Positions 1 through 64,000 of a stretch of 64,000 nt of DNA are shown in pieces. Under the pieces are notes generated by a model. That model had not been told where the DNA came from and searched no databases. It worked only from the letters and a program-made list of their open reading frames with translations. The position numbers were made by a program, and so were the translations under genes. Origin of the DNA: Azoarcus sp. CIB. GTDB lineage: Bacteria; Pseudomonadota; Gammaproteobacteria; Burkholderiales; Rhodocyclaceae. Each line of letters begins with the position of its first letter. Within the stretch, counting starts at the first letter, position 1. The stretch spans positions 3,658,001-3,722,000 of the forward strand of contig NZ_CP011072.1 of assembly GCF_001190925.1 (NCBI RefSeq), read 5' to 3'.

Positions 1-650
1 ACGACGCACTGAAGAAGATTACCGAACTCGCCGCAGCAACCGCCAAGGAGAGCGCCGAGGCGAAAGAGATCGTTCAGGGCGTGGCGAACATGATTGCGGC
101 GGCGGAGAAGACCGAAGCGATCATCCGCGAGACCGCCGGTACCGCCGCCAAGCTCGAGACGCACTCGACCAGCCTGCTGCAACGGCTGGGTTTCTTCACG
201 CACCTCGGCGGCACGCTCGAACCCGCGAAGAGCGCCAATCGCGCCGCCATCGCGCCGGTCATGACCTGGAACGGCGCGCTGGCGACCGGCCACGTGGACA
301 TCGACGCGCAGCACCGCAAGCTGATCGAACTCGCCAACGCGGTAAACGCCGCGATGCAGCGCGGCGAGGAGCGCAGCGCGATCGGCGCGGTCCTCGACGA
401 ACTGGTCCGCTACACGGCGTTCCACTTCGGCTTCGAGGAAGACATGATGAAGAAGGCGAATTACCCCGACTTCTTCCGCCACCAGCAACAGCACAAAAAA
501 CTCGTCGCGGACGTGCTCGCGCACAAGGCCCAGTTCGACGCCGGGCAGGCGTTGTCGTCCGAACTGCTGAGTTTCCTGCGCGACTGGCTGGTGAACCACA
601 TCATGAAGACCGACAAGGCGCTTGCACGCGAACTCAGGCAGGCAGCCTGA
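1..650 (+). CDS. Hemerythrin-domain protein, probably C-terminus of a methyl-accepting chemotaxis-type protein (5' partial)
   Basis: The reading frame is open from nucleotide 3 with no stop, so the gene begins before the window. The first 60 or so visible residues are alanine/glutamate-rich amphipathic helix of the kind found in MCP signalling coiled coils. The last 130 residues are a bacteriohemerythrin four-helix bundle. All seven expected diiron ligands are present: His in DAQH, H..FE (His and Glu), H...H, and H....D near the end. The domain binds O2 at a non-haem diiron centre, and fused to a chemoreceptor it would sense oxygen. The MCP assignment is inferred from the helical fragment only. 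A GTG at 81 could start a shorter protein, but the upstream frame continues the same helix. Confidence 0.8.
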   Translation, partial: DALKKITELAAATAKESAEAKEIVQGVANMIAAAEKTEAIIRETAGTAAKLETHSTSLLQRLGFFTHLGGTLEPAKSANRAAIAPVMTWNGALATGHVDIDAQHRKLIELANAVNAAMQRGEERSAIGAVLDELVRYTAFHFGFEEDMMKKANYPDFFRHQQQHKKLVADVLAHKAQFDAGQALSSELLSFLRDWLVNHIMKTDKALARELRQAA

Positions 651-657
651 GACCCGG

Positions 658-1599
658 TCAGGTCGCGCGCCCGGTGATCGAGGGCGCGGCGATCGACGGC
701 GGCGAGGACACCCAGTAGTCCGGGCGGCCGTAATGGTTCTTCAGGTGGTCGATGAACAGGCGCACCCGTAGCGCAAGGCGCTTGCGCTGCGGAAACACCG
801 CATAGATCCCCATCGTCGGCGCGGCGAACTCATCGAGCACCGTCACCAGGCGCCCCGCCCGCAGATCGGCGTCGACTTCCCAGCGCGAACGCCACGCCAG
901 CCCGTCGCCGGCCAGCGCGCACTGGTGCAGCACCGCACCGTCGTTGCATTCGAGCCGCCCGCTCACCTTCACCGCGATCGTCTCGCCCTTCTCGTCGCAG
1001 AACAGCCAGCCGCGCTGCAGGCCGAGCGAGAGGCAATTGTGCCCGGCGAGATCCTGCGGCGCCGCCGGCGACCCGTGACGCGCCAGATAGGCCGGGCTGG
1101 CGACTACCACCCGCCGGTTCTCCGCGAGCCGGATCGACACGAGGCTGGAGTCCGGCAGTTCACCGATGCGGATCGCGCAATCGATGCTCTCATTCACCAG
1201 ATCCACGACGCGGTCGGTGAGGTCCAGCGTGCAGGACACGTCCGCATTCATCTCCAGGAACTCGCGCAGCAGCGGCGCGACATGCAGCCGCCCGAAGCCG
1301 GCCGGCGCGGACACGCGGATATGGCCGCTCGCCTTCACGCCCCCCAGGCTCACCGAGGCCTCCGCATTGGCGAGATCATTGAGGATGCGCTGGCAATCCT
1401 CAACGAAGGCCGCGCCCTCGAAAGTCAGCGAGATGCTGCGCGTCGTGCGCGTCACGAGCTTGACGCCCAGGCGCTGCTCCAGCGCGTCGAGCCGGCGACC
1501 GATTACCGCGGGAGTGACGCCCTCCGCCCGTGCCGCGGCCGAGAGGCTACCCTTGGTCGCGACACTGACGAAGGTTTCGACCTGCTTGAACGCATCCAT
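658..1599 (-). CDS. LysR-family transcriptional regulator
   Basis: The protein has 313 residues, typical for LysR regulators. An N-terminal winged helix-turn-helix (about residues 1-60, with SLSAAARAEGVTPAVIGRRL as the recognition region) is followed by a substrate-binding domain from about residue 90. It begins MDAFKQVETFVSVA, a standard LysR start, so the ATG at 1599 is accepted. It lies divergent from a haloacid dehalogenase / permease / malate synthase G operon. LysR proteins usually control the divergent neighbour, so it is the likely regulator of that operon. The 177-bp gap holds AT-rich sequence with a CTTTTAGTAAAAG palindrome close to its own start. The effector is unknown. Confidence 0.9.
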   Translation of the reverse strand: MDAFKQVETFVSVATKGSLSAAARAEGVTPAVIGRRLDALEQRLGVKLVTRTTRSISLTFEGAAFVEDCQRILNDLANAEASVSLGGVKASGHIRVSAPAGFGRLHVAPLLREFLEMNADVSCTLDLTDRVVDLVNESIDCAIRIGELPDSSLVSIRLAENRRVVVASPAYLARHGSPAAPQDLAGHNCLSLGLQRGWLFCDEKGETIAVKVSGRLECNDGAVLHQCALAGDGLAWRSRWEVDADLRAGRLVTVLDEFAAPTMGIYAVFPQRKRLALRVRLFIDHLKNHYGRPDYWVSSPPSIAAPSITGRAT

Positions 1600-1623
1600 T
1601 TTGTACTTTTAGTAAAAGATCAA

Positions 1624-1653
1624 TTGACCTGACAGAGTATTCAGTCCTATACA
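1624..1653 (+). promoter_or_regulatory. Candidate sigma70 promoter for the haloacid dehalogenase operon
   Basis: TTGACC and TATACA are separated by 18 bp in an AT-rich gap between divergent genes. Both boxes match the sigma70 consensus well. A start about 1660 would give a leader of roughly 117 nt before the ATG at 1777. Confidence 0.45.
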
Positions 1654-1776
1654 AGAGTTCAATACACTTCATCCTCAACAAAGGGCGGAGGAGACGCTGC
1701 CCGAACGACAGACGCCACCGTGGCCGGCAGCGATGCCGGCCACGCAAGGCGCGAACGACAACACCAGGAACCCCGC

Positions 1777-2481
1777 ATGAAACCCTCCGAACGCATCCGC
1801 GCAGTCGCCTTCGACGCCTACGGCACGCTGTTCGACGTGTACTCGGTGGGCGCGCTCGCGGAACAGCTGTTCCCGGGCAAAGGCGAGGCGCTGACCGCGC
1901 TGTGGCGCCTGAAGCAGATCGAGTACTCCTTCCTGCGCACCCTGTCCGGACGCTACAAACCCTTCCTCGAAGTCACCGAGGACGGGCTCGTGTATTCGGC
2001 CAACAAGCTCGGCCTCGCGATGAACGACTCGCTCCGCCGCCAGCTGATGAACCAGTATGCCTGCCTGTCGCCTTTTCCGGAGAACCTCGGCGCGCTGAAG
2101 GCTTTGCGCGCGCTGGGCCTGCCGATGGCCGTGCTGTCGAACGGCACGCCGCAGATGCTCGACGTGGCGATCAAGAGCGCCGGCATGAGCGGGCTCTTCG
2201 ACCACGTGCTGTCGGTAGACGCCGTGCACCAGTACAAGACCGCCGACGCCGCCTACCAGCTCGGCCCCGACGCCTTCGGCGTGCCGGCGAAGGAGATCCT
2301 CTTCGTGTCCTCGAACGGCTGGGACGCCGCCGGCGCGACCTGGTTCGGCTACACGAGCTTCTGGATCAACCGCGCGCAGCTGCCGATGGAAGAACTCGGC
2401 GTCACCCCCACCGCGGTCGGCCAGCGCCTGACCGACATCGTCGAATTCGTGCAGGCGCGCTGTGCGCCCGCTGCCCGCTGA
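1777..2481 (+). CDS. (S)-2-haloacid dehalogenase, HAD superfamily type II
   Basis: A 234-residue HAD-fold hydrolase that removes halide from L-2-haloacids through an aspartyl ester. The nucleophile motif FDAYGTLFD places the catalytic Asp at residue 13. The LSNG motif supplies Ser/Asn, QYKTADAAY supplies the Lys and Tyr, and FVSSNGWDAAGA supplies the Ser-Asn-Asp set that defines haloacid dehalogenases within the HAD family. The ATG at 1777 is chosen because homologues begin just before the nucleophile motif. The stop overlaps the next start by one base, so it is translationally coupled to the TauE-type permease. Chloroacetate would give glycolate, which fits the downstream malate synthase G. 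Confidence 0.85.
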   Translation: MKPSERIRAVAFDAYGTLFDVYSVGALAEQLFPGKGEALTALWRLKQIEYSFLRTLSGRYKPFLEVTEDGLVYSANKLGLAMNDSLRRQLMNQYACLSPFPENLGALKALRALGLPMAVLSNGTPQMLDVAIKSAGMSGLFDHVLSVDAVHQYKTADAAYQLGPDAFGVPAKEILFVSSNGWDAAGATWFGYTSFWINRAQLPMEELGVTPTAVGQRLTDIVEFVQARCAPAAR

Positions 2482-3257
2482 TGAGCCCCAGCGAGATCCT
2501 CATCATCGGACTGGCCGCCGCAATGGCGGGGGCGATGAATTCGGTCGCCGGCGGCGGCACCTTCTTCTCCTTCCCCGCCCTGCTCGCCGTCGGCGTGCCG
2601 CCCGTGGTCGCGAACGCCAGCAATGCGGTCGCGCTGTGGCCCGCCAGCCTGTCAAGCGCCTGGGCCTACCGCCGCGAACTCGCGCGCTTCCGCAAAGGTC
2701 TGGCCACACTGTCGCTCGTCGCGCTCGTGGGCGGCATCGCCGGCGGGCTGCTGCTGCTGTCCACCCGGGACGACACCTTTTCGAAGCTGATCCCGTGGCT
2801 GCTACTCGTCGCGACGGTGATGTTCGCCGGCAGCGGGCAGATCTCCGCGCTGCTTGCACGGCTCCGCCAGCGCACCGATGTGAGCCCCTCGCACGGTACT
2901 GCCGGCGGCCTGCTGTTCCAGCTCGGCGTGTCGATCTACGGCGGTTTCTTCGGCGCCGGCATGGGCATCGTGATGATCGCGGCGCTGGCGATCCAGGGCC
3001 ACCGCGACATCCACGACATCAACGCACTGAAGAACTGGCTGTCGGCCATCATCTACAGCGTCGCGGTGGTCACCTTCGTCGCCGCCGGCGCCGTGAGCTG
3101 GCCGCACACGCTGGTCATGATCGTCACCGCCGCCATAGGCGGTTACTGGGGGGCAGTCGGTGCCCGCAAGGTGCCGGCCGTGTGGTTGAGGCGTTTCATC
3201 ATCGGGGTGGGCAGCATCCTCACCGTCTACTATTTCTACAAAACCTATCTCATCTGA
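2481..3257 (+). CDS. Sulfite exporter TauE/SafE-family membrane protein
   Basis: A 258-residue polytopic inner-membrane protein with about eight hydrophobic segments. The N-terminal motif [19 protein letters not shown], with its glycine-rich loop after TM1, is diagnostic of the TauE/SafE family. The related second repeat appears around [17 protein letters not shown]. Members export or import small anions (sulfite, sulfoacetate, other organic acids), and substrates are rarely known. It overlaps the dehalogenase stop by one base and lies 13 bp before malate synthase G. A haloacid, glycolate or related C2 anion is therefore a reasonable but unproven substrate. Confidence 0.85.
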
Positions 3258-3270
3258 AGAGCGAGGAACC

Positions 3271-5448
3271 ATGAGCACGAGAATCCAATGCCATCAGCTG
3301 CAGGTCGACGCCGAACTGCATCGCTTCATCGAAACCGAAGCCCTGCCCGGCACCGGCGTTGACGCCGGCGCATTCTGGAAGGGCTTCAGCGAGCTCGCCA
3401 ACGAACTCGCACCGAAGAACCGCGCGCTGCTCGCCGAGCGTGATCGCCTGCAGGTCGAACTCGACAACTGGCACCGCGCCCATCCCGGCCCGATCCAGGA
3501 CATGCCGGCCTACCGCGCGTTCCTCGAGAAGATCGGCTACCTGCAGCCGGTGCCCGCTCCGTTCAAGGTTACGACCGCCAACGTCGATATCGAGATCCGC
3601 GAGCAATGCGGCCCACAGCTCGTCGTGCCGATCATGAACGCCCGCTACGCATTGAACGCCGCGAACGCGCGCTGGGGCAGCCTGTACGACGCCCTCTATG
3701 GCACCGACGCAATCCCCTCGGACGCCGGAGCGGAAGCCGGCTCGTCCTACAACCCGGCGCGCGGCGCGCGCGTCATCGCCTTCGCGCGTGACGTGCTGAA
3801 CCAGGCCGCCCCGCTCGCCCAGGGCGACCACACGAAGGCCGCTGGTTACGCGGTTGAAGGCGGCAAGCTGGTCGTCACGCTGCAGGACGGCACGAAGACC
3901 GGCCTCGCCGACGCGTCGAAGTTCGCCGGTTACCAAGGCGACGCTGCCGCACCGAAGGCCGTGCTGCTCAAGAACAACGGCCTGCACCTCGAGATCCAGT
4001 TCGACCGCAACCACCCGATCGGCAAAACCGACGTCGCCGGTATCAAGGACGTGCTGGTCGAAGCCGCGATCTCGACCATCATGGACTGCGAGGACTCGGT
4101 CGCCGCGGTCGACGCCGAGGACAAGGTCCTCGCCTACCGCAACTGGCTGGGCCTCATCACCGGCACCCTCGTCGAGGCTTTCGAGAAGGGCGGCAAGACG
4201 GTCGAGCGCACAATGAACGCGGACCGCGAATACACCACGCCGAACGGCGGCGCGCTGCGCCTGCATGGCCGCTCGCTGCTGTTCATCCGCAACGTCGGCC
4301 ACCTGATGACCAACCCGGCGATCCTGCTGGCCGACGGCGCGGAAATCCCCGAAGGGATCATGGACGGCGTCCTCACGGCGCTGATCTCGCTGCGCGACCT
4401 GAAGCTGAAGAACAACTCGCGCACCGGCAGCATGTACATCGTGAAGCCGAAGATGCACGGCCCGGCCGAAGTCGCCTTCACCAACGAGCTGTTCGGCCGC
4501 GTCGAACAGATGCTGGGCCTGCCCGCCAGCACGATGAAGGTCGGCATCATGGACGAGGAGCGCCGCACCTCGGTGAACCTCGCCGCCTGCATCAAGTCCG
4601 CCGAGTCGCGCGTCGCCTTCATCAACACCGGCTTCCTCGACCGCACCGGCGACGAGATGCACACCGCGATGGAAGCGGGCCCGATGATCCGCAAGGGCGA
4701 CATGAAGAGCTCCGCGTGGATCCAGGCCTACGAGCGCCAGAACGTGCTGGTGGGCCTCGACTGCGGCCTGCGCGGCAAGGCGCAGATCGGCAAGGGCATG
4801 TGGGCGATGCCGGACCTGATGGCCGAGATGCTGAAGCAGAAGATCGGCCACCCGAAGGCCGGCGCCACGACCGCGTGGGTGCCGTCGCCGACCGGCGCGA
4901 CCCTGCACGCGCTGCACTACCACCAGGTCGACGTCCAGGCCGTGCAGCAGGAGATGGAGAAGATCAGCCTCGCCGCCGAACGCGAAACCCTCCTCAACAA
5001 CCTGCTGACCGTGCCAGTCGCGGCCACCGCGAACTGGAGCGCCACCGAGATCCAGCAGGAGCTCGACAACAACGCCCAAGGCATCCTCGGCTACGTCGTA
5101 CGCTGGGTCGACCAGGGCGTGGGCTGCTCGAAGGTGCCGGACATCAACAACATCGGCCTGATGGAAGACCGCGCGACGCTGCGCATCTCCAGCCAGCACA
5201 TCGCCAACTGGCTGCGCCACGGCGTGACCAACGAGGCGCAGGTCATGGAAACGCTGAAACGCATGGCGGCCGTCGTCGACCAGCAGAACGCCGGCGACCC
5301 GCTGTACCAGCCGATGGCCGCGGACTTCGACAAGTCGGTCGCCTTCCAGGCTGCCAAGGACCTGATCTTCAAGGGCTGCGCGCAGCCCAGCGGCTACACC
5401 GAACCGCTGCTGCACAAGTGGCGTCAGGTGAAGAAGGCGCAAGGCTGA
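3271..5448 (+). CDS. glcB: Malate synthase G
   Basis: A 725-residue protein, matching the usual 720-730 residues of the monomeric G isoform rather than about 530 for AceB. It condenses glyoxylate with acetyl-CoA to give malate and acts in the cytoplasm. Family motifs are continuous along its length, including [16 protein letters not shown] near the catalytic centre, [17 protein letters not shown] and [15 protein letters not shown]. The ATG is preceded by GAGGAACC. It is the last gene of the dehalogenase/permease operon. It is unlinked from aceA, so it may serve glycolate/glyoxylate use as well as the glyoxylate bypass. Confidence 0.97.
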
Positions 5449-5494
5449 GTCGCCTCGCGGGCCGGACCTCGCGTCCGGCCGGCAAGCCCACGGA

Positions 5495-5523
5495 CGGCAC
5501 CGCGCATGCGGTGCCGTTTTTTT
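5495..5523 (+). terminator. Rho-independent terminator after glcB
   Basis: CGGCACCGC and GCGGTGCCG arms around a short AT loop are followed by a run of seven T. It closes the dehalogenase operon. The convergent thioesterase ends just beyond it. Confidence 0.85.
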
Positions 5524-5539
5524 CTTGTGCCGCTCCGTC

Positions 5540-5965
5540 TCAGCTTTCGGCAGGCAGCATCAACCGTTCCGCGCGCAGCGCGACATCGGCGGGAAAAGGC
5601 CGCGAGCGGCGCGTTTCCGGGTTCAGGCACACGGCGGTGAATTCGCACACTGCCGACAGCTCGCCGTTTTCAGTGCTCAGCAGCTCGTGGCGAAAACGGA
5701 CGACCTTTTCGCGCAGGTCGACAACGCCGGTTCGTACGACGACCGTGTCGCCCGGATACAGCTCCTTCATGTAACTGATGTTCTGCTGCACCGCGGCCAG
5801 CTTCAATTCCCCGCTGCGCAGCCGCGACGGACTCAGCCCGAGCATCCCATAGAACTGCCAGCAGGCCGCATCGAAGAACTCCAGGTAGGCACGCACGTTG
5901 ACGTGCCCCATGTGGTCGCGCTGCCATTCGTACACCGTGCCACGCGCCGTCTCCACCATCGCCAT
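5540..5965 (-). CDS. Acyl-CoA thioesterase, 4-hydroxybenzoyl-CoA thioesterase/YbgC-like hotdog fold
   Basis: A 141-residue single hotdog domain. The segment DHMGHVNVRAYLEFFD corresponds to the catalytic Asp-containing helix region of the 4HBT family (usually D..GHVNN..Y..). The enzyme would hydrolyse an acyl- or aryl-CoA, but the substrate cannot be read from sequence. AAGGAGA lies six bases before the ATG at 5965, which settles the start. It is divergent from a Gate-domain membrane protein. A perfect 15-bp palindrome sits just upstream of its ribosome binding site and could be its operator. Confidence 0.82.
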   Translation of the reverse strand: MAMVETARGTVYEWQRDHMGHVNVRAYLEFFDAACWQFYGMLGLSPSRLRSGELKLAAVQQNISYMKELYPGDTVVVRTGVVDLREKVVRFRHELLSTENGELSAVCEFTAVCLNPETRRSRPFPADVALRAERLMLPAES

Positions 5966-5982
5966 GCCCGTCTCCTTGTCAT

Positions 5983-5997
5983 TTCAAATTATTTGAA
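5983..5997. promoter_or_regulatory. Perfect 15-bp palindrome, candidate operator
   Basis: TTCAAATTATTTGAA is a perfect inverted repeat (7+1+7) in an otherwise GC-rich region, 18 bp before the thioesterase start. Length and AT-rich symmetry resemble MarR-type operators. No MarR gene is in this window. Confidence 0.45.
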
Positions 5998-6095
5998 CTC
6001 GAACGATAGGCCCCGACGCCGCGTAAGGGCAATACCCGCATCCGCGACGCATGCTCCGGTAGAATTCGCTGCACTGCACAATCCAGACCACCGAC

Positions 6096-7034
6096 ATGGA
6101 CATCATCACCGACATCATCCTGCGCGCCGGGCGCTCCGCGGTCGAACTCGCCCTGTTCGTGCTCCTGCCGGTGATGGTCGTCATGCTGTCGCTGATGCGC
6201 CTGCTCGAAGCGAAGGGCGTCCTCGACCGAGTCGTACATGTGCTCGCCCCTGTACTGCGTCCCGCCGGACTGACGGGACTGGGCGTCTTTGCCGCGCTGC
6301 AGATCAATTTCGTCAGCTTCGCCGCACCAATCGCAACGCTGACGATGATGGAGAGCCGCGGCGCCTCCGACCGCCACCTCGCCGCGACGCTGGCGATGGT
6401 GATGGCGATGGCGCAGGCCAACGCAGCTTTTCCGATGATCGCGATGGGGCTGGATTTCGGGCTGACCCTTGTGCTGTCCGTCGTCGGCGGCCTCGTCGCC
6501 GCCGCCGCCACCTACCACGGCTTCGCCCGCGGATTGTCGGCCGTCGAAGGGCAACTCGACGAGACCCTGCACCATCGCGTCGCCGAAGACGCCAAGGGCG
6601 TGCTCGACGTCATCAACCGCGCCGGCGCGGAAGCCTTCAAGATCGCCGTGGGCGCAATCCCCATGCTCGTGCTCGCGCTCGTCGCGGTGCTGGCCCTGCG
6701 CACGAGCGGTGCCGTGGACCTGCTCACGCGCGTCCTCACCCCCGCGATGACCGCGGTGTCGATCGACCCCGCGCTGATCCTGCCGACCCTGACCAAGTAC
6801 ATTGGCGGCGGCACGGCCATGATGGGGGTGATGGACGAAATGCTGCGGGACGGGACCGCCAGCGTCGGGATGCTCAACCGCAGCGCGGGGTTCCTGATCC
6901 ACCCGCTGGACGTTCCGGGCGTGGCGGTGCTCATCTCCGCAGGCAGGCGCGTCGCGGGGGTGTGGAAACCGGCCGCGCTCGGCGCCGGCGTCGGCATCCT
7001 CGCGCGCACTGCCGGTCACGCGCTGTTCGCCTGA
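6096..7034 (+). CDS. Nucleoside-recognition (Gate) domain membrane protein
   Basis: A 312-residue inner-membrane protein with two similar halves of hydrophobic segments and the conserved small-residue loops of the Gate/nucleoside recognition domain: FAALQINFVSFAAPIATLTM in the first half and PTLTKYIGGGTAMMGVM in the second. Members include nucleoside transporter cores and SpmA/SpmB-type proteins, but most are uncharacterised. The ATG at 6096 opens directly into TM1. The stop lies seven bases from the stop of the convergent TonB receptor, leaving no room for a separate terminator. No function is assigned beyond probable solute transport. Confidence 0.75.
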   Translation: MDIITDIILRAGRSAVELALFVLLPVMVVMLSLMRLLEAKGVLDRVVHVLAPVLRPAGLTGLGVFAALQINFVSFAAPIATLTMMESRGASDRHLAATLAMVMAMAQANAAFPMIAMGLDFGLTLVLSVVGGLVAAAATYHGFARGLSAVEGQLDETLHHRVAEDAKGVLDVINRAGAEAFKIAVGAIPMLVLALVAVLALRTSGAVDLLTRVLTPAMTAVSIDPALILPTLTKYIGGGTAMMGVMDEMLRDGTASVGMLNRSAGFLIHPLDVPGVAVLISAGRRVAGVWKPAALGAGVGILARTAGHALFA

Positions 7035-7041
7035 AGCCCCG

Positions 7042-9117
7042 TCAGAATTCCAGCGTCACGCTGACCCAGGCGCGCGGGTCGAGAAACTGCGGTGGCGCGA
7101 AGTCGCGGTCGTGGCGGTCCGCGCCGCGCCGCCGGAACTCTGCGCGACGCCCTTCGATGCCTTGCACGGTGAGTGCAAGCTCGCCGCCCGTCGGCCCCGC
7201 ACGGAAGGGATAGGCCAGCCGCACATCGGTACGCTCGAAAGCGTCGACCGAGGTGTGCGTCGTCCACTGGAAGCGTCCGTAGCGGAAATGGGCAATCGAC
7301 ATTTCCATGCCCGCCGGCAGCGCCTGCGTCCACCGCAGCATCGTGATGTGGTCGGGCACCGAATGCTCCATATGGCGCTCGGCATCCTGTGCGAGTCCGC
7401 GATTGACTGTCACCAAGCGGGAATTGGCATGCGCCGTGATCGTCGCGAAGGACTGGTTCACGGTAAACTCGCTGCCTTGGCGCGGACGCCAACGCAACTG
7501 GTACTCCGCGCCGCGGATGTCCAGATCCTGCCCGTTCAGGTAGTCCTTGTACGCGCCGCAAGAGCCCTCCAGCAGCCCCAGGACCTCGCATTGCGGTGGC
7601 ACCAGCCTGAGCGAAACCGGCAGGATGCGGTCATGGACTTCTTCCTGGAACACGCGCACATCGACGAACAGCCCCTGCTCGCGGAAATCCCCTAGGTAAC
7701 CGATCTCGGCGACATCGATGCGCTCCTTGTGGACGTCTCCGCTCGCATTGCGATCGATTTCCAACGGAATCACCCCAAAGGGCGACCCGACATCGAGGGC
7801 ACCGTAGAACTCGCGCGATTTCGCCTCCGTCAGCGAGGGAATGCGATGCGCGCGCGAAAGCCCGGCGCGCAGCGTCTGTCGCGACGAAAGGTGGTAATTC
7901 ACCGCCAGGCGCGGCGCGAGCGAGGTGTCCGAGAGTGAGTCGTTTTCCCACGTCAACCCGAGATTGGTCGTCCATGCTTCCGACGGACGCCACTCGAAAT
8001 TGCCGAACAGGCGATGCACATTCTGTCGCACCGCATCGCCGCCGCGGCCGTAGAACTGCTCGCCGCGCACCGCGTCGTAGCGCCCGCCCGCCCCCCACAC
8101 CAGTCGAGTCTCCGACGACGGCACCACGGTATGCTGGAACTCCACTTCGTCGCGCGTAGTGCTGGTGTGATAGTCGATGAACAGACTCAGCCCGGAATCC
8201 CGCGCGAGGAAAGCGTCGTCGTACACCTCGTTCGAGCGCGTGTAGCGCAGGGACAGGGCGCCACCATCGGCGAAGTTGCGCGTCCAGCCGAGCGAGAGAA
8301 ATTCCTTGAGCGCCTTTTGTTCGCGCGGCGGGTTCGTGACTGCGTCCACCTGCCCCGTCCGCAATGCCATTTCCACATGGCCTGCCTGAACCTGCACTTC
8401 ATCCGCGGCACCGACGGGAATGTCGGCGCGCAGATTCACCCGCCGGTTCTCGCGGCGATCGTCGAAATGCTTCACCCCGTTGTCGCGGGTGCTCTCCGCG
8501 CTCAGGCGCACCATGGCGTCGCCGAAGCGCATGCCGACCCGGGCATGGCGGTCTGCGATACCGTCATTGCCTTCCCCGACACGCACGCGGACGCCCAGGG
8601 TCTCGGCCGCGGAGCGCGTGACGACATTCACGACGCCGAGAAACGCATTCGAACCATAGGCTGCCGAATTCGAACCGCGAATCACCTCGATGCGCTCGAT
8701 CTCGTCGAGCGACACATCGATCAGGTTCCACGCGACGCCGCCGAAGAACAGCGGGCTGTATTGCGAGCGCCCGTCGATCAGGATCTGCAGCCCGCGCGGA
8801 TTCTCGTCGGTCATGCCGTGGTAGACGGCATTCGGCGCGCCGTTGAACGAGTGCGCGACAAGGAAGCCCGGCACCAGGCGCAGGAGATCCGCGAGATCGC
8901 GCGCACCCGAGGTGCGTATCGTGTCGGCATCGATCACGGTGACCGAGCCCGGCGCGTCGCGCAAGGGCTGCGCCAGACGCGACACCGACAGCACGACCGG
9001 CAGTTCGTCGAAGAAAGGGTCCTCGACCACGCGGGCAAGCGGTCCGATTTCATCTGCCCCCACGGCCGGTCCGGCGAGCACAGCCATCAGGACCACCGAA
9101 GCGTTCCTTACCCCCAT
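7042..9117 (-). CDS. TonB-dependent outer-membrane receptor
   Basis: About 691 residues from the chosen start: signal peptide (MGVRNASVVLMAVLAGPAVGA), then a plug domain (PVVLSVSRLAQPLRDAPGSV, RGLQILIDGRSQY, IERIEVIRGSNSAAYGSNAF), then a long beta-barrel ending in the aromatic terminus VSVTLEF. The frame is open to 9270, but only the ATG at 9117, preceded by GGGGTGGAG, places the signal peptide at the N-terminus. Such receptors take up siderophores, vitamin B12, metals or other ligands using TonB/ExbBD. No siderophore, cobalamin or metal gene is adjacent, so the ligand is unknown. Confidence 0.9.
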   Translation of the reverse strand: MGVRNASVVLMAVLAGPAVGADEIGPLARVVEDPFFDELPVVLSVSRLAQPLRDAPGSVTVIDADTIRTSGARDLADLLRLVPGFLVAHSFNGAPNAVYHGMTDENPRGLQILIDGRSQYSPLFFGGVAWNLIDVSLDEIERIEVIRGSNSAAYGSNAFLGVVNVVTRSAAETLGVRVRVGEGNDGIADRHARVGMRFGDAMVRLSAESTRDNGVKHFDDRRENRRVNLRADIPVGAADEVQVQAGHVEMALRTGQVDAVTNPPREQKALKEFLSLGWTRNFADGGALSLRYTRSNEVYDDAFLARDSGLSLFIDYHTSTTRDEVEFQHTVVPSSETRLVWGAGGRYDAVRGEQFYGRGGDAVRQNVHRLFGNFEWRPSEAWTTNLGLTWENDSLSDTSLAPRLAVNYHLSSRQTLRAGLSRAHRIPSLTEAKSREFYGALDVGSPFGVIPLEIDRNASGDVHKERIDVAEIGYLGDFREQGLFVDVRVFQEEVHDRILPVSLRLVPPQCEVLGLLEGSCGAYKDYLNGQDLDIRGAEYQLRWRPRQGSEFTVNQSFATITAHANSRLVTVNRGLAQDAERHMEHSVPDHITMLRWTQALPAGMEMSIAHFRYGRFQWTTHTSVDAFERTDVRLAYPFRAGPTGGELALTVQGIEGRRAEFRRRGADRHDRDFAPPQFLDPRAWVSVTLEF

Positions 9118-9472
9118 CTCCACCCCGTTCGATTCCCGGACTGCAATCTTGCGTCGCCAATTCATGCCGCGATGCAGCAACGATGATGACCCCATGGGCG
9201 ACCCGCCCGAGGTCCCCTCGACGCGGCGCTTTCCCGTCCGCGGCACAGCGCCAAACACCCTATTCGTCATTGAACCAGAAAATTCGCGCGCGGCAACGCA
9301 ACATTTCGGCTAAGCGGCGTCGAGTATCCCCAAAATGGGACCAGTGGCCTGCGATCGCCCACGAAATCACGTCCACGGTCCGCCTCGTCGAACGAAACGC
9401 ACACCCTTACGCCGGGATCGCCCCAGACACTAGAATGAGGGCCACTTCGCGCGACAGGAACCACGCAACCCG
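9118..9472. other. Non-coding gap between TonB receptor and lrgA
   Basis: This 355-bp divergent promoter region has no credible ORF. A possible -10 (TAGAAT) lies about 40 bp before lrgA. On the minus strand a GCCACTGG string (9341-9348) recalls one element of cobalamin riboswitches, but the B12 box and other conserved elements are missing. A small hairpin (TCCC/GGGA) sits next to it. Confidence 0.4.
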
Positions 9473-9832
9473 ATGATCGGCGCACTTACCCTTCTGCTTG
9501 TCTTCCAGCTCATCGGCGAAGCACTCGCCCGCGGGCTCGACCTCCCTATTCCCGGCCCGGTCATCGGCATGGGACTCATGTTTGCCACCCTGGTCCTGCG
9601 CAAGGGACCGAGCGCCGAGCTGCGCGGCACCGCGACGGGCATCCTGCAGCATCTTTCGCTGCTGTTCATCCCGGCCGGCACCGGCGTCATGCTCCACTTC
9701 CAACGCCTCGCCGACGAATGGCTGCCGCTCACGGTGGCACTGATCGCGAGCACCCTGCTGTCGATCGCGATCTCGGCGCTGCTCCTCCATGCACTATCCC
9801 GACACACGCCGCACGGCGAGGAGCAGCAATGA
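9473..9832 (+). CDS. lrgA: CidA/LrgA-family holin-like protein
   Basis: A 119-residue protein with about four transmembrane helices. It shows the LrgA signature in GLDLPIPGPVIGMGLMF and the following LFIPAGTGVML region. LrgA/CidA proteins pair with LrgB to affect murein hydrolase export, programmed lysis or pyruvate/metabolite transport, and the role in proteobacteria is unsettled. The stop overlaps the lrgB start by four bases (ATGA), so the pair is translationally coupled. There is no lytSR regulator nearby. Confidence 0.88.
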   Translation: MIGALTLLLVFQLIGEALARGLDLPIPGPVIGMGLMFATLVLRKGPSAELRGTATGILQHLSLLFIPAGTGVMLHFQRLADEWLPLTVALIASTLLSIAISALLLHALSRHTPHGEEQQ

Positions 9833-10560
9833 ACCCGGCACTCGGCGAAATCTGGGTCTACCTCTCCACCACACCGCTGCTCGGCCTGACCCTCACGCTG
9901 CTCGCCTATCAGGGCGCGTTGTGGCTCTACCGCGGGGCGAACCACCACCCGCTGCTCAATCCGGTGATGGTCGCGGTGACCGTCCTCGTGCTCGTCCTGA
10001 CACTCACCGGCACGCCCTACCAGACCTACTTCGACGGTGCGCAGTTTGTGCACTTCCTGCTCGGCCCGGCGACGGTCGCGCTGGCGATCCCGCTCTATGC
10101 ACAGTGGGAACGCCTGAAGGGGATGCTGTTGCCGCTCCTCGTCACGCTCGTCGCCGGTTCGCTGACCGCCGCCCTCTCGGCCGTCGGCATCGCCGCGCTG
10201 CTCGGCGCCAGCCGCGAGTCGGTGATGTCGATGGCGCCCAAGAGCGTGACGATGCCGATCGCGATGGGCGTCGCCGAGCGCCTCGGCGGCCTGCCCTCGC
10301 TGACCGCGGTGCTGGTGATGAGCACCGGCATCCTCGGTGCCGTCGGCGCCCGCTACGTCTATCGCCTGCTGCGAATCGAGGACCACGCCGTACGCGGTTT
10401 CGCGATCGGCATCGCGTCGCACGGCATCGGCACCGCACGCGCCTTCCAGGTCAGCGAACAGGCCGGCGCCTTCGCCGCGCTGGCGATGGGTCTCAACGGA
10501 CTGCTCACCGCCGCGATGCTGCCGTGGATCCTGCCCTGGCTCGAGTCGCTCCAGCACTGA
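9829..10560 (+). CDS. lrgB: LrgB/CidB-family membrane protein
   Basis: A 243-residue polytopic membrane protein, standard length for LrgB. Family motifs include LLGASRESVMSMAPKSVTMP and the C-terminal GIASHGIGTARAFQ region. The start is the ATG that overlaps the lrgA stop and follows GGCGAGGAG. An upstream in-frame extension lies inside lrgA and is not used. It acts with LrgA as an inner-membrane complex. The next gene follows after 51 bp on the same strand and may be cotranscribed. Confidence 0.9.
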   Translation: MNPALGEIWVYLSTTPLLGLTLTLLAYQGALWLYRGANHHPLLNPVMVAVTVLVLVLTLTGTPYQTYFDGAQFVHFLLGPATVALAIPLYAQWERLKGMLLPLLVTLVAGSLTAALSAVGIAALLGASRESVMSMAPKSVTMPIAMGVAERLGGLPSLTAVLVMSTGILGAVGARYVYRLLRIEDHAVRGFAIGIASHGIGTARAFQVSEQAGAFAALAMGLNGLLTAAMLPWILPWLESLQH

Positions 10561-10611
10561 TCGCCGGCGCCCCATCCTTCCTCATCCAAGCCCAAACGGA
10601 ATCCGCCCCCG

Positions 10612-12234
10612 ATGACCGCCCTGCTTCGCTGGCTCGACCGCACCATCCTCGAACTCGGCCGCGAGATGCGCCTGTCCTACCTGCCGCCGCTGATGGTCTA
10701 TGTCGCGGCGGGAGTTTCCGGCCTCACCGGCATCGTCGGCACCTTCTTCGTCAAGGACTACCTCGGCCTGTCAGCCTCCTTCCTCGCCGCGCTGGGATTC
10801 TGGGCGGGTATCCCGTGGGCGCTCAAAATGCCCATCGGCCATCTCGTGGACCTGCTATGGCGGTACAAGGCCGGGCTGGTCTATCTCGGCGCCTCGCTCA
10901 TCGCCGCCAGCCTGATCATCATGATCGGCTTGATCGGCAACCCCGCCGCAATGCGGCAGGTCATGTCGGCGGAGGCCTGGTTCGTACTTTCCACGCTGCT
11001 CGCACCGATCGGTTACGTGATGCAGGACGCCGTCGCCGACGCGATGACGGTCGAAGCCGTACCGCGCATCGGCGAAGACGGCCGCCCCTTCCCGGACGAG
11101 ACCGTGCGCCTGATGCACACCACGATGCAGATGCTCGGCCGCGTCGCGATCATCGGCGGCACCGTGCTCGTGTCGCTGGCCAACGTCGCGATGTTCCAAG
11201 GCAGCGAAACGCTGCCGGAAGCGGACAAGATCGCGATCTACGTGCGCATCTACGAGCTCGCGCTGGTCATCCCGCTGATGTCGATCAGTGGCGTACTGCT
11301 CGCGGGCATCCTCAAGCGCCGCGAAGCCCGGCGCCTCGCCCGCCTCGGCCGTGGCGCGGCGGAAATCGATCGCCTCGTCCACGCACCCGAGCAGACTACC
11401 GCCCCGAACTGGTGGATCCTCGGCGGCAGCGCGGCCTTCGTCGCGCTGACCCTGGCGGTCGGCCTGTCCGGCCTCGGCTACGGCCAGGAACTGATCTTCG
11501 GCGCCTCGTTCACCATCATCGGCGTGATGATCTTCCGCCTCCTGCGCGAACTCTCCGACGACGCCCGCCGCACCCTGCTCGGCACCGTGATCGTGATCTT
11601 CGTCTTCCGCGCCATGCCCGGCCCCGGCGCCGGCGCGAGCTGGTGGATGATCGACGAACTGGGCTTCGACCAGAGCTTCCTGTCGCGGCTCGACCTCATC
11701 ACCAGCACCCTCACGCTCGCTGGCCTCTTCCTGTTCCGCCGCTTCATGGCGGAAAAGTCGATCGCACACATCGTCATCTTCCTGACCCTCGCCAGCACGC
11801 TGCTGTCGCTGCCCATCATCGGCATGTTCCACGGCCTGCACGAATGGACCGCGGCCGCGACGGGCGGCCTCGTCGACGCGCGCTTCATCGCCATCGCCAA
11901 CACCGCACTGGAGTCGCCGCTCGGACAGGTGTCGATGGTGCCGATGCTCGCATGGATCGCGAACTCAGCCCCGGCACACCTCAAGGCGACCTTCTTCGCG
12001 GTGATGGCCTCGTTCACCAACCTCGCCCTGTCGGCCTCCCAGCTCGGCACCAAGTACCTCAACGGCATCTACACGGTCACCCGCGAAGTGCGCGACGCTG
12101 CGAGCGCTGCGATCACGGTGCCGGCGGATTACTCCGAACTCGGTCAGCTCCTCCTGACGGTCCTGGTGCTGGGCCTCGCGCTGCCGCTGCTGGCAATCGC
12201 CGCCACCCGCCTGCTCGGGCTGCGCAGCGCATGA
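10612..12234 (+). CDS. MFS transporter, BT1 (folate/biopterin transporter)-like
   Basis: A 540-residue membrane protein with 12-14 hydrophobic helices. The N-terminal half contains FFVKDYLGLSASFLAALGFW and WALKMPIGHLVDLL, and a later segment reads GYVMQDAVADAMTVEAVP. These match the BT1/folate-biopterin transporter group of the major facilitator superfamily by pattern. Bacterial members are mostly untested, so folate or pterin transport is only a family-level suggestion. It sits between lrgAB and an EF-G paralogue on the same strand, with 76 bp to the latter. Confidence 0.65.
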   Translation: MTALLRWLDRTILELGREMRLSYLPPLMVYVAAGVSGLTGIVGTFFVKDYLGLSASFLAALGFWAGIPWALKMPIGHLVDLLWRYKAGLVYLGASLIAASLIIMIGLIGNPAAMRQVMSAEAWFVLSTLLAPIGYVMQDAVADAMTVEAVPRIGEDGRPFPDETVRLMHTTMQMLGRVAIIGGTVLVSLANVAMFQGSETLPEADKIAIYVRIYELALVIPLMSISGVLLAGILKRREARRLARLGRGAAEIDRLVHAPEQTTAPNWWILGGSAAFVALTLAVGLSGLGYGQELIFGASFTIIGVMIFRLLRELSDDARRTLLGTVIVIFVFRAMPGPGAGASWWMIDELGFDQSFLSRLDLITSTLTLAGLFLFRRFMAEKSIAHIVIFLTLASTLLSLPIIGMFHGLHEWTAAATGGLVDARFIAIANTALESPLGQVSMVPMLAWIANSAPAHLKATFFAVMASFTNLALSASQLGTKYLNGIYTVTREVRDAASAAITVPADYSELGQLLLTVLVLGLALPLLAIAATRLLGLRSA

Positions 12235-12310
12235 GCATAGGCGCGAAACCGTTGCACAGCCGCGACGACAGGGGGAAACTGCGAGACAAAGGCCACCTGA
12301 GGACAAGTCC

Positions 12311-14362
12311 ATGACACCTGCTTCGGTTCACGACATCCGCAACCTTGCATTACTCGGCCATGCCGGCTGCGGCAAGACCACCCTGCTCGAGGCCCTGCTC
12401 GTCGCCTCGGGCACCATCGGCGCCACCGGCACGATCGAGCGCGGCGATACCGTCAGCGATTTCGACCCCCAGGAAAAGGCGATGGGGCACTCGCTGTCGA
12501 CCTCGCTCGCACACCTCGAATGGGCGGGGCACTGGGTCAATCTCCTCGACACCCCGGGACTCCCCGACCTCGCCGGCCGCGCCCTGACCGCGCTGCCCGC
12601 GGTCGAGACCGCCGCAGTAGTGGTGAGCGCCCCGGCCGGCATCGAGAGCGGCACCCGCCGCATGATGGAGGCCGCGCGCGACAAGTGCCGCCTCGTTGTC
12701 GTGTCGAAGATCGACGCCGCCACGCCGGCATCGCTCGCCGCGCTGCTGGAGGAGCTGTGCGCAACCTTCGGACGCGAATGCCTGCCGATCAACCTGCCGT
12801 CCGCAAGCGGCGATTCGGTGATCGACTGCTTCTTCGACCCCGACGCCAACCGCGAACCCGCGTTCTCCTCGGTCTCCGCCGCACATGACAGCATCGTCGA
12901 CCAGGTCGTCGAACTCGACGAGGCCCTGATGGCGAGCTATCTCGAACAAGGCGAATCGCTCGATCCCGAGCAGCTCCACGCCCCCTTCGAGCAAGCCCTG
13001 CGCGAAGGCCACCTGATCCCGGTGTGCTTCGTCTCCGCCCGCACCGGCGCCGGCGTAAAGGAACTGCTCGACATCCTCGGCCGCCTCATGCCCGACCCGA
13101 CCGAAGGCAACCCGCCGCGCTTCTTCAAGGGCGAAGGCGCCGCAGCGCAGGCAGTCGAAGTCGCCGCCGATCCGGAACGGCACGTCATCGCACACGTGTT
13201 CCAAGTCGCCAACGACCCCTACCGTGGCAAGCTGGGCCTGTTCCGCATCCATCAGGGGCGCATCAGCCCCAACACCCAGCTCTACATCGGCGACAGCCGC
13301 AAACCTTTCAAGGTCTCTCACCTGTTACGGCTGCAGGGCAAGAACCAGGCGGAGACGCCACTGGGCGTGCCCGGCGACATCTGCGCCGTCGCGCGCGTCG
13401 ACGACATCCACCCGGGAGCGGTGCTGCATGACTCGCACGACGAGGACAATTACCACCTCGCACCCGCGAGCTACCCGCAGCCTGTGTTCGGGCTCGCGCT
13501 GATCCCGCAGAAACACGGCGACGAACAGAAGCTCGCAGAAGCGCTTGCGCGCCTGCTCGACGAAGACCCGTGCCTCGAAGTCGGCTTCGACCATCAGGCC
13601 CGCCAGACCGTCGTGCGCGGACTCGGCGAGCTGCACCTGAAGATCATCCTCGAGCAGCTGCGCGCGCGCTGGAACCTGCAGTTCGACACCGCGACACCGT
13701 CCGTGCCCTATCGCGAGACCATCAACGGTACGGCGGAAGCGCGCTACCGGCACAAGAAGCAGAGCGGCGGCGCCGGCCAGTTCGGCGAAGTGGCCCTGCG
13801 CGTCGAATCGCTCCCGCGCGGCTCCGGTATCGAGCTCGGCAACGAGGTCAAGGGCGGCGCGATCCCGACCAACTTCCTGCCGGCGGTCGAAAAGGGCGTG
13901 CGCCAGGCGCTGGCCGAAGGCGCGCTCGCCGGCTTCCCGGTGCAGGACGTCAGGGTCGTGCTGGTCGACGGCAAGGCGCACGCCGTCGACTCGAACGAGG
14001 TGTCCTTCGTCACGGCCGGCCGGCATGCGACGCTCGAGGCGCTGCTCGCCGCACGTCCGGTGGTGCTGGAACCGCTCGTCAGCGTCACGGTGAAAGTCGC
14101 CGACGGCAACTTCGGCGAAGTCAGCGCCGAGTTTGCGGGCCGCCGGGGCCACCTCACGACGACCGAAAGCCCGGCGAGCGGCGTCATGCTGCTCACGGCC
14201 ACCCTGCCGCTGGCCGAGATGGAAGGCTTCGAGGCGCGCCTTAAGGCCATCTGCGCCGGCGAGAGCGAGTTCTCGATGACCGCAGCCGGCTACGAGCCCG
14301 CCCCGCAGGACGTGCAGCAACGCCTCGCCAAGTCCTGGACCGGCCACGGCAGCGGCCAGTAA
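12311..14362 (+). CDS. Elongation factor G-like GTPase (EF-G paralogue, FusA2 type)
   Basis: A 683-residue protein with the full EF-G domain order: G domain (P-loop GHAGCGKT at 16-23), domain II (about 290-380), domain III (ELHLKIILEQL), domain IV (RHKKQSGGAGQFGEVALRV) and domain V. Two G-domain signatures differ from translational EF-G. The G3 box is DTPGL where EF-G has the catalytic His (DTPGH), and the G4 box is SKID instead of NKxD. It is probably not the housekeeping translocase. The family's role is poorly known. A DUF4212 gene follows after 18 bp, so the two form an operon. Confidence 0.85.
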   Translation: MTPASVHDIRNLALLGHAGCGKTTLLEALLVASGTIGATGTIERGDTVSDFDPQEKAMGHSLSTSLAHLEWAGHWVNLLDTPGLPDLAGRALTALPAVETAAVVVSAPAGIESGTRRMMEAARDKCRLVVVSKIDAATPASLAALLEELCATFGRECLPINLPSASGDSVIDCFFDPDANREPAFSSVSAAHDSIVDQVVELDEALMASYLEQGESLDPEQLHAPFEQALREGHLIPVCFVSARTGAGVKELLDILGRLMPDPTEGNPPRFFKGEGAAAQAVEVAADPERHVIAHVFQVANDPYRGKLGLFRIHQGRISPNTQLYIGDSRKPFKVSHLLRLQGKNQAETPLGVPGDICAVARVDDIHPGAVLHDSHDEDNYHLAPASYPQPVFGLALIPQKHGDEQKLAEALARLLDEDPCLEVGFDHQARQTVVRGLGELHLKIILEQLRARWNLQFDTATPSVPYRETINGTAEARYRHKKQSGGAGQFGEVALRVESLPRGSGIELGNEVKGGAIPTNFLPAVEKGVRQALAEGALAGFPVQDVRVVLVDGKAHAVDSNEVSFVTAGRHATLEALLAARPVVLEPLVSVTVKVADGNFGEVSAEFAGRRGHLTTTESPASGVMLLTATLPLAEMEGFEARLKAICAGESEFSMTAAGYEPAPQDVQQRLAKSWTGHGSGQ

Positions 14363-14380
14363 GACCTGCGAGGGAACACG

Positions 14381-14641
14381 ATGAAACTCACCGAACAGCA
14401 TCGGGCGTACTGGCGCAGCAACCTGCTGCTGACCTTCTCGCTGCTGTCGGTGTGGTTTCTCGTGAGCTTCGTCGCCGGCTACTACGCGGACGAACTCAAC
14501 CGCTTCACGTTCATGAGCTTCCCGCTCGGCTTCTACATCTTCGCCCAGGGCTCGCAGATCACCTTCGTGATCCTGATCGGGATCTACGTGCTGGCGATGA
14601 ACTACCTCGACCGCAAGTACCAGATCGGCGAAAAGCGCTGA
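14381..14641 (+). CDS. DUF4212 sodium/solute symporter small subunit
   Basis: An 86-residue protein with two transmembrane helices and the family-typical ending in which the second helix is followed by MNYLDRKY. It starts after GCGAGGGAACACG, 18 bp downstream of the EF-G-like gene. DUF4212 proteins normally lie immediately upstream of a large sodium:solute symporter subunit. Here the next feature is a terminator followed by convergent icd, so the partner is missing from this locus. Confidence 0.85.
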   Translation: MKLTEQHRAYWRSNLLLTFSLLSVWFLVSFVAGYYADELNRFTFMSFPLGFYIFAQGSQITFVILIGIYVLAMNYLDRKYQIGEKR

Positions 14642-14660
14642 AATCCCCGCAAGCGGCAAC

Positions 14661-14697
14661 AAAAAACCCGCCGTTTCGTCGATTCGGCGGGTTTTTC
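14661..14697. terminator. Bidirectional rho-independent terminator between DUF4212 gene and icd
   Basis: AAAAACCCGCCG and CGGCGGGTTTTT arms around a short loop have A-tract and T-tract on the two sides, so it can end transcripts from both convergent genes. Confidence 0.9.
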
Positions 14698-14734
14698 GTC
14701 GGAGCGCCCCGCGCGGGGCGCCTGCAGTTGCATC

Positions 14735-15979
14735 TTACATGCGCGCGATCATCGCGTCCCCGAAGGCCGAGCACGACACTTCCTGCGCGCCCTCCATCAG
14801 GCGCGCGAAGTCGTAAGTCACGACCTTGTCGCCGATCGCCGCTTCCATGGCCTTGATGACGAGGTCCGCGGCTTCCTTCCAGTCCATGTGACGCAGCATC
14901 ATCTCCGCCGACAGGATCAGCGAACCGGGGTTGACCTTGTCCAGCCCGGCATACTTCGGCGCCGTGCCGTGGGTCGCCTCGAAGCACGCGTACTGGTCGG
15001 AGATGTTCGCCCCCGGCGCGATGCCGATGCCGCCGACCTGCGCGGCCAGCGCGTCGGAGATGTAGTCGCCGTTCAGGTTGGTCGTCGCGATCACGTCGTA
15101 TTCGGCCGGACGCAGCAGGATCTGCTGCAGGAAGGCGTCGGCGATTGCGTCCTTGACGACGATCTCGCGACCGGTCTTCGGGTTCTTGAACTTGCACCAC
15201 GGGCCGCCGTCGATCGGCTGGGCGCCGAACTCATCCTGCGCGAGCTTGTAAGCGGTGTCACGGAACAGGCCTTCCGTGAACTTCATGATGTTGCCCTTGT
15301 GCACGAACGTCACCGACTTGCGATCGTTGTCGATCGCGTACCTGATCGCCGCACGCACCAGGCGGGTAGTGCCTTCCACCGACACCGGCTTGATGCCGAT
15401 GCCCGAGGTCTCGGGGAAGCGGATCTTCTTCACGCCCATCTCGTTCTGCAGGAAGGCGATCACCTTCTTCACCTGCTCCGAACCCGATGCCCACTCGATG
15501 CCGGCGTAGATGTCCTCGGTGTTCTCGCGGTAGATGACCATGTCGGTCAGCTCCGGGTTTTTCAGCGGCGACGGCACGCCCTTGAAGTAGCGTACCGGCC
15601 GCACGCACTGATACAGGTCCAGCTCCTGGCGCAGCGCGACGTTCAGCGAACGGATGCCGCCGCCGACGGGGGTGGTCATCGGCCCCTTGATCGAAACCGA
15701 GTACTCCTTCAGCGCGTCGAAGGTCTCCTTCGGCAGCCACTCGTCCGGGCCGTACAGCTGGGTCGATTTCTCACCCGCGTAGACTTCCATCCAGTGGATC
15801 TTCTTCTTCCCACCGTATGCCTTCGCGACCGCCGCGTCGATGACCTTGATCATCACCGGCGTGATGTCGACACCGATGCCATCGCCCTCGATGAAGGGGA
15901 TGATCGGTTGGTCGGGAATGGTCTGGCCGGGAACAATTTTTTGGCCACCTGCGGGAACCTTGATCTTGGATGCGCTCAT
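14735..15979 (-). CDS. icd: NADP-dependent isocitrate dehydrogenase, homodimeric
   Basis: A 414-residue enzyme converting isocitrate to 2-oxoglutarate and CO2 with NADPH in the TCA cycle. The regulatory/substrate-binding segment [18 protein letters not shown] is intact. Ser111 in it corresponds to the serine phosphorylated by AceK in Escherichia coli. [14 protein letters not shown] and [17 protein letters not shown] are also present. The start is set by GAGGGAGTAGGC before ATG-AGC; a longer in-frame extension has no support. It lies 302 bp downstream of the unrelated monomeric isocitrate dehydrogenase on the same strand, with a terminator between, so the two are transcribed separately. Confidence 0.97.
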
Positions 15980-16281
15980 GCCTACTCCCTCTTCGTGTGG
16001 ATGTGTCTCGCTCGATTCAGCTCGTCGCTGAAAACCCTTGGCTTGCAGCTGGGGGACCATCGCGCATGCAGATCGTGACAGGACCATGCAAAACGGATGA
16101 ATTCTCCCCAATCCAGTTTGCGATTATGGCGCAAAAATGCGAGACGCACGATCCGGCTCGCGTTGTCCCGCGGCAACGCGGTTCCCAAGGAAAATCCGGC
16201 AAAAAAAAGCCAGCGCATTGCGCTGGCTTTTTTGGAGTGTCGGCTCCGCCCGCTCAAGGGCGGGACCGGCGCAACTCGCCG
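15980..16281. other. Non-coding gap upstream of icd
   Basis: It holds the icd2 terminator and, on the minus strand, a possible icd -10 (CATAAT, 16123-16128) without a clear -35. No ORF is credible. The palindrome seen near icd2 and aceA is absent here. Confidence 0.5.
16199..16233 (-). terminator. Rho-independent terminator of icd2
   Basis: AGCCAGCGC and GCGCTGGCT arms around ATT, flanked by A8 on one side and T6 on the other. It follows the monomeric isocitrate dehydrogenase gene on the minus strand. Confidence 0.88.
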
Positions 16282-18519
16282 TCAGGCATTCACTGCAGCA
16301 AGCACCGCGTTGAGCGTCGCGCTCGGGCGCATTACCTCCTCGGTCTTGACCGGATCGGCATAGTAGTAACCGCCGATATCGACCGGCTTGCCCTGCACGG
16401 CGCTGAGTTCGGCGACGATCTTCTGCTCGTTCTCAGCCAGCGTCTTGGCGAGCGGCGCGAAACGGGCCTTCAGATCCGCATCCTCACCCTGCGCAGCCAG
16501 CGCCTCGGCCCAATACAGCGCGAGGTAGAAGTGGCTGCCGCGGTTGTCGAGCTGGCCAGTACGGCGCGACGGCGACTTGTCGTTGTCGAGCAGCTTGCCG
16601 GTCGCCTGGTCGAGCGTCTTCGCGAGCAGCTTCGCCTTCGCGTTGCCGGTCTTGAAGCTCATCTCCTCGAGCGACACCGCCAGCGCGAGGAACTCGCCGA
16701 GCGAATCCCAGCGCAGGTGGTTTTCCTCGACCAGCTGCTGCACGTGCTTGGGCGCCGAACCGCCCGCGCCCGTCTCGTACATGCCGCCGCCGGCCATCAG
16801 CGGGACGATGGACAGCATCTTCGCGCTGGTGCCCAGCTCCATGATCGGGAACAGGTCGGTCAGGTAGTCGCGCAGGATGTTGCCGGTCACCGAGATGGTG
16901 TCCAGCCCGCGCGCCACGCGCTCCAGCGTAAAGCGCATCGCGCGTACCTGCGACATGATCTGGATGTCGAGGCCGCTCGTGTCGTGATCCTTCAGGTACG
17001 TCTGCACCTTCTTGATCAGCTCGTTCTCGTGCGGACGGTACGGGTCGAGCCAGAAGATGGCCGGCATGCCCGAGTTGCGTGCACGCGTCACGGCGAGCTT
17101 GACCCAGTCGCGGATCGGCGCGTCCTTGACCTGGCACATGCGCCAGATGTCGCCTTCTTCCACGTTCTGCGACATCAGCACTTCACCGGTGTCGAGGTCG
17201 GTGATGTTCGCGACGCCGTCTTCCGGCATCTCGAAAGTCTTGTCGTGCGAGCCGTATTCCTCGGCCTGCTGCGCCATCAGGCCGACGTTGGGCACCGTGC
17301 CCATCGTCGCCGGGTCGAAGTTGCCGTGCCACTTGCAGAAGCTGATCATCTCCTGGTAGATGCGGGCGAAGGTCGATTCCGGCATTACGCACTTGCTGTC
17401 GTACTGCTTGCCGTCGGCGCCCCACATTTTCCCGCCGGAACGGATCATGGCGGGCATGGAAGCGTCGACGATGATGTCGTTGGGCGAATGGAAGTTCGTG
17501 ATGCCCTTGGCCGAGTCGACCATCGCCAGACGCGGACGGTGCTCCTGGCAGGCGTGCAGGTCGCGGATGATCTCGTCGCGCTGCGATTCGGGCAGCGTCG
17601 CGATCTTCTCGTACAGCGTGGCCATGCCGTTGTTGACGTTGATGCCCAGCTCGTCGAACAGCTTGCCGTGCTTCTCGAAGGCTTCCTTGTAGTAGATCTT
17701 CACGCAGTGGCCGAAGACGATGGGGTGCGACACCTTCATCATCGTCGCCTTCACGTGCAGCGAGAACAGGATGCCCGCCTTGCGGCAGTCTTCCATCTGC
17801 GCTTCGTAGAACTCGTACAGCGCCTTCTTGCTCATGAACATCGAGTCGACGATCTCGCCGTCGAGCAACGCGACCTTCGGCTTCAGCACGACGGCCTTGC
17901 CGCTCTTCGTGATGAGTTCCATCTTCACGTTGCGCGCGCGGTCGAGCGTCATCGACTTTTCACCGTGGTAGAAGTCGCCGTGCTCCATGTGCGAGACGTG
18001 GGTCTGCGACCACTGCTTCCATTCGCCCATCGAGTGCGGGTGCTTCTTCGCGTAGTTCTTGACTGCCGCAGGCGCGCGACGATCGGAGTTGCCTTCGCGC
18101 AGCACCGGGTTCACCGCGGAGCCGAGGCACTTGCCGTAACGCACCTTCAGCGCCTTTTCTTCCTCGGTCGTCGGGTTCTCCGGGTAGTCGGGGACCGCGT
18201 AGCCCTTCGACTGGAGCTCCTTGACGCAGGCGATCAGCTGCGCAACGGAAGCGCTGATGTTCGGCAGCTTGATGATGTTGGTGTTCGGATCCTGGGTCAG
18301 GCGGCCGAGTTCGGCGAGGTTATTCGGGACCTTCTGAGCGTCGGTCAGGCAATCCGAGAATTCAGCCAGCACGCGGGCCGCGACCGAGATGTCGGTCTTC
18401 TGGATCGTCACACCGGCCGGCGCCGTGAACGTCTCGATGATCGGCAGCAGCGAATAGGTCGCCAGCAGGGGCGCCTCGTCGGTGAGCGTGTAGATGATCG
18501 TCGAACTCTTGTCTGTCAT
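16282..18519 (-). CDS. icd2: NADP-dependent isocitrate dehydrogenase, monomeric type
   Basis: A 745-residue protein, the usual length of the monomeric enzyme and unrelated in overall sequence to dimeric Icd. Characteristic segments are [44 protein letters not shown] and [12 protein letters not shown]. It catalyses the same reaction as Icd but lacks the AceK-phosphorylated loop. The ATG at 18519 follows GGGAGAAATGC; an upstream in-frame extension has no such site. On the minus strand a TATAAT (18631-18636) is a likely -10. The gene is divergent from aceK, and the shared 307-bp region carries two palindromes. Confidence 0.96.
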
Positions 18520-18826
18520 GCATTTCTCCCGGATTATCTCTATATGGCGCGAAGCCAGGCCGACGCTTGAACCGACCGGAGTACACCCCAGATTGCGGGA
18601 TTGCACCCGGACCTCTTTAGACGACCGCTTATTATAAACCTGCACCGACAGCAGTTTGGCGCAATTCCGATAAATCCGATCTTATATAAGACACAAGATG
18701 TCTCATAAGACATAAACACCGGACCCGATCGACGCGCCATGATCCGTCGGGCAACGCGTTCGCAGCGCGTTAGAATCGATCGCATTCGTCCTGTTGCCAC
18801 GCCGCCATAACCGTGACGAGGAAGCC
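18520..18826. other. Divergent icd2/aceK promoter region
   Basis: The 307 bp contain no ORF. On the minus strand TATAAT at 18631-18636 with no good -35 suggests an activator-dependent icd2 promoter starting near 18624. On the plus strand TAGAAT at 18771-18776 is a candidate aceK -10. Two AT-rich palindromes lie between (18680-18691 and 18698-18713). Confidence 0.55.
18679..18713. promoter_or_regulatory. Tandem palindromic operator candidate between icd2 and aceK
   Basis: TCTTATATAAGA (18680-18691) is a perfect 12-bp palindrome. ATGTCT-CATA-AGACAT (18698-18713) is a second inverted repeat centred 20 bp away, two helical turns. Both contain the heptamer ATAAGAC. The first palindrome, extended to ATCTTATATAAGAC, recurs exactly upstream of aceA. 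Its centre lies about 61 bp upstream of the predicted icd2 start, a usual activator position. Confidence 0.55.
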
Positions 18827-20596
18827 ATGGAAGCACCGACGGGAGAACACGTCCTTGCCCAGTCGATCGCACAGACACTGATCGAGGGCTTCAACAAGCA
18901 CTACCGCATCTTCCGCGAGACCTCCCGGCGCGCGAAGGAAAGCTTCGAGGCCGCCGACTGGCAGGCCCAGCTCACCGCGGTGCGCGACCGCGTGCAGTTC
19001 TACGACGATCGCGTCGAAGAGACGGTGCGCCGCCTGCACGAGGAGTTCGATGCCGATTCGGTCGACGACGACACCTGGCAGCAGGCCAAGCTCCACTACA
19101 TCGGCATCCTGATCCGCCACAAGCAGCCGGAACTCGCAGAGACCTTCTTCAATTCGGTGTGCTGCAAGATCCTGCACCGCACCTACTTCAATAACGACTA
19201 CCTGTTCGCGCGCCCGGCGATCTCCACCGAATACATGGAGTCCTACCCGCCGGTGTACAGCAGCTACTACCCGCGCGATGCGGGTCTGCGTGCCACCGTG
19301 TGCCGCATCATCGAGGACTTCGACTGGCAGCGCCCCTTCGAAGACCTCGACCGCGACATCGACCTGATCCTGCACACCGTGCACCGGCACCTCGGCGAGT
19401 GGCCCGACATGGAGGTCAATTGCCAGATCCAGGTGCTGTTTTCGGCCTTCTACCGCAACAAGACGGCCTACATCATCGGCAAGGGCATCAACGGCTACCA
19501 GGAATACCCGTTCGCGATTGCGGTGCGCCACAACGCCTCGGGGCGCCTGGAGATCGACACCATCCTGCTCGACCCGTGGCGCATCTCGGTGCTGTTCTCA
19601 CTGTCACGCGCCTACTTCCTCGTCGACATGGAAGTGCCGTCCGGCTACGTCCAGTTCCTGCGCTCGATCATGCCCAACAAGCACCGCTCGGAGCTCTACA
19701 CGATGCTAGGACTGGGCAAGCAGGGCAAGACGATGTTCTTCCGCGATCTCATCGCACACCTGCGCCACTCCAACGACCAGTTCGTGATCGCGCCGGGCAT
19801 CCGCGGTCTCGTGATGCTGGTATTCACGCTCCCCTCCTACCCCTACGTGTTCAAGGTCATCAAGGACGTGTTCGGGGCCTCCAAGAACATGGATCGCGCC
19901 ACTGTGAAGCGCAAGTACCTGATGGTCAAACGTGTCGATCGCGTGGGCCGCATGGCCGACACGCTGGAGTTCTCCAACGCCGCCCTGCCGCTGGCGCGCT
20001 TCAATCCGGAACTACTCGAGGAATTGCGCAGCCTCGCGCCGACCGCCTACGAGAGCGACGGCGACTCGGTCGTCATCAAGCACCTGTACATCGAGCGCCG
20101 CATGACGCCGCTCAACATCTACCTCGAGCGCGCCACCGACGAACAGGTCGAGCACGCCGTGCGCGAATACGGCAACGCGATCAGGGAGATGGCCACGACG
20201 AACATTTTCCCCGGCGACATGCTGTGGAAGAACTTCGGCGTCACGCGCTACGGCCGCGTGGTGTTCTACGACTACGACGAGATCGAGTACATGACGGACA
20301 TGAACTTCCGTCACATCCCCGAGGCGCCCTACCCGGAGATGGAGATGTCGAGCGAGCCGTGGTATTCCACCGGGCCGATGGACGTCTTTCCAGAGGAATT
20401 CGCAACCTTCCTGCTAGGCGCCCCGCGCGTGCGCCAGGCCTTCCTGAAACACCACCGCGACCTGCTGACGCCGGCCTTCTGGCAGCGCACGCAGGCGTCT
20501 ATCCGCAGCGGCTACGTCGAGGACTTCTTCCCCTATCCCGACGAACTGCGCTTCTGTCACCTGCATCCGTCCCGCGACCGCCGCAGCGGCGCCTGA
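18827..20596 (+). CDS. aceK: Isocitrate dehydrogenase kinase/phosphatase
   Basis: A 589-residue bifunctional enzyme that phosphorylates dimeric Icd to divert isocitrate into the glyoxylate bypass, and reverses this. The ATP-binding segment APGIRGLVMLVFTLPSYPY and the following VFKVIKD lysine are intact, as is the catalytic region FPGDMLWKNFGV and the YDYDEIEYMTDMNFR stretch. The ATG at 18827 is preferred over an upstream TTG because GACGAGGAA precedes it. It is divergent from icd2 rather than in an aceBAK operon. Its stop is four bases from the stop of convergent soxZ. Confidence 0.97.
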   Translation: MEAPTGEHVLAQSIAQTLIEGFNKHYRIFRETSRRAKESFEAADWQAQLTAVRDRVQFYDDRVEETVRRLHEEFDADSVDDDTWQQAKLHYIGILIRHKQPELAETFFNSVCCKILHRTYFNNDYLFARPAISTEYMESYPPVYSSYYPRDAGLRATVCRIIEDFDWQRPFEDLDRDIDLILHTVHRHLGEWPDMEVNCQIQVLFSAFYRNKTAYIIGKGINGYQEYPFAIAVRHNASGRLEIDTILLDPWRISVLFSLSRAYFLVDMEVPSGYVQFLRSIMPNKHRSELYTMLGLGKQGKTMFFRDLIAHLRHSNDQFVIAPGIRGLVMLVFTLPSYPYVFKVIKDVFGASKNMDRATVKRKYLMVKRVDRVGRMADTLEFSNAALPLARFNPELLEELRSLAPTAYESDGDSVVIKHLYIERRMTPLNIYLERATDEQVEHAVREYGNAIREMATTNIFPGDMLWKNFGVTRYGRVVFYDYDEIEYMTDMNFRHIPEAPYPEMEMSSEPWYSTGPMDVFPEEFATFLLGAPRVRQAFLKHHRDLLTPAFWQRTQASIRSGYVEDFFPYPDELRFCHLHPSRDRRSGA

Positions 20597-20600
20597 GACG

Positions 20601-20912
20601 CTATGCCACCCGGATCGCGTCGCTGCGCGTATCGCCGAGGTTGTCGCGCCAGCTCACGACGATCTCGTCGCCCGCAGCACCGCCGGTGATGCTGAAGGCG
20701 AGATAGGGATTCGTTGCGATCGACGGGCCGAAATCCGCCGCCAGCACGATTTCCCCGTTGCGCCGCACGCTTACCTCGGTGATGAAGTGCGCCGGAATGC
20801 GCTTACCCTCGGCATCCTTGCGCAGACCGTTCTCCATCGGGTGCGAGAACAGCATGCGTAATTCCGTGCCTCCGTCCTTGAGCGTCGCGCGGATGCGAGT
20901 CGGCGTGCTCAT
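20601..20912 (-). CDS. soxZ: Sulfur-oxidation carrier subunit SoxZ
   Basis: A 103-residue protein with SoxZ landmarks: the opening MSTPTRIRATLKDGGTELR, HPMENGLRKDAEGKRIPAHFI, and the late W-R-D-N-x-G segment. SoxZ is the immunoglobulin-like periplasmic partner of SoxY. It has no signal peptide and is normally exported by piggy-back with Tat-targeted SoxY. The start overlaps the soxY stop by four bases, so the two are coupled. Confidence 0.95.
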   Translation of the reverse strand: MSTPTRIRATLKDGGTELRMLFSHPMENGLRKDAEGKRIPAHFITEVSVRRNGEIVLAADFGPSIATNPYLAFSITGGAAGDEIVVSWRDNLGDTRSDAIRVA

Positions 20913-21376
20913 GTCCCGCAGCCCCCGACGGTCACGGTGACCTCCCGCCGCGCCGCGAAGAGCTGCCCGTCGGCCTTCACCAACACCTGCACGCGCGTCG
21001 AACGCGCCATCTTCACCCGCGTCTGGATAGTCGGAGCCATCGCACCCGAGAGACGGAAACTCGCCGCGACCTTCCAGGGATTCTCCTCGATGAGGATTAC
21101 GATCTGCTCCGTCCGCGGAATGTCGCTGGCCACCGAGATCGCGACCGCACGCCCGTCCTCGGCGACATCCGGGGCCACGATGCGGATCGCGCCGCTCTCC
21201 GCCGCGTCCTCGGCACCCAGCGCCCGCAAGGCGTCGTCGAGAGTGGTGGCCTCGAACGCGGCCGCGTTCCTCGCATCCTGAGCCTGCGCCGGCGCGACGA
21301 TCCCGGCGGCCACCAGCACCGACCACATCCCCAGTCCGCCACCCGCCTTCAGCACATCCCTGCGCCGACTATCCAT
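20909..21376 (-). CDS. soxY: Sulfur-oxidation carrier protein SoxY
   Basis: A 155-residue periplasmic carrier with a Tat signal (RRRDVLKAGGGLG then a hydrophobic stretch to AQAQ) and the C-terminal carrier motif VGGCGT. Its swinging-arm cysteine binds sulfur intermediates as a thiosulfonate or persulfide. The other Sox genes (soxXA, soxB, soxCD) are not in the window. It is divergent from a cytochrome c / sulfide dehydrogenase pair across a 113-bp gap. Confidence 0.96.
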   Translation of the reverse strand: MDSRRRDVLKAGGGLGMWSVLVAAGIVAPAQAQDARNAAAFEATTLDDALRALGAEDAAESGAIRIVAPDVAEDGRAVAISVASDIPRTEQIVILIEENPWKVAASFRLSGAMAPTIQTRVKMARSTRVQVLVKADGQLFAARREVTVTVGGCGT

Positions 21377-21489
21377 CCCGCTCCCGAATCTTCATTCAAT
21401 TCTCACCTATCCGGCCGTCGCCCGGACGCGCCTACCACGCGCGCTATACTGCGCAGTCCCGCGCATGCGCCACCGCATGGAGAACGTCC

Positions 21490-21810
21490 GTGACCGGCAA
21501 GTCTACCCTCGCCGCCCTGTGCCTGCTTGCCGGCACGACTCATGCCGCCGACTCCGCCGCCCTCCATGCGCGCAATCTTGCCGCCAACTGCACCCCCTGT
21601 CATTCAGCCGACGCCCCCGCGCCGAACGCGATCCCGCGCATCGTCGGCCTGCCGGCGGACAGACTCCTGCACCGGCTACGGGCGTTTCGCAGCGGCGACA
21701 CACCCGCGACCGTCATGCACCAGATCGTGCGCGGCTACAGTGACGAACAGCTCTCGCTGATCGCCGCCCATCTCGCCGGCAGCCCTGACCCGGCACTCGA
21801 CCCACGATGA
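21490..21810 (+). CDS. Monohaem class I cytochrome c, likely electron acceptor of the sulfide dehydrogenase
   Basis: A 106-residue periplasmic protein starting with GTG, with a signal peptide ending THAA and one CxxCH haem site (CTPCH). The C-terminal part (VRGYSDEQLSLIAAHLAG) is the usual last helix of small c-type cytochromes. The stop overlaps the flavoprotein start by four bases (ATGA). It therefore probably plays the FccA role, passing electrons from flavocytochrome c sulfide dehydrogenase. FccA of purple sulfur bacteria is dihaem, while this protein has only one haem site. Confidence 0.85.
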   Translation: MTGKSTLAALCLLAGTTHAADSAALHARNLAANCTPCHSADAPAPNAIPRIVGLPADRLLHRLRAFRSGDTPATVMHQIVRGYSDEQLSLIAAHLAGSPDPALDPR

Positions 21811-23081
21811 ACCGACGCCGTTTCCTGCGCAGCCTGGGCCTTGCCGCGACCGCACCGGCCACCGCCATCCTGGCCGCGTGTTCGTCCGCCCCGCGGCCCG
21901 GCGCCCCGCACGTCGTCGTGGTCGGTGGCGGTTACGGCGGCGCGACGACGGCAAAGTACCTGCGCATGTGGAGCGCCGGCCGCATCGACGTCACGCTGGT
22001 CGAACGCGAAGCGCGCTTCGTATCCTGCCCGATGTCCAACCTCGTCCTCGCCGGACTGCGCAGCCTGGACGACCTCACCGCGAGCTACGACCGCCTGCGC
22101 ACGCGCTGGGGCGTGCGCGTCGTCAACGACGAAGTTGTCCGCATCGACGTCGCCCGACGCGAGCTCCGCCTCGCCAGCAACGACGGGATCGGCTTCGACC
22201 GCGTCGTGCTGGCGCCCGGCGTGGATTTCCTCACCGAACAGGTCGCCGGGCTCGCGGGCAAGTTCGAACGCATTCCCCACGCCTGGAAGGCCGGCCCGCA
22301 GACCGAACTGCTGCGTCGCCAGATCGAGGCGATGCCGGAGGGCGGCGTTTTTGCGCTGCACGTCCCGAAGTCCCCCTACCGCTGCCCGCCCGGCCCCTAC
22401 GAGCGGGCCTGCCTCGTCGCGCACTACTTGCGTGCCCGAAAGCCGCGCGCGAAGCTGCTCCTGCTCGACGCCAACAGCGAGATCCAGTCAAAGAAGGCGC
22501 TGTTCGCGGCAGCCTTTGCCGGATCGTACAAGAACATCATCGAATACCGCCCCGACAGCACCCTGCTGTCGGTCGATGCCCAAACCCTGAGCGCGGAGCT
22601 GGAGTTCGACCGGGTCCGCGCCGACGTCCTCAACGTCATCCCGCCGATGCGCGCCGGGCACCTCGTGGACCGCCTGAACATCCCCCTGATCAACCGCCGC
22701 TGGGTCGACGTCGACTGGCGCACGATGGAAGTGCGCGGCGCCCCCGGCATCCATGTCATCGGCGACGCAGTGCTCGCCGCACCGGGCATGCCGAAGTCCG
22801 GCCACATCGCGAACCAGCAGGCGAAGCTCGCCGCCGCCGCGATCGTCGAACTCCTTGACGGCCGTTCGCCCGACCCCGTCCCGACGCTTCTGAACACCTG
22901 CTACAGCTTTGTCGATGACCGCAACGCAATCCACGTCGCGACCGTCCACCGCTACGACGCCGCCGAAGGAACCGTCCTGCCCGTCGCCGGTGCAGGTGGC
23001 CTGTCGTCGGCAGCAAACGAAGAGGAAGGCCGCTACGCCGCGGCGTGGGCGCAGAACATCCGCGCCGACATGCTCGCCTGA
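21807..23081 (+). CDS. fccB: Flavocytochrome c sulfide dehydrogenase flavoprotein subunit
   Basis: A 424-residue FAD protein oxidising sulfide in the periplasm. A Tat motif (NRRRFLRSLG) is followed by a possible lipobox (ILAAC), then a dinucleotide-binding VVVVGGGYGGATTAKYLR. Three cysteines match those of Allochromatium FccB: Cys74 in FVSCPMSN (covalent FAD attachment), Cys193 in RCPPGPYER and Cys365 in LNTCYS (redox disulfide). The flavin-reductase region HVIGDA and PKSGHIANQQAK is intact. It is coupled to the upstream cytochrome c, and soxYZ lies divergent. Confidence 0.93.
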   Translation: MNRRRFLRSLGLAATAPATAILAACSSAPRPGAPHVVVVGGGYGGATTAKYLRMWSAGRIDVTLVEREARFVSCPMSNLVLAGLRSLDDLTASYDRLRTRWGVRVVNDEVVRIDVARRELRLASNDGIGFDRVVLAPGVDFLTEQVAGLAGKFERIPHAWKAGPQTELLRRQIEAMPEGGVFALHVPKSPYRCPPGPYERACLVAHYLRARKPRAKLLLLDANSEIQSKKALFAAAFAGSYKNIIEYRPDSTLLSVDAQTLSAELEFDRVRADVLNVIPPMRAGHLVDRLNIPLINRRWVDVDWRTMEVRGAPGIHVIGDAVLAAPGMPKSGHIANQQAKLAAAAIVELLDGRSPDPVPTLLNTCYSFVDDRNAIHVATVHRYDAAEGTVLPVAGAGGLSSAANEEEGRYAAAWAQNIRADMLA

Positions 23082-23097
23082 AGCGCCGGGTGGCGCC

Positions 23098-23523
23098 TCA
23101 CCAGCCCAGCTCCAACAGCCACGGTCCCTCGCCCGCGGCCAGCGCCTCGCGCACATAGGCCACCGTATTCGCCGGCAGCTCGTCGCGCGCGAACCAGCCC
23201 AGCGCGTCGCACTTGCCCGGCTCGCAGATGTGCGGCTCGCCCGACCACGCCTTCGCGCGCAGGAAGAAGTCCACCCGGTTGGTGTCCGAGCGGCGATGCA
23301 CGACGCCCATGTTCGCCAGCTCCGCCGGATCGATGTCGATCCCGAGCTCCTCGCGCATCTCGCGGACCGCGGTCCCGCCCAGTGATTCGCCCGGCTCGAC
23401 GTGGCCGCCGGGCAGGCTGAAGAGCCCGTCGAAGAAGCCCGTACCGGCACGGCGCATCAGCAGGATGCCGCCCTCGCGCTCGAGCAGGACATGCACCCCG
23501 ACGGGAATCCCCGCATGCATCAA
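23098..23523 (-). CDS. Nudix hydrolase (MutT/NUDIX)
   Basis: A 141-residue single-domain protein with a complete Nudix box (GHVEPGESL...REMREELGI) at about residues 40-62. Such enzymes cleave nucleoside diphosphates linked to another moiety, and the substrate cannot be inferred. The start overlaps the dut stop by four bases, so it is the distal gene of a coaBC-dut-nudix operon, consistent with nucleotide-pool clean-up. Confidence 0.9.
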
Positions 23524-23969
23524 TGCTTGCCGGTGCTGCCGAACCCGCCCTCGCCGCGATCGCTTTCGGGGAATTCATCGACGACGTTGAACCCGACCTG
23601 CAGCACCGGAACCACCACCAGTTGCGCGATACGCTCCATCGGCTGCAACGTGAAGCTCGCGCGGCCACGATTCCACACCGACACGAAAATCTGGCCCTGG
23701 TAGTCGGAATCGATCAGACCGACGAGGTTGCCCAGCACGATGCCGTGCTTGTGGCCCAGCCCCGAACGCGGCAGCACCATCGCGGCGAGCCCCGGATCGG
23801 CGAGGTGAATCGCGAGGCCACTCGGGATGAGCGCCGTCTCGCCCGGATGAAGGGTCACCGGTACGTTCAGGCAGGCGCGCAGGTCCAGCCCGGCCGAACC
23901 CGGCGTGGCATAGGAAGGATTGTGATCGCGCAGGCGATCGTCGAGGATCTTGACGTCGATTCGGTGCAT
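23520..23969 (-). CDS. dut: Deoxyuridine 5'-triphosphate nucleotidohydrolase (dUTPase)
   Basis: A 149-residue trimeric dUTPase with its five motifs: [31 protein letters not shown] (catalytic Asp), ERIAQLVV and the flexible C-terminal GEGGFGSTG. It converts dUTP to dUMP, keeping uracil out of DNA and feeding dTMP synthesis. It lies seven bases downstream of coaBC, the same coaBC-dut linkage found in many proteobacteria. Confidence 0.98.
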
Positions 23970-23976
23970 GTTTGTC

Positions 23977-25173
23977 TCAGTTGGCAGCCGTCTTCAGCAG
24001 ACCGGCCAGATGTTCGACGATCCTGCGCGCAACCTCGGTCTTGGGCGCACGCTCCAGCGGATGACGCCCTGCGTCGTCGTACAGGATCACCAGATTGTCG
24101 TCGCTTCCAAGGCCGTCCTGCACCAGGTTGCCCACCAGCATCGGCAAGCGCTTCGCCCGCCGCTTGCCTTCGGCGTAGGCATCCAGGTCGCGGCTCTCTG
24201 CAGCGAAGCCGACACAGAACGGCGCATTCTCGCGCGCCGCGACCTCGGCCAGAATGTCGGGGTTGGGCGTCAGCCGCAGCGTCATGTCGGCCGACGACTT
24301 TTTTACCTTGTGCTCCGCTGCCTCGGCCGGACGATAGTCCGCCACCGCCGCCACGCCGATGAAGACGTCCGCCCCCGGCAGCGCCGCCATCACGGCATCG
24401 CGCATCTGCAGGGCGCTACGCACGTCCGCGCGACGCGCGCCCGCCGGCACGGGCAGGCCCGTCGGGCCGCTCACCAGCACGACTTCCGCACCGGCGCGCG
24501 CGCATGCCTGCGCCAGCGCATAGCCCATCTTGCCCGAACTGGTGTTGGTGATCCCGCGCACCGGGTCGATCGCCTCGAAGGTCGGCCCGGCCGTCAGGAC
24601 GACCTTGCGGCCCGCGAGCAGCTTCGGCTGAAAGAATGCGATCACGTGCTCGAGCAGCTCCTCCGGCTCCAGCATCCGCCCCATGCCCACCTCCCCGCAG
24701 GCCTGGTCGCCGGCAGCCGGCCCGAGAAGCGTCGCGCCGTCGGCGACGAGCTGCGCCATGTTGCGCCGCGTTGCGGGGTGTTCCCACATCTGGCGGTTCA
24801 TCGCCGGCGCCACCAGCAGCGGGCACTCGCGCGCGAGACACAGCGTACTCAGTAGGTCGTCCGCCCTCCCCTGCACCAGCTTCGCGATCACGTCCGCCGT
24901 CGCCGGCGCGATCAACACCGCGTCTGCGCCGCGTGTGAGATCGATGTGCGCCATGTTGTTGTCCATGCGCGCATCCCACAGGTCCGTCCATACCGGATTG
25001 CCCGACAGCGCCTGGTAGGTCACCGGCGTCACGAAGCGCGCACCGCCCTCCGTCAGCACGACGTGCACGTCCGCTCCTGCCTTGCCCAGCAGCCGCACGA
25101 GTTCCGCCGCCTTGTATGCGGCCACCCCGCCAGTCACGCCGAGGACCAGCTTACGCCCCTTCAATTCGCACAT
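23977..25173 (-). CDS. coaBC: Bifunctional phosphopantothenoylcysteine decarboxylase/phosphopantothenate-cysteine ligase
   Basis: A 398-residue coenzyme A biosynthesis enzyme. The N-terminal CoaC flavoprotein half has [14 protein letters not shown] and the [12 protein letters not shown] motif. The C-terminal CoaB half has [15 protein letters not shown] and the AAVADYRP segment. The CTP-using ligase adds cysteine to 4'-phosphopantothenate and the other half decarboxylates the product. It is divergent from radC with 46 bp between starts. Confidence 0.97.
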
Positions 25174-25219
25174 GGCATATGCCTTACAATTATCCGATCA
25201 CCCACAACCTGCTCCCGAC

Positions 25220-25897
25220 ATGGCTATCACCGACTGGCCGGAAGACGAACGCCCGCGCGAAAAACTCCTCGGACGCGGACCCGAAGCCCTCTCCGACGCC
25301 GAACTCCTCGCGTTGTTCCTGCGCGTCGGCATTCGCGGCAAGAGCGCTGTCGATCTCGCACGCGACCTGCTCGAACGCTTCGGCTCGCTCACCCGCCTGT
25401 GCGCCGCGCCGGCAGACGATTTCTCCGCAGTCCCCGGCATGGGGCTGGCGAAGTATGCCCAACTGCAGGCGGTCATGGAACTGGCGCGGCGCGCGCTGAG
25501 CGAGGAGATGGCCGCGCGCGACGTGTTCGACTCGCCCTCCGCGGTGCGCGACTGGCTGCGGCTGCGCATCGGCAGCCTGCCGCACGAGGTCTTCTGCGTG
25601 CTGCTCCTCGACGCCCGCAACCGCCTGATCGAGGCAGTCGAACTTTTTCGCGGAACGCTCACGCAGACCAGCGTTTACCCGCGCGAGGTAGTCAAGCTCG
25701 CCCTGTCGCGCAATGCTGCCGCGGTCATCCTTGCGCACAATCACCCCTCCGGCGCCAGCGAACCGAGCGGCGCCGACGAGTTGCTGACCCGCACTCTCAA
25801 GCAGGCGCTCGACCTCGTCGACGTGCGCGTCCTCGACCACTTCATCGTTACCGCCCACGCGCGGCCACTCTCCTTCGCCGAAAGGGGCCTGCTGTAG
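25220..25897 (+). CDS. radC: RadC/JAB1-MPN family protein
   Basis: A 225-residue protein with an N-terminal helix-hairpin-helix-like region ([15 protein letters not shown]) and a C-terminal JAMM metalloprotease-like site, [15 protein letters not shown]. It begins at the ATG for [17 protein letters not shown], the usual RadC start; the longer frame runs back into coaBC. A DNA-repair role was proposed historically but is disputed, and the molecular function is unknown. The coaBC/radC/rpmB order is conserved in many proteobacteria. Confidence 0.93.
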
Positions 25898-26015
25898 GGC
25901 GGGCCTCGCCCATGACGCCGACTTTGTCCGGCAATCGCACGCCGGACTTGCTCCCGTCACGGAACATCGGATATCATCTTGCGTTTTCCGCAATCCGAAC
26001 TCCCTGGAGCAACCT

Positions 26016-26252
26016 ATGGCTCGCGTTTGCCAAGTTACCGGTAAGGCACCGATGGTGGGAAACAACGTTTCCCACGCCAACAACAAGACCAAGCGTCGTT
26101 TTCTCCCGAACCTGCAGAATCGCCGGTTCTGGAGCGAGGCTGAAAACCGCTGGATCCGCCTGCGCGTGTCCAACGCAGCGCTGCGCACCATCGACAAGAA
26201 GGGCATCGACGTCGTCGTGTCCGAGCTGCGCGCCCGCGGCGAGAAGATCTGA
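26016..26252 (+). CDS. rpmB: 50S ribosomal protein L28
   Basis: A 78-residue protein with the L28 signature [20 protein letters not shown] and [13 protein letters not shown]. It precedes rpmG by 79 bp and both end at one strong terminator, so they form the usual rpmBG operon. The ATG follows CTGGAGCAACCT. Confidence 0.98.
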
Positions 26253-26331
26253 CACTGCGAGTTTGACACTCGTCTGACACTGCGGATCCAAGCGCTGCGC
26301 CACGCAGCGCTGTAACTGAACGGAGATTCAA

Positions 26332-26499
26332 ATGGCTAAAGGCGGCCGCGAAAAGATCAAGCTGGAATCGACCGCAGGTACCGGTCATTTCTACACGACC
26401 TCGAAGAACAAGCGCACCACCCCGAACAAGCTCGAGTTCAACAAGTACGACCCCGTCGCACGCAAGCACGTCCTGTACAAGGAAGTGAAGCTCAAGTAA
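26332..26499 (+). CDS. rpmG: 50S ribosomal protein L33
   Basis: A 55-residue basic protein beginning [20 protein letters not shown] and containing NPNKLEF-type L33 sequence ([13 protein letters not shown]). The two CxxC zinc motifs of zinc-binding L33 are absent, so it is the zinc-free form. A GGAGA ribosome binding site lies six bases before the ATG. It is cotranscribed with rpmB. Confidence 0.97.
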
Positions 26500-26544
26500 G
26501 CACCCTCGCAGGCTGCGGCCTGCTCCAGGGACGCAGCGCGCAAA

Positions 26545-26584
26545 ACAAGAGGCCGCCGGATCACTCCGGCGGCCTCTTGTTTTT
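26545..26584. terminator. Bidirectional terminator between rpmG and cspA
   Basis: A perfect 16-bp stem (ACAAGAGGCCGCCGGA and its complement) around TCAC is followed by a T run. It ends the rpmBG transcript and probably also the convergent cspA transcript. Confidence 0.92.
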
Positions 26585-26632
26585 CCTGAAGGCCTTTCGC
26601 AGGGGCGTGCGGCCTTCGGGACTATCGGGACA

Positions 26633-26836
26633 TCAGGCCTTCTGGATGTTAGAGGCCTGCTTACCCTTAGGACCCTGGGTGACTTCGAAGGAGACTTTTT
26701 CGCCTTCCTTCAGCGTCTTGAAACCGCCCATAGTAATCGCAGAGAAGTGAGCGAAAAGGTCTTCGCTACCATCGTCCGGAGTAATGAAGCCAAAACCCTT
26801 GGAGTCGTTGAACCACTTAACGGTACCAGTTGCCAT
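26633..26836 (-). CDS. Cold-shock protein (CspA family)
   Basis: A 67-residue OB-fold single-stranded nucleic acid-binding protein. RNP1 (KGFGFI) and RNP2 (LFAHFSAI) are intact. It probably acts as an RNA chaperone. A strong promoter about 150 bp upstream predicts a long 5' leader, as in cold-inducible csp genes, where the leader controls mRNA stability and translation. Confidence 0.97.
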
Positions 26837-26994
26837 GTTGCCTTAATCCTTCAAAATTTCTTAAAACGATGCGGGGTCTCCCCCTTCAGTGCATCAATGC
26901 TCAGTGAAGCCTTACCCGCACTAGCCCAGAGGCCCCGAAGACAGCCAGGACCGCAGAGCCAGTACATTGGACTTTGCATCTCGCACCCGTCCTG

Positions 26995-27023
26995 CTTTTA
27001 CCCATTTGTCAGCACAGCGTCAA
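26995..27023 (-). promoter_or_regulatory. Promoter of the cold-shock gene
   Basis: On the minus strand TTGACG and TAAAAG are separated by exactly 17 bp. The predicted start near 26988 gives a leader of about 150 nt, typical of cspA-type mRNAs. Confidence 0.6.
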
Positions 27024-27216
27024 CAATTTATTACCCCTCCGAATTGCTGCGTCGCAGCGATGAAAACCCCCTGAAAATGCCCACTTTGGCGCAGTCTCCA
27101 GTCAAGCCAAAGCGATTATCCATCGGCGGTCATTAGTTGCGCCGCAATATGCCGCTTGTCGTATCCGCGCGCTTCCGCGAACGCACAAACGCCTTGCCCG
27201 GGCCGTCCGGCAGCTG

Positions 27217-27244
27217 TTGCACTCCGCTTCCACTTGATTAGAAT
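27217..27244 (+). promoter_or_regulatory. Promoter of clpS-clpA, apparently giving a leaderless transcript
   Basis: TTGCAC and TAGAAT are separated by 16 bp. Transcription would start about seven bases downstream, at or next to the ATG at 27252, and there is no ribosome binding site before that ATG. Confidence 0.5.
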
Positions 27245-27251
27245 GGGCCGC

Positions 27252-27560
27252 ATGGCCACGCAAAAACAGGGCGAGTTCATACTCGAGGCGGAGCGCTCTC
27301 GCACCAAGCCCCCGCCGCTATACAAGGTGCTGTTGCTCAATGACGATTTCACACCCATGGATTTCGTCATCGTTGTGCTGCAGAAATTTTTCGGCATGGA
27401 CCGCGAACGGGCTACGCGGGTCATGCTCCAAGTCCACAGAGAGGGCATGGGGGTCTGCGGCGTCTTCGCGAAGGACGTCGCGGCGACCAAGGTGGAACAG
27501 GTCGTATCCTTCGCCCGTCAGCACCAGCATCCGCTGGCATGCGTGATGGAGGAAAACTGA
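27252..27560 (+). CDS. clpS: ATP-dependent Clp protease adaptor ClpS
   Basis: A 102-residue adaptor that delivers N-degron substrates to ClpAP. The core [20 protein letters not shown] and the [20 protein letters not shown] helix are typical, with the substrate-pocket Asp residues in NDDFT. An ATG nine bases upstream overlaps the likely -10 box, so the ATG at 27252 (MATQKQ) is preferred. clpA follows two bases after the stop. Confidence 0.95.
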
Positions 27561-27562
27561 GA

Positions 27563-29839
27563 ATGATCGCGCAAGAGCTTGAAGTCAGTCTGCACATGGC
27601 ATTTGTCGAAGCCCGGCAAAAGCGGCACGAGTTCATCACCGTAGAACACCTGCTGCTGGCGCTGCTCGACAACCCCTCTGCAGCCGAGGTCCTGCGCGCC
27701 TGCGCAGCGAACGTCGAGGAGTTGCGTCGGGAACTGGCGAATTTCATCAACGAGCACACTCCCAAGGTCGACGGCACAGAGGAGATCGACACGCAGCCGA
27801 CGCTTGGCTTCCAGCGCGTGATCCAGCGTGCGATCCTGCATGTGCAGTCGTCGGGCAAGAAGGAAGTGACCGGCGCGAACGTGCTGGTGGCGATCTTCGG
27901 CGAGAAGGATTCGCACGCCGTCTATTTCCTGCAGCGGCAGAACATCTCGCGCCTGGACGTGGTGAACTTCATCTCCCACGGCATATCCAAGTCCCCGCAG
28001 CAGGGGCAGCCGCCGGCGGGAAAGAGCGAACCCCAGGAACAAGGCGAACAGGAAAGCGAAGGGGCGCAGAGCAACAGCGCGCTCGAGAACTACACGCAGA
28101 ACCTCAACCAGCAGGCCCTCATCGGCAAGATCGACCCGCTGATCGGCCGCGAACGCGAGCTCGAGCGCGTGATCCAGACGTTGTGCCGTCGGCGCAAGAA
28201 CAATCCCCTGCTGGTCGGCGAAGCGGGTGTCGGCAAGACCGCGATCGCGGAAGGTCTGGCGCGCTGCATCGTCGAAGGCCGCATCCCGGAAGTGCTCGAA
28301 GGGGCGCAAGTGTACGCACTCGACATGGGCGCACTGCTCGCCGGCACCAAATATCGCGGCGATTTCGAGCAGCGCCTGAAAGCCGTGCTGAAGCAGCTGC
28401 GCGAAACGCGCAACGCGATCCTCTTCATCGACGAGATCCACACGCTGATCGGCGCGGGCGCCGCGTCGGGCGGCACGCTGGATGCGTCCAACCTGCTCAA
28501 GCCGGCGCTCTCCTCCGGCCAGCTGAAGTGCATCGGCGCGACGACCTATTCCGAATTCCGCCAGATCTTCGAGAAGGACCATGCGCTGTCGCGGCGCTTC
28601 CAGAAGGTCGACGTGACCGAGCCCTCGGTCGCCGAGACGGTCGAGATCCTCAAGGGACTCAAGAGCCGGTTCGAAGAGCACCACGGCGTCAAGTACTCCA
28701 CGGCCGCCCTGAGTTCGGCGGCCGAGCTGGCAGCCCGCTATATCAATGACCGCCAGCTGCCAGACAAGGCCATCGACGTGATCGACGAAGCGGGTGCCGC
28801 ACAGCGTATCCTGCCCAAGTCGAAGCAGCGCAAAACGATCGGCAAGGGCGAGATCGAGGACATCGTCGCGAAGATGGCGCGCATTCCTCCGCGCACCGTA
28901 TCAAGCGATGACAAGGCTGCGCTGAAGAATCTCGACCGCGATCTGAAGAACGTCGTGTTCGGCCAGGAGGCGGCGATCGAAGCGCTCGCCAAGGCGATCA
29001 AGATGTCGCGCTCGGGCTTGGGGAATCCCGCCAAGCCGATCGGCAGCTTCCTGTTCTCCGGCCCCACCGGGGTCGGGAAGACCGAGGTGGCGCGCCAGCT
29101 TGCCTTCACGATGGGCATTGAGCTCGTGCGCTTCGACATGTCGGAATACATGGAGCGCCATGCGGTGAGCCGCCTGATCGGTGCGCCGCCGGGATACGTC
29201 GGCTTCGATCAGGGCGGACTGCTGACCGAGGCGATCACGAAGAAGCCGCACTGCGTCCTGCTGCTCGACGAGATCGAGAAGGCGCACCCGGACATCTTCA
29301 ACATCCTGCTGCAGGTCATGGACCACGGCACGCTGACCGACAACAACGGTCGGCAGGCGGATTTCCGCAACGTGATCATCATCATGACGACCAACGCGGG
29401 CGCCGAGATGATGCAGAAGTCGGTGATCGGCTTTTCGGCCAAGCGCGAGGTCGGCGACGAGATGGGCGAGATCAAGCGCATGTTCTCGCCGGAATTCCGC
29501 AACCGGCTGGATGCGACCATCTCGTTCAAACCGCTCGACAACGAGGTCATCCTGCGCGTCGTCGACAAGTTCCTGATGCAGCTCGAAGCCCAACTGCATG
29601 AGAAAAAGGTCGAGGCGCACTTCACCGACGAGCTCAAGGGCTGGCTGGCCTCCGAGGGCTTCGATCCGGTCATGGGAGCGCGACCAATGGCACGCCTGAT
29701 CCAGGACACGATCCGCTCGGCGCTGGCCGACGAATTGCTGTTCGGACGCTTGGTGCACGGCGGCAGGGTGACGATCGATCTCGACGGTGAAGGCAAGGTC
29801 AAGCTGGTCTTCGACCAGACCGAAGCGGCCACGGTCTGA
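27563..29839 (+). CDS. clpA: ATP-dependent Clp protease ATP-binding subunit ClpA
   Basis: A 758-residue AAA+ unfoldase, the same length as the Escherichia coli protein. It has an N-terminal Clp repeat domain, a first AAA module (Walker A GEAGVGKT near residue 219) and a second (GPTGVGKT near residue 500), ending in the D2 small domain. It unfolds proteins for ClpP and receives substrates from ClpS, the gene immediately upstream. The ATG follows GGAGGAAAAC, a strong ribosome binding site unlike that of clpS. clpP itself is not in the window. Confidence 0.98.
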
Positions 29840-29871
29840 GCGCTCGAGCACCGCGAACCGGGCACAATCGG

Positions 29872-29901
29872 AAAGGGCGACCTGCGGGTCGCCCTTTTTT
29901 T
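29872..29901 (+). terminator. Rho-independent terminator after clpA
   Basis: AAGGGCGACC and GGGTCGCCCTT arms around TGC are followed by a T run. Confidence 0.9.
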
Positions 29902-30002
29902 GTGTGCCACGCTGGTTTATCGTGCCATTCCTGAGCGCGCGCAGGTTTGCGCGTGTCATCGAAAGGCCCCTATCAACCGCCAGCAAACAAGGAAACGCAA
30001 GC

Positions 30003-30482
30003 ATGGAAATCCAGACCGCCGACCTCTGCGACGCCCACGAGGGCAAACTCCGTGTCGTCAGCCCGATGTTCCGCAGCTACGGCGGCCGCCCCGCTTTCGG
30101 CGGCGAGATCGCGACGCTCAAAGTCTTCGAGGACAACTCGCTGGTGCGCACCGCACTGGAGGGGCCGGGCAAGGGCCGCGTGCTCGTGATCGACGGTGGC
30201 GCCTCGCTGCGCTGTGCGTTGGTCGGCGACCAGCTGGCGCTCTTGGGTGTGAAGAACGGCTGGGCCGGCGTGATCGTCTATGGCTGCATCCGCGATTCCA
30301 AGGCGATCGGCGGCATGGACATCGGCGTGTTCGCGCTCGGCACGCACCCGCAGAAGAGCATCAAGAAGGGCGTCGGCGACAGGGATCTGCCGGTGACCTT
30401 CGGCGGCGTCACCTTCGTGCCCGGTCAGTTCGTCTATGCGGACGAGGACGGCGTCGTGGTTTCCGATTCGACCCTGCTATGA
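30003..30482 (+). CDS. rraA: RraA family protein (RNase E activity regulator A / HMG aldolase-like)
   Basis: A 159-residue trimeric-fold protein. The RraA core includes [32 protein letters not shown] and [14 protein letters not shown]. The G..RD site is shared with 4-hydroxy-4-methyl-2-oxoglutarate aldolases, so RNase E regulation and aldolase activity are both possible. The start [10 protein letters not shown] is the standard RraA N-terminus. The gene stands alone between the clpA terminator and the long aceA upstream region. Confidence 0.88.
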
Positions 30483-30651
30483 CCGTCACGGGACCGCGCT
30501 GCACACGCCGGCCCCGGTCTTGACCCTGCCCCTGCGCGCGACCGATCTTGCGCGCCGCAGCAGTATTTCATTTCACAACGCCGACCTCGATCTCACAATG
30601 TGAAACCATGCTCGCAACTCGTTGATTTTTTTGCCTCAAATAATTTCTTAT

Positions 30652-30665
30652 ATCTTATATAAGAC
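30652..30665. promoter_or_regulatory. Palindromic operator candidate upstream of aceA
   Basis: ATCTTATATAAGAC is identical over 14 bp to the site between icd2 and aceK. It ends four bases before the aceA -35 box, about 45 bp upstream of the predicted start. An extra TCTTAT half site lies at 30646. Confidence 0.6.
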
Positions 30666-30668
30666 TTA

Positions 30669-30697
30669 TTGCTGCAAAGCGAGATCGTCCCTATACT
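30669..30697 (+). promoter_or_regulatory. aceA promoter
   Basis: TTGCTG and TATACT are separated by exactly 17 bp. Predicted start is near 30704. The shared palindrome abuts the -35 box, as expected for an activator site. Confidence 0.6.
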
Positions 30698-30820
30698 TTT
30701 CCCCACACGAGGACGCTTCTGCGGCCCCCGTACCGGCAAGCCCCACCCGGCCGGAACACCGACCGGGCAGGCAGCCGAGTTGAAACCTGCACCTAAACCA
30801 TCCGTCGAGAAGGAATTGTC

Positions 30821-32134
30821 ATGACCCTGACCCGCGAACAGCAAATCGCCGCCCTCGAGAAAGACTGGGCCGAAAACCCCCGCTGGAACGGCATCAAGCG
30901 CGGTTACAGCGCCGCCGATGTCGTCCGCCTGCGCGGCTCCCTGCCAATCGAGCACACGCTGGCCAAGCGTGGCGCCGAGACGCTGTGGGCGAAGGTCAAT
31001 GGCGGCGCGAAGAAGGGCTATGTGAATGCGTTCGGCGCGATCACTGCCGGTCAGGCGATGCAGCAGGCCAAGGCCGGCCTGGAAGCCGTCTATCTGTCGG
31101 GCTGGCAAGTTGCCGCCGACGGCAACACCTCCGAAACCATGTACCCGGACCAGTCGCTGTACGCCTACGACTCGGTGCCGACCATGGTTCGCCGCATCAA
31201 CAACACCTTCAAGCGTGCCGACGAGATCCAGTGGTCACGCGGCATCAACCCGGGCGACCAGGAATTCATCGACTACTTCCTGCCGATCGTCGCTGACGCG
31301 GAAGCCGGTTTCGGCGGCGTGCTGAACGCCTTCGAACTGATGAAGAACATGATCGCCGCCGGTGCCGCCGGTGTGCACTTCGAAGACCAGCTGGCTGCCG
31401 TGAAGAAGTGCGGCCACATGGGCGGCAAGGTGCTGGTGCCGACGCAGGAAGCGATCGAGAAGCTGATCTCGGCCCGCTTCGCCGCCGACGTGATGGGCGT
31501 GTCGACGCTGATCCTGGCCCGTACCGACGCGGAAGCCGCGAACCTGATCACGTCGGACCACGACGCCAACGACAAGCCCTTCCTCACTGGCGAGCGCACC
31601 CAGGAAGGCTTCTACCGCGTGAAGAACGGTCTCGAGCAGGCCATCAGCCGCGGTGTCGCCTACGCCCCGTACGCCGACCTGGTGTGGTGCGAGACCGGCA
31701 CGCCGGACCTCGGCTTCGCCCGTGAATTCGCACAGGCCGTGCTCGCAGCCTGCCCGGGCAAGCTGCTGTCGTACAACTGCTCGCCGTCGTTCAACTGGAA
31801 GAAGAACCTCGACGACAAGACCATCGCCAAGTTCCAGGACGAGCTGTCGGCGTTGGGCTACAAGTACCAGTTCATCACGCTGGCCGGCATCCACGTCAAT
31901 TGGTTCAACACCTTCCAGTTCGCGCACGCTTACGCTCGCGGCGAAGGCATGAAGCACTACGTCGAAATGGTCCAGGAGAAGGAATTCGCCGCTCGCGAGA
32001 AGGGTTACACCTTCGTTTCGCACCAGCAGGAAGTCGGCGCCGGCTACTTCGACGACGTCACCACGGTCATCCAGGGTGGTTCGTCCTCGGTCAAGGCCCT
32101 CACCGGCTCGACCGAAGAAGAGCAGTTCCACTGA
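30821..32134 (+). CDS. aceA: Isocitrate lyase
   Basis: A 437-residue glyoxylate-bypass enzyme cleaving isocitrate to succinate and glyoxylate. The catalytic loop KKCGHMGGK places the active cysteine at residue 197, and [13 protein letters not shown] forms the substrate-binding segment. The ATG follows GAGAAGGAATTGTC. The gene is monocistronic, unlinked from glcB, and ends at two hairpins. Its upstream region shares a palindrome with icd2/aceK, suggesting coordinated control at the isocitrate branch point. Confidence 0.98.
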
Positions 32135-32177
32135 TCAAAGGGGCATAGGCGGGCCGCCATCAGGCCCGCCCAAGCTA

Positions 32178-32212
32178 AAGCCGCGCCCACAAGGCGCGGC
32201 TTTTTTATTTTT
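32178..32212 (+). terminator. Rho-independent terminator after aceA
   Basis: AGCCGCGCC and GGCGCGGCT arms around CACAA are followed by T6. A second GC-rich hairpin (GGCGGGCC/GGCCCGCC) lies just upstream. Confidence 0.88.
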
Positions 32213-32254
32213 GCGGAACGCCGAGGCGCAAACCTTCCTTGCGCCGGATCGGGC

Positions 32255-32812
32255 TCAGTTCGTGCCGTCGGGGCCCGCCGGCGGCATCATGCCCGGTCCC
32301 ATGCGGCCGCCGCCTTTCCCGCCGCGCCCCATCCCGCGCCCCATTTCGCGCGGCCCGAACATCCGGAACTGTTCATCGAAGGTCGTCTTCTGCGTCGCAT
32401 CGAGTCCGCCATACAGCGCTTCGGTGGCCTTCCGCACGTCCTGCATCGACGCCAGGCGCTCCTTCGCGTGGGACTCCATGCGCTCCATGCGTTCAAGTGC
32501 AGTCTTCGGACGCTCCTGCGTGCGCATCGCCTGCATGTGATCGGACATCCTGCGCGCCTTGTCCTGCATCACACTCTTGAACTGCTCCCACGCCAGCGCC
32601 TGCTCGGACTTGAGGGCAAGCGCGGTCTGCAGCGTCGCGAGGCGCTGGGTCATGTGCTCGGACATCGCTGCCGGGTCCATGCGGTGCATCCGGTGCGCTC
32701 CACTACGCGAACCGTCGCAGTCGCCCCACGGTGCCGCAAGCGCCCCGCCGGCGCCGATGCCGATCGTCGCGACCAGCGCGGCGGCGAGTGAATTCTTCAT
32801 CCAGGTTTTCAT
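32255..32812 (-). CDS. Spy/CpxP-like periplasmic protein (LTXXQ family)
   Basis: A 185-residue protein with a signal peptide cleaved near ALAAP, a helical mid-region, and a variant LTXXQ motif (LDATQKTTFDEQF). The C-terminal tail is rich in glycine and methionine (GRGMGRGGKGGGRMGPGMMP). Spy/CpxP proteins act as periplasmic chaperones or sensor-kinase inhibitors induced by envelope or metal stress. It is divergent from a response regulator/histidine kinase pair, its probable regulators. The Met-rich tail could bind Cu(I), which is inference only. Confidence 0.8.
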   Translation of the reverse strand: MKTWMKNSLAAALVATIGIGAGGALAAPWGDCDGSRSGAHRMHRMDPAAMSEHMTQRLATLQTALALKSEQALAWEQFKSVMQDKARRMSDHMQAMRTQERPKTALERMERMESHAKERLASMQDVRKATEALYGGLDATQKTTFDEQFRMFGPREMGRGMGRGGKGGGRMGPGMMPPAGPDGTN

Positions 32813-33039
32813 GATCCTTCTCCGGTTGGTGTTCGGGTTCGCCCGTCGCGGGCGGCAGAGTCATTTGATCACCGGCGTGTAAGCGTGGTTTGTCCGCAGG
32901 GGCCCCGATTGAATGGTCGTGTTTCGCGCGCGGTGGGCGATACTCTGGGATACAAACCGGCAGCCTCGCGGCCGTAAGATTCGCTCGACACGAACTCGCA
33001 GGACGGCCCCTGCCGCGCTGCTGCTACGATTCAATGATC

Positions 33040-33801
33040 ATGACGAACGCGCCCGACCATATCCTCATCGTCGACGACGACCGCGAGATCCGCACGTTGC
33101 TGGCCGACTACCTCGAAAAGCAGGGAATGCGCTGCACGACTGCCGCGGACGGGCGCGAGATGAAGGCAGCGCTCGATCGTCACCGCGTGGATCTGATCGT
33201 GCTCGACCTGATGCTGCCCGGGGAGGACGGCCTGACCCTGTGCCGCAACCTGCGCGCCGCCGGCCCGCACGTGAGCACACCGGTCCTGATGCTGACCGCA
33301 CGGGGGGAGGACATGGACCGCATCCTCGGGCTGGAGATGGGTGCGGATGACTATCTGCCGAAACCTTTCGTACCGCGCGAACTGCTCGCGCGCATCCGCG
33401 CCGTCCTGCGCCGCGCACGCGCGCTGCCGCCCAATCTCGATGCCGCGCCGGTGCAGCACGCGAGCGAACTGGGCTTTGCGCACTGGCGCCTGAATACCGT
33501 GGGCCGCCACCTCGTCGGCCCCGACGGCACGATCGCCCCCTTGTCCGGCGCCGAATACAGACTTTTGTCGGTGTTCCTGTCGCATCCGCAGCGGGTGCTG
33601 AATCGCGACCAGCTGATGGAACTGACCCAGGGCCGCGAGGCGGACGTCTTCGATCGTTCGATCGACCTGCTCGTGAGCAGGCTGCGCCAGCGCCTCGGCG
33701 ACAATGCACGCGAACCGGAGATCATCAAGACGGTGCGCAACGAGGGCTACGTGCTCGCGTGCGCGGTGACACCGGTCGCGCCGGAAGACGCGTCCTCATG
33801 A
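33040..33801 (+). CDS. OmpR-family two-component response regulator
   Basis: A 253-residue regulator. The receiver domain has the acidic pocket VDDD (11-14), phospho-acceptor Asp56 in VLDLMLPGEDG and Lys108 in YLPKPF. The C-terminal winged helix ends RLRQRLGD...IKTVRNEGYVL, as in OmpR. Two ATGs (33034 and 33040) precede ILIVDDD; neither has a clear ribosome binding site, and the second gives the commoner N-terminus. The stop overlaps the kinase start (ATGA). Confidence 0.93.
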   Translation: MTNAPDHILIVDDDREIRTLLADYLEKQGMRCTTAADGREMKAALDRHRVDLIVLDLMLPGEDGLTLCRNLRAAGPHVSTPVLMLTARGEDMDRILGLEMGADDYLPKPFVPRELLARIRAVLRRARALPPNLDAAPVQHASELGFAHWRLNTVGRHLVGPDGTIAPLSGAEYRLLSVFLSHPQRVLNRDQLMELTQGREADVFDRSIDLLVSRLRQRLGDNAREPEIIKTVRNEGYVLACAVTPVAPEDASS

Positions 33802-35132
33802 AAACCCGCTGGACCCGCACGCTGTTCGCCCGGCTGATGCTGATCTGGCTGGGCGGGATGGTCGTCGTGCTCGCGGTAAGTCTGGCGCTGTTCGTCAGCG
33901 AACGCGACCGTTATGCGCGGGAGGTCCTGTTCGAAGGGGTGGCGCGCGAAATCGCGGCGGCCGTCGATGTGCTCGAACACCTGCCCGCGGGGCAACGCGA
34001 AGAATGGATCGATGCGGTCGGGCGCCGCCGCCTGCGCTTCGCGCTTGCGCCGCCGCCGCCCGATGCGACCGCCAGTACCGCATCGGCGCCGCTTGCCGCG
34101 GCAATCCGCGAGGCCCTGCCGGACCACCGTATCGAAGTTCTCACCCGTACGCGGTCGGACGACGAGCATCCGCACCGCTTCCAGTCCTTCGTCAGCCTGG
34201 GCCTGGGCGACGGCACCCCGCTGCTGATCCGCATGCCCGGCCCGATGTTCGGCATGCGCCCGCCACCACTTCCCCCCGGCAGCCTCGTGACCGCGCTGCT
34301 GGCGCTGCTCGTCGGCGTGACACTCCTCACCTGGTTCGCGGTGCGCATCGCGACACGCCCGATCACGCGGCTCGCGGCCGCCGCCGACGCGCTGGGCGAG
34401 GATCCGAACCGTCTGCCGCTTGCCACCGACGGACCCGCCGAGGCCGCGCAGGCGGCGCACGCCTTCAACCGCATGCAGCAACGCATCCTGCAGCACGTCG
34501 GCGAGCGCACACGCATCCTGGCGGCGATCTCGCATGACCTGCAGACCCCGATCACACGCCTGCGGCTGCGAGCCGAGCTCATCGACGACGAGGCCCTGCG
34601 CGCGAAGTTCCAGAGCGATCTAGACGCGATGCAGGCACTGGCGAAGGAAGGGCTGGACTACGCGCGCAGTCTGGACGCGGCCGCGCCGAAGCAGGCGATC
34701 GACCTGAACGCCTTGGTCGGGGCATTGCGCGACGACGCCCAGGACATGGGCTGGGACGTCGACATCGAGGGCGATCCAGTGCCGCCCTGCCGCGGGCAGG
34801 TTGGCGGACTGCGACGCGCGCTGTGGAACCTGATCGAGAACGGGCACAAGTTCGGCGGACGCGTGCGCATCGCCATGGACACTCTGCCCGCCGCCTGCGA
34901 ACTCCGCATCCGCGACGATGGCCCCGGCCTGCCGCCGGACGAACTCGACAAGGTGTTCGAGCCCTTCTACCGCGTGGAGTCCTCGCGCAATCGGGAAACG
35001 GGCGGAACGGGTCTCGGACTGGCGATCGCACGCAACCTGCTGCGGGCGCAGGGTGGCGAGGTACGCCTCGCGAATCGGCCCGGGGGCGGGCTCGAGGCCG
35101 TTGTCACCCTGGCGCGAACGACGGTCGCCTGA
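33798..35132 (+). CDS. Sensor histidine kinase
   Basis: A 444-residue inner-membrane kinase. TM1 spans about 10-33 and TM2 about 160-182, enclosing a sensor loop of about 125 residues. A HAMP domain, a dimerisation helix with phospho-acceptor His246 (AAISHDLQTPITRL) and an ATPase domain (N-box NLIENGHKFG, DDGPGLP, GGTGLGLAIA) follow. The sensor loop ends in a Met/Pro-rich stretch just before TM2 (MPGPMFGMRPPPLPP). It is coupled to the response regulator by a four-base overlap. A Spy-like gene is divergent, so envelope or metal stress is a plausible input. Confidence 0.93.
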   Translation: MKTRWTRTLFARLMLIWLGGMVVVLAVSLALFVSERDRYAREVLFEGVAREIAAAVDVLEHLPAGQREEWIDAVGRRRLRFALAPPPPDATASTASAPLAAAIREALPDHRIEVLTRTRSDDEHPHRFQSFVSLGLGDGTPLLIRMPGPMFGMRPPPLPPGSLVTALLALLVGVTLLTWFAVRIATRPITRLAAAADALGEDPNRLPLATDGPAEAAQAAHAFNRMQQRILQHVGERTRILAAISHDLQTPITRLRLRAELIDDEALRAKFQSDLDAMQALAKEGLDYARSLDAAAPKQAIDLNALVGALRDDAQDMGWDVDIEGDPVPPCRGQVGGLRRALWNLIENGHKFGGRVRIAMDTLPAACELRIRDDGPGLPPDELDKVFEPFYRVESSRNRETGGTGLGLAIARNLLRAQGGEVRLANRPGGGLEAVVTLARTTVA

Positions 35133-35141
35133 ACAAGGCGA

Positions 35142-36152
35142 TCACATCAGGGCGGCGAAGCTCCCGCGCCCCGCCGGCAACGCCTCCAAGGGTGCCGCGA
35201 GGTCGGCCGCGACCTCGGCGCGCAGCCAGTCGAGGAAGGCCGAGAGCAGCGGCGTCTCCGGCGTCCGTTCCGGCAACACGATCCAGTAGCGCCACAGCGG
35301 GCGCTGCGCGAACGGCAGATCGGGCGGAAAATCGATCGCGCAGAGCCCTTCCGGTGCATGCCGCGCCTCGATGGCGATGTCGAAGGGACGCAACAGCTTT
35401 CCCGCGCGCAGCGCCGAGGCGGCGAGGCTGCGCCGGGCGAGCGCGACGCCGCGACCTTCCAGCGCAGCCTGTAACACCAGGGCCGAATCGGACAGCATCA
35501 GGCCGCTGGCCGGTTCGGGCCAGTCGAGTCCCGCGGCGCAAAACCAGGGTGCCCAGTCCTCCCCCTCAGAGCGCAGCAGCGGCAGCCCGGCGAGATCCGC
35601 CGGGATGCGCAGGGGATGCCCGGCATACAGGGCGGGACTCACGACCGGGAACAGGGCGTCGTCCATCAGCAGTTCGCTCCTGACTCCCGCATACCCACCC
35701 GGGCCCCAGCGGATGCTCAGGTCCATGCCGTCGCGGCTGAAATCCGTGAGGGCGCCGGTCGCAGTGATATTCACTTCCGCCGACGGGTGGGCATCGATGA
35801 AGGGGCCGATGCGCGGCGTCAGCCAGCGGCTGGCGAAGGACGGCATGACGCTGATCGACAGGCGGTTCGGATTGGAGCGCCGCCTGAGACTCGCCACGCT
35901 ATCGGCGATCTGCCGCAGGGCGCCGTTTGCGGCCTGCAGGAGTTCTTCGCCGGCCGGCGTCAGCACGACCGCCCGGCCCTGACGATGGAAGAGCGGAAAG
36001 CCGAGATGCTCCTCGAGCGAGCGGATCTGGTGGCTGACCGCGCCGTGCGTGACGAACAGTTCGTCGGCCGCGCGCGAGACGCTCGACAGGCGTGCCGCCG
36101 CCTCGAAAACGCGCAGCGCCGGCAGCGGCGGAAGCTTACCGGGACGTTCCAT
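35142..36152 (-). CDS. LysR-family regulator, GcvA-like
   Basis: A 336-residue LysR protein with the GcvA-group N-terminus PPLPALRVFEAAARLSSVSRAA and the helix-turn-helix HGAVSHQIRSLEEHLG. The substrate-binding domain follows from about residue 95. It is divergent from a DUF2917 gene, a pairing that recurs in betaproteobacteria, so it probably controls that gene. Its stop lies nine bases from the stop of the convergent histidine kinase. Confidence 0.9.
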   Translation of the reverse strand: MERPGKLPPLPALRVFEAAARLSSVSRAADELFVTHGAVSHQIRSLEEHLGFPLFHRQGRAVVLTPAGEELLQAANGALRQIADSVASLRRRSNPNRLSISVMPSFASRWLTPRIGPFIDAHPSAEVNITATGALTDFSRDGMDLSIRWGPGGYAGVRSELLMDDALFPVVSPALYAGHPLRIPADLAGLPLLRSEGEDWAPWFCAAGLDWPEPASGLMLSDSALVLQAALEGRGVALARRSLAASALRAGKLLRPFDIAIEARHAPEGLCAIDFPPDLPFAQRPLWRYWIVLPERTPETPLLSAFLDWLRAEVAADLAAPLEALPAGRGSFAALM

Positions 36153-36261
36153 ATGTGAGCCCTATTCACAAACATGCCAGAAAAGATCGATTTTCACGAT
36201 CACCGTTCGCGATGACAATTCCTCCCACGACGGTTGTTCGACCGGCGCATCAGGAGGCATC

Positions 36262-36615
36262 ATGGAAGCGAAATATGCGCGCCCAGAATGGAATCTGCAA
36301 GCAGGCGGAATTCTCTCGATCAACGACGCGAGTGACTGGGAAGTGAGTCTGGAAAGCGGCCACGCATGGCTGACACTTGAGGGATACTCACAGGACAAGT
36401 GGCTCGGCGCGGGCGACCGCTTCCGTGTGCCGGGCGACGGCCGGATGGTCATCGAGGCCGACGTCGACTCCCGCATCCGGCTCGAACCGCCGCCGGCGAG
36501 CGCCCTTCAGCGTCTCCTCACGCGGATCGAGAGCGGGACGCGGCGATTGGCGCGGACGGTCGCCAACGCGACCGTGTATTCGGCTGAGCGCATCAGTTGC
36601 GGCCCGACGCGCTGA
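36262..36615 (+). CDS. DUF2917 domain protein
   Basis: A 117-residue cytoplasmic-looking protein. The DUF2917 core is a short beta-rich segment (SGHAWLTLEGYSQDKWLGAGDRFRVPGDG) followed by a basic amphipathic helix. AGGAGG lies five bases before the ATG. The function of the family is unknown, and the fold resembles a small cupin-like barrel. It is divergent from a GcvA-type LysR regulator. Confidence 0.75.
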   Translation: MEAKYARPEWNLQAGGILSINDASDWEVSLESGHAWLTLEGYSQDKWLGAGDRFRVPGDGRMVIEADVDSRIRLEPPPASALQRLLTRIESGTRRLARTVANATVYSAERISCGPTR

Positions 36616-36625
36616 ATTGCGCCGA

Positions 36626-37465
36626 TCAGGCGCGGCGCTTGAGCAGCACGATGGCGACGCCGCCGAGAATCGCGATCGACGACACGACGAGGCGCAGGGT
36701 GAGCGCCTCGCCGAGGAACAACACCCCGCCCACCGCCGCGATCACCGGCACGCTGAGCTGGACGGTCGCGGCAGTCGTGGCGGTCAGGCCGCGCAACGCC
36801 GCGTACCACACCGCGTAGCCGGCCCCCGAGGCCAGCGCGCCGGAAAGCACCGCGTAGAACGCGCCGGCCGGATCGACGCGAACGTCGCCGGTGCCAAGGA
36901 TGCCGAGCGCGAGCGCCATCGGCACCGTGCGCAGGAAGTTGCCGCCGGTTGCCGCCAATGCGTCGGAAACCTTGCGGCCACGCAGCGAATACACGCCCCA
37001 CGCGATGCCCGCCCCTATCATCAGCAGCGCCCCGCCGAGCGGCGGCGCACTCAGTCCGGGCAGCAGCAGATACACCAGCCCGCCAAACGCGAGCAGCAAG
37101 CCCACCGTCTGCTGCGTCCGCAGGCGCTCCCCGCGCGCGATTCCGGTCAGGATCATGGTCGCTTGCACCGCCGCGAACAGCAGCAGGGCCCCAACGCCGG
37201 TCGGCAAGGACACGTAGGCGAAGGAGAATCCCGCAGCGTAGGCGAACAGGGCCAGGGCCGATCCCCAGTTGCCCGCCTTGCCCGGACGCTGGCGCCGCCA
37301 CTGCAGCAGGATGGCGAGCATCACGGCACCGGACACGAGGCGGATCACGGTAAAGCTCGCCGGATCGATGTCGGTGTGCTGAAGTGCGAGGCGGCACAGC
37401 ACCGAATTGGCCGCGAAGGCGATCATCGTGACCAGGGTCAGCGATGCGATACGCATGGACGTCAC
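36626..37465 (-). CDS. EamA/DMT-family permease
   Basis: A 279-residue membrane protein with about ten transmembrane helices in two EamA repeats (the second starts near GGALLMIGAGIAWGVYSLRG). The GTG at 37465 is chosen because GAGGAG lies six bases upstream; an ATG three codons later is the alternative. Members export amino acids or other metabolites, and the substrate is not predictable. It lies 60 bp downstream of glpD on the same strand and could be the last gene of the glpKD unit. Confidence 0.85.
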   Translation of the reverse strand: MTSMRIASLTLVTMIAFAANSVLCRLALQHTDIDPASFTVIRLVSGAVMLAILLQWRRQRPGKAGNWGSALALFAYAAGFSFAYVSLPTGVGALLLFAAVQATMILTGIARGERLRTQQTVGLLLAFGGLVYLLLPGLSAPPLGGALLMIGAGIAWGVYSLRGRKVSDALAATGGNFLRTVPMALALGILGTGDVRVDPAGAFYAVLSGALASGAGYAVWYAALRGLTATTAATVQLSVPVIAAVGGVLFLGEALTLRLVVSSIAILGGVAIVLLKRRA

Positions 37466-37525
37466 ACGGGTCTCCTCGACGGGAAAGCTGCACGGGCGTC
37501 CTGCGCACCACGCGACCTTCCCTTC

Positions 37526-39103
37526 TTATTCTTCTTCGGGCCGGCCGTATTGCCGGGCGAGTGCGCCGAAGCGCCCCACCTCGGCCTCGCACCAGGCCGC
37601 ATCCTTTCCCAGTTCCTCTGCAAGCAGGCGCGCGACCTGCGGCGCAGCGGCCACCGCTCCGGCGGCGTCGAGGAACAGCGCGCGGTACCGACGCGCCAGC
37701 ACGTCCTCCACGCCGCGGGCGAGCTCGCAGCGCGCAGCGTAGCGCACTTCGGCTTCGGTCAGGCGCAAACCCGCATGCACGGGGCGTCCGGCACCGGGCA
37801 ACGCGTCCACGGAGGCGCGCGCCGAACCATAGGGATCGGACGAGGCCCCCGCCTCCGCGCCGTGCAGACGCAGCTCGGCGGTGACGCACGGACGGCGCGA
37901 CAGGCCGGCAACCGACTGCGCGGTATCGACGGTCTCCTCGGCCATGCGGCGATAGGTCGTCCATTTCCCGCCGGTGATCGTCACCAGTCCGCCCGGCGAC
38001 ACCTCGATGCAGTGCTCGCGCGACAGGCTGCGGGTGGCGGAACGGTCGCCCGCGCCGATGAGCGGACGCAGGCCGACGAAGACGCTGCGGATGTCCGCGC
38101 GCGAGGGCGGCCGCACGAGATAGGGCGCAACGGCGTCGAGGATGAAATCGATCTCGCCCGCGAGCGGCTGCGGCTCCAGCGGGAGGTCCTGCCTTGGCGA
38201 ATCCGTGGTGCCGATCAGCACCCGCCCCTGCCACGGAATTACGAACAGGACGCGTCCGTCGGCGGTTTGCGGCACCAGCAGCGCATCGCGTCCGGGGAGG
38301 AATTCCGCATCCACGACGACATGCACGCCCTGGCTGGGTTTAAGCAAGGGACGCACCTGCGGGAGCTCCGCACGGCGGATGGCGTCGGCCCACACGCCGG
38401 TCGCGTTGACGACGACCCCCGCCGCGATGCGGAACGTCTCGCCGGTCTCGGCGTCGTGCGCGAGGACGCCGCTCACCTGTCCGTCCTCGACGACCAGGCC
38501 GTCGACGGGAAGATAGTTCAACGCGAGCCCACCCTGGTCGAAATGCGTGCGCATCAAGGCCAGCGCAAGGCGCGCGTCGTCGAACTGGGCGTCCCAGTAG
38601 GCGATGCCTCCGCGCAGGCCGCCGGGCTTGAGCGTCGGCAGGGCGACGATGGTACTCGCGGCGTCAAGCACGCGGCTGTGGCCGATGCCGTGCATACCCG
38701 ACAGCAGGTCGTAGAACGCGAGGCCGGCGCCGAACTTGGGGATATCCAGCCAGTGATAGGCCGGAACGACGAAGCGCAACTTGTGTACCAGATGCGGAGC
38801 GTTCGCGAGCAGGCGCGAACGCTCGGCGAGGGCCTCGTGCACGAGCGGAAGATTGCCCTGCGCGAGGTAGCGCACGCCGCCGTGGATCAGCTTGGTCGCG
38901 CGCGAGCTGGTCCCTTTCGCGAAGTCATGAGCCTCGAGCAGCAGCGTGCGGTGCCCGCGCGAACTCGCATCGACGGCGCAGCCCAGCCCCGTCGCCCCGC
39001 CGCCGATCACGACGACGTCCCACGCATCGGTCGCGCGCAAGCGCGCGAGCAGCGACGCCCGATCGAGCCGGCCCTCCGCGTCCCTGCCGTTTGTCACACT
39101 CAC
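37526..39103 (-). CDS. glpD: Aerobic glycerol-3-phosphate dehydrogenase
   Basis: A 525-residue FAD enzyme oxidising glycerol-3-phosphate to dihydroxyacetone phosphate at the membrane and passing electrons to quinone. The FAD motif is [17 protein letters not shown], followed by [17 protein letters not shown], a hallmark of GlpD, and [16 protein letters not shown]. The start is a GTG overlapping the glpK stop by four bases (GTGA). The glpK-glpD pair lacks glpF and glpR here. Confidence 0.95.
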
Positions 39104-40590
39104 GCCTCGGCCCAGCCGCGCGAGCGCTCGACGGCCCGATGCCAGCGGGCGATCAGCGCCTCGCGTCGATCCGCATCCATCGCCGGCTCGAAACGCCGCT
39201 CCGCGCGCCAATGCGCCGCGACTTCGTCCACGCCCGACCACACGCCGATGCCCAGACCTGCAAGGTAGGCGGCTCCCAGCGCCGTCGTCTCCAGCATCTG
39301 CGGCCGCACGACGGACACGCCGAGCAAGTCGGCCTGCATCTGCATCAGCAGGTCGTTCGCCGCTGCGCCGCCGTCCACACGCAACTCCGTCAGCGGCCCG
39401 GCCCCGTCACGATCCATCGCCGCGACCAGATCCACCGTCTGTAATGCAATCGCCTCCAGCGCGGCGTGCGCGATGTGGGCAGCGCCGGAGCCGCGCGTCA
39501 GTCCGAACAGGGAGCCGCGTGCATAAGCGTCCCAATACGGCGCGCCCAGCCCGGTGAAAGCCGGCACCAGCACGACGCCGCCGCTGTCCGGAACGCTCGC
39601 GGCGAGCGCCTCGATCTCGCCGGACTGCCGGATCAGGCCGAGGCCGTCGCGCAGCCATTGCACGATCGCCCCGCCCATGAAGATGCTGCCTTCCAGCGCA
39701 TAGCTGGTCCGCCCGCCGGCACGCCAGCCGACCGTCGTCAGCAGGCGGTTGGCCGAGGCGACGATGGCGTCGCCGGTGTTCATCAGCAGGAAGCAGCCGG
39801 TGCCGTAGGTGTTCTTGGCCATGCCGGGCGTGAAGCACGCCTGGCCGAAGGTCGCGGCCTGCTGGTCGCCTGCGATGCCTGCGATCGGTACGGCGGCACC
39901 CAGCACTTCGGCACGCGTCTCGCCGCACACACCGCTGCTGTCAACGATGCGCGGCAAGAGCGCGCGCGGGATGTCGAACAGGGCGAGAAGCTCGTCGTCC
40001 CAGTCACCGCCGTGGATGTTGAACAGCATCGTGCGTGCGGCGTTGCCCGGATCGGTCACGTGCAATGCGCCGCCGCTCAGGTGCCACACCAGCCAGCTGT
40101 CGACGGTGCCGAAGGCCAGTTCGCCGGCCTCCGCCCGCCTCCGCGCATCCGGCACATTCTCCAGCAGCCAGGCGAGCTTGGTCGCCGAGAAGTAGGCATC
40201 GAGCTCCAGGCCGGTGCGCGCTCGGATCCGCTCCGCATGTCCCGCGGCGCGCAGGCGGTCGCACTCGGCGGCGGTGCGGCGGTCCTGCCATACGATCGCC
40301 GGCGCGAGCGCCCGACCGCTGGCGCGCTCCCACAGGATCGTCGTCTCGCGCTGGTTGGTGATACCGACGGCCGCCAGGTCCGTCGCCGCGATCCCGGCGT
40401 CGGCGAGCGCGGCACGCGCACAGTCCAGTTGCGACGCGAGGATCTCGTCCGGATCGTGCTCGACCCAGCCCGGCTGCGGAAAGGACTGAGCGAAGGCCTT
40501 CTGCGCGACCCCGCGCACGCGCCCGTCGGCATCGAACACCATTGCCCGCGAACTCGTCGTCCCCTGATCCAGCGCCAGCAGCCAGCTCAT
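39100..40590 (-). CDS. glpK: Glycerol kinase
   Basis: A 496-residue FGGY-family kinase phosphorylating glycerol with ATP. It begins with the phosphate-binding loop [14 protein letters not shown]. It also has [38 protein letters not shown] and the ATP-site region [20 protein letters not shown]. Length and motifs are normal. It is the first gene of the glpKD pair and coupled to glpD by overlapping stop and start. Confidence 0.97.
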
Positions 40591-40719
40591 GCCACCCCCG
40601 CAAAGACCCGCGATGACGCAAGCCTACCGCGGCCCCGTGCACGTGACCATCCCCCACCCTCGCGCACCTGACCTGCGTGTGGTTCAATGTCGCCTTTCGC
40701 CGCACCGCAACAAGCCACC

Positions 40720-41670
40720 ATGCAATCCCTCTGGATGATCGTCGCCAGCCTCCTCTTCGCCTGCATGGGGGTATGCGTCAAGCTCGGCGCCGGCACTTTC
40801 TCCACCGGGGAGCTCGTGTTCTATCGCGGCTTCGTCGGTCTGCTCGTCGTCGCGCTCATCGCGCGCGTTCAGGGCGTACCGCTACGCACGCCGCACTGGC
40901 GGCTGCAGATCACCCGCGCCCTCGCTGGCTGTGCGGCGCTGATGTGCTACTTCTACGCGATCAGCGCCCTGCCGCTCGCGACCGCCGTTACGCTCAATTA
41001 CACCTCGCCGATCTTCGTCGCCCTGCTGCTCGCCCTGTGGTTCCGCGAGCGCCTGCGCGGCCCGGTGATCGCCTCGGTCGCGCTGGGCTTCGTCGGCGTC
41101 GTCCTGCTGCTCAAACCCACGCTGCAGGCCGAACAATGGCTGGGCGCCTGCGCCGGACTCGGCTCCGGCCTCGTCGCGAGCCTGGCCTACATCAACGTGC
41201 GCGAACTCGGCCGCGCCGGGGAGCCGGAGGCGCGGACGGTGCTGTGGTTCTCGGCGATCACGACCCTGCTCGGCATCCCCTGGGCGCTGGCCGGCGAACT
41301 GAGCGCCATCGACCTGTACGGCGGCGCGGCGCTCGCGGGCATCGGTCTGTTCGGCGCACTGGCCCAGCTCGCGATGACCCGGGCCTATCGCTTCGGCAAG
41401 ACCATCGTCGCGGCCAATCTGGCCTACACTACGGTGATCTTCTCGAGCCTTTTCGGCGCCCTGCTGTGGGACGAAATCCTCCCGCTCGAGGCATGGATCG
41501 CCGTCGTACTGATCATCGCCAGCGGCGCGGCCGTGTCGGTCGCCTCGCGCCCCGCGCCCAGGCGCTTCCCGCCGGCGCGGCACCCGGCGGCCGCAGTCCC
41601 GATTGAAGCGGCTACCGCCCGGGGATATAGTAGCCTGCATAATCCAGTCGCCATGCGGAGGCAGTCATGA
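40720..41670 (+). CDS. EamA/DMT-family permease
   Basis: A 316-residue membrane protein with ten predicted helices and two EamA repeats (the first contains LPLATAVTLNYTSPIFVALL). The start MQSLWMIVASLLFACMG enters TM1 directly. An ATG 11 codons upstream is an alternative, and neither has a strong ribosome binding site. The stop overlaps the next start by four bases. Drug/metabolite exporters of this group resemble RhaT/YdcZ-type proteins, and the substrate is unknown. Confidence 0.85.
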   Translation: MQSLWMIVASLLFACMGVCVKLGAGTFSTGELVFYRGFVGLLVVALIARVQGVPLRTPHWRLQITRALAGCAALMCYFYAISALPLATAVTLNYTSPIFVALLLALWFRERLRGPVIASVALGFVGVVLLLKPTLQAEQWLGACAGLGSGLVASLAYINVRELGRAGEPEARTVLWFSAITTLLGIPWALAGELSAIDLYGGAALAGIGLFGALAQLAMTRAYRFGKTIVAANLAYTTVIFSSLFGALLWDEILPLEAWIAVVLIIASGAAVSVASRPAPRRFPPARHPAAAVPIEAATARGYSSLHNPVAMRRQS

Positions 41671-42029
41671 TCACAACGGACCATCGCCCCAACCTGGTCG
41701 CCGTTGCGGTGTTCGGCGAATTCACCCTCGCGGACTACAAGGAGTTCGAAGAACTGGTCAATTACAAGATCCAGTTCGAGGGCCCGGTGAGCCTGCTGTT
41801 CGATCTGCGCGAAATGGCCGGGTTCACGCTCGACGTCGCGTGGGAGGAAATCAAGTTCTCGCGCAGGCATGCGCACGACTTCCGCCGCGTCGCCGTGCTC
41901 ACGCAGGACCAGTGGCTAACGTGGAGCGCATGGATCTCGCAGATCTTCGTCGACGCGGAAGTGCTCGTCTTCGACGACGAAACCGAAGCACGCACCTGGC
42001 TCGAGGCGGCCGAGGAGCCCGCACAGTGA
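41667..42029 (+). CDS. SpoIIAA-like (STAS/SEC14-type) protein
   Basis: A 120-residue cytoplasmic protein with the SpoIIAA-like pattern: GEFTLADYKEFEELV, SLLFDLREMAGFTLDVAWEEIKF and WISQIFVDAEVLVFDDETEARTWL. Members have a STAS-like fold, and their ligands are not known. Overlaps at both ends (ATGA upstream, GTGA downstream) put it in a tightly coupled three-gene operon between an EamA exporter and a sulfurtransferase. Confidence 0.8.
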   Translation: MITTDHRPNLVAVAVFGEFTLADYKEFEELVNYKIQFEGPVSLLFDLREMAGFTLDVAWEEIKFSRRHAHDFRRVAVLTQDQWLTWSAWISQIFVDAEVLVFDDETEARTWLEAAEEPAQ

Positions 42030-42904
42030 GCAGTTCTACGTCCAGCTGTTCCGCGTCCTACAGCACGCTGATCAGCGCTCACGAGCTCGCCCAGCATCTC
42101 GACGATCCCGACTGGGTGATCTTCGACTGCCGCCACGACCTCGCGAACCGCGACTTCGGCCGCGACGTCTACGCCCGCGCCCACATCCCGGGCGCGCGCT
42201 TCCTGCACCTCGACGAAGACCTTTCGAGCCCGCTGACCGGAACGAACGGCCGCCATCCGCTGCCCGATCCCGCAGCGTTCGCACAGCGCCTCGCGCGCGC
42301 GGGCGTCGGCAACTCTACCCAGGTCATCGCCTACGACGACGCCGGCGGCATGTTCGCCGCTCGCCTGTGGTGGATGATGCGCTGGATCGGGCACCACTGC
42401 GCGGCGGTCCTCGACGGCGGACTGGTCGCGTGGCTGGAAGCCGGCCAGGCGCTCACTGCGAAAGCCCCCGAACCGGTCGCCGCGACCTTCCGCGTCTCGC
42501 TGCACCCCGAAGTCGTGGATGCGGCATACGTCCTCGATCACCTGCAAAACCCGGAGATGCTGCTGATCGACGCTCGCAGCCCCGACCGCTACCGCGGCGA
42601 GAACGAGACCCTGGATCCCGTCGGCGGGCACATCCCCGGTGCAACCAACCGCTTCTTCCGCGACAACCTCGACGGCCGCGGACACTTCAAACAGGCTTCG
42701 ATCCTGCGCGAGGAATTCGGCGCGCTGCTGAAAGGCGGCGACGCCCACCGCGTCGTGCACCAGTGCGGCTCGGGCGTCACCGCCTGCCACAACCTGCTGG
42801 CGATGGAATCCGCGGGACTGACCGGCTCGCGTCTCTACGCCGGCTCGTGGAGCGAATGGTGCGCTGATCCGGCGCGCCCGATAGCAACCGGCCCCGGGCG
42901 CTGA
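42026..42904 (+). CDS. sseA: 3-mercaptopyruvate/thiosulfate sulfurtransferase
   Basis: A 292-residue protein with two rhodanese domains. The C-terminal active loop is CGSGVTAC (nucleophile Cys247), which matches 3-mercaptopyruvate sulfurtransferase rather than thiosulfate sulfurtransferase (CRKGVT). The N-terminal domain has GGM instead of a cysteine and is inactive, as usual. The start is a GTG overlapping the SpoIIAA-like stop. It transfers sulfane sulfur to thiol acceptors or cyanide. Confidence 0.92.
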   Translation: MSSSTSSCSASYSTLISAHELAQHLDDPDWVIFDCRHDLANRDFGRDVYARAHIPGARFLHLDEDLSSPLTGTNGRHPLPDPAAFAQRLARAGVGNSTQVIAYDDAGGMFAARLWWMMRWIGHHCAAVLDGGLVAWLEAGQALTAKAPEPVAATFRVSLHPEVVDAAYVLDHLQNPEMLLIDARSPDRYRGENETLDPVGGHIPGATNRFFRDNLDGRGHFKQASILREEFGALLKGGDAHRVVHQCGSGVTACHNLLAMESAGLTGSRLYAGSWSEWCADPARPIATGPGR

Positions 42905-42922
42905 CCGTCGGCGACGGCCGCT

Positions 42923-43726
42923 CTACCACTCGACCTTTTCGACGGTGCCGAGCGAGCGCCCGAGGAAACGCTCGCCGATGGTCTGGAAGCGCAAGGGCAC
43001 ATCGGTGACGACGAAGCGATAGGCCGTCGGCCCTGCGTGAGTGCTGGCGATGCCGAGTTCCAGCAGCTTGGCGGCCGCCAGCTCGGCCGTCGTGATCGCG
43101 GAGTCGACCAGGCGCACGCCCGGGCCGACGACATCGCGCAGCAGCGGCTTGAGCAACGGATAATGCGTGCAGCCGAGAACGAGGCTGCCGACCTCCTCGG
43201 CGAGCACCGGCTTCAGGTATTCCTGCGCCGTCAGCCGCGTTACCGGATGATCCAGCCAGCCCTCCTCGACCAGCGGCACGAACAGCGGACAGGCCTGCGA
43301 ATACACCCGCACGCCGGGATCCAACGCGTGGATGCGCCGCGCGTAGGCATTGCTGTTGATCGTCGTCGGCGTGCCGATCACGCCGATCCCGCGCCCGTCC
43401 GATTCCGCGACGGCCGCATGCGCGCCCGCCTCGATCACGTCGAGCACCGGAATGTCGCGCGCCAGGCGCCGCACCACGTCGGCCGCCACCGCCGCCATCG
43501 TGTTGCATGCAACGATCAGCATCTTGACGTCCTGCTGCAGCAGGAACTCGGTGATCTGCGCAGTGAAGTGTTCGATCGTCGCGACGGACTTGACGCCGTA
43601 GGGCACCCGCGCGGTGTCGCCGAAATACACGATGCGTTCGAGCGGCAGGCGCTCCATCAGGGCACGCACGACGGTGAGTCCGCCGATGCCGGAATCGAAT
43701 ACGCCTATGGGTCGGGAGGAGTCCAA
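42923..43726 (-). CDS. murI: Glutamate racemase
   Basis: A 267-residue cofactor-independent racemase supplying D-glutamate for peptidoglycan. It has both catalytic cysteines, in VACNTMAAV (Cys74) and LGCTHYPLL, and the N-terminal IGVFDSGIGGLTVVRAL. The stop is 18 bp from the stop of convergent sseA. Upstream on the same strand is queG, with 42 bp between. Confidence 0.97.
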   Translation of the reverse strand: MDSSRPIGVFDSGIGGLTVVRALMERLPLERIVYFGDTARVPYGVKSVATIEHFTAQITEFLLQQDVKMLIVACNTMAAVAADVVRRLARDIPVLDVIEAGAHAAVAESDGRGIGVIGTPTTINSNAYARRIHALDPGVRVYSQACPLFVPLVEEGWLDHPVTRLTAQEYLKPVLAEEVGSLVLGCTHYPLLKPLLRDVVGPGVRLVDSAITTAELAAAKLLELGIASTHAGPTAYRFVVTDVPLRFQTIGERFLGRSLGTVEKVEW

Positions 43727-43768
43727 TGCAGAAACCAGGTCGGGACAAAAACGGATTTTAACGCAAGC

Positions 43769-44863
43769 TCACCCCTGCCGTAGCCCGTGCCGCTCCATGG
43801 CCCAGGCGACATGCTCGCGTACGAGCGCCGACGGGTCGTCCGCCCGCGCCTGCAACGCGGCCAGCACCGCCGGTGTGCCGGGCGCATTACCGAGCGCCAC
43901 GGCGAGATTGCGCAACCAGCGCTCGAAGCCGATGCGATGGATCGCACTGCCCGCCATCCGCTCGCGGAACTCGCTCTCGCTCCACCCGAACAGCTCTAAC
44001 AGCTCCGCCTCGTCGAGCCGGTGGCGCGGCGCGAAGTCCGCTTCTGCGCCGAGCTGCGCGAAGCGGTTCCACGGACACACGAGCTGGCAATCGTCGCAAC
44101 CGTAGATGCGGTTACCGATCAGCGGCCGCAGCTCCTCGGGAATTGCGCCCTTGAGCTCGATCGTCAGGTAGGAAATACAGCGCCGCGCATCGACCCTGTA
44201 CGGCGCGACGATCGCGCCGGTCGGGCAAGCGTCCAGGCAGGCGCGGCAACTGCCGCAATGCGGCGTCTCGGGCGCGTCGAGCGGCAGCGGCAGGTCGGTG
44301 AAGATCTCGCCGAGGAAGAAATACGAGCCGGCGCGGCGGTTCAGCAGCAAGGTGTGCTTGCCACGCCAGCCGAGGCCGGACCGGCTCGCGAGTTCGACCT
44401 CGAGCACCGGCGCGGAATCGACGAACACCCGGAAACCGTGCGGCGCCTCGGCAGCGATGCGCTCCGCGAGCTTCTGCAGGCGGTTGCGCATCAGCTTGTG
44501 GTAATCGCGGCCCAGCGCGTAGCGCGACACGTAGGCGCGCTGCGGATCGTCCAGCGCCGATTGCGCGTCGGCCGCGCGGGGCCAGTAGTTCATGCGCACG
44601 CTCACGACGCGCAGCGTGCCCGGCACCAGTTCCGCCGGACGCGCCCGCATCATGCCGTGCCGCGCCATATAATCCATCTCTCCGTGGAAACCGTCCGCCA
44701 GCCAGGCTTCCAGCCCGGGCTCGGCCGACGACAGATCCACACCGGACACGGCCAGATCGGCGAAGCCCAGCTCGCCGGCCCAAACCTTCATCCGCCCGAC
44801 GAGCGCGCTCAAGGACGCGTCGGGAGCGACATCCGCAGGGACTTCATCATGATTCACGTTCAT
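43769..44863 (-). CDS. queG: Epoxyqueuosine reductase
   Basis: A 364-residue cobalamin-dependent iron-sulfur enzyme that performs the last step of queuosine synthesis in tRNA. The N-terminal region has DYMARHGMMRARPAELVPGT and YALGRDYHKLMRNRL. Two [4Fe-4S] clusters are marked by CGSCRACLDACP and CDDCQLVCPWNR. The ATG at 44863 gives the expected N-terminus; an upstream frame extends into tsaE and is rejected. Its start and the tsaE start overlap head to head by 15 bp. Confidence 0.95.
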   Translation of the reverse strand: MNVNHDEVPADVAPDASLSALVGRMKVWAGELGFADLAVSGVDLSSAEPGLEAWLADGFHGEMDYMARHGMMRARPAELVPGTLRVVSVRMNYWPRAADAQSALDDPQRAYVSRYALGRDYHKLMRNRLQKLAERIAAEAPHGFRVFVDSAPVLEVELASRSGLGWRGKHTLLLNRRAGSYFFLGEIFTDLPLPLDAPETPHCGSCRACLDACPTGAIVAPYRVDARRCISYLTIELKGAIPEELRPLIGNRIYGCDDCQLVCPWNRFAQLGAEADFAPRHRLDEAELLELFGWSESEFRERMAGSAIHRIGFERWLRNLAVALGNAPGTPAVLAALQARADDPSALVREHVAWAMERHGLRQG

Positions 44864-45361
44864 CACCGGGCAGATGATAGCAGCCCGTTCTCGGCGCACC
44901 TCGACGACGAATCCGACACCGCAACCGCGGGCGCGGCCCTTGCCGCAGCCCTGCACGCGGGCCTCGTCATCTACCTGCGCGGCGACCTCGGCGCCGGCAA
45001 GACAACGCTGGTTCGAGGGGCGCTACGTGCCCTCGGTCACGACGGAAAGGTGAAAAGTCCCACGTACACCTTGATTGAACCTTATATTGTTTCTAGATTA
45101 CACTTATATCACTTTGATTTTTATCGCTTCGCAGTCCCAGAAGAATATCTGGAAGCAGGGCTGGACGAGTATTTCGACGGAAACGGGGTATGTCTGGTGG
45201 AATGGCCGGACAAGGCGGCGCCATACATTGCCGCACCGGACCTCGAAATCCGCCTCACCGTATCCGGCCCGGGCCGGCGCCTCGAAGCGCTGGCACTGAC
45301 GGAGGCAGGACGCACATGCATACGCAAACTGGATTCGGAGCTGAACCGGAACCCGACATGA
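44849..45361 (+). CDS. tsaE: tRNA threonylcarbamoyladenosine biosynthesis ATPase TsaE
   Basis: A 170-residue ATPase required with TsaB/TsaD for t6A37 tRNA modification. Walker A is GDLGAGKTTLVRG, followed by the conserved KSPTYTLIEPY, YHFDFYR and CLVEWPDKA. Codons 75-93 (45071-45127) are only about 26% GC and include TTA, TTA, AGA and TCT, although the encoded motif is normal. The only usable start overlaps the queG start. The stop overlaps amiC (ATGA). Confidence 0.93.
   Translation: MIHVHHRADDSSPFSAHLDDESDTATAGAALAAALHAGLVIYLRGDLGAGKTTLVRGALRALGHDGKVKSPTYTLIEPYIVSRLHLYHFDFYRFAVPEEYLEAGLDEYFDGNGVCLVEWPDKAAPYIAAPDLEIRLTVSGPGRRLEALALTEAGRTCIRKLDSELNRNPT
45071..45099 (+). promoter_or_regulatory. 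Candidate internal promoter inside tsaE for amiC
   Basis: TTGATT and TAGATT are separated by exactly 17 bp inside the AT-rich codon island of tsaE, 258 bp before amiC. The match is 4/6 for both boxes. Confidence 0.35.
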
Positions 45362-46674
45362 CTGCCGCGCCCGGCGTGACGCGACGCGACCTGCTGAAAT
45401 TCGCCGGCGCGACGCTGGCGCTGCTCGTCAGCCCGGTCGGCATGGCCGCGACCAGCCTCCTCGCGGTGCGCGTATGGCCGGCGGCGGAATACACCCGCGT
45501 CACGATCGAAGGGAACTCGCAGCTCAAGTTTACCCACCTGCTCGTCACCGATCCGCACCGCCTCGTCGTCGACCTCGAAGGGGTCGAGTTCGACAGCGTG
45601 CTGCAATCGCTGCCGTCCAAGGTGCTCGACTCGGACCCCTACATCAAGCTGATCCGCGCCGGCCGCAACCGGCCCGGCGTCGTGCGCCTGGTCGTGGAAC
45701 TGAAGAGCGAGATCAACCCGCAGGTGTTCACGCTGGCGCCGGTCGGCAACTACGGTCACCGCCTCGTGGTCGACCTGTACCCCACGACGCCGGTCGACCC
45801 GCTGCTCGCCCTGATCGAGAAGTCCTCGCCGATGGATGCCGCCGCGGGCCAGACGGGCGACGCACGGACCTCCGTCGACGCGCCCGCACAGATCGCGCGC
45901 CCCGACTCCACCGACCAGGCTTCGCCCCCCCGGCGTTCCACTCGCCCGGCCGCCAACCGCCTCGTCACCATCGTGCTCGACCCCGGTCACGGCGGGGAAG
46001 ATCCGGGCGCGGTCGGCGCACGCGGCAGCTATGAGAAGAACGTCACGCTGTCGATCGCACGCCGCCTGAAGCAGAAGATCGACGCCGAACCGAACATGCG
46101 TGCGGTGCTCACGCGCGACGGCGACTACTTCGTGCCGCTGGGCCAGCGCGTCACACGCGCGCGGCGCGTGCAGTCCGACCTCTTCGTGTCGATCCACGCC
46201 GACGCCTTCGTGCGCCCCGATGCGCGCGGCAGTTCGGTCTTCGTCCTGTCCGAAAGCGGCGCATCGAGTTCGGCCGCACGCTGGCTCGCACAGAAGGAAA
46301 ACGACGCCGACCTCATCGGCGGCGTCAATCTCGCCAAGCAGGACGGCCACCTCGCCCGCACACTGCTCGACCTGTCCCAGACCGCGACGATCAACGACAG
46401 CCTCAAGCTGGGCAAGGCCGTACTCAACGAACTGGGCGACATCAACAAGCTGCACAAGGCGCACGTCGAACAGGCCGGCTTTGCCGTGCTGAAAGCCCCG
46501 GACATCCCGTCCATCCTTGTGGAAACGGCATTCATCAGCAATCCCGAAGAAGAGCAGCGGCTCAACGACGATGCCTACCAGGACAAGATGGCGAACGCGA
46601 TCCTGCGCGGGCTGCGGATCTATTTCCGCGACAATCCGCCGATCGGCCGCACCAAGATCGCACAGCTGGACTGA
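45358..46674 (+). CDS. amiC: N-acetylmuramoyl-L-alanine amidase, AmiC type
   Basis: A 438-residue periplasmic amidase that splits septal peptidoglycan. A Tat signal (TRRDLLKFAGATLALLV) is followed by an AMIN domain (about 35-135), a linker rich in Pro/Ala/Asp, and an Amidase_3 domain. Zinc ligands are in DPGHGGEDPG, YEKNVTLSIA and SIHADAF, and the catalytic Glu is in VETAFISNPEEE. The ATG overlapping the tsaE stop is chosen because it puts the twin arginines near the N-terminus. The tsaE-amidase pairing is conserved; mutL, common downstream, is absent. Confidence 0.94.
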   Translation: MTAAPGVTRRDLLKFAGATLALLVSPVGMAATSLLAVRVWPAAEYTRVTIEGNSQLKFTHLLVTDPHRLVVDLEGVEFDSVLQSLPSKVLDSDPYIKLIRAGRNRPGVVRLVVELKSEINPQVFTLAPVGNYGHRLVVDLYPTTPVDPLLALIEKSSPMDAAAGQTGDARTSVDAPAQIARPDSTDQASPPRRSTRPAANRLVTIVLDPGHGGEDPGAVGARGSYEKNVTLSIARRLKQKIDAEPNMRAVLTRDGDYFVPLGQRVTRARRVQSDLFVSIHADAFVRPDARGSSVFVLSESGASSSAARWLAQKENDADLIGGVNLAKQDGHLARTLLDLSQTATINDSLKLGKAVLNELGDINKLHKAHVEQAGFAVLKAPDIPSILVETAFISNPEEEQRLNDDAYQDKMANAILRGLRIYFRDNPPIGRTKIAQLD

Positions 46675-46770
46675 TTTGCCCGCCTGCACGCCACGGAACG
46701 GACAGACTCACGCCCTCGCCCCAACATAAAGCCCCTTCCAGTCGTTAGTGCGATCGCACTGTCGGCACCG

Positions 46771-46794
46771 CGCGCCCGCCCCAGAGCGGGCGCG
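46771..46794. repeat. Perfect 9-bp inverted repeat upstream of ribF
   Basis: CGCGCCCGC and GCGGGCGCG surround a 6-nt loop. No T run follows, and a TATAAT (46802-46807) begins eight bases later. It could be a weak amiC terminator or a regulatory stem. Confidence 0.45.
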
Positions 46795-46828
46795 TTGCCG
46801 TTATAATTACGGCTTTTTTCAGGCGGTT

Positions 46829-47779
46829 ATGCAGGTTTTTCGCGGGATTCCCGGGCACGCCGCGCAACCCTCGGTGCTCACCATCGGCAACTTCGACGGC
46901 GTGCATCGCGGCCACCAGGCGTTGCTCCAGATGCTCATCGACACCGCGCGCGCAATGTCACTGCCGGCGGTGGTGATGACGTTCGAGCCCCATCCGCGCG
47001 AATACTTCTCGCCTGACGACGCCCCTGCCCGCCTCGCGTCGCTGCGTGAAAAGCTGCTGCTGCTCGCCGCGGCCGGTGTAGACCGCGTTCACGTCTGCCG
47101 TTTCGACGCCCGCTTCGCAGCGGTGACGGCCGACCAGTTCATCGACAACATCCTCGTACGCGGCCTCGGCGTGCGCCATCTCATCATCGGCGACGACTTC
47201 CGCTTCGGCGCCCGCCGCCAGGGCGACTTCGCTCTGCTCGAGGCACGCGGCGCGCAACAGGGTTTCGCCGTCGAGGCGATGCACACGCTCGACGTGGCCG
47301 GCGAGCGCGCATCCAGTTCGGCCGTGCGCGAAGCGCTCGCCGAAGGGGACCTCACCCACGCCGCGCGCCTGCTCGGGCGCCCCTACAGCATCGCCGGGCG
47401 CGTGATCCGCGGCGATCGGATCGGCCGTCAGCTCGGCTTCCCGACCGCCAACATCCAGATGAAGCACCGCCGCCCCGCGCTCGCCGGCGTGTTCGCGGTC
47501 AGCGTCGAAGGCCTAGGCGAATCGCCGGTCGCCGGCATCGCCAACATCGGCGTGCGGCCGTCCGTGACCAGTGCCGGCAGGCCCACGCTCGAAGTGCACC
47601 TCTTCGACTGGAACCGCGACTGCTACGACGCCCACCTGCGCGTGCATTTCCTCAACAAGTTGCGCGACGAGGCGAAGTTCGCTTCCCTCGATGCGCTCAA
47701 GGCCCAGATCGCCAAAGATGCGGCCGACGCCCGCACCTGGTTCGCCGACAATCCCATCCGCCCCTCCAATTGCCCCTGA
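46829..47779 (+). CDS. ribF: Bifunctional riboflavin kinase/FAD synthetase
   Basis: A 316-residue enzyme converting riboflavin to FMN and FAD. The N-terminal nucleotidyltransferase domain has IGNFDGVHRGHQALL and FGARRQGDF. The C-terminal flavokinase domain begins near GRVIRGDRIGRQLGFPTANI. The ATG at 46829 (MQVFRGIPG) is the usual N-terminus. It heads the ribF-ileS-lspA-fkpB-ispH cluster, with 24 bp to ileS. A TATAAT lies about 20 bp upstream. Confidence 0.97.
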   Translation: MQVFRGIPGHAAQPSVLTIGNFDGVHRGHQALLQMLIDTARAMSLPAVVMTFEPHPREYFSPDDAPARLASLREKLLLLAAAGVDRVHVCRFDARFAAVTADQFIDNILVRGLGVRHLIIGDDFRFGARRQGDFALLEARGAQQGFAVEAMHTLDVAGERASSSAVREALAEGDLTHAARLLGRPYSIAGRVIRGDRIGRQLGFPTANIQMKHRRPALAGVFAVSVEGLGESPVAGIANIGVRPSVTSAGRPTLEVHLFDWNRDCYDAHLRVHFLNKLRDEAKFASLDALKAQIAKDAADARTWFADNPIRPSNCP

Positions 47780-47803
47780 TCGCCACCAAGGCCCGAACCC
47801 ACC

Positions 47804-50623
47804 ATGGCTGACTACCGCAAGACGCTCAACCTGCCCGACACCCCCTTCCCGATGCGCGGCGACCTCGCCAAGCGGGAGCCGGGCTGGATCGCCGCCTGGC
47901 AGCAGAAAAAGCTCTACCAGAAGATCCGCAAGGCCGCGGCCGGCCGCCCGAAGTTCATCCTGCACGACGGCCCGCCGTACGCGAACGGCGACATCCACAT
48001 CGGCCACGCGGTGAACAAGATCCTCAAGGACATCATCGTCCGCTCCAAGACCATGGCGGGCTTCGACGCCCCCTATGTACCGGGCTGGGACTGCCACGGA
48101 CTGCCGATCGAGCACCAGATCGAGAAGCAGCACGGCAAGCACCTGCCGGCCGACCGCGCGCGCGAACTGTGCCGCGAGTATGCGGGCGAGCAGATCGAGC
48201 GCCAGAAGAAGGACTTCATCCGCCTCGGCGTGCTCGGCGACTGGGACAACCCCTACCGCACGATGCAGTTCTCCAACGAGGCCGACGAAATCCGCGCGCT
48301 CGGCGAGATGTATCGCAAGGGCTTCCTGTTCAAGGGATTGAAGCCGGTGAACTGGTGCTTCGACTGCGGCTCCGCGCTCGCCGAGGCCGAAGTGGAATAC
48401 CAGGACAAGAAGTCGCCCGCGATCGACGTCGGCTTCCCGCTCGCTGATGAGGAGCGCGCCAAACTCGCACGCGCCTTCGGCCTCGACAGCCTGCCCGAGC
48501 AGCCCGTCCACATCGTGATCTGGACCACGACGCCCTGGACGATTCCGTCCAACCAGGCGCTCAACGTGCATCCCGAACTGATGTACGAACTGATCGAAAC
48601 GCCGAAGGGCCTGCTGATCCTCGCCGCCGAGCTGCGCGCATCGGCCCTCGAACGCTACCAGCTCGAAGGTCGCGTGCTCGCTGCCGCCCGCGGCGTCGCG
48701 CTCGACCGCATCCAGTTCCGCCACCCCTTCTACGACCGTGTCTCGCCCGTCTTCCTCGGCGACTACGTCGCGGCCGACGCCGGCACCGGCATCGTGCACA
48801 GCGCGCCGGCCTACGGCCTGGACGACTTCCAGTCCTGCATGCGCTACGGCATGCGCAACGACGACATCCTCAACCCGGTGCAGGGCGACGGCGTGTTCCA
48901 CGAAAGCCTGCCCTTCTTCGGCGGCCTGTCGGTGTGGGACGCCAACCCGAAGATCGTCGAGAAGCTCTCCGAGGTCGGCAGCCTGTTCGCCTCGGGCAGC
49001 CTCACGCACAGCTACATGCACTGCTGGCGCCACAAGACGCCGGTGATCTACCGTGCGACGACGCAGTGGTTCGTCGGTATGGATCGCCTCCCCGGCCGCG
49101 AGGTCGTTGAGCCCGGCGCGCCGACCCTGCGCGAACTCGCGCTCAAGGCCATCGACGACACCCAGTTCTTCCCGTCCTGGGGCAAGGCCCGCCTGCACTC
49201 GATGATCGCGAACCGCCCCGACTGGTGCGTGTCACGCCAACGCAACTGGGGAGTGCCGATCCCGCTGTTCCTCGACAAGGAAACCGGCGAACCGCATCCG
49301 CGCAGCCTGGAACTGCTCGAAGATGTTGCCAGGCGCGTCGAAAACGAAGGCATCGACGCCTGGTTCAAGCTCGACGCCGCCGAACTCCTCGGCGCCGAGG
49401 CCGCCCAGTACGACAAGATGCGCGACACCCTCGACGTCTGGTTCGACTCCGGCACCACGCACTGGACGGTGCTGCGCGGCTCGCACGCCGACGTCAGCCG
49501 CTGGCCGGCCGACCTCTACCTAGAAGGCTCGGACCAGCACCGCGGCTGGTTCCACTCGTCGCTGCTCACGGGCTGCGCGGTCGACGGCCGCGCCCCCTAC
49601 GACGGCCTGCTGACCCACGGCTTCGTCGTCGACGGCCAGGGCAAGAAGATGTCGAAGTCCAAGGGCAACGTCGTCGCGCCGCAGGAAGTCTCCGACAAGC
49701 TCGGCGCCGAAATCCTGCGCCTGTGGGTCGCCGCGACGGACTACTCGGGCGAGCTGACGATCTCGAAGGAGATCCTCGACCGCGTCGTCGAAGTCTATCG
49801 CCGCCTGCGCAACACGCTGCGCTTCCTGCTCGCCAACACCGCCGACTTCGACATCGCAAAGGATGGCGTGCCGGTCGAACAGTGGCTCGATATCGACCAC
49901 TACGCGCTTGCGCTGACGCAGCGCCTGCAGGAGCAGGTCACCGGGGACTACGCGCGCTACGAATTCCACAAGATTGTCCAGGCGCTGCAGAACTTCGCCG
50001 CGGAAGACCTCGGCGCGTTCTACCTCGACATCCTCAAGGACCGCCTGTACACGACCCAGGCGAACTCGCCCGCGCGCCGCGCCGCGCAGACCGCGCTGTG
50101 GCACATCACGCAGAGCATCACGCGCATGATGGCGCCGATCCTCGCCTTCACCGCCGAGGAGATCTGGCACCTCATCGGCAAGGACAGTGAGGACAGCGTC
50201 ATGCTGCACACCTGGCACGAACTGCCCGCGCTTGCCGACAGCGAGGCCCTGGTCGCCCGCTGGACGCTGATCCGCGAGGAGCGGGCGAAGGTGCAGAAGG
50301 TCCTTGAAGGCCTGCGCACCGAAGGCAGGATCGGATCGTCGCTGCAGGCCGAAGTCGTCGTGCGTGCGAGCGGCGCGACGTACGACGCGCTGGCGAGCCT
50401 CGGCGACGATCTGCGCTTCGTGCTGATCACCTCGCGCGCCGAGCTCGTTCGCGCCGCCGACGAGGCGACCGAGGGCGTCGACGCGGGCTCGTCGGCGCAC
50501 GCCAAGTGCGGCCGTTGCTGGCACTTCCGCGCGGACGTCGGCAGCCACGCCGACCACCCCGAACTGTGCGGCCGCTGCCACGACAACCTCTTCGGCGCCG
50601 GGGAAACGCGCGTCCATGCGTGA
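47804..50623 (+). CDS. ileS: Isoleucyl-tRNA synthetase
   Basis: A 939-residue class I synthetase. The HIGH motif is at 65-68 ([12 protein letters not shown]) and KMSKS at about 615-619. The editing domain with TWTTTPWT-type sequence ([14 protein letters not shown]) lies between. A C-terminal zinc finger has CGRCWHFR and CGRCHDNL, as in bacterial IleS. The lspA start overlaps its stop by eight bases, so the two are translationally coupled. Confidence 0.98.
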
Positions 50624-51155
50624 TTCCGCCGCAGCCCCGCAAGCGGCCCACAGCGCACCCGCGCTGACGCGCCGCTTCTTCGGCTGGCTCGAACTCGCGG
50701 CGCTGGTGATCGGCCTGGACCAGCTCACGAAATGGCTCGTGCTGTCGAAGCTCGAATTCGGCGAGGCCATTCCGGTCACGGGCTTCTTCCAGCTCGTGCT
50801 GGTCTACAACCCGGGCGCGGCATTCAGCTTCCTCGCCGACCACTCCGGCTGGCAGCGCTGGTTCTTCGTCATCCTCGCCCTCGGCGTCTGCGGCTGGCTC
50901 CTCACGCTGCTGCGCCAGCACCAGCGCGAGAAGCTGCTGCCATTGGCCTTCAGCCTGCTGATCGGCGGTGCACTGGGCAACGTGATCGACCGCCTCGTGC
51001 ACGGCGCCGTCGTCGATTTCCTCTATTTCCACATCGGTCGCTACGGCTGGCCGGCCTTCAACGTGGCAGACTCGGCGATTACCGTCGGCGTCGCCCTGAT
51101 GCTGTGGGCGCAGTTCCGCGCTCCGCGCAACACCATTCCGGAGAACCCCTCGTGA
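50616..51155 (+). CDS. lspA: Lipoprotein signal peptidase (signal peptidase II)
   Basis: A 179-residue inner-membrane aspartic protease removing lipoprotein signal peptides. Four helices are visible. The catalytic Asp residues are in [11 protein letters not shown] and [11 protein letters not shown], and [16 protein letters not shown] is also conserved. It overlaps ileS upstream and the FKBP gene downstream (GTGA). Confidence 0.97.
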
Positions 51156-51580
51156 CGCAGACCGTCCAACCGAACAGCCTCGTAACGCTGCATTACCGCA
51201 TCGCACTAGAAAACGGCCAGCCGCTCATCAGCACCTTCGAAGGCACGCCCGCGACGCTGCAACTCGGCTGCGGCGATCTCCTACCGAGTCTCGAGCGCGT
51301 GCTCGAAGGCCTCGAAGTCGGCACCCGCCAGCAGTTCACGCTGGCGCCGGAACAGGCCTTCGGCCCCTACAACGCGGACCTCGTCGAGCACGTGAAGCGC
51401 GAACACATGCCCGAGGAAGAGATCGAACCGATGACGATCATGGAGTTCGGCGCACCGGACGGCACCCGTTACTCCGGCCTCGTGCGCGAGATCGACGACG
51501 TCCGCGCAATCGTCGACTTCAACCACCCGCTCGCCGGCAAGACCATCCGCTTCGAGGTGGACATCATCGGCGTTCTCTGA
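51152..51580 (+). CDS. fkpB: FKBP-type peptidyl-prolyl isomerase, SlpA/FkpB type
   Basis: A 142-residue cytoplasmic FKBP with an inserted IF domain. The FKBP start [15 protein letters not shown] is followed by [17 protein letters not shown] and PEQAFGPYN, with the closing [17 protein letters not shown]. It starts with GTG overlapping the lspA stop. It occupies its conserved place between lspA and ispH. Confidence 0.94.
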
Positions 51581-51617
51581 CGCACCCAAGCGCCCCGACC
51601 CCGACACAGAGACCACA

Positions 51618-52556
51618 ATGAACGACCCTGAAATTCTGCTCGCCAACCCGCGCGGCTTCTGCGCCGGCGTGGAACGGGCGATCGAAATCGTCGAGCGCGC
51701 GCTGGAACGCTTCGGCGCACCGATCTACGTGCGCCACGAAGTCGTGCACAACAAGTTCGTCGTCGACGGCCTGCGCGCCAAGGGCGCCGTGTTTGTCGAG
51801 GAACTCGACGAAGTGCCGGCGGGCAACACCGTCATCTTCAGCGCCCACGGCGTGCCGCAGACGGTGCGCTCCGAGGCCGAGAAGCGCGGCCTGCGCGTGT
51901 TCGACGCCACCTGCCCGCTCGTCACCAAGGTGCACATCGAAGTCGCCCGGATGCGCGAACAGGGCCGCGAGATCGTCATGATCGGGCACAAGGGCCACCC
52001 CGAGGTCGAAGGCACGATGGGCCAAGTGAAGGACGGCATCCACCTCGTCGAAAAGGTCGAAGACGTCGCGACGCTGCAGGTCGCCGACCCCGAAAAGCTC
52101 GCCTACGTCACCCAAACCACCCTCTCGGTCGATGACGCGGCCACCCTCGTCGCCGCCCTGCGCGAACGCTTCCCGGCCATCATCGGACCGAAGAAGGACG
52201 ATATCTGCTACGCGACGCAGAACCGGCAGGACGCCGTGAAGTTCATGGCGCCGCGCGTCGACATCGTCTTCGTCGTCGGCTCGCGCAACAGCTCGAATTC
52301 CAACCGCCTGCGCGAAGTGGCGGAACTGCTCGGCGTGCCCGCCTACCTCATCGACAACGCCGACGGCATCGACCCGGCCTGGCTCGACGGCAGGAAGCGC
52401 ATCGGCGTGACGGCCGGCGCCTCGGCTCCGGAAGTGCTCGTCGATGCCGTCATCGAGCGCCTCAAGGCATTGGGCGGTGGCTCGGTACGGACCCTCGAAG
52501 GCGTCCCCGAGCGCGTCACCTTCCCGCTGCCTAAGGAACTGCAGACCGACGCATGA
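51618..52556 (+). CDS. ispH: 4-hydroxy-3-methylbut-2-enyl diphosphate reductase
   Basis: A 312-residue [4Fe-4S] enzyme, the last step of the MEP isoprenoid pathway. The cluster cysteines are in [23 protein letters not shown] and [11 protein letters not shown]. The substrate-binding [14 protein letters not shown] and the NSSNSNRL motif are intact. dxs, the first step of the same pathway, lies about 7 kb downstream. Confidence 0.97.
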
Positions 52557-52632
52557 GCGTCCCGGCCCGCCGACTCCTTCGCCATGACGGCCCCACGGCG
52601 GGGCGGCTGCCTCTTCAGCAATAGCACGCATG

Positions 52633-52661
52633 TTGCCAAGCGGCGAACAAGAGGGCTAAAT
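52633..52661 (+). promoter_or_regulatory. Candidate promoter of the RND efflux operon
   Basis: TTGCCA is followed after 18 bp by TAAATA (or after 17 bp by CTAAAT). Predicted transcription start near 52668 falls just before a large inverted repeat. Confidence 0.4.
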
Positions 52662-52671
52662 ATGCCGTCGT

Positions 52672-52711
52672 CGAGCGTCGTGCGGCAAGCCTGCGGTCCG
52701 CACGACGCTCG
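52672..52711. repeat. Perfect 14-bp inverted repeat in the RND operon leader
   Basis: CGAGCGTCGTGCGG and CCGCACGACGCTCG surround a 12-nt loop. No T run follows, so it is not a standard terminator. It lies at the predicted transcript start, 79 bp before the membrane-fusion gene. Confidence 0.7.
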
Positions 52712-52789
52712 CATGCCCAGACGCATCACCACCGGAGCATCACTCGAGGCCGGGTGATATCCAGCAGCCCCAGGGGAGCCCCTGCCGCG

Positions 52790-53929
52790 ATGAAACGCCA
52801 ACATTCCGAACGGCTGGCTGCGCTCTTGCCGGCTACAGTGCTCGCCATCCTCGGGGCGTGCAGCGCACCGAATGCCGATGCGCCGCAGCCCCCCCCCGCC
52901 GCCGCGACGTCCGCTGCCCGGCCAGCCCTCACGGTCGAAGTCACCGGTCCACAGCCGGTTGCATGGAGCAGATCGATTCCCGCGACCGGCAATGTTGCCG
53001 CGTGGCAGGAGACCATTGTCGGCAGCGAGATCGGGGGACTGCGCATCGCCCAGGTGCACGCGAATGTCGGCGACCGGGTCAGGAAGGGGCAGATACTGGT
53101 GACCCTCGACGACGCCGTCGTGCAGGCCGACCTCGCCCAGGCTCGCGCGCAGCTTCAGGAGGCGCGCGCCATGCACGCCGAAGCGCGCGCCAACGGCGAC
53201 CGCGCCCGGCGCTTCCAGCCGACGGGCATGATGAGCGAACAGCAGGTCACGCAGTACCTGACGGCCGAGCAGACCTCGAAGTCGCGCATCGAACTCGCCG
53301 CCGCACGCGTCCATCTGGCTGAACTGCGCGTCCGGCAAACCCGCATCCTCGCCCCCGACGATGCGCTCATATCCGGACGCGCCGCAACAATGGGAACCGT
53401 CCCGCAGGCGGGGCAGGAACTCTACCGCCTCATCCTGCAGGGACGCCTCGAATGGCACGCAGAGGTCGCGGCCGACGACATCGGCCAGATCCGCGCCGGC
53501 GACGCGGCGAAACTGAAGCTGGCCAGCGGCGAAACCGTCGATGGCCGCGTGCGCAGCATCGCGCCATCGATCGACCCGCAGACTCGCAACGGAATCGTCT
53601 ACGTTGATCTCGCGGAAAGCGGTGCAAAGTCGGGCATGTTCGCAAGTGGCGAAATCACTCCGGCGGCCCAGGAGGCTCCCCATGTTCTGAGCCTGCCGCA
53701 ATCGGCCGTGCTCCTGCGCGATGGATTCACCTACGTCTTCCGGGTAGGCCCCGACAAGAAGCTGACGCAGGTGCGCGTAACGCCCGGCCGGCGGCGCGGT
53801 GATCGCATCGAGATCGTGTCCGGCATTGCCGACGGCGAACACTTCGTCCAGAGCGGCGTCGGCTTCCTGAACGATGGCGATCTGGTCGAGGTTACGGCGG
53901 CCACGCCGGTCGCCTCGCCGCAGCGGTGA
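52790..53929 (+). CDS. RND efflux membrane-fusion lipoprotein
   Basis: A 379-residue periplasmic adaptor. The signal ends in a lipobox (AILGAC), giving a lipid anchor at Cys23. A biotinyl-lipoyl half-motif (QVHANVGDRVRKGQILVTLDD), a coiled-coil hairpin (about 110-165) and a beta-barrel follow. The start is the ATG before the signal peptide; a frame extension upstream is not used. It links the inner-membrane pump encoded next to an outer-membrane channel that is not encoded here. Confidence 0.92.
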   Translation: MKRQHSERLAALLPATVLAILGACSAPNADAPQPPPAAATSAARPALTVEVTGPQPVAWSRSIPATGNVAAWQETIVGSEIGGLRIAQVHANVGDRVRKGQILVTLDDAVVQADLAQARAQLQEARAMHAEARANGDRARRFQPTGMMSEQQVTQYLTAEQTSKSRIELAAARVHLAELRVRQTRILAPDDALISGRAATMGTVPQAGQELYRLILQGRLEWHAEVAADDIGQIRAGDAAKLKLASGETVDGRVRSIAPSIDPQTRNGIVYVDLAESGAKSGMFASGEITPAAQEAPHVLSLPQSAVLLRDGFTYVFRVGPDKKLTQVRVTPGRRRGDRIEIVSGIADGEHFVQSGVGFLNDGDLVEVTAATPVASPQR

Positions 53930-53939
53930 GGCACCGACC

Positions 53940-56900
53940 ATGAATGTCTCGTCATGGTCGATCCGCAACCCCGTTCCGGGCGTGCTGCTCTTCATCATGC
54001 TGAGCCTGCTCGGCATGCTTTCGTTCTCGCGCATGAAGGTGCAGAACTTCCCGGACATCGACCTTCCGACCGTCGTACTGAGCGCGAGCCTGCCCGGCGC
54101 TGCGCCGGCACAGCTCGAGACTGAAGTCGCGCGCAAGGTCGAGAACTCGATCGCGACACTGCAGGGCGTCAAGCACATCTACACCCGCATCCAGGATGGC
54201 GTGGCGACGATCACCACCGAGTTCCATCTCGAAAAGCCGACGCAGGAAGCCGTCGACGACGTACGCGACGCATTCTCACGCGTCCGCTCCGACCTGCCGA
54301 GCGATTTGCGCGATCCGGTGATCCAGCGCTTCAACCTGTCGGGCCTGCCCATCGTCACCTACACGGTCGGCTCCGCGACGCAGGACGAGGAAGCCCTGTC
54401 CTGGTTCGTCGACAATACCGTCGCAAAGGCCCTGCTCTCGGTTCCCGGCGTCGGACAGATCACCCGTGTCGGCGGCGCCACGCGCGAGGTGCGCCTGGAG
54501 CTCGACCCCGCGCGCCTGCTCGCGCTCAACGTCACGGTTGCCGACATATCCCGCCAGTTGCGGCGCACCCAGCTCGAATCGTCGGGCGGGCGCACGGAAC
54601 TGGGCAGCGGCGAGCAGGCCGTCAGGACGCTCGCAACGGCGATGAGTGCTGCCGAACTCGCGGACATGGAGATCGTCCTCAGTGACGGACGCCACCTGCG
54701 CCTCGGCAGCCTTGGCCGGCTCGAAGACACGGTGGCGGAGCGGCGCTCGGCCGCACTCCTCGACGGCAAGCCGGTAGTCGGCTTCGAGATCGTGCGCGCG
54801 CGCGGCGCTGGCGAGATCGAGGTCGCCGAGGGCGTCGCCCGCCGCATCCAAGAGCTGTCCGCGACGCACCCCGACATCACGTTCCGCGAGGCCTACAACT
54901 TCGTCGATCCGGTGCGCGAGGGCTATCACGGCTCACTATGGCTGCTGGCCGAGGGCGCCATCCTCGCGGTCATCGTCGTGTGGTTCTTCCTGCGCGACTG
55001 GCGCGCCACCTTTGTCGCCGCGACGGCCCTCCCGCTCTCGGTGCTGCCCGCGCTGATCGGCATCGAATACCTCGGCTTCTCGATCAACGTCGTGACGCTG
55101 CTCTCGCTCTCGCTCGTGATCGGCATTCTCGTCGACGACGCCATCGTCGAAATCGAGAACATCGTGCGCCACCTGCGCATGGGCAAAACGCCCTATCAGG
55201 CCGCGATGGAAGCCGCCGACGAGATCGGGCTCGCGGTCATCGCCACCACGTTCACGCTCGTCGCAGTGTTCCTGCCAACCGCCTTCATGAGCGGCGTATC
55301 GGGCAAGTTCTTCAAGCAGTTCGGATGGACCGCGGCCCTCGCCGTGACAGCATCGCTACTCGTCGCACGCATGCTGACGCCGATGATGTCGGCGTATCTG
55401 CTGCGCCCGATGGCTCATCAGGCGCAGGAAGGGCGCCTTACGACCCTGTACCTGAAATGGGTGCGCGCCTGCCTGCACCGACGCTGGCTGACGATGCTTG
55501 CGGCAACCGGCTTCTTTGTCGGCTCACTCGCCCTGATCCCCCTGCTGCCCACCGCCTTCATGCCGCCCGACGATCTCGCCCAGACGCTCGTTTCGGTCGA
55601 GCTCCCGCCGGGCAGCCACTTCCGCGACACCTACCGCGTAGCAGAGCAGGCGCGCGCGATCCTCGAGCGCAACGAGCACGTCAAGCGCGTGTACACGGCG
55701 ATCGGGGGGGGTACCGCCGGGACCGACGCCTTCACGGCAGGCGGAGCCCCGGAAGTGCGCAAGGCATCCCTGACGATCAACCTCACCCCGCGAAACGAAC
55801 GCACGCTCAGCAAACAGGAAATCGAAGCGCAGTTGCGCGAAGCGTTGCACGCCCTGCCCGGCGTCCGGGTACGCGTCGGTCTGGGCGGAAGCGGCGAAAA
55901 ATACGTGTTCACCGTCGTCGGTGACGACGGTGAAATGTTGTCCCGCGTCGCGCGCCAGGTCGAGCGGGAGCTGCGCACGATCCATGGGGTCGGCAACATC
56001 ACCTCGAGCGCAAGCCTGGTGCGCCCGGAAGTGGTCGTCCGGCCGAATTTCGCCCGCGCCGCCGATCTCGGCGTGACGGCGGCGGCAATCTCGGACTCCC
56101 TGCGCATCGCGACCGCGGGGGATTACGACTTCGGACTCGCCAAACTGAACCTGTCGGAGCGCCAGATCCCCATCGTCGTCCGGCTGCCCGAGGCCGCACG
56201 CAGCGACATCGACCTCCTCGCACGCCTGCCCGTCCCCGGCAGCCAAGGCTACGTCATGCTCGGCACCGTCGCCGATATCGGAATCGAAAGCGGCCCTTCC
56301 GAGATCGCCCGTTTCGACCGGCGCCGCAATATCAATTTCGACATCGAGCTCACATCCCGCCCGATGGGCGAGGTCGAGGCGGACGTGCGCGCGTTGCCTG
56401 CGCTCCAATCGCTCCCCGCCGGCCTCTCCTGGCAACCGGTCGGCGATGCCGACGAAATGCGCACCCTCTTCACGAGCTTCGGCATCGCCATGCTCACCGG
56501 GGTGCTGTGCATCTACGTCGTCCTCGTACTGCTGTTCCGCGAGTTTACGCAGCCATTAACCATCCTCGCGGCACTGCCGCTGGCGCTGGGTGGCGCCTTC
56601 GTCGCCCTCATTCTGGCGGACAGCAGCTTCTCGCTCCCCTCCCTGATCGGTCTCATCATGCTGATGGGTGTCACGAGCAAGAACTCCATCCTGCTCGTCG
56701 AATATGCCATCGTTGCGCGCCGCGACCAGGGCATGTCGCGACTCGACGCAGTGATTGACGCCTGCCGCAAGCGCTCACGCCCGATCATCATGACCACCAT
56801 CGCGATGGGCGCGGGCATGTTGCCGATCGCACTCGGCATCGGTGTCGATCCCTCCTTCCGCGCCCCCATGGCCATCGCCGTGATCGGCGGACTGGTCACC

Positions 56901-57044
56901 TCGACCCTCCTGAGCCTGCTCGTGATTCCGGTCGTCTACACACTCGTCGACGACGCGCTCGCGCGCTGGCGCAAACAGCATGACCGCCGCACAGCAATCC
57001 GGGACGAACAGGCAACAACAGACACCAACCTGCGCCGCTCCTGA
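53940..57044 (+). CDS. RND-family efflux permease (AcrB/MdtB-like)
   Basis: A 1034-residue proton-driven pump with 12 transmembrane helices and two large periplasmic loops. The TM4 proton-relay Asp pair is in GILVDDAIVEIENI, and the TM10 lysine is in MGVTSKNSILLVEYA. It starts 10 bases after the adaptor gene, so the pair is an operon. It follows the general HAE1/MdtB pattern, but substrates are not predictable. No outer-membrane factor or local regulator gene is present. Confidence 0.94.
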   Translation: MNVSSWSIRNPVPGVLLFIMLSLLGMLSFSRMKVQNFPDIDLPTVVLSASLPGAAPAQLETEVARKVENSIATLQGVKHIYTRIQDGVATITTEFHLEKPTQEAVDDVRDAFSRVRSDLPSDLRDPVIQRFNLSGLPIVTYTVGSATQDEEALSWFVDNTVAKALLSVPGVGQITRVGGATREVRLELDPARLLALNVTVADISRQLRRTQLESSGGRTELGSGEQAVRTLATAMSAAELADMEIVLSDGRHLRLGSLGRLEDTVAERRSAALLDGKPVVGFEIVRARGAGEIEVAEGVARRIQELSATHPDITFREAYNFVDPVREGYHGSLWLLAEGAILAVIVVWFFLRDWRATFVAATALPLSVLPALIGIEYLGFSINVVTLLSLSLVIGILVDDAIVEIENIVRHLRMGKTPYQAAMEAADEIGLAVIATTFTLVAVFLPTAFMSGVSGKFFKQFGWTAALAVTASLLVARMLTPMMSAYLLRPMAHQAQEGRLTTLYLKWVRACLHRRWLTMLAATGFFVGSLALIPLLPTAFMPPDDLAQTLVSVELPPGSHFRDTYRVAEQARAILERNEHVKRVYTAIGGGTAGTDAFTAGGAPEVRKASLTINLTPRNERTLSKQEIEAQLREALHALPGVRVRVGLGGSGEKYVFTVVGDDGEMLSRVARQVERELRTIHGVGNITSSASLVRPEVVVRPNFARAADLGVTAAAISDSLRIATAGDYDFGLAKLNLSERQIPIVVRLPEAARSDIDLLARLPVPGSQGYVMLGTVADIGIESGPSEIARFDRRRNINFDIELTSRPMGEVEADVRALPALQSLPAGLSWQPVGDADEMRTLFTSFGIAMLTGVLCIYVVLVLLFREFTQPLTILAALPLALGGAFVALILADSSFSLPSLIGLIMLMGVTSKNSILLVEYAIVARRDQGMSRLDAVIDACRKRSRPIIMTTIAMGAGMLPIALGIGVDPSFRAPMAIAVIGGLVTSTLLSLLVIPVVYTLVDDALARWRKQHDRRTAIRDEQATTDTNLRRS

Positions 57045-57045
57045 T

Positions 57046-57082
57046 ATAAAAAAACGGGCCGCCCGCAGGCGACCCGTTTTTT
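57046..57082. terminator. Terminator between the RND permease and the Rieske oxygenase genes
   Basis: ACGGGCCGCC and GGCGACCCGT arms are flanked by A and T tracts. One position is a C-A mismatch on the plus transcript but a G-U pair on the minus transcript, so it may favour the Rieske gene. Confidence 0.8.
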
Positions 57083-57129
57083 GCGCTCGGCGCACGGCGC
57101 CGAAACGCACCATGCGCCGACATCGCGTA

Positions 57130-58230
57130 TCAGAAATGCTCCCCCATGATGCGGCGATAGAACTCGTGAAAGTGCTGCATCCCGTCCTCGTACGGCGACT
57201 GGTAGGGCCCCACCTCGTTGCGCCCCTCCTGCAGCAACGCCCAACGGCCGCGGTCCATGCGCTCGCCGATCACGTCGTCTTCGATCGCCGTCTCCATGTA
57301 CGCAGCCTGCTCGGCCTCGACGAACTCGCGCTCGAACTCGACGATGTCCTCGGGATAGTAGAACTCGACGACATTGGTCGTGCGGTTCACATCCGTCGGA
57401 ATCAGCGTGCTGACCACCAGGACGTGCGGATACCACTCCACCATCACGTTCGGATAGTAGGTGAGCCAGATCGCTCCCTGCTCCGGCCGCTTGTCGCCGT
57501 AGTAGTCCAGCACCGCCTTGTGCCACTTCTGATAGCTCGCGGAGCCCGGCTTCGCGAGCGAGGTGATCCCCACGCGCTGCACCGAGTACCAGTCACCGAA
57601 CTGCCACGTCAGGTCGTCGCAGGTCACGAAGTTGCCCAGCCCCGGATGGAAGGGCACGACGTGGTAGTCCTCCAGATAGACCTCGATGAAGGTCTTCCAG
57701 TTGTACTTGCACTCGTGGATCTCGACGCGGTCGAGTTTGTAGCCGGAGAAATCGAACTGCTCGGCCACGTTCATGCCGGCGAGATCGGCTGCGGCCGAAC
57801 GCGGCCCGGCGAACAGCAGACCGTTCCAGTTCTCGAGCGCATCGCGCTTCAGGTTGAGGCAGGGGTTCTCGGGGAAATGCGGCGCGCCGAGCAGTTCACC
57901 CTTCTGGCCGTAGGTCCAGCGGTGGATCGGACAGACGATGCGCTCGGTCTTGCCGGAACCTTCGAGCATGATCGCCTGACGATGACGGCAGATGTTCGAA
58001 AGCCGATGAACACCGTCTCCGCTGCGAAACAGAAGCTTGGAATGATCGAGCCACTCGAGCGACCGGTAGCTACCGACCTCCGGCACCATCAACTCATGAC
58101 CGACATAGCCCGGCCCGGCCTGGAACAACAGACGTTTTTCGAGTTCGAAGATGCTTTCGTCGAAATACGCCGACACCGGCAACTGAGACACCGCCGGGGA
58201 CAATTTGGCCTTGGAAGCAAGGTCGGACAC
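57130..58230 (-). CDS. Rieske non-haem iron oxygenase, alpha-subunit type
   Basis: About 366 residues. An N-terminal Rieske [2Fe-2S] site (CRHRQ...CPIHRW) is followed by a catalytic domain with the mononuclear iron motif VYLEDYHVVPFHPGL. The GTG at 58230 is preferred because GGAGG lies seven bases before it; the ATG five codons upstream has no ribosome binding site. Ring-hydroxylating oxygenases need a reductase and often a beta subunit or ferredoxin, and none is adjacent. It lies divergent from xseB-ispA-dxs-folE2. Substrate unknown; quaternary amines, aromatics or a cell-envelope compound are all possible. Confidence 0.85.
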   Translation of the reverse strand: MSDLASKAKLSPAVSQLPVSAYFDESIFELEKRLLFQAGPGYVGHELMVPEVGSYRSLEWLDHSKLLFRSGDGVHRLSNICRHRQAIMLEGSGKTERIVCPIHRWTYGQKGELLGAPHFPENPCLNLKRDALENWNGLLFAGPRSAAADLAGMNVAEQFDFSGYKLDRVEIHECKYNWKTFIEVYLEDYHVVPFHPGLGNFVTCDDLTWQFGDWYSVQRVGITSLAKPGSASYQKWHKAVLDYYGDKRPEQGAIWLTYYPNVMVEWYPHVLVVSTLIPTDVNRTTNVVEFYYPEDIVEFEREFVEAEQAAYMETAIEDDVIGERMDRGRWALLQEGRNEVGPYQSPYEDGMQHFHEFYRRIMGEHF

Positions 58231-58357
58231 CCCCGAACCTCCCATGAAAAGTCAAGAAATTCGGAAAAACCAGCAGACCATTTTAGGCGAGAAGTAATTT
58301 GACCGCCAGTAGCCCGATCGGTTACTTTTCTCCCTTTTACTGGCCCCGCTTCGAGTC

Positions 58358-58603
58358 ATGGCAAAGACGGCAAACTCGCCGAAATCCTTCGAATCGACCA
58401 TCGCCGAACTCGAATCGATCGTGCAGGAAATGGAAACCGGCAACATCACGCTGGAACAAGCGCTGGAGCACTACCAGCGCGGCGCCGGCCTGCTGAAATA
58501 TTGCCAGGAAACCCTGCAGGCGGCCGAGCAGCGCGTGCTCCAGCTCGAGAACGGCACGCTCGCCCCGCTCGACAAACCCGAAGACAGGAGGAGCCCGAAG
58601 TGA
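58358..58603 (+). CDS. xseB: Exodeoxyribonuclease VII small subunit
   Basis: An 81-residue protein with the XseB coiled-coil core KSFESTIAELESIVQEMETG and LEQALEHYQRGAGLLKYC. It partners XseA in a nuclease that degrades single-stranded DNA. The start MAKTANSPKSFE is typical. The stop overlaps the ispA start (GTGA), the conserved xseB-ispA coupling. Confidence 0.97.
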   Translation: MAKTANSPKSFESTIAELESIVQEMETGNITLEQALEHYQRGAGLLKYCQETLQAAEQRVLQLENGTLAPLDKPEDRRSPK

Positions 58604-59496
58604 GCGGGAATCATTTCGCCGCCTGGATGGAAAGCGTCCAGCACCGCACCGAAATCGCCCTCGGCACGATCCTCCCCGAAGCGTCCATTGCGCCGCAACG
58701 CCTGCACGACGCGATGCGCTACGCTGCTTTGGGCGGCGGCAAGCGCGTACGCCCGCTCCTCGTGCATGCTGCCGGCGAGATCGCCGGCGCCGCCCCCGAG
58801 CGCCTCGACCGCGTCGCCTGTGCCGTCGAACTCATCCATGCCTATTCCCTCGTCCATGACGACCTGCCCTGCATGGACGACGACGTCCTGCGACGCGGCA
58901 AACCGACCGTGCATGTCGAATACGACGAGGCGACTGCGCTGCTGGTGGGCGATGCGCTGCAGGCGCTCGCCTTCCAGACCATCGCCGAAGGCCGCGTGAA
59001 CGACGACCCCGCCGTGCAACTCGAGATGATCACGCTCCTCGGTCGCGCATCCGGGTCGCGCGGCATGGCCGGCGGCCAAGCCATCGACCTCGGGGCAGTG
59101 GGCAAGCAACTCACGCGCGAAGAGCTCGAGTTCATGCACATCCACAAGACCGGCGCCCTGATCCGGGCCTCGGTGCTGCTCGGCGCGCAGTGCGGCGCCC
59201 CGCTCGCCCCCGACGCACTGGCCCGCCTCGACCGCTACGGCAAGCTCGTCGGCCTGCTGTTCCAGGTCGTCGACGACATCCTCGACGCCCAGGCCGACAC
59301 CGCGACGCTGGGCAAGACGGCAGGCAAGGACGCGGACCAGAACAAGCCGACCTACGTCACGCTGCTGGGCCTCTCCGAAGCGCGCACGCTGGCCGACGTC
59401 CTGCTTGCCGACGCCCGTGACGCCATCGCGTCCTTCGGCGCCGCAGCCGCCAGGCTGGACGAACTGGCGAACTTCATCGTTCACCGCCGATTCTGA
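58600..59496 (+). CDS. ispA: Farnesyl diphosphate synthase (geranyltranstransferase)
   Basis: A 298-residue short-chain polyprenyl synthase. The first aspartate-rich motif is DDLPCMDDD (87-95) with two residues between the Asp groups, the bacterial farnesyl type. The second is DDILD (225-229). It starts at a GTG overlapping xseB, after AGGAGGAGCCC. It supplies farnesyl diphosphate for quinones, undecaprenol and possibly hopanoids. dxs follows 23 bp downstream. Confidence 0.96.
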
Positions 59497-59519
59497 ATTC
59501 CGCTCTGCCGGACATCCAC

Positions 59520-61385
59520 ATGCCTCAGTACCCCCTGCTGCACCGCATCGACTCGCCACACGACCTGCGCCGCTTCGAGCGGCGCGATCTGCATGCGCTC
59601 GCTACCGAACTACGCGCCTTCCTGATCGAGTCGGTATCGAAGACCGGCGGACACCTGTCGTCGAACCTCGGCACCGTCGAACTCACGATTGCCCTGCACT
59701 ACATCTTCGACACGCCCGACGACCGCATCGTCTGGGACGTCGGCCACCAGACCTACGGCCACAAGATCCTGACCGGGCGCCGCGAGGCGATGAGTGGGCT
59801 GCGCCGTTTCGACGGCATCTCCGGATTTCCGCGGCGCTGCGAGAGCGAGTACGACACCTTCGGAACCGCCCACTCCTCCACCTCGATCTCGGCCGCGCTG
59901 GGCATGGCGGTGGCCGCACGCGACCGCGGCGATGGCGAACGCCGCTCGATCGCCGTCATCGGCGACGGCGCGATGTCGGCTGGCATGGCCTTCGAAGCGC
60001 TCAACAACGCCGGCGATACCAGCGACGTGAACCTGCTGGTGATCCTCAACGACAACGAGATGTCCATCTCGCCGCCGGTCGGGGCGCTGACCAAAATTCT
60101 CGCGCGCATGCTCTCGGGCAGCACCTACAACGCCGCGCGTCGCGCCGGCGAAAAGGTCCTCGGCGTCGCCCCGCCGATGCTCGACTTCGCCCGCAAGGTC
60201 GAGGAGCACGTCAAGGGCCTCATCACGCCGGGCACGCTGTTCGAGGAATTCGGCTTCCATTACTACGGACCGATCGACGGCCACGACCTCGACGCGCTGA
60301 TCCCCACGCTGCAGAACCTCAGGAAGCTCAACGGGCTGCAGTTCCTGCACGTGATCACGCGCAAGGGTCAGGGTTACAAGCTCGCCGAGGCCGACCCCAT
60401 CCTCTACCACGGCGTCTCGAGCTTCGACCACCGTGCAGGCATCCAGAGCGGCAAGGGCGGCGGCAAGCTCACCTATACCCAGATCTTCGGCGACTGGCTG
60501 TGCGACATCGCCGCGCGTGACGACAAGGTCATCGGGATCACGCCGGCAATGCGCGAAGGTTCCGGGATGGTGCGCTTCGCGAAGGAATTCCCCGAGCGCT
60601 ACCACGACGTCGGCATCGCCGAGCAACACGCCGTAACGTTTGCAGCCGGTCTCGCGTGCGAAGGTTTCAAGCCGGTCGTCGCGATCTACTCGACCTTCCT
60701 GCAGCGCGCCTACGATCAACTGATCCACGACGTCGCGCTGCAGAACCTGCCCGTCGTGTTCGCGATCGACCGCGCAGGCGTGGTCGGCGCCGACGGCGCC
60801 ACGCACCACGGGGCCTTCGACCTGTCGTACCTCGCCTGCATCCCGAACATGGTCGTGATGACGCCCGCCGACGAGAACGAATGCCGGCAGATGCTCTACA
60901 CCGCCTACCGGCACAACGGCCCCACGGCCGTACGCTATCCGCGCGGCAGCGGCATGAACGTGCGCCCCGAGACCGCGATGACCGAACTGCCCTTGGGCAA
61001 GGGCGAAATCCGCCGCCAGGGCAGGAAGGTCGCCCTGCTCGCCTTCGGCAGCCTCCTGACCAATGCGCTCGTCGTCGGCGAGGAGATCGACGCGACGGTC
61101 GCCAACATGCGCTTCGTGAAACCCATCGACGCGGCACTGATCGAAGAACTGAGCGCCAGCCACGAACTGATCGTGACGCTGGAAGAAAACGCGGTGATCG
61201 GCGGCGCGGGGTCCGAAGTCGCACGCGTGCTCGAAAGCCTGCCGCACCGGCCCCGCCTGCTGCGGCTTGGCTTGCCGGACCATTTCATTGATCATGGAGA
61301 CCAAAGCCAGCTGTTCGATCAGGTCGGATTGCACCCCGCGGGAATACTGAGCGCCATTGAGCGCGTCTATGTACGCAATAGCTGA
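59520..61385 (+). CDS. dxs: 1-deoxy-D-xylulose-5-phosphate synthase
   Basis: A 621-residue thiamine-diphosphate enzyme making DXP from pyruvate and glyceraldehyde-3-phosphate, the entry to the MEP pathway. The ThDP site is [18 protein letters not shown], with [13 protein letters not shown] and [13 protein letters not shown] upstream. The transketolase-type glutamate is in [15 protein letters not shown]. It lies between ispA and folE2 in a same-strand cluster. Confidence 0.98.
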
Positions 61386-61442
61386 GCGAATTTGTCGGGA
61401 AATGGTAGCATTGACCCGCAGCAACCAAACAGAGAACGCGAC

Positions 61443-62252
61443 ATGAAATCCCACGAGAGCCACGCCATTCCTGACGTCCAGAACGCCAACGACAGTCGTC
61501 AGCTGGCCATCAACAAGGTTGGCATCAAGTCGATTCGCCACCCCATCCGCGTCAGCGACAAGAGCGGCGGCGTGCAGCACACGATCGCGACCTTCAGCAT
61601 GTACGTCGGGCTTCCCCACAATTTCAAGGGAACCCACATGTCGCGCTTCATCGAGATCCTCAACGGCAACGAGCGGGAAATCTCGGTTGAATCGATCGAG
61701 CCGATGCTGCGCGAGATGGTCAAACGCCTCGAAGCCGAGACCGGCGTTATCGAGATGAGCTTCCCGTACTTCATCAACAAGACGGCCCCGGTTTCCGGCG
61801 TGCAGAGCCTGATGGACTACGAAGTGACCTTCGTCGCTGAAATGCGCGAAGGCGGCGAATACGTGTTCGAGATGAAGGTCGTGGTGCCCGTCACGAGCCT
61901 GTGTCCGTGTTCGAAGAAAATTTCCGAATACGGCGCGCACAACCAGCGCTCGCACGTCACAGTCACCGCACAGACCAACGACTTTCTGTGGATCGAAGAG
62001 CTGGTCCAGCTCGTCGAGAGCCAAGCCTCGTGCGAACTCTACGGCCTGCTCAAGCGCACGGACGAGAAGTTCGTGACCGAGCGCGCCTACGAGAACCCGA
62101 AGTTCGTCGAGGACATGGTGCGCGACGTCGCCGGCCTGCTCAACGCCGAGAAGCGCATCGTCCGTTTCGTGGTGGAATCGGAGAATTTCGAATCCATCCA
62201 CAACCACTCGGCCTACGCACTCATCGAACGCGACAAGCGCCGCGACGCCTGA
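61443..62252 (+). CDS. folE2: GTP cyclohydrolase FolE2 (type IB)
   Basis: A 269-residue type IB cyclohydrolase converting GTP to 7,8-dihydroneopterin triphosphate for folate and for queuosine. The metal site is [19 protein letters not shown], with Cys154 and His166 spaced as in the characterised neisserial enzyme. The ATG at 61443 ([13 protein letters not shown]) is preferred over an upstream extension. It is the last gene of the xseB-ispA-dxs-folE2 cluster, 57 bp after dxs. Confidence 0.96.
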
Positions 62253-62273
62253 GCCGGCACGACGCTTGAACGG

Positions 62274-62314
62274 AAAACGGGAGGCCGCATACAGCGGACC
62301 TCCCGTTTTTTTGT
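62274..62314. terminator. Terminator between folE2 and the MaoC-like gene
   Basis: AAACGGGAGG-CCGC and GCGG-a-CCTCCCGTTT arms with a one-base bulge are followed by T7. The A tract on the other side lets it serve both convergent genes. Confidence 0.88.
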
Positions 62315-62348
62315 TGCGCGCAATGGCCCGCGAACGGGCCGAAACACG

Positions 62349-62798
62349 TCAATCGCGCGCGGGAACCATCATCTCCGCCTCGCCTTCCAGCACTACCTTG
62401 CCGCCCACCGTGCACACGGTGTCGAAGATCGCGCGCCGCTTCGGCGTGTTCAGCTCCTTCAGCGTGACACGCGCCACCACCGTATCACCCGGCTTCACCG
62501 GCGCCTTGAACTTGAGCGTCTGCGACAGATAGATGCAGCCCGGCCCGGGCAGCTTGTTCGCGAACAGCGCGGAGATGTAGCTCGCCGACAGCATGCCGTG
62601 GGCAATGCGGCCGCCGAACATCGAGGCCTTGGCGTATTCGTCATCGAGATGGGCCGGATTCGTGTCGCCGGAAACTCCTGCGAACATCAGGATGTCGGCA
62701 TCCGTCACGGTGCGGCCAGTCGCGGCGGACATGCCCACCTTCAGATCCTCGTAGCGGTATCCGAGGAACTCGGAAAAGTCGCGGGTTTGTTCAGTCAT
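62349..62798 (-). CDS. MaoC-like (R)-specific enoyl-CoA hydratase
   Basis: A 149-residue hotdog-fold hydratase. The hydratase-2 motif FAGVSGDTNPAHLDDEYA carries the catalytic Asp and His, and FGGRIAHGMLSASY follows. It resembles PhaJ-type enzymes that hydrate trans-2-enoyl-CoA to (R)-3-hydroxyacyl-CoA, linking beta-oxidation to polyhydroxyalkanoate. The start at 62798 (MTEQTRDFSEFLGYRYEDL) matches the family; a much longer frame upstream is spurious. No phaC is adjacent. Confidence 0.9.
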   Translation of the reverse strand: MTEQTRDFSEFLGYRYEDLKVGMSAATGRTVTDADILMFAGVSGDTNPAHLDDEYAKASMFGGRIAHGMLSASYISALFANKLPGPGCIYLSQTLKFKAPVKPGDTVVARVTLKELNTPKRRAIFDTVCTVGGKVVLEGEAEMMVPARD

Positions 62799-62989
62799 CT
62801 CGGTTGGTTTCCCCTTAATCCCCTTCCCGGCACGCAACTGTCGCGCCCGACGCAGGGCTTTATATTTGTCACAAAAAGCCGGCCCGACTCTCCGGGCTCG
62901 ACCCCGGGAGCATAACCCAACCATCACGACACAGGTGTGACAGACGGCAAGCGCCTTCCCCGCCGCGGGCAAGTACGTCGTCGTCGCGG

Positions 62990-63271
62990 TCAGCCCCCAT
63001 GCTCTTGCTCGTACGCGGACGGGCTGACCCCTGCATGTGCGAGATATTCGCGCAGCTGCTTGATGTCCTGCTTCGTACAGGCGCTGCCGTGGTGCGGATA
63101 GTGCAGGAATCCCTCGACCTTGTTCAGCACGATGCGAAAGCGGGCGCCGTGCGCCGGTTCGATGGCCGCGCCGAGGTGAATGAGCAGCGACTCGATCTCG
63201 CGCCAATGAATGTTGGCACTGACCGGGTCCTGGAAGATGGCGCGCAACAGCGCGATATGCTTGTGGCTCAT
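62990..63271 (-). CDS. Solitary HicA-like protein
   Basis: A 93-residue protein. The C-terminal part FLHYPHHGSACTKQDIKQLREYLAHAG matches the HicA double-stranded-RNA-binding-like fold. The position of the HicA catalytic His (usually GSHH) reads GARF here, so toxin activity is doubtful. No hicB lies on either side. AAGGAGGTC sits six bases before the ATG, so the gene is well expressed. It may be a housekeeping relative of HicA rather than a toxin-antitoxin module. Confidence 0.75.
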   Translation of the reverse strand: MSHKHIALLRAIFQDPVSANIHWREIESLLIHLGAAIEPAHGARFRIVLNKVEGFLHYPHHGSACTKQDIKQLREYLAHAGVSPSAYEQEHGG

Positions 63272-63343
63272 GATCTCGACCTCCTTCCGATGACGCCCCT
63301 TTCCGTGTGGCCGGCGGCGCCTTTGCCCCGGTACGCCGTGCCG

Positions 63344-64000
63344 TCAGTCGTCCCGCGTGCGGCGGAAGTCCTCTTCCCATAGGTCGGGGCGATAGTGCGC
63401 GCGGCGCTCGAGGCGCTGCTGGATGCGTTGCGCTGTCGACACTATCCCAATCGGGTGATGCGTGGCGAGCATTCGCGCACGTTCCAGCAGTTGCCGGCGC
63501 CGCGGCGGAAAGCCGCGCCCCTTGCAGGCGAAAGCGATGCGGTTGCTGTCGTGCTCGGCGCCGATCGCGACGAAGCGGTCCTCGAAGCTGTCGCGGATGC
63601 GCGACGCGTACAGCCCGTAACGCCGGTCCCCGGACCACAGATTCACCGCCATGACCCCGCCAATGGCGAGCATCGTGTGGCAGTCGTCGTAGAATCCCGC
63701 AGTGCTCAGGCGCTCGGGCTGACCGCCGCGATCGAAACCGTCGACCAGCAGCACATCCGGGGCATGCACCCGCCGGCGCACGTAATCGGCACCATCGGCA
63801 CACACCACCCGAAAACGCTCTCCGTCCGGCGGGATGCCGAAAGCGTCGCGCAGCGCGATCACGTCCGGATCGATCTCGACGGCAGTGAACCGAACCTCCG
63901 GCAAGGTGCGCAGACAGTATTTCGCCAGCGACCCGCCACCGAGTCCGATCATCACGATGTCGCGCGGCTCAGGATTGAAGAGCAGGAATCCCATCATCGC
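63344..64000 (-). CDS. Spermidine synthase-like methyltransferase-fold protein (5' partial)
   Basis: The frame is open through the window end, so the start is beyond 64000. The visible 218 residues contain the AdoMet-like binding core VMIGLGGGSLAKYCLRTLP, TAVEIDPDVIALRDAFGI, a DGADYVRR segment and VLLVDGFDRGG. This is the Rossmann fold shared by spermidine synthases and related enzymes. The C-terminus differs from true SpeE, and many such proteins have unknown substrates. An ATG near the window edge is probably internal, because the region resembles the middle of family members. Confidence 0.75.
   Translation of the reverse strand, partial: AMMGFLLFNPEPRDIVMIGLGGGSLAKYCLRTLPEVRFTAVEIDPDVIALRDAFGIPPDGERFRVVCADGADYVRRRVHAPDVLLVDGFDRGGQPERLSTAGFYDDCHTMLAIGGVMAVNLWSGDRRYGLYASRIRDSFEDRFVAIGAEHDSNRIAFACKGRGFPPRRRQLLERARMLATHHPIGIVSTAQRIQQRLERRAHYRPDLWEEDFRRTRDD

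Follow-up and report, generated by a model that had tools for sequence, protein, structure and literature searches.

A palindrome upstream of icd2 in Azoarcus sp. CIB is a predicted operator of the GntR-family regulator SdhR

Introduction

Which regulator acts on the isocitrate branch point of Azoarcus sp. CIB, and through which genes? The question is raised by a 14-mer, ATCTTATATAAGAC, found in a stretch of 64,000 nucleotides of the genome of this organism (hereafter the window). The start of icd2 (at about 18519, minus strand) and that of aceK (at about 18827, plus strand, as inferred from alignments of relatives) flank the 14-mer, which therefore lies within a divergent promoter, about 166 bp from the icd2 start codon and about 141 bp from the aceK start codon. 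The initial annotation of this DNA had proposed that a regulator without a name couples aceA, aceK and icd2 through this site. Here we ask what the regulator is likely to be, which of the two divergent genes it would control, and how far the same site reaches in the genome and in related bacteria.

Results

The palindrome and its copies in the genome

The features of the two loci in the window are as follows.

16282-18519, minus strand: icd2, monomeric NADP-dependent isocitrate dehydrogenase (PF03971, TIGR00178)
18631-18636, minus strand: likely icd2 -10 box TATAAT, 49 bp from the operator centre
18679-18692, no strand: candidate SdhR-type operator ATCTTATATAAGAC upstream of icd2, its core matching the SdhR consensus core
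18693-18698, no strand: outer half-site ACAAGA, one mismatch to ATAAGA, on the icd2-distal side
18698-18713, no strand: inverted repeat ATGTCT-N4-AGACAT (N4 = CATA), perfect 6+6, exact in this genome
18827-20596, plus strand: aceK, isocitrate dehydrogenase kinase/phosphatase, which the site probably does not control (PF06315 and PF20423, NF002804)
30646-30665, no strand: candidate SdhR-type operator of aceA, the outer half-site TCTTAT followed by ATCTTATATAAGAC
30669-30697, plus strand: conserved aceA promoter TTGCTG-17-TATACT, immediately downstream of the operator
30821-32134, plus strand: aceA, isocitrate lyase (PF00463, NF011645)

The letters agree with what had been described at first. 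At 18680-18691, TCTTATATAAGA forms a perfect palindrome, whose centre is 20 bp from that of the second inverted repeat, and within the window the 14-mer recurs once, upstream of aceA at 30652-30665. When up to 2 mismatches to ATCTTATATAAGAC were allowed, nothing beyond these two places was found in the window on either strand, and shuffled versions of the window gave a mean of 0.03 matches at the same threshold (100 shuffles).

The complete genome consists of one contig (C1) of 5,257,030 bases. A chance match had been considered very unlikely from the start, and the genome bears this out: instead of many random copies, the TCTTATATAAGA core has only 3 exact copies in 5.26 Mb, against 0.002 expected from the dinucleotide composition of the window. 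The third exact core, at C1:2093373, has mdh on one side and, on the other, a GntR/UTRA gene that heads the sdh operon. A fourth site, GTCTTTTATAAGAC (C1:3276737-3276750), has one mismatch to the consensus and is located between the divergent acnB and acnA genes. The set of icd2, aceK and aceA named in the initial annotation was thus incomplete, since mdh/sdhR-sdh and acnB/acnA also have sites.

With up to one mismatch to GTCTTATATAAGAC, the operator core of the published consensus described below, 5 places were found genome-wide, against 0.02 expected. With up to 3 mismatches the motif occurred at 21 places and a reversed control at 30, and because the motif is not commoner than its control at this threshold, only close matches carry weight. 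Chance alone would give about 14 places with exactly 3 mismatches, and the locus L007 and the sites with 3 mismatches were set aside.

A fifth site, GTCTTGTATAAGAC (C1:3308373-3308386, one mismatch), lies about 50 bp past the aspA stop codon and is without an evident target; no open reading frame of at least 90 amino acids is listed downstream of it on the same strand.

The regulator is very probably SdhR

The gene beside the third copy of the core encodes a protein with GntR and UTRA domains.

C1:2092598-2093323, minus strand: sdhR, 242 residues, GntR domain (PF00392, 6e-21) and UTRA domain (PF07702, 3.3e-31)

It is divergent from mdh and is followed downstream by sdhC, sdhD, sdhA and sdhB (mdh and sdhA were named by family model, the other three genes by reading their translations). 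The 14-mer in front of it ends 48 bp ahead of the sdhR start. A literature search with the core string leads to a paper (PMC4494728) in which the palindrome TCTTATGTCTTATATAAGACATAAGA is given as the published consensus of SdhR, a predicted regulator of the HutC subfamily, with reference to J Bacteriol 2012;194:3234. Our ATCTTATATAAGAC agrees with the operator core GTCTTATATAAGAC at 13 of 14 letters, and in two relatives (L073, L074) the full consensus TCTTATGTCTTATATAAGACATAAGA is found in front of sdhR without a single difference. The icd2 site and the SdhR system have in common the core, the full consensus in these two relatives and, in this genome, a GntR and UTRA gene that leads the sdh operon. 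The icd2 site differs from the consensus in that it has only one outer half-site (TCTTAT/ATAAGA), which is present with one mismatch (ACAAGA) on one side and absent on the other.

Because the third core copy, beside sdhR, matches the published SdhR consensus, the palindrome is very probably recognised by SdhR, a regulator that had been predicted before and whose gene adjoins those for succinate dehydrogenase. The regulator that the initial annotation had left unnamed would then have both a published motif and a gene in the same genome, behind the same site. The passage on SdhR in PMC4494728 gives the motif alone, and icd2, acnB/acnA and aceA are not mentioned as targets in it; they may already be listed in the J Bacteriol 2012 study that it cites. 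No experimental study of SdhR was found among the literature matches listed.

Compared with the HutC equivalog model TIGR02018 (NCBIfam), SdhR scored 119.8 bits, where the cut-off is 220. As this score is far under the cut-off, the effector of SdhR cannot be borrowed from HutC.

Operator-to-promoter spacing and the sign of regulation

The distance from the operator centre to the -10 box of icd2 is 49 bp in 13 of 15 loci of the genus, and 48 and 50 bp in the others; a consensus promoter scan of 18500-18850 returned no promoter-like site. At aceA the distance from the operator centre to the -10 box is 32-33 bp in 27 of 30 loci (the best 30 of 54). The scan did not return TTGCTG-17-TATACT because its -35 box, TTGCTG, is weak (only 3 of 6 letters agree with TTGACA), and it favoured another candidate at 30572-30599. 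At the shared intergenic region of mdh and sdhR, the operator centre is 19 bp from the proposed -35 box of mdh in 21 of 26 loci and 20 bp from that of sdhR in 23 of 26; the proposed -35 box of mdh is TTGACA. If these boxes are the true ones, the operator centres are estimated at about -45 for aceA, -54 for mdh, -55 for sdhR and -61 for icd2 (the -10 box was taken as -12 to -7 and the spacer as 17, and distances to a proposed -10 box were counted to its first base). The arrangement at acnB is another one: read in the direction of this gene, only 2 bp separate the end of the core from TATAAT, which places the operator within the proposed promoter.

The near-constant spacing between operator and promoter hints at activation at aceA and icd2. 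In the mechanism that we propose, a dimer of SdhR would bind TCTTATATAAGA, and the outer TCTTAT half-sites would perhaps recruit more subunits. The UTRA domain would let SdhR detect a metabolite, and SdhR would set the transcription of mdh, of its own operon with the sdh genes, of aceA, icd2 and acnB, and perhaps of acnA. It would activate aceA and icd2 from upstream (with centres near -45 and -61 and weak -35 boxes), and would repress acnB from the operator inside the proposed promoter. Judged from spacing only, this assignment of signs is about an even bet. Against activation stands the fact that the aceA scan preferred another promoter candidate, and that no named activator is among the solved relatives listed for SdhR. 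The 22 that are listed include 10 named repressors and 0 named activators. Residues 84-242 match PDB 3cnv_A, "Putative GntR-family transcriptional regulator" (E 2.9e-41), and the nearest full-length solved relatives, YvoA and DasR, are both named repressors.

In the competing view, to which we give somewhat less than an even chance, SdhR would simply repress each of these promoters. Most members of the HutC subfamily are repressors, and the names of YvoA and DasR as well as the operator inside the acnB promoter fit such a role. The remaining promoters fit it less well. There (aceA, icd2, mdh and sdhR) the operator precedes the proposed promoter boxes by a nearly constant distance, a position from which simple occlusion would be unusual.

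icd2 rather than aceK is the probable target

In the genus (17 genomes) the site was found before icd2 in 15 genomes, with the exact core in 13; it has 2 mismatches to the 14-mer in G340 and 3 in G357, and was not found at icd2 in G358 and G365. Of the 15 icd2 loci, 13 have TCTTGT or TCTTAT as the outer half-site, read in the orientation of icd2, and the other 2 have TCTTTT. Conservation of the site in relatives, which the initial annotation had asked for, is therefore seen at icd2 in 15 of 17 genus genomes as well as at aceA, where the exact core was present in all 30 loci examined (the best 30 of 54 genomes).

The site lies between both divergent genes here and in most of the genus, so that it could control aceK as much as icd2, with a single operator coupling the kinase/phosphatase to the dehydrogenase. 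We consider this unlikely. Four of the 17 genomes (G340, G356, G366 and G369) have a gap of about 2.8 kb from the aligned start of icd2 to that of aceK, and each of them has its site close to icd2. The distance to the icd2 TATAAT box is nearly constant. Moreover, when the aceK loci were scanned in their own right (the best 30 of 42 genomes), a site with up to 3 mismatches was found upstream only in this genome; icd2 was present in the same locus for 11 of these 30. Because the site stays by icd2 where the two genes are far apart, a role of aceK is unsupported, and aceK as a conserved target was no longer taken as the default reading. It is probably a bystander of the site. The proposal that one regulator couples aceA, aceK and icd2 accordingly stands for the conserved site shared by aceA and icd2 and falls for aceK.

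In G366, a gene for glucosylglycerol-phosphate synthase is located between icd2 and aceK (L187, 3942-6227, plus strand).

Taken together, these comparisons of sequence lead us to give a probability of about 0.87 to the joint reading that 18679-18692 is a predicted SdhR operator and that icd2 is its target.

The search for the icd2 site was extended to the 80 best of 595 relatives, with up to 400 bp of upstream sequence each (less at contig ends). A site with up to 3 mismatches was present in 15 of these 80 loci. Two belong to members of the genus (L199, L229) and 13 to other genera, namely Comamonas (5), Janthinobacterium (3), Pandoraea (2), Tepidicella (1) and other Burkholderiales (2). For each upstream stretch with a site, at most 1 of 100 shuffles scored as well. 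The remaining 65 loci had none at this threshold, among them those of Thauera, Azonexus, Dechloromonas and Zoogloea, and 0 of the 19 Acinetobacter loci among the best 80 had one. Because 65 of the best 80 icd2 loci are without the site, the link to icd2 comes and goes.

Conservation of the site with sdhR in the family and the order

The family set comprised 61 genomes, in which SdhR was found in 59, aceA in 54, aceK in 42 and the exact core in 51. The 75 sites that are listed come from 39 of the 51 site-bearing genomes: 33 are before sdhR (median distance from site centre to aligned start, 58.5 bp), 36 before aceA (median 145.5 bp), and 6 at neither gene, the icd2 site of this window included. 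Among the best 30 of 59 genomes, the sdhR locus has the 14-mer with up to 2 mismatches in 28 of 30; the exceptions are L060, with 4 mismatches, and L072, for which there is only 64 bp of upstream sequence. At acnB, all 17 genus genomes have ATTATATGTCTTTTATAAGAC without any change, and acnA adjoins in 16 of the 17 loci.

The order was represented by 300 genomes. Of these, 111 have both SdhR (at E <= 1e-50) and the core, 35 have SdhR only, 39 the core only, and 115 neither (Fisher p 4e-19, with no correction for kinship). The core occurred 279 times in total, against 36 for the reversed pattern. The exact core was absent in 35 of the 146 SdhR-positive genomes.

It might be argued from these counts that another regulator binds the sites and that SdhR is merely among its targets. 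The binding by SdhR is deduced from published comparative genomics and from co-occurrence, and the core is present in 39 of 154 genomes without an SdhR match at E <= 1e-50. Of those 39 core-only genomes, however, 24 were examined, and 20 of these have the core flanked by mdh on one side and by a more distant SdhR-like gene on the other, in a locus that also contains sdhC. For these SdhR-like regulators of only 32-40% identity (L019-L022, L296-L311), the operator in the mdh-sdhC region is still the same one. Moreover, both family genomes that lack SdhR (G320, G346) lack the site, and 33 of the 75 listed sites lie just before sdhR, as in autoregulation. A separate regulator is therefore improbable in our estimate, and SdhR is preferred. 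Among the other four core-only genomes examined, G174 has the core before aceA, G085 and G116 have it without a recognised neighbour, and the same is true of G040, for which the first of three sites was examined.

In 30 loci of the order, with one site taken per genome, 14 sites are at mdh/sdhR, 6 at aceA, 3 at acnB, 1 at acnA, 1 at a dimeric icd gene and 3 near argF or argD, and 2 are unrecognised. The locus L023 has the exact core upstream of a gene for the dimeric type of NADP-isocitrate dehydrogenase; the type of Icd therefore changes while the operator recurs.

The exact core is also located upstream of argF (L025) and argD (L039, L041) in other Burkholderiales. It is possible that the SdhR regulon extends to arginine synthesis there.

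The second inverted repeat

The inverted repeat ATGTCT-N4-AGACAT has 0 mismatches here and 3-6 in 14 other icd2 loci, and was for this reason rejected as a conserved second operator. In the three nearest relatives, 4-5 of its 6 pairs are kept with changed letters. The outer half-site ACAAGA, which stands between both palindromes, is better kept than the repeat. These results suggest that the second inverted repeat is probably due to chance or is a weak, strain-specific accessory site. That the first palindrome too is a chance sequence without function is hardly credible, for although the second repeat behaves just so, the core is kept in position while the surrounding sequence drifts, and only 0.002 copies per genome are expected.

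Discussion

Our analysis suggests that icd2, aceA, acnB and mdh/sdhR-sdh are the likely targets of SdhR in this genome. In E. coli, IclR controls aceBAK. SdhR would resemble IclR as a transcription factor that governs the glyoxylate bypass; IclR, however, belongs to another family and binds another site, whereas here mdh, sdh, acn and icd2 share an operator and aceK is not evidently included. In Shewanella, PdhR and PsrA control aceBA, sdh and gltA (PMC5343134), and in this respect too one regulator spans the TCA cycle and the glyoxylate bypass. PdhR and PsrA are other regulators, those of gammaproteobacteria, and the name SdhR is absent from the main text of that paper.

A wider view is that SdhR is a dual regulator of the whole isocitrate node in Betaproteobacteria. 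With one metabolite signal, icd2 and aceA would be activated and acnB repressed, while mdh and the sdh genes would be tuned together with sdhR; icd genes, of either the monomeric or the dimeric type, would have been gained or lost by the regulon several times. We offer this picture tentatively and hold it to be rather doubtful as a whole.

The SdhR-like regulators of 32-40% identity with the same operator make a good case for a study of recognition residues. For Azoarcus sp. CIB, what had been taken for the site of an unknown regulator can now be assigned to a named and testable one. The predicted regulon is concrete, with four conserved operators by the genes for malate, succinate and isocitrate dehydrogenase, aconitase and isocitrate lyase, and the transcriptional split of isocitrate between the TCA cycle and the glyoxylate bypass would thereby become directly testable.
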